13,484 nucleotides of DNA. Origin: Calditrichota bacterium. GTDB taxonomy: Bacteria; Electryoneota; RPQS01. Shown piece after piece: positions 1 through 13,484 of the stretch. A model generated the notes under the pieces. That model saw only the letters and a list, made by a program, of their open reading frames with translations. It had not been told where the DNA came from and did no database searches. Position numbers and translations under genes: made by a program. The first letter of the stretch is position 1. Each line of letters opens with the position of its first letter. The stretch covers positions 1-13,484 of the forward strand of contig JAGVEU010000371.1 in the NCBI GenBank assembly GCA_020057985.1, read 5' to 3'.

Positions 1-1655
1 GACGCTGAGATCTCAAGCCGTGAACGGTTCTGCCATGCAGTCTCCAAAAACGCTTGACCCGTAAACTCTTGCGATAGTTCCGGTAGCAACTCTGGATTAC
101 TGCGAGCAGCTTCATCATCAAGCCAGAAAAGCGAATAAAATGTTGGCGCTCGGTAGGATCTCCCCCATGCAACTGAGGCGCCGATTCTATGATGAGGTGA
201 ATAGAAACTCCTAAGTCCAATCTTCGGGATGAGATTGATACCGCTGTCCCCGAATTTTTCCGTTCTTACTCCGGTTTCTGTCGCTATCTCAAACTGCCGA
301 CTCCGGCTCGCATATATGGCCTGGTTCCACTGCGACCACGCACTCCAACGATTTCGTTCGGCTTGGCCTCCAATCAGTTGATTTGAGATTATGCTTTCGT
401 TGCACCCCTGCAATCCGACTGAAACACGTGCGGAGCGGACACGAGTTTGTGCGCGAAATTCGCCCTCCCACTGCTTGCTTGCCTCAGTTGTTCGCTCGAC
501 AATTCCGTTAGGATTATGCTCACTGATTTCCTTGCCGTCACTCTGATGAGAAAGACGACCTTCGAGATCGGACCGGCCAACAGACTGGTGAACCCGCAGA
601 TTGAATGCACTCCGTTGAGTGCTCTGTCTGATTTGCAGTAATGATGGAGGTGCAAGATGGTTAGGTATTCCACGCCGCCCTCGATCAAGCTCGGCAGTAC
701 CGGATACCTCTCCACTCCTGCCGAGTCGCGAGGTTAGCTTCAGAAAGAGCTGATCTCGCCTCATGTCATCATTCTGTCGTCTGAATCTCTTGCCGAGATC
801 CGTGGTGAATTTTCCGTTGCCATCCTCCTCGGTGATTGTATACCAGTAGTCGCCAGGTCCGTCTGTAAGTGTGTAGCCCACAATGCTTGAGAGTTGACCG
901 ATTTCCCCAGTGCGCGAAAAACTGAAACGGTGTGAAGTGGAATGAACATCTTCGCTAATGACGATTTCACCGCTGCGATCTGCTGCTCGTGTCGTGAGTC
1001 GAATTATCCCGCCAATGGCCTCGCCGCCCGATTCAACCCGACTGCCACGATCAATTGCAATGGATTCAATCCAGTCCAACGGAATCGAAGCGAGATCAGC
1101 TTCCCCTGTGCCCAAATCCTGCAGCCGTCGGCCATCCACGAGCACGAGAACCTGATTGGCATTCGAGCCGCCAATGCGAACGGTGGCCGGTGATCCAAGA
1201 CTTCCGTCACTCCGCACATCCAACCCGGCATATTGACTCAGGAATTGCGGAAGCGTCTGAACCGCACTGACATCAATTTCATCACGGCTAAAGATCTTCT
1301 CATGCGCTGGACCTTCGCTCAGGATGACAATCTCAGGCAAAGACATCATCCGTGAATGCAAGATGAGTCGCAATTCCCGATGATCTACTGATCCGAGAGA
1401 AACCGCTGTGTCTTGTGGTGCTAAGCCCTCGGCAAAGACCTCGACGCGGTACATTCCTGACGGCAACTCACTGAAGGTCGCTTCGCCTTGAGCGCCAGTC
1501 TCCCGCGTAATGCGAAGAGGCCAAAGTAAAACACTTGCACCTTCAACACGATTGCCTCGCTCTGACTGAACGCAAATGGCGAGCGTCGAACCGGTTTGTG
1601 CGCGCGCTCCTGTTGAAACAAGAAACATAAACAGCAGGACCGCAATCACAGCCAT
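1..1655 (-). CDS. TonB-dependent outer-membrane receptor, probable cobalamin receptor (3' end outside window)
   Basis: The frame is open from an ATG at 1655 to the window edge, giving 551 visible codons without a stop; the C-terminal part of the barrel is missing. Residues 1-19 form a signal peptide ending in ARA before QTG. Residues about 22-100 look like a carboxypeptidase-regulatory-like beta-sandwich. A possible TonB box (SLPEIVIL) lies near 105-112. The plug domain is at about 125-222, with VRIGGSNANQVLVLVDGRRL and a GGEAIGGIIRL end. The barrel follows and includes the family motif SYRAPTF (500-506) and SNPELLPE (519-526). Such receptors import scarce ligands with energy from TonB-ExbBD. 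The start lies inside the upstream gene (10-base overlap), which suggests translational coupling. B12 as ligand is inferred from the cobalamin riboswitch heading the operon; a BtuB-like role fits, but the ligand cannot be read from the sequence. Confidence 0.9.
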   Translation of the reverse strand, partial: MAVIAVLLFMFLVSTGARAQTGSTLAICVQSERGNRVEGASVLLWPLRITRETGAQGEATFSELPSGMYRVEVFAEGLAPQDTAVSLGSVDHRELRLILHSRMMSLPEIVILSEGPAHEKIFSRDEIDVSAVQTLPQFLSQYAGLDVRSDGSLGSPATVRIGGSNANQVLVLVDGRRLQDLGTGEADLASIPLDWIESIAIDRGSRVESGGEAIGGIIRLTTRAADRSGEIVISEDVHSTSHRFSFSRTGEIGQLSSIVGYTLTDGPGDYWYTITEEDGNGKFTTDLGKRFRRQNDDMRRDQLFLKLTSRLGRSGEVSGTAELDRGRRGIPNHLAPPSLLQIRQSTQRSAFNLRVHQSVGRSDLEGRLSHQSDGKEISEHNPNGIVERTTEASKQWEGEFRAQTRVRSARVSVGLQGCNESIISNQLIGGQAERNRWSAWSQWNQAIYASRSRQFEIATETGVRTEKFGDSGINLIPKIGLRSFYSPHHRIGASVAWGRSYRAPTFYSLFWLDDEAARSNPELLPELSQEFTGQAFLETAWQNRSRLEISA

Positions 1656-3505
1656 AGTTTCCACATAAAGGCAAGATACTCTTCCTTGCCAATCATGCGA
1701 TAGCCGGGAAGAATATCATAACTCTCTTTGAAGAAGTTCTCCGTTCCCCACACAAGCGTTACCCCGCGAATCGAAGCGGAGATGCGGAAACCAACTAAAT
1801 ACGAAGGCCCAAGTGTGGCAGTGCCCTTGTCTGAGAAGGTGAGTCGTTGACCGATGTATTCATAGCTAATATGGCTGCGAACTGTGAGCGGTGACTTGAA
1901 GAAAGCCTTCTCGAAATAGAGCCTCGTGTAGCCTCGAGTGTCCACTTTCTCATTGAGTGATGCCGGATTGAGCTGAGCAAACCACCACGAGTCAAGCCGA
2001 AGTTCATAAATTAGGGGAAGTACCGACATACCGGACAAGCCAAGCTGCGACTCCCTTGACACATCCCGCACATAGACAAGCGATGTCAATGTGTCTGCCG
2101 CCACAAACTGATTCTGAAAATCTCCCAGCGGATCAATCGAATGAATCGCCACATCGAAAAAAGCGCGGTTCCTCTGCCACCGAACACCAAAATCTGATTT
2201 CAGAAACCTGTCAACACCTCGCGAAGTTGCAGTGGGTGAAGCTGTGCCATAGTATCTGTTGATATCCGCGAACGTAGAATCCACAAGCAAGGGTCGAGCA
2301 GAAAGCGGGTAGCTGCCATTCAGCCAAAGAATGGGCGGAGTGCTCTCGAGATAATGCAAACCTCCATGCAACGAGACTGATTTGTAATCCAGAGTTCTAA
2401 TAGCGATTCCCGCATCGTACAAAGGCCTAATGCGATCCGCAGTTCTCGAAGCCTGATGCATAGAGCCTCGAAAAGCGATGTCACCAAGCGGGAATCTTAC
2501 AGAATCCTCCGCGCTCACCTCCGCAAATATCTCATGTCCCAGTTTAGCTTGTGGGTAACTTAAATTCGCGAGCATGGTCAATTGGCGAAACCTGAAACTG
2601 TGATTGGGCCGCTCCGCACGGCATTCAATATTCCAGCCCGTTACGGTTTCTTTCATGCGAAAGGCATCTCCCCAGTCCTCACGATCACGTCGTGCAAAGA
2701 TCTGAATCGAGGGACTAAGTGATGACCTTGCAGAGTCCCTTTCGCTTATCTCTGCAATGCCCTCCTCTCGCTCAAGATAGGGATCCACCGTTGTGAGCGG
2801 AAACTCCGAATCAATATGCGAACCGGCATAGGTCAGATTCGCCCTCCAGCGATTGCTTACATTAAAACCGAATCGCCCTCTAACCCGGTTGACCCTTGAC
2901 GCGGTACGCTCGCGCAACCCGTTGTACCAAGCAAGACGACCGGTGACTTCAATCGAGGATCTGCGATAGACTCGCTGCCCGTGAGAAAAGTCAACGGTTC
3001 CGTAGCCATAGTAACCCTCACGAATCTGAAACTCGGTCACCGGTGTGTCCACTGGAATCGCGCGTGTCTTCATGAGGACTCGCCCAGCCGCAACTCCCGA
3101 CAGGAAATAATAGTTCATTGAGTCTAACTCCGAGACCGGTTGCAGGTTCGACTCGTAAATGCCGTCGGAGATTCGATTCTGTGGAATGCCATCCCGTTCA
3201 ACTCGAATTTGCCACGGGTGCAAATTCCACGGATGAAAGACAATCGGTGCGCCAAGCGTCCCATAGTCCATTGGATACATGCCGGGGAATTTGCGCAGAA
3301 AATCACTGGCGTCCTCATAGGAAGTATTGAGAAAGTCCTCCTGCCGAAAAACCACTCCTTGTGCATGGACAACATCCGTGATGACAAGCAGCAATGCAAC
3401 ACCCAACATCGTTGCAACAATCCATCCTGCTTCCCTCCGTCTACGGGGGGACAAAGGGGGGTTAAGGCGAGAGAATTGGAGTGGAATCATGGCAAAAGCT
3501 TTCAT
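1646..3505 (-). CDS. Outer-membrane beta-barrel protein, TonB-receptor-like with reduced plug, in B12 operon
   Basis: The product has 619 residues. The hydrophobic signal-peptide core is at about 33-46, ending VVHA before Q49. Residues about 64-145 resemble a receptor plug (DASDFLRKFPGM, then a variant of 'LVLLDGIP' reading IRVERDGIPQN at 100-109), but I see no TonB box and no regulatory-like domain before it. The rest is rich in alternating aromatic and polar stretches, as in a barrel. The C-terminus (ENFFKESYDILPGYRMIG, ending in WKLWL) resembles the last strands of TonB-dependent receptors and has the terminal aromatic pattern of outer-membrane proteins. The start at 3505 overlaps the upstream stop as ATGA. 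However, 32 residues before the signal core is unusually long, and residues about 13-24 (LNPPLSPRRR) are encoded by a repeat element; initiation at M33 (3409) is possible. I do not know a named family. A role in cobalamin uptake is inferred from the operon. Confidence 0.8.
   Translation of the reverse strand: MKAFAMIPLQFSRLNPPLSPRRRREAGWIVATMLGVALLLVITDVVHAQGVVFRQEDFLNTSYEDASDFLRKFPGMYPMDYGTLGAPIVFHPWNLHPWQIRVERDGIPQNRISDGIYESNLQPVSELDSMNYYFLSGVAAGRVLMKTRAIPVDTPVTEFQIREGYYGYGTVDFSHGQRVYRRSSIEVTGRLAWYNGLRERTASRVNRVRGRFGFNVSNRWRANLTYAGSHIDSEFPLTTVDPYLEREEGIAEISERDSARSSLSPSIQIFARRDREDWGDAFRMKETVTGWNIECRAERPNHSFRFRQLTMLANLSYPQAKLGHEIFAEVSAEDSVRFPLGDIAFRGSMHQASRTADRIRPLYDAGIAIRTLDYKSVSLHGGLHYLESTPPILWLNGSYPLSARPLLVDSTFADINRYYGTASPTATSRGVDRFLKSDFGVRWQRNRAFFDVAIHSIDPLGDFQNQFVAADTLTSLVYVRDVSRESQLGLSGMSVLPLIYELRLDSWWFAQLNPASLNEKVDTRGYTRLYFEKAFFKSPLTVRSHISYEYIGQRLTFSDKGTATLGPSYLVGFRISASIRGVTLVWGTENFFKESYDILPGYRMIGKEEYLAFMWKLWL
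3432..3466. repeat. Hairpin repeat element, copy A (inside the 5' end of the outer-membrane protein gene)
   Basis: On the plus strand a stem-loop at 3432-3451 (arms 3432-3439 and 3444-3451, loop TCTA, one T-G wobble) is followed by ACAAAGGGGGGTTAAG. It matches the other two copies in layout, in the GGGGGGACAAA core and in the 4-base loop, with different stem bases. In the gene it encodes the proline- and arginine-rich stretch just before the signal-peptide core. Confidence 0.7.
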
Positions 3506-4056
3506 GCTGAAACGAGCGCTTTTCGAAGTCTCGGGAGCAGCGGCGCGACTACAAATAGGAAGACCAGCGTGTTTGAAACGAGGTGAATTGCCGCAAACGG
3601 AACTGCGGCAACCATTGTGACCACATACTGCGAAAAAGAAAACCCGGCCATCACAGGGAAAGCCAGGTTTGTTAGAATGTCAAACAGAACTGTTGTCAGA
3701 AAACCAAATCCCACGACTGTCGCAACATACCGAAAACCAACCGTGCGGTTGCACAAGCGCGAAACCAGCGCCCCCATCAATCCTGCAAGACTCATTCCAA
3801 TGACTTGTGCAACGAGCAGCAATCCCATCGAACTCCCCAGAGGATTGAATCCGGCGAAAAGCGCCTCGGTTAATCCTCCGGTAATTAGCCCTGCCGCAGG
3901 GCCGAGCAGAAAGCCCGACGCAAAACAAACTGCTGTCACCAGTTCGACATTGGGCACTCCGGAAAGCGCCAAACCCACCACCAAGCCAACCGATACGAAC
4001 GAGGCAATGCGCGTCAGATAAAGCGGGTTGCGCCCTTGCCGAGTCTCAACTTCCAT
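3502..4056 (-). CDS. ECF transporter S component, probable cobalamin or precursor uptake (CbrT-like)
   Basis: The 184-residue product is very hydrophobic, with about five or six membrane segments. It has the size and texture of the substrate-binding S subunit of energy-coupling-factor transporters, including a small-residue-rich stretch near the N-terminus (ASGFLLGPAAGLITGGLTEA) and an N-terminal charged tail before the first segment. S components bind a vitamin in the inner membrane and work with a shared EcfA/EcfA'/EcfT energizing module, which is not encoded in this window. The ATG at 4056 follows an SD-like GGAGAG. This is the first gene after the cobalamin riboswitch, and its stop overlaps the next start as ATGA. 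Cobalamin as substrate is inferred from that context. S components diverge so far in sequence that the exact family cannot be fixed by eye. Confidence 0.8.
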   Translation of the reverse strand: MEVETRQGRNPLYLTRIASFVSVGLVVGLALSGVPNVELVTAVCFASGFLLGPAAGLITGGLTEALFAGFNPLGSSMGLLLVAQVIGMSLAGLMGALVSRLCNRTVGFRYVATVVGFGFLTTVLFDILTNLAFPVMAGFSFSQYVVTMVAAVPFAAIHLVSNTLVFLFVVAPLLPRLRKALVSA

Positions 4057-4062
4057 ACTATT

Positions 4063-4083
4063 CTCTCCGCGCTAAGCGAAGAG
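4063..4083 (-). promoter_or_regulatory. Hairpin sequestering the SD of the ECF S-component gene (riboswitch expression platform)
   Basis: In the RNA, CTCTT (4083-4079) can pair with GGAGAG (4067-4063), and CGC (4078-4076) with GCG (4072-4070), around a UUA loop with a 2-base bulge. The GGAGAG is the best SD for the ATG at 4056 (6 bases between). No T-run follows, so this looks like an on/off switch for translation rather than a terminator. The pairing was drawn by eye, without energy calculation. Confidence 0.5.
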
Positions 4084-4115
4084 CCTCCACCTAAACCTTA
4101 CTTCCGAAGGAATGT

Positions 4116-4246
4116 TGTCACGGTTGGCAGGTCTCCTGGCTGGGCATCAGCTCTACATGATTGCTGTGCCTTCACAGTTGCGGGTCAGCGACGGACTCAC
4201 ACCGTCTTCCCTATTCTTCCGCACAAGGCGGACACCAACCGTTGGT
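4116..4246 (-). ncRNA. Cobalamin (adenosylcobalamin-type) riboswitch
   Basis: The minus strand carries the classical conserved pieces in order: GGTTGGTGTCC at the 5' side, GAATAGGGAAG (4216-4206), a CGGTGTGAGTCCG hairpin (4204-4192), CTGACCCGCAACTGTGAAGG (4188-4169), and the B12 box GCCAGGAGACCTGCC (4140-4126). An 8-bp closing stem P1 pairs 4242-4235 with 4127-4120. Such RNAs bind coenzyme B12 and reduce expression of B12 uptake or synthesis genes. It lies 60 bases before the ECF S-component gene and starts almost directly after the rplS stop codon (4254). With its expression platform it fills the whole gap 4057-4253. Confidence 0.95.
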
Positions 4247-4253
4247 GAAAATA

Positions 4254-4667
4254 CTACTGTGCGGCGGCCTCCGGCTGAAGTGAGACTGAGTCAGCAGTGG
4301 TGCCGGGTACGACAACCGTACGTGCGCGCTCTTTCTCTTTGATGCGAGCCTTCTTGCCCTTGCGTGACTTGAGATAATTCAGCTTCGCACGCCGCACGCG
4401 CCCATGCCGAAGCACTTCGATCTTCGCCACGGCCGGAGAATGGAGCGGAAAAATTCGCTCGACGCCAACCCCCATGGACACCTTTCGCACCGTGAACATC
4501 TCATCCAATCCGCTGCCTCGACGTCCAAGCACTATCCCTTGATAGGCTTGCAGACGTTCCTTGTCTCCTTCGATGACGCGAACCCACACGTTTACCGTGT
4601 CACCCGCGTTGAAGCTCGGGATGTCCTTTCGAAGGTCGTCTTGAGTCCAATTAGATATGCGATCCAT
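4254..4667 (-). CDS. rplS: 50S ribosomal protein L19
   Basis: The 137-residue product shows the L19 fold: [19 protein letters not shown], the [20 protein letters not shown] stretch, the IFPLHSP block, and the basic end [21 protein letters not shown]19 sits at the 30S-50S interface. It is about 20 residues longer than the usual ~115, with a low-complexity tail (residues about 117-137) ending QPEAAAQ. It is the last gene of the rpsP-khpA-rimM-trmD-rplS cluster, 21 bases after trmD. Its TAG stop is followed almost at once by the 5' side of the cobalamin riboswitch, and no terminator hairpin fits between. Confidence 0.97.
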
Positions 4668-4688
4668 GATTATGTCTCTATCTTAAGA

Positions 4689-5399
4689 TTATTCTTCTGA
4701 TGGATTAGATTTATTTAGATGCGCCTGCCAGAGATCCGGCCTTCGTTCCTGTGTCCGTTCTTGTCGTTGTGCAATTCGCCATTTCCGGATGTTCTCGTGG
4801 TGACCGGAAAGCAGCGTGTCAGGCACACGATACCCCTGGATCTCCTCCGGTCGCGTGTAGTACGGAGCATCCAGCAGTCCGTCTTCAAAACTATCACTCT
4901 CAGCAGACTGCGCATCACCGATTACTCCGGGCAACAGCCTCACAACAGCATCAACGAGAATCGCCGCCGGAATCTCTCCCCCGCTCAACACGTAGTCGCC
5001 GATTGATATTTCAGTCCACTGGTCGCGTTCAAAAATTCGAGCGTCCACATCCTTGTAATGACCGCACAGCACGATCAGCCACTCGAACTTGCATAACTCT
5101 CGAACTCGTTTCTGCGTGAGCTTTGCTCCCTGCGGAGTCATCGAGATTCGCGTAGGCTGTGCGTTGCGGATGGTCTGCAGTGAATCGAGTGCATTCCAAA
5201 CGGGTTCAGCCATGAGTACCATCCCAGCGCCACCGCCGTAGGGAGCATCATCAATGTTTCCGTGGCGATCACTGGTGTAGTGCCGCAGATTATGCACCCA
5301 GATATCTACGGCATCCTGAAGCAGAGCATTCCGCAGAATCGAGCTGTTAACGAGGCCGGAAAAAATCTCCGGGAAACCCGTCAAAATGTCAATGATCAT
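4689..5399 (-). CDS. trmD: tRNA (guanine37-N1)-methyltransferase TrmD
   Basis: The product transfers a methyl group from S-adenosylmethionine to G37 of tRNAs with a G36-G37 pair, which prevents +1 frameshifting. It has 236 residues from MIIDILTGFPEIF. The trefoil-knot cofactor region is clear: LCGHYKDVD (111-119), ISIGDYVLSGGEIP (131-144) and R154. The catalytic Asp lies in SDSFEDGLLDAPYYTRP (D169; positions 154 and 169 match the E. coli numbering), followed by a GYRVPDTLLSGHH block. The frame stays open 27 codons further upstream to 5480, but that extension lies wholly in rimM and precedes the conserved N-terminus, so the ATG at 5399 is chosen. It overlaps the end of rimM by 11 bases, a sign of coupled translation. 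Confidence 0.97.
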   Translation of the reverse strand: MIIDILTGFPEIFSGLVNSSILRNALLQDAVDIWVHNLRHYTSDRHGNIDDAPYGGGAGMVLMAEPVWNALDSLQTIRNAQPTRISMTPQGAKLTQKRVRELCKFEWLIVLCGHYKDVDARIFERDQWTEISIGDYVLSGGEIPAAILVDAVVRLLPGVIGDAQSAESDSFEDGLLDAPYYTRPEEIQGYRVPDTLLSGHHENIRKWRIAQRQERTQERRPDLWQAHLNKSNPSEE

Positions 5400-5940
5400 C
5401 CGTGGCACTGGGTGGAATCTCCTCGCCTTCAACCAGTCTCTGCCAGTGCAATATCTCAATCGTGCGCGCCTGAAGATCAACGCGTCCCACCCACTCGCTC
5501 ACAAACGGCACAAGCAACTCTTTCCCCAGACCTACAAATGCAAGCAAGTCTTGCGCGCCTGAGTGAATATCCTTCAATACTCCAAGCTCAGTGCCGTCAT
5601 CCGCGATTCCGGCAAATCCAATCAAGTCCGTCGCGTAGTAAATCCCATCCGGCAACTTCCATGATTCGGAGAGTGGCACACAGACTTCCGCACCAATCAT
5701 TGTCTCAGCCTCGTCACGAGTAGTCAGATCAATCAGCGAGATCAAGACATGTTGATTTGACCAACGGGTTTGCTTCACTCGCAACTCGACAACCGAGTCG
5801 CCGCGCATAAGATAAACTGACTCGAGCGTCGCATAACGCTCAGGAAAATCGGAGAGCGGATTCACTTTCAATGTGCCTTGCAACCCATGCGCTCCGATCA
5901 CCATTCCGATGGTACGCAGATCCTCAGGATTCATGGCCAC
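5389..5940 (-). CDS. rimM: Ribosome maturation factor RimM
   Basis: The 183-residue product assists 30S maturation around S19 and the 16S rRNA 3' domain. The N-terminal RimM barrel begins IGMVIGAHGLQGTLKVNPLS. The C-terminal PRC-like barrel includes YYATDLIGFAGI, the LGVLKDIHSGAQDLLAF stretch and ELLVPFV. Two starts are possible: GTG at 5940 and ATG at 5934. A stop at 5952-5950 closes the frame upstream, and neither start has an SD at normal distance (a GGAGG lies about 22 bases before the GTG). Its end overlaps the trmD start by 11 bases; khpA ends 29 bases before it. Confidence 0.95.
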   Translation of the reverse strand: MAMNPEDLRTIGMVIGAHGLQGTLKVNPLSDFPERYATLESVYLMRGDSVVELRVKQTRWSNQHVLISLIDLTTRDEAETMIGAEVCVPLSESWKLPDGIYYATDLIGFAGIADDGTELGVLKDIHSGAQDLLAFVGLGKELLVPFVSEWVGRVDLQARTIEILHWQRLVEGEEIPPSATDDH

Positions 5941-5969
5941 ATTTGTGAATTAGGATCGCAAACCTCCGC

Positions 5970-6233
5970 TTAGCCGGAGTTCTCTTTGGGCGGTCGTGCC
6001 GGATCCACGATTTCAAAACTCGCCCGCAGACCTTTTCGCGCAGCAATGGCAATGACAAGCGTCCGAATAGACTTGGCTGTCTTGCCCTCCTTACCAATGA
6101 CCTGTCCGAGATCGCCTTCACCGACGTTCAGACGATACAGGTGTTTTCCGTTCTCCTGATCCACATGCTCAACATGCACGGCATCGGGATTATCCACCAA
6201 ATGCTTAACAATAAAACTGATAAAGTCTTCCAT
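5970..6233 (-). CDS. khpA: KH-domain RNA-binding protein KhpA (YlqC family)
   Basis: This small 87-residue protein is a single KH domain with the RNA-binding GxxG loop as GKEG (47-50) in LGQVIGKEGKTAKSIRTLV, and starts MEDFISFIVKHLVDNP, typical of the family. In other bacteria KhpA binds RNA, often as a partner of KhpB, and influences cell elongation and small RNAs. Its place between rpsP and rimM is the standard one. The ATG at 6233 is 35 bases after the rpsP stop; the nearest SD-like AGAGGA is about 16 bases upstream, farther than usual. Confidence 0.93.
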   Translation of the reverse strand: MEDFISFIVKHLVDNPDAVHVEHVDQENGKHLYRLNVGEGDLGQVIGKEGKTAKSIRTLVIAIAARKGLRASFEIVDPARPPKENSG

Positions 6234-6268
6234 GGAATTGGCGACTCATCCTCTCGAGGTGGTGTGAC

Positions 6269-6673
6269 TTACGATCCGCTGGCCGCGTCCTTCTGCTCAG
6301 CGCCTGATTTTTTCTTTTTCTTTGGGCTTGAAGCTGCGCTTGCCGCTGTCGCTCTGGCCTGCTCTGTCCATTTGGCTACCGCCTCCTCGATTCTTTCAGC
6401 GGAGGCTCCACGTTTCTGAAGATCGAACCGAAGCATAATTCCACGGCGCGAGAACAAACTGCGAACCGTGTCTGATGGCTCCGCTCCCACAAGCAGCCAG
6501 TGCATGGACTTCTCCTCGTTGATCTCAAGACGCTCCGGATTTCCCTTTGGATGGTAAACCCCAAGGTGGTCAACATAGGCGCCGTCGCGCCGATGCCGAG
6601 CGTCCATAACGACGATGCGATAGAACGGCTTCTTCTTGCGGCCGGCGCGGGTGAGTCTGATTTTGACTGACAC
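6269..6673 (-). CDS. rpsP: 30S ribosomal protein S16
   Basis: The 134-residue product has the S16 core: MSVKIRLTRAGRKKKPFYRI, VMDARHRRDG, LGVYHP and LLVGAEPSDTVRSLFSRRG. S16 helps assemble the 5' domain of 16S rRNA. The usual length is 80-90 residues; here a C-terminal tail of about 45 residues follows, alanine-rich with a run of five lysines (SPKKKKKSG) and ending AASGS. The start is GTG at 6673, supported by AGGAA five bases upstream. It lies 31 bases after ffh and 35 bases before khpA. Confidence 0.96.
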   Translation of the reverse strand: MSVKIRLTRAGRKKKPFYRIVVMDARHRRDGAYVDHLGVYHPKGNPERLEINEEKSMHWLLVGAEPSDTVRSLFSRRGIMLRFDLQKRGASAERIEEAVAKWTEQARATAASAASSPKKKKKSGAEQKDAASGS

Positions 6674-6704
6674 AATCGTTCCTATTTATTTGGTTAAGAT
6701 AATC

Positions 6705-8027
6705 CTATAGCTCACCGAAAATGCGTTTTATCTGACCGGGTCCGGCTTTGCGCATCCTCTTCACCATGACAACCATCTGTTCATATTGCTGAATCAAACG
6801 ATTTACGTCCTGCACGGCTTGCCCAGCGCCCCGCGCGATTCTTCGTCTGCGGCTTGCATTCAATATCTTAGGACGTTCGCGCTCCAACGGTGTCATCGAG
6901 AGAATCAGCGCCTCTGTATGCCTGAAAACGCGCTCGTCAACCTGCATATTTTTCAATTTTGCACCCACTCCGGGGATCATCCCCAATAGGTTCTGCATTG
7001 AGCCCATCTTCTTGATCTGCTGGAGCTGCGTCAAGAAATCATTCAGCGTAAACTCCGCCCGGCGGAGTTTCGCTTCCATCTCCGCGGCCTGCTCTTCGTC
7101 CATCACCGATTGAGCTTTCTCGACAAAGGATACAATATCTCCCTTGCCAAGAATGCGTCCCGCCATGCGGTCGGGATAGAACGGCTCGAGGGCGTCGAGT
7201 TTTTCGCCCACTGAAACGAACTTAACCGGCTTGCTTGTGACGGCACGAATCGAGATCGCTGCTCCGCCGCGAGTGTCACCGTCTAATTTTGTTAAGACCG
7301 ATCCGGTAAACTGCAAGCGATCATGAAATGCTCGCGCCGAGTTTACTGCATCCTGACCTGTCATGCCGTCAGCAACAAACAAGATCTCAGTCGGCTGGAC
7401 AAGTTTGCGAATCTTCTCCAACTCCTCCATCAAGTCATCGTCTACGTGCAATCGTCCGGCCGTATCGAGGATGACTGGATCCAAGCTGATCTTTCGTGCG
7501 TGACGCATAGCCGCATCACACACGTCAACCGGATTCTTGCTGTCACCGCGAAACACCGGCACACCAATCGAATCGCCCAGCACAAGAAGTTGCTCCTGGG
7601 CGGCAGGCCGTTGAAGATCGGCAGCAACCAGCAGCGGCCTCTTGCCTTTTGCCTTCAGGTACCGGGCCAGCTTGGCACAAAATGTGGTCTTGCCCGATCC
7701 CTGCAAACCGACGACCATGTGGACCGTCGGCGGCTTTGGCGATGAACTGAGCCGGCTTTCCTTTTCACCTAACAGGAGCACCAGTTCATCGTGGACTATC
7801 TTAATAACAAACTGCGCAGGCGAAACAGATTTCAGAACTTGCTGTCCAAGAGCCTTCTCTTCTACACGCGCCAGAAAATCGCGGGCAACTTGTAGGTTCA
7901 CATCCGCATCGAGCAACACCCGGCGGATATCACCCATGCTCTCCTTGATGTTCGACTCGGTGAGTTTGCCGACTCCCCGCAGGTTGCGAAAAACCTGATC
8001 TAATTTCGCAGTGAGATCGTCAAACAT
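6705..8027 (-). CDS. ffh: Signal recognition particle GTPase Ffh (SRP54)
   Basis: Ffh binds signal sequences of nascent membrane proteins together with 4.5S RNA and delivers them to FtsY. The product has 440 residues: N-domain helices (1-90), G domain with P-loop GLQGSGKTT (107-115), DLQRPAAQEQL (137-147), LDTAGR (187-192) and TKLDGDTRGGAA (246-257), and a methionine-containing M domain (about 330-440) with the RNA-binding SRRRRIARGAG motif. The C-terminal tail after the M domain is short. The ATG directly follows the rfaE2 stop (TAGATG, no spacer), so translation is probably coupled. No 4.5S RNA gene is visible in this window. Confidence 0.98.
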   Translation of the reverse strand: MFDDLTAKLDQVFRNLRGVGKLTESNIKESMGDIRRVLLDADVNLQVARDFLARVEEKALGQQVLKSVSPAQFVIKIVHDELVLLLGEKESRLSSSPKPPTVHMVVGLQGSGKTTFCAKLARYLKAKGKRPLLVAADLQRPAAQEQLLVLGDSIGVPVFRGDSKNPVDVCDAAMRHARKISLDPVILDTAGRLHVDDDLMEELEKIRKLVQPTEILFVADGMTGQDAVNSARAFHDRLQFTGSVLTKLDGDTRGGAAISIRAVTSKPVKFVSVGEKLDALEPFYPDRMAGRILGKGDIVSFVEKAQSVMDEEQAAEMEAKLRRAEFTLNDFLTQLQQIKKMGSMQNLLGMIPGVGAKLKNMQVDERVFRHTEALILSMTPLERERPKILNASRRRRIARGAGQAVQDVNRLIQQYEQMVVMVKRMRKAGPGQIKRIFGEL

Positions 8028-8528
8028 CTACGGACGGTAGCTCTCCAGAATCTTCTCAATTAGCCCGGTGGTCGAGTAGCCTTCACGAAACGGAATTGTC
8101 ACTACCCTGCCTCCCGTTTGTACCACCGATTCGTATCCAACAATTTCCTCGATCCGATAGTCACCACCCTTGACCAATATGGAGGGAGCCAGTGTAGCAA
8201 TCAACTCCGCAGGCGTTTCCTCATCAAAGATCACCACATAGTTGACGGATTTCAGAGCCAGCAAGGCAGCGGCTCGATCCATTTCATCCACAAGCGGCCG
8301 TTTCGGTCCCTTGATCTTGCGTACGGACTCATCGCTGTTCAATCCCACAATGAGGATGTTGCCAAGGTTGCGAGCCGCTTGCAAGTACTCCAGATGTCCG
8401 CGATGCAAAATATCGAACACACCATTCGTGAAGACAGCAGTTCCGCCGCGAACCCGTTCAAGAAAGCACTTGCGGGCTGCATCGTCACGATTCAGAAGTC
8501 CGTTCAGGCTATTGTCAATCTCGATCAT
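8028..8528 (-). CDS. rfaE2: D-glycero-beta-D-manno-heptose 1-phosphate adenylyltransferase (HldE C-terminal domain homologue)
   Basis: The product activates heptose-1-phosphate to ADP-heptose for the LPS inner core. It is a cytidylyltransferase-fold enzyme of 166 residues with TNGVFDILHRGHLEYL (35-50, HRGH at 42-45), GLNSDESVR, KGGDYR (120-125) and STTGLIEKI (152-160). It equals the C-terminal half of E. coli HldE but is a separate gene here. The frame extends 7 codons further to a GTG at 8549, but that codon is inside the tRNA-Val acceptor stem, so the ATG at 8528 is chosen. That ATG lies 8 bases after the encoded CCA of the tRNA and has no SD, so the mRNA left after tRNA processing would be nearly leaderless. 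It abuts ffh (TAGATG). Confidence 0.95.
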   Translation of the reverse strand: MIEIDNSLNGLLNRDDAARKCFLERVRGGTAVFTNGVFDILHRGHLEYLQAARNLGNILIVGLNSDESVRKIKGPKRPLVDEMDRAAALLALKSVNYVVIFDEETPAELIATLAPSILVKGGDYRIEEIVGYESVVQTGGRVVTIPFREGYSTTGLIEKILESYRP

Positions 8529-8536
8529 CTCGGGAA

Positions 8537-8613
8537 TGGTGGGCGACACAGGACTTGAACCTGTGACCTCTGGTATGTGAGACCAGCGCTCTAACCAGCT
8601 GAGCTAGTCGCCC
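8537..8613 (-). tRNA. tRNA-Val (anticodon CAC), CCA encoded
   Basis: The cloverleaf is complete: acceptor GGGCGAC/GTCGCCC, D stem GCTC/GAGC, anticodon stem CTGGT/ACCAG with loop CTCACAT (anticodon CAC, reading GTG), variable loop AGGTC, T stem ACAGG/CCTGT with loop TTCAAGT, discriminator A and an encoded CCA (8539-8537). It lies between rfaE1 and rfaE2 on the same strand, 8 bases from the rfaE1 stop and 8 bases from the rfaE2 ATG. It is probably cut from a common transcript. Confidence 0.97.
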
Positions 8614-8621
8614 GAAAAAAC

Positions 8622-9614
8622 TCAGTTTCGCTCCGCAATAACATCTATTAATCGCTGCCGGTCCACCGGAACCACACCCACTTCGCCGCATACAATTCCC
8701 GCCGCATAGTTAGCAAGAATAGCAGCCTCGGACGGACTGGCTCCGCCAGCCTCGGCCACCACGAACGTCGCGATGACAGTATCACCGGCGCCCGACACGT
8801 CATGAACGTTCATTGCGTGCGTGGAGATATGCTGTACTCGATCGCGATCATGGAAAAGGGTCATCCCCTTCTCGCCGCGAGTAACCAGCAAGTACTCCGG
8901 TGCAAGTCGCTCAAATAGTTCATGTCCAGCCTCCAGGAACTGCGAGTCCTCGCGGATCCGAACTCCCAATGCAAGCTCCATTTCCTTGATATTGGGCTTG
9001 AAAAGATGCACGTGAGAGTATGAGAAAAAATGGTGAAACTTTGGATCAACAGCAACTGCGACATTGTGCTCTTTTGCGATCTCCAACGTCCCTTCAATCA
9101 CTCGCCGCGTCAGAACACCTTTATTGTAATCTTGCAGGATAACGGCGCCAAGTGAAGGACAAATTGCGCGAAAAGCATCCAGCAGTCTCTGCTCGTCCGA
9201 GGCTGCAATTTCCTCGACCGACTCTCGATCCGCTCTGACCACGTGCTGATCGTGTGCGATGATGCGCATCTTCTCCGTAGTCTTTCGCTCAGCAACCGCA
9301 ATCATGCCGTCTGTCGGCGCCCCCACAGATTGCAGCAATCCTGTCAAGACCTGCCCCGCCGCATCATCTCCTATCAATCCAAACGCATGAGGCTGAACAC
9401 CCAGCGAAGCAAGATTCTGCACGACATTACCCGCCCCACCAAGTCCCGTCGTCTCTGTGTCAATCTCAACCACCGGCACCGGAGCCTCAGGACTGATCCG
9501 GCGCACAGTTCCTTTCAGGTGCCGGTCAAGCATGAAATCTCCCACGACGGCAATTTGCTTGCCGCGTGCAGAATTCAGTATTTGCTCCGCGCGACTCGGT
9601 TCGATATGGTTCAT
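8622..9614 (-). CDS. rfaE1: D-glycero-beta-D-manno-heptose 7-phosphate kinase (HldE N-terminal domain homologue)
   Basis: This ribokinase/PfkB-family enzyme phosphorylates heptose-7-phosphate at C1 on the way to ADP-heptose. The 330-residue product shows AVVGDFMLDRHLKGTVRRIS (22-41), SPEAPVPVVE, GGAGNVVQNLASLG (59-72), QDYNKGVL (161-168), the KPNIKEMELALG block and the PfkB signature DVSGAGDTV (272-280) with the catalytic base D278. The ATG at 9614 has a GGGGAG SD 9 bases upstream that lies in the arm of repeat copy B. Its stop is 8 bases before the tRNA-Val gene, and the partner gene rfaE2 follows the tRNA, so the two halves of a usually adjacent or fused function are separated only by the tRNA. 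Confidence 0.96.
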   Translation of the reverse strand: MNHIEPSRAEQILNSARGKQIAVVGDFMLDRHLKGTVRRISPEAPVPVVEIDTETTGLGGAGNVVQNLASLGVQPHAFGLIGDDAAGQVLTGLLQSVGAPTDGMIAVAERKTTEKMRIIAHDQHVVRADRESVEEIAASDEQRLLDAFRAICPSLGAVILQDYNKGVLTRRVIEGTLEIAKEHNVAVAVDPKFHHFFSYSHVHLFKPNIKEMELALGVRIREDSQFLEAGHELFERLAPEYLLVTRGEKGMTLFHDRDRVQHISTHAMNVHDVSGAGDTVIATFVVAEAGGASPSEAAILANYAAGIVCGEVGVVPVDRQRLIDVIAERN

Positions 9615-9621
9615 ATCATAT

Positions 9622-9656
9622 CTCCCCTCGCTTCAGCGGGGGGACAAAAGTGGGGA
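9622..9656. repeat. Hairpin repeat element, copy B (between frr and rfaE1)
   Basis: On the plus strand the stem-loop has arms 9624-9631 (CCCCTCGC) and 9636-9643 (GCGGGGGG), loop TTCA and one T-G wobble, followed by ACAAAAGTGGGG. Read on the minus strand, the downstream arm GCGAGGGGAG contains the likely SD of rfaE1. It fills about a third of the 97-base frr-rfaE1 gap; I see no clear terminator in the rest. Confidence 0.7.
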
Positions 9657-9711
9657 AAATGTCATTAATCGCATTCAACACTGCCGCCAAGTCAACAAGA
9701 CTCGCAACGCA

Positions 9712-10269
9712 TCACACTTCCATGATCTCTTTCTGCTTGAGATCAAACAAGTGATCCATATCCTTGACATGCTTGTCGGTGAGTTCCTGAGTTTTGTCCT
9801 GCGCTTTGTGAGATTCATCTTCAGAAATCTCGTGGCTCTTTTCCAACTTCTTCAGATGCTCATTCGCATCACGGCGGATATTGCGAAGCGCCACCTTCGC
9901 CTCTTCAACCAGCTTATGCACAAGTTTGACCAACTCTTTGCGCCGTTCTTCGGTTAGCGGAGGAACCGCAAGGCGGATCATCGTTCCATCACTCATCGGA
10001 TGCAGACCCAAATCAGACTTCTGAATTGCCTTGTCAATCGCACCCAGCATCGCCTTATCCCACGGCTGAATCGTGATGGTCTTCGCATCCGGCGTGGCTA
10101 CTGTTGCGAGTTGTGAGACCGGCATTTCACTACCATAAGCCTCCACTCGAATCGGCTCAATCAAGCCGATAGAAGCCTTGCCCGTGCGAATATGGAGCAG
10201 TTCATGCCGCAACGTTTCGACCGATTTGTTCATCCGCAAATCACAATCGGCCAGTATTTCCTTGATCAT
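9712..10269 (-). CDS. frr: Ribosome recycling factor
   Basis: RRF splits post-termination ribosomes together with EF-G. The 185-residue length is standard. Visible family blocks are [14 protein letters not shown], the [12 protein letters not shown] block, [11 protein letters not shown], the [20 protein letters not shown] stretch and [21 protein letters not shown]. Long amphipathic helices flank domain II, as expected for this tRNA-shaped protein. The ATG at 10269 overlaps the pyrH stop as ATGA, indicating coupled translation. The order pyrH-frr is the usual one in bacteria. Confidence 0.97.
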
Positions 10270-10985
10270 GTCTGTGTCCTCTGTCCAATCATTGTGCCGA
10301 TCTGCTCACCTCCGAGAATCCGGCGAAGATTCCCGCGCACTTTGAAATTGAAAACGCAGATTGGGATATTTTGCTCCATGCAGAACGTCACGGCAGTGGA
10401 GTCAATGACCTTCAACCGACGCTCCACCACGTTCATATAGGAGAGTTCTTCGTACATCGTCGCGTGCGGGTGAGTGACCGGATCATCCGAGTAGATGCCG
10501 TCCACTTTTGTCCCTTTCATCAGAACGTCTGCTTTGATTTCCTTCGCTCGCAATGCTGCCGCAGTATCCGTCGTAAAAAACGGACTGCCAGTTCCAGCCG
10601 CGAAAATAACAATGCGACCCTTCTCGAGATGACGAATCGCTCTACGCCGGATGAAGCTCTCAGCTACGGTCTGCATCGGAATTGCCGTTAAAACCCTCGT
10701 ATATACGCCAAGGTTTTCCAGACAGTCCTGAAGCGCCAACGAATTGATGACGGTCGCCAACATTCCCATTTGGTCCGCGCTTACCCGATCCATCCCCTGT
10801 GCTGCGCCCTTCAGACCACGAAAGATATTGCCGCCGCCGATGACAATGGCCACTTGCACACCGCACGACTGAACCTCGACAACTTCTTCTGCCATTGCCT
10901 TCAGCGTGGCCGGATCAATGCCGTACTCGCCTTCACCGACCAGAGCCTCGCCCGAGAGCTTCAGTAATATGCGACTGTACTTCAG
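10266..10985 (-). CDS. pyrH: Uridylate (UMP) kinase, apparent CTG start
   Basis: The hexameric amino-acid-kinase-fold enzyme converts UMP to UDP. From CTG at 10985 the product is 239 residues, the normal length, beginning (M)[19 protein letters not shown], which fits the family N-terminus '[15 protein letters not shown]' with CTG at the Met position. Further motifs are [29 protein letters not shown] and [10 protein letters not shown]. The frame from the tsf stop (11004) to 10985 reads CAA TAT AGC GAG ACT GCT CTG and has no ATG, GTG or TTG. The first ATG (10895, 209 residues) would remove the phosphate-binding first strand and glycine loop, so it cannot give a working enzyme. A base-call error (ATG read as CTG) is the alternative. 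The end overlaps frr (ATGA). Confidence 0.93.
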
Positions 10986-11003
10986 AGCAGTCTCGCTATA
11001 TTG

Positions 11004-11882
11004 CTACGCGCCAATCCGGAATCGTACGAATTCTCGCACCGTGATCTTCTTTCCGGTGCTTTTCGATACATCGTCAATCACGGACTTGATCGTGACCTTG
11101 GGATCCTTCACAAACGCCTGTTCCATCAAAGCGATTTCGGAGAACCACTTGTCGAGCTTTCCTTGCACGATTTTCTCGACCACAGCTTCCGGCTTACCGC
11201 CTGCGCGAGTCTGCTCGGCATGGAAGTTCCGCTCGTACTCGAGTTTCTCTGCTGTTATCTGATCTCGCGTGACAATGGACGGCGCGGAAGCAGCAATCTG
11301 CATTGCTAAATCACGCCCCAATGTGCGTACTCCGTCATCCGCTGAGTTCACGCCATCGAGCACAATCAGCACTCCTAATTTGTTGTCGGAGTGAATGTAG
11401 TGACCCACATAGCCTTGATCACTGTGCAAACGGGCGAATCGTCTGATGTCCAGCTTCTCGCCGATCTTGCCGACCATGTCTGAGAGCACGTCGCCGATCT
11501 TCGCGCCCGAGGGGAACGAGAGTTCTTTGAGATCCGCGACGGTCTTGCCTTCAACGATTCCCCAGTTGATCACGGCTTCGGCGACGTCATACGCAAACTT
11601 CTGAAAAGCTTCATTCTTGGCGACGAAATCCGTCTCGCTGTTCACTTCAACCAGTGATGCAGTGCGCCCATCGTTGCTCAGGCGATAGGAGACAACTCCC
11701 TCATTTGCCGTCCGATCCGCTCGCTTCTCCGCCGCAGCCTTACCCTTCTTACGGAGATACTCAAGGGCTTTGTCTTTGTCACCCTGAGATTCTTGCAAGG
11801 CCTTCTTGCAGTCCATCATGCCCGCGCCGGTTTCGCGCCGCAACTCGGCTACGACTGCGGCATTTACCTCATATTCTGACAC
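11004..11882 (-). CDS. tsf: Elongation factor Ts
   Basis: EF-Ts is the nucleotide exchange factor of EF-Tu. The 292-residue product starts with the UBA-like domain and hallmark VAELRRETGAGMMDCKKALQ, then VEVNSETDFVAKNEAFQKFA, a core with HSDNKLGVLIVLDGV, and a C-terminal part with EQAFVKDPKVTIKSVI and ITVREFVRFRIGA. The start is GTG at 11882 with AGAGGA just upstream. It lies 72 bases after rpsB and 18 bases before the pyrH start, the standard order rpsB-tsf-pyrH-frr. Confidence 0.97.
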   Translation of the reverse strand: MSEYEVNAAVVAELRRETGAGMMDCKKALQESQGDKDKALEYLRKKGKAAAEKRADRTANEGVVSYRLSNDGRTASLVEVNSETDFVAKNEAFQKFAYDVAEAVINWGIVEGKTVADLKELSFPSGAKIGDVLSDMVGKIGEKLDIRRFARLHSDQGYVGHYIHSDNKLGVLIVLDGVNSADDGVRTLGRDLAMQIAASAPSIVTRDQITAEKLEYERNFHAEQTRAGGKPEAVVEKIVQGKLDKWFSEIALMEQAFVKDPKVTIKSVIDDVSKSTGKKITVREFVRFRIGA

Positions 11883-11954
11883 AGTTTCCTCTGTTTATCT
11901 AATGGAAGTACTAACCAATCCTATTGACACGTATCTGCGTTGTTGCCAATCACA

Positions 11955-12887
11955 TTACTCCGTCACAGCCCCTGTATCCGCCGCAGGCTTGTCTATTGTC
12001 GGTTCAATCGGAGCAGGTTTGTCAAGCGACGGCGGCTTCTCTTCACCGGTATGCTGCGGACTGCGTCCACGATCCTCCGGCGGCTTGCGAACTCTGCGCG
12101 GACGTGTGTCTTCCTGTTTTCTGCCCCGATCGCGAGCTTCGTGATGCTCCACCTCGCGCGCGGCTGTTTCTGCTGCAGCCTCATGCATCAATGGATTGGC
12201 GCGATAGGCGTTCATGCCTTCGATAATCGCGTCCGTTACCGCTCGCGTAATCAAACCGATGGACTTGAAAGCGTCATCGTTTGCCGGAATAGCATAGTTT
12301 ACCAAGTCGGGATCTACGTTGGTATCTGTTATCGCGACAATGGTGATTCCAAGTCTGCGAGCCTCTGCGACTGCAATTTTCTCCCGCCTGACGTCAACAA
12401 TGAAAACCGCTCCGGGTGCGCGACGCAATTCACGAATGCCGCCGATGGACTCCAGCAATTTTGCGCGTCTACGGTCGAGGGTTAAGCGCTCCTTCTTTGT
12501 GATTTTCTCATAGGTGCCATCGGTCATCTTTTTTTCCAGAGAGGCAAGTGTCTTGATCCCTTGCCTAATCGTCTGAAAATTGGTCAACATCCCACCCAGC
12601 CAGCGCTCCGTGACATACGGAATACCGGCGCGGGTGGCTTCTGCGGCCATGATGTCGCGAGCCTGTGACTTGGTGCCCACGAGCAAAATCTGCTCTCCTT
12701 TGCTCGCGATCTCCATCAATGCAGCGCAGGCCGTATCCAAACACTCCTGAGTCTTTCGCAGATCTATCAGGTGGATGCCGTTCTTCTTCATCAGAATATA
12801 CGGCTTCATCTTCGGATGCCAACGCCGCGTCAGGTGACCGAAGTGCGCACCGGAAAGCAGCAACTGTTGCAAACTAACACGAGACAT
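11955..12887 (-). CDS. rpsB: 30S ribosomal protein S2 with long charged C-terminal extension
   Basis: The product has 310 residues from MSRVSLQQLLLSGAHFGHLT. S2 motifs are RRWHPKMKPYI, GIHLIDLRKT, LLVGTKSQARDI, ERWLGGMLTNFQTIRQ, PGAVFIVDVRREKIAVAEAR, and ITDTNVDPDLVNYAIPANDD. The frame is open 20 codons further up (ATG at 12947), but an AAGGAG lies 5 bases before the ATG at 12887 and the family starts here. E. coli S2 has 241 residues; the extra 70-80 form a low-complexity tail rich in Arg, Glu and Pro (RDRGRKQEDTRPRRVRKPPE and a Pro/Asp/Lys end), probably disordered. Confidence 0.97.
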   Translation of the reverse strand: MSRVSLQQLLLSGAHFGHLTRRWHPKMKPYILMKKNGIHLIDLRKTQECLDTACAALMEIASKGEQILLVGTKSQARDIMAAEATRAGIPYVTERWLGGMLTNFQTIRQGIKTLASLEKKMTDGTYEKITKKERLTLDRRRAKLLESIGGIRELRRAPGAVFIVDVRREKIAVAEARRLGITIVAITDTNVDPDLVNYAIPANDDAFKSIGLITRAVTDAIIEGMNAYRANPLMHEAAAETAAREVEHHEARDRGRKQEDTRPRRVRKPPEDRGRSPQHTGEEKPPSLDKPAPIEPTIDKPAADTGAVTE

Positions 12888-12892
12888 GTTTT

Positions 12893-12898
12893 CTCCTT
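12893..12898 (-). promoter_or_regulatory. Shine-Dalgarno AAGGAG deciding the rpsB start
   Basis: The RNA reads CCAAGGAGAAAACATG; the 5-base spacing fixes the S2 start at 12887 rather than 12947. A small stem GGGT/ACCC (loop CGTAATA) lies just before it. I could not match it to a known S2 leader motif. Confidence 0.85.
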
Positions 12899-12998
12899 GG
12901 GTTATTACGACCCTGCTCTTCATCCCGGAAAGCAATCTGAAAAACATCCGCTCTCAGACACCCGCTTCCAATCCGCGCAGGTGGTTACTTGATTCACT

Positions 12999-13034
12999 CT
13001 CCCCCTACTTTAGTAGGGGGACAAAAGGGGGTTA
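12999..13034. repeat. Hairpin repeat element, copy C (at the end of rpsI)
   Basis: On the plus strand the stem is perfect: CCCCCTAC (13001-13008), loop TTTA, GTAGGGGG (13013-13020), followed by ACAAAAGGGGGTTA. The final TTA, read on the minus strand, is the TAA stop of rpsI. The rest of the 144-base rpsI-rpsB gap (12888-13000) holds the rpsB leader and SD and nothing else I can name. Confidence 0.7.
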
Positions 13035-13424
13035 TCTCTTCGAGTACTGGAATCGCTTGCGAGCGCCCGGCTGACCGTATTTCTTCCGCTCTTTTTCTCG
13101 CGGATCACGAGTCATCAGGTCATGCTGACGCAAGGTTGCACGCAGGGTTTCATCCATCACAGTGAGGGCACGTGCGATACCGAGCCGTACAGCGCCCGCC
13201 TGACCGCTCAATCCGCCGCCTTTCACAGTAGCCTTGATATCCACCTTATCCATCGAGTCGGTGACCTTCAACGGCTGCTCGATATTCATCTGCAAAACTG
13301 CGCGTCTAAAATAGCCGAGCAGGTCTCGTCCGTTCACATCAACTTTGCCGGTGCCCGGAACAAGCCACACTCTGGCAATGGAGGTCTTGCGCCGTCCGGT
13401 CGCATAAAATCTTGTCTGCTTCAT
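13032..13424 (-). CDS. rpsI: 30S ribosomal protein S9
   Basis: The 130-residue product is a standard-length S9: FYATGRRKTSIARVWL, the GTGKVDVNGRDL block, KGGGLSGQAGAVRLGIARAL, LMTRDPREKERKKYGQPGAR, and the conserved C-terminal FQYSKR whose last Arg contacts P-site tRNA. It lies 15 bases after rplM, the usual pair. There is no clear SD before the ATG at 13424. Its TAA stop is made by the edge of repeat copy C. Confidence 0.97.
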   Translation of the reverse strand: MKQTRFYATGRRKTSIARVWLVPGTGKVDVNGRDLLGYFRRAVLQMNIEQPLKVTDSMDKVDIKATVKGGGLSGQAGAVRLGIARALTVMDETLRATLRQHDLMTRDPREKERKKYGQPGARKRFQYSKR

Positions 13425-13439
13425 GATGGTGGAGAATAA

Positions 13440-13484
13440 TTAAAGGCTAATGGTAGTCGGCTGCTGCGCAACATGCGGATGCTC
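13440..13484 (-). CDS. rplM: 50S ribosomal protein L13, C-terminal end only
   Basis: The last 14 codons before a TAA read EHPHVAQQPTTISL, which fits the L13 C-terminus ('G.EHPH.AQ.P..'). The rest lies beyond the right edge. The rplM-rpsI order is the usual one in bacteria and supports the call. Confidence 0.85.
   Translation of the reverse strand, partial: EHPHVAQQPTTISL

Follow-up and report, generated by a model that had tools for sequence, protein, structure and literature searches.

A BtuB-fold outer-membrane protein without a recognisable TonB box, encoded beside a CbrT-like ECF S component in a cobalamin-riboswitch operon

Main finding

In a cobalamin-riboswitch operon of a Calditrichota bacterium, the gene of a CbrT-like ECF transporter S component (S) is followed by that of a 619-residue outer-membrane protein of BtuB fold (B), in which no TonB box was recognised, and then by that of a TonB-dependent BtuB-type receptor (T). 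That a second B12-receptor-like barrel of this kind is kept beside a B12 importer suggests that it acts in B12 uptake as a partner of a kind not yet described. For B, we computed the fold, the homology, the missing TonB box, the linkage and fusion with S, and the constraint on the plug. Descriptions of an S-linked barrel without a TonB box were absent among the matches listed in open-licence PMC papers (CC0, CC BY, CC BY-SA). The window is the whole stretch of DNA analysed, 13,484 nucleotides long.

Operon layout and riboswitch

The gene order given by an earlier sequence-only reading was confirmed: B is a 619-codon open reading frame, its ATG overlaps the stop of S as ATGA, and its end overlaps the start of T by 10 bases (ATG 1655) or, alternatively, by 19 bases (GTG 1664). 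The riboswitch proposed ahead of the operon was likewise borne out by a match to RF00174, which scores 87.3 bits (cut-off 31.5) with E 7e-21. A hairpin upstream of S is a possible expression platform for that gene; taken over its full length, the region is no more stably folded than its shuffles (z 0.61).

Table 1. Features of the operon in the window
Feature	Position	Strand	Basis
Cobalamin riboswitch aptamer RF00174	4109..4254	minus	Begins at the rplS stop
8-bp hairpin, 3' arm holding the likely Shine-Dalgarno of S	4063..4083	minus	Folding analysis
S: ECF transporter S component, CbrT-like	3502..4056	minus	PF07155 match and profile match to 6fnp_A
B: 619-aa BtuB-fold outer-membrane protein without TonB box	1646..3505	minus	ORF, AF2 model, BtuB alignment
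B signal sequence, residues 1-48, predicted cleavage near VHA/QG	3362..3505	minus	Crude script prediction
B plug-like domain, residues about 49-155, without TonB box or RGP motif	3041..3361	minus	Sequence and BtuB alignment
B beta-barrel, residues 156-619, family motif PGYxMxxKEE at the end	1649..3040	minus	Sequence, AF2 model
T: TonB-dependent BtuB-type receptor	3..1664	minus	CarboxypepD_reg-like, Plug and barrel matches

T had been described as a full TonB-dependent receptor, and its CarboxypepD_reg-like domain, TonB-box-like LPEIVI, plug and barrel matches agree with this, but the contig ends within the barrel, leaving T incomplete at 554 codons from the GTG. Its match to TIGR01779 (E 1.2e-24, 86.9 bits) is under the curated cut-off.

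S matches PF07155 with E 6e-4, under the cut-off, and Pfam family cut-offs were not reached. Its profile (A3) has 6fnp_A as best PDB match (E 4.8e-7), followed by 6zg3_C (E 0.034); 6FNP is ECF-CbrT (PMC5997447), and S is likely a CbrT-like inner-membrane importer. PF02361 (EcfT, which also covers CbiQ) was found in 34 of 41 genomes, those lacking it including G000 (56.5% complete) and G006 (98%). Because CobS was found in none of 20 genomes, a precursor such as cobinamide is an unlikely substrate. FecCD matches over the Pfam cut-off, partial and of at most 35 bits, occur in 7 of 20 genomes, and hence a divergent BtuC is possible.

Fold, constraint and ancestry of B

The signal sequence, plug-like segment and receptor-type C-terminus attributed to B are present, and neither a TonB box nor a CarboxypepD_reg domain was found, the latter in a Pfam scan ahead of the plug. 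The true start may be Met33, because the relative P0001 is 587 aa long. In the profile search against TonB plug and barrel families proposed earlier, window B alone gave no Pfam or NCBIfam match, including none to Plug, whereas its relatives L039, L047 and L063 pass the Plug cut-off; against TIGR01779 (BtuB), L047 reached 77 bits compared with a curated cut-off of 599.7, and window B had no match.

Between the AF2 model of window B and BtuB, whose barrel is plugged, the alignment spans 512 residues. Judged from the overall alignment, the model has a TBDT-type (22-strand) barrel with an N-terminal plug within it, and, given the size of a barrel, the aligned stretch would have to span plug residues. 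BtuB is both the best-aligned structure and the best sequence match, although Foldseek E-values rank the siderophore receptors PirA and PfeA ahead of it (rank 9). By column scores (fragments P0002 and P0028 left out), the plug of B is more conserved than its barrel and as constrained as that of T. The term plug-reduced, if taken as near plug-less, therefore does not describe B: the plug is kept, whereas the TonB-box segment and the RGP motif have gone. That motif, whose arginine we take to be a conserved TBDT plug arginine, is found in none of 26 B sequences. Two plug arginines are described as conserved across TBDTs in a review (PMC11658791).

A plug-less porin was ruled out for window B by the BtuB alignment of the model together with the plug conservation. 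The related proposal that B is a TonB-independent diffusion channel, a cobamide porin whose plug is rearranged into a pore, would account for the lost TonB box and RGP motif, and outside the phylum some S-linked reading frames (G231, a putative barrel only) have a barely recognisable plug; the 512-residue alignment, with the plug presumed to lie in it, and the stronger conservation of the plug than of the barrel make such a channel quite improbable. A decaying pseudo-receptor was ruled out because plug/barrel identity is equal in the two proteins, B and T, and because B is present in 38 of 39 genomes.

In a tree made with a quick method and SH-aLRT support only, the T sequences of the window's phylum, of G039 and of G095 form a group separate from B; this rules out a recent origin of B by copying of the adjoining T. 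With all rows included, B had a support of 61, five rows had long branches and L047 had no resolved position; a second tree left out X_L088, X_L084, X_L078, X_L089 and B_L045. As one part of our joint best explanation, which we hold with about even confidence, B could be an anciently separated BtuB-family member that has lost the TonB-box segment.

Absence of a recognisable TonB box

The loose TonB-box pattern, adopted because a stricter one failed to capture T, has no match in window B. It matches 5 of 35 B sequences against 3.8 expected from shuffles, and 11 of 18 T sequences against 2.4; the counts left out a second copy (L037), a piece (L044), G013, G026, G027 and G030 among B, and the f4 reading frames of L050 and L054 among T. 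Searched over their first 110 residues with the same pattern, L054 matches and L050 does not. In the families f1, f2 and f8 and in G039, mature B starts about 22-25 residues ahead of the PG landmark of the plug (taken from a MAFFT alignment; rough in f3), so that no mobile N-terminal segment is left; mature window B begins, by extrapolation from the alignment ranges, about 25 residues into BtuB.

B might nevertheless be an ordinary TonB-dependent transporter that engages TonB through an unrecognised site, and we consider this unlikely. The plug and fold are kept and equally constrained, TonB is encoded in all 20 genomes searched, and B of f3, f4, f5 and f7 has N-terminal extensions, where a TonB site is possible; two of the five pattern matches lie before the plug (L063 and L066, f5), in the extensions of two of five f5 members. 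However, three of the five lie inside signal sequences, the total is close to the shuffle figure, and the short mature chains described above argue against it. Of an ordinary complete receptor with a TonB box, then, the complete fold was found and the box was not. This absence is notable because the TonB box is given as present in all TBDTs in a review (PMC11658791), which also describes FhuA without it as having lost its energy-dependent functions. How an outer-membrane receptor can work without TonB is the question raised by B, a BtuB-type protein under strong constraint throughout its lineage, with no TonB box that could be recognised, and kept adjoining or fused to an inner-membrane vitamin carrier.

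Distribution and linkage to S

B was found in 38 of 39 genomes, at least 20 of which supplied profile rows and so match by construction; chance origin of the locus is excluded because it is conserved across a phylum. Far from occurring mostly away from B12 genes, B adjoins S in 31 of the 38 and has a cobalamin riboswitch upstream in 20. The sequence-only reading proposed to survey whether homologues always lie between S and a receptor after a riboswitch, and this arrangement holds at some loci but not at all: B and S do not adjoin in f5 (7 genomes), and in f2 and f3, where they remain adjoining, T is absent from the site and no riboswitch was found before the pair in any of 11 genomes (10 of the 11 loci rescanned). 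The riboswitch of these genomes sits elsewhere, and in at least 9 of the 11 a TBDR plug match lies close to it. Outside the phylum, a riboswitch precedes S and B in G039 and G174. The phylum of G039 consists of one genome.

The missing riboswitch in f2 and f3 and the position of S under the Pfam family cut-offs would fit S and B serving another compound and belonging to a cobalamin operon only in some families. We regard this as highly improbable, given the 20 riboswitch-preceded loci, the two further ones outside the phylum, and the proximity of S to CbrT and of B to BtuB.

T directly follows B in f1, f7, f8 and G039 wherever the contig continues, and a TBDR-like reading frame does so in f4 (L054). 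A propeller gene follows T in several relatives; the L035 propeller is related to BtuG1 (8blw_B, E 4.5e-7), its top match being the surface-layer protein 1l0q (E 1e-10), and several propellers give a weak secretion-tail-domain match. This order makes it conceivable, albeit doubtful, that B transports nothing itself and instead assists T in the outer membrane as a docking partner, a lid or a lateral partner, improving capture by T and the BtuG-like propeller. According to PMC8497027, Moraxella CopB, a TBDT, aids iron use via other receptors, but its aid required its TonB box. Moreover, S and B persist at the f2/f3 site where T is missing, and the fusions found link the barrel to S and never to T. 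The second barrel does share the riboswitch operon with S, as the sequence-only reading held, but the partner that B keeps is S rather than T. An AF2 model of the fused S-barrel protein, built on 5 sequences (pLDDT 30.5), is uninformative, and the G091 and G231 reading frames downstream of S are candidate barrels only.

Proposed role of B

A shared cobamide role for S and B is likely because S is nearest to CbrT and the B model aligns best with BtuB; that cobamide itself is the ligand of B, and that B acts independently of TonB and hands over to S, we infer. T, under riboswitch control, would be the ordinary TonB-powered receptor of these cobamide-importing bacteria, and S the inner-membrane importer made together with B. 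B may bind cobamide at the outer membrane and help to deliver it to S without the pull of TonB, or else be a matched docking or binding partner. Against this stands the current understanding that a barrel stays shut when TonB is unable to open its plug. The Foldseek ranking of siderophore receptors ahead of BtuB, the separation of B from S in f5, the pairs without a riboswitch in f2 and f3, the N-terminal extensions of some families, the FecCD matches, the genomes in which PF02361 was not found and the tree support of 61 for B also count against it. The joint best explanation, to which we give even weight, is that BtuB-fold B without a TonB box serves the cobamide route as the outer-membrane partner of S. 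A bolder version can be offered only tentatively: S and B would form a stoichiometric inner/outer-membrane pair moving cobamide without TonB, synthesised in some lineages as a single polyprotein that is cleaved at a signal peptide inside it; theirs would be the first TBDT-fold family, present in several phyla, to have become independent of TonB and to work with an ECF transporter in its place. The pair also raises the question of how, in Gram-negative bacteria that have no clear BtuCDF, ECF vitamin importers obtain their substrate, and the S-barrel gene pairs and fusions make a concrete, testable system.

Comparison with known systems

B shares the plug-and-barrel fold and the cobalamin riboswitch operon with BtuB (E. 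coli BtuB; B. thetaiotaomicron BtuB1-3). Unlike BtuB, it lacks the RGP motif and a recognisable TonB box, it is coupled to the S component of an ECF transporter, and its operon also encodes a BtuB-type receptor that does carry a TonB box; window B has no family-model match. CopB of Moraxella catarrhalis is also of TBDT fold and aids uptake via other receptors, and it needs its TonB box for this (PMC8497027). As in the BtuB-BtuG pairs of Bacteroides, a propeller protein follows T in relatives; BtuG is a surface lipoprotein (PMC10404256), whereas several propellers here carry the weak secretion-tail match, and B is an extra barrel. Among solved structures, S is nearest by profile to ECF-CbrT of Lactobacillus delbrueckii (PDB 6FNP), whose host is a Gram-positive without an outer membrane, whereas in the present genomes a barrel comes after S or is fused to it. 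A parallel in arrangement is found in the BtuM-BtuB neighbourhoods described in PMC6072759, in which bacteria that lack BtuCDF have an S-component-type B12 importer adjoining an outer-membrane receptor for B12; the partner there is a TonB-dependent BtuB, and the pair described here instead joins a CbrT-like S to a barrel without a TonB box.

Gene organization and the identity of the encoded proteins

Contig C343 (13,484 bases; genome G000, 56.5% complete) carries on its minus strand a series of genes identified by eye as ribosomal and related, the last being trmD and rplS. These are followed by a cobalamin riboswitch (RF00174), an ECF transporter S component (S), a 619-residue BtuB-fold barrel (B) and a TonB-dependent BtuB-type receptor (T). 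S and B overlap by ATGA, and the overlap between B and T is 10 bases or more; the riboswitch and both overlaps were confirmed as the sequence-only reading had described them. An 8-bp hairpin lies over the likely ribosome-binding site of S, and the region overall folded no better than shuffles (z 0.61). A REP-like palindrome within the 5' end of B, with 20 genome copies (at most two mismatches) versus none for the reversed control, codes for part of the extra residues ahead of the signal peptide of B.

Features on the minus strand of the window
Feature	Position	Strand	Remark
Cobalamin riboswitch	4254..4109	-	87.3 bits; begins at rplS stop
S	4056..3502	-	ORF, next after riboswitch
B	3505..1646	-	ORF, after S
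T	1664 or 1655 to contig end	-	ORF, after B
REP-like palindrome	3433-3451	-	

In Pfam, S gave a weak ECF-type match that stayed below the cut-off (PF07155, E 6e-4). When 26 S proteins were combined into a profile, its top PDB match was 6fnp_A (E 4.8e-7) and the next 6zg3_C (E 0.034); 6FNP is the structure of ECF-CbrT, of which the CbrT component handles cobalamin and cobinamide according to excerpts of PMC5997447. T gave CarboxypepD_reg, Plug and barrel matches, and its best NCBIfam model was the B12 receptor TIGR01779 (E 1.2e-24, under its cut-off). In relatives, a protein of the propeller family is encoded behind T. A profile from ten of these also matched five more, four of them behind T (L044, L052, L045 and L054 in genomes G004, G025, G021 and G019) and the fifth (L067, G011) behind a separate riboswitch-headed receptor. 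The propeller of locus L035 is related to YncE-type proteins, BtuG1 among them (8blw_B, E 4.5e-7), and its best match was a surface-layer protein (E 1e-10). Of the propellers behind T in relatives' operons (that of L035 lies at 2563-3834), several gave a weak Por_Secre_tail match. Possibly, the propellers are surface B12 lids exported by a route other than that of BtuG of Bacteroides.

Absence of a recognisable TonB box and conservation of B

In families f1, f2 and f8 and in G039, a genome of another phylum, mature B begins about 22-25 residues ahead of the PG landmark of the plug, which extrapolates to about BtuB residue 25, past the TonB box of BtuB. A loose TonB-box pattern ahead of the plug was found in 11 of 18 T versus 2.4 expected from shuffles, and the remaining seven showed similar segments by eye. 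The same pattern occurred in 5 of 35 B versus 3.8 expected, that is, at shuffle level, which bears out the earlier description of B as having no visible TonB box; three of the five matches lay within signal sequences and two in f5 members (L063, L066). The RG of the RGP motif of the plug was present in none of 26 B. Engagement of B by TonB through an unrecognised site is a rival explanation, for which the N-terminal extensions of B in f3, f4, f5 and f7 would offer room. Those of f4, f5 and f7 lie between signal peptide and plug, and are Asp/Ser/Pro-rich in f5 and some f7 members.

In a set of seven f1 genomes used for both proteins, pairwise identity averaged 0.505 (plug) and 0.374 (barrel) for B, and 0.515 and 0.377 for T. 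B is under constraint, and a decaying or spare receptor would not be expected to show such values. A less likely rival is that B is a diffusion channel; the missing box and RGP motif speak for it, and the plug, the more conserved part of B, speaks against it. A quick tree without long branches placed 22 B, including that of G039, behind one branch (SH-aLRT 99.7) and 15 T behind another (SH-aLRT 100). In the all-row tree, which gave the order within T, the T of G039 and G095 fell among those of the phylum, support for B was 61 and L047 was unresolved. The B/T split is, judging from these trees, old, and we are highly confident that B is a TonB-box-less BtuB paralogue.

Distribution and association with S

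The family profile detected B (E < 1e-50) in all but one (G016) of the 39 genomes covered from the window's phylum; at least 20 of the 38 positive genomes had contributed rows to that profile. G007 has two copies; the second (L037, G007:C19:10021-11811) has no S, and the gene immediately before it encodes a metallophosphatase that carries a secretion-tail domain. S occurred in one copy each in 38 of 41 genomes searched. The sequence-only reading had proposed a survey of whether B homologues always lie between S and a receptor after cobalamin riboswitches; the link to S largely held, with adjacency in 31/38 (f1 11/11, f2 2/2, f3 9/9, f4 2/2, f7 6/6, f8 1/1, f5 0/7), and a riboswitch preceded S-B in 20/38 (f1 11, f4 2, f7 6, f8 1; cut by the contig end in G009 of f1, 0.75 kb ahead in G021 of f8). 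None preceded the 11 S-B loci of f2 and f3 under stricter filters, nor did a rescan of 10 of them (all but G013) find one; in at least nine of these 11 genomes, the riboswitch is located at another site, near a plug match (G011, G012, G013, G018, G023, G026, G032, G035, G037). The f2 and f3 loci speak for the unlikely rival that S and B serve another substrate, and the 20 riboswitch-headed loci speak against it. A homologue of the window's rplS was present in 19 of 37 other loci; in members of f1, f2, f3, f4 and f7 it immediately precedes S. These neighbourhoods point to a conserved location in which S is the steady companion of B. A rival reading, less likely than the one proposed below, is that B is an accessory of T.

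In G021 (L045, 767 aa), S (E 4.5e-31) and B (E 1e-22) share a single open frame, a fusion type known from one genome. In G247 (L094, 841 aa), S continues into a barrel-like chain with weak TonB-dependent receptor (TBDR) support in its C-terminal part only (hhalign E 6e-4, probability 28%). This is no assembly error, because four further proteins (813-860 aa, 61-80% identical) keep the arrangement. A signal-peptide-like segment lies at the joints of both fusions.

The S profile matched 57 of 291 genomes searched (E <= 1e-8), of which 37 belong to the phylum and 20 lie outside it. In three of the outside genomes the contig ends at S (G062, G092, G106), three lack a barrel behind S (G041, G189, G232) and 14 carry a same-strand ORF of at least 400 aa directly behind or fused to S. 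Profiles supported 11 of the 14 ORFs as TBDR-like, clearly in G039, G095, G174, G082, G227, G209, G244 and G172 and weakly in G103, G194 and G230; the other three were the G247 chain, with the weak C-terminal support given above, and those of G091 and G231, which had no profile support. A riboswitch exceeded the cut-off in two of 19 outside loci. One, in G174, precedes S and a canonical receptor that is complete and has a clear TonB box, a layout that may be ancestral. At the other (L081, G095), the S gene behind the riboswitch contains an internal TGA and is followed by T and a propeller; here, where no B adjoins, S may be on its way to being lost.

Proposed role and comparison with known systems

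CobS was found in none of 20 genomes tested (controls 10/14) and TonB in all 20; FecCD matches, in nine (seven over Pfam's cut-off; controls 13/14), were all partial and at most 35 bits. The lack of CobS and the partial FecCD matches suggest that these bacteria probably import complete cobamides, with S the likely inner-membrane importer and cobinamide an unlikely substrate. EcfT/CbiQ was detected in 34 of 41 genomes, with no match in near-complete G006 (98%) and G010 (95%), both of which have S; S may act there alone or with an unrecognised EcfT. In the mechanism that we propose, T and the propeller would form the TonB-powered route across the outer membrane. B would be the outer-membrane partner of S, made together with it either as a single chain or through translational coupling, and would bind cobamide without TonB; it might pass, store or present the cobamide, or dock other parts. 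TonB-independent action of B together with S is a serious possibility, advanced tentatively.

Among the matches listed from open-licence PMC literature, no description of a lineage-wide TonB-box-less barrel or of such an S-barrel pair or fusion was found. Adjoining genes for the S-type importer BtuM and BtuB are already known from excerpts of PMC6072759. The same excerpts propose solitary action for BtuM, which S of G006 and G010, if acting alone, would resemble.
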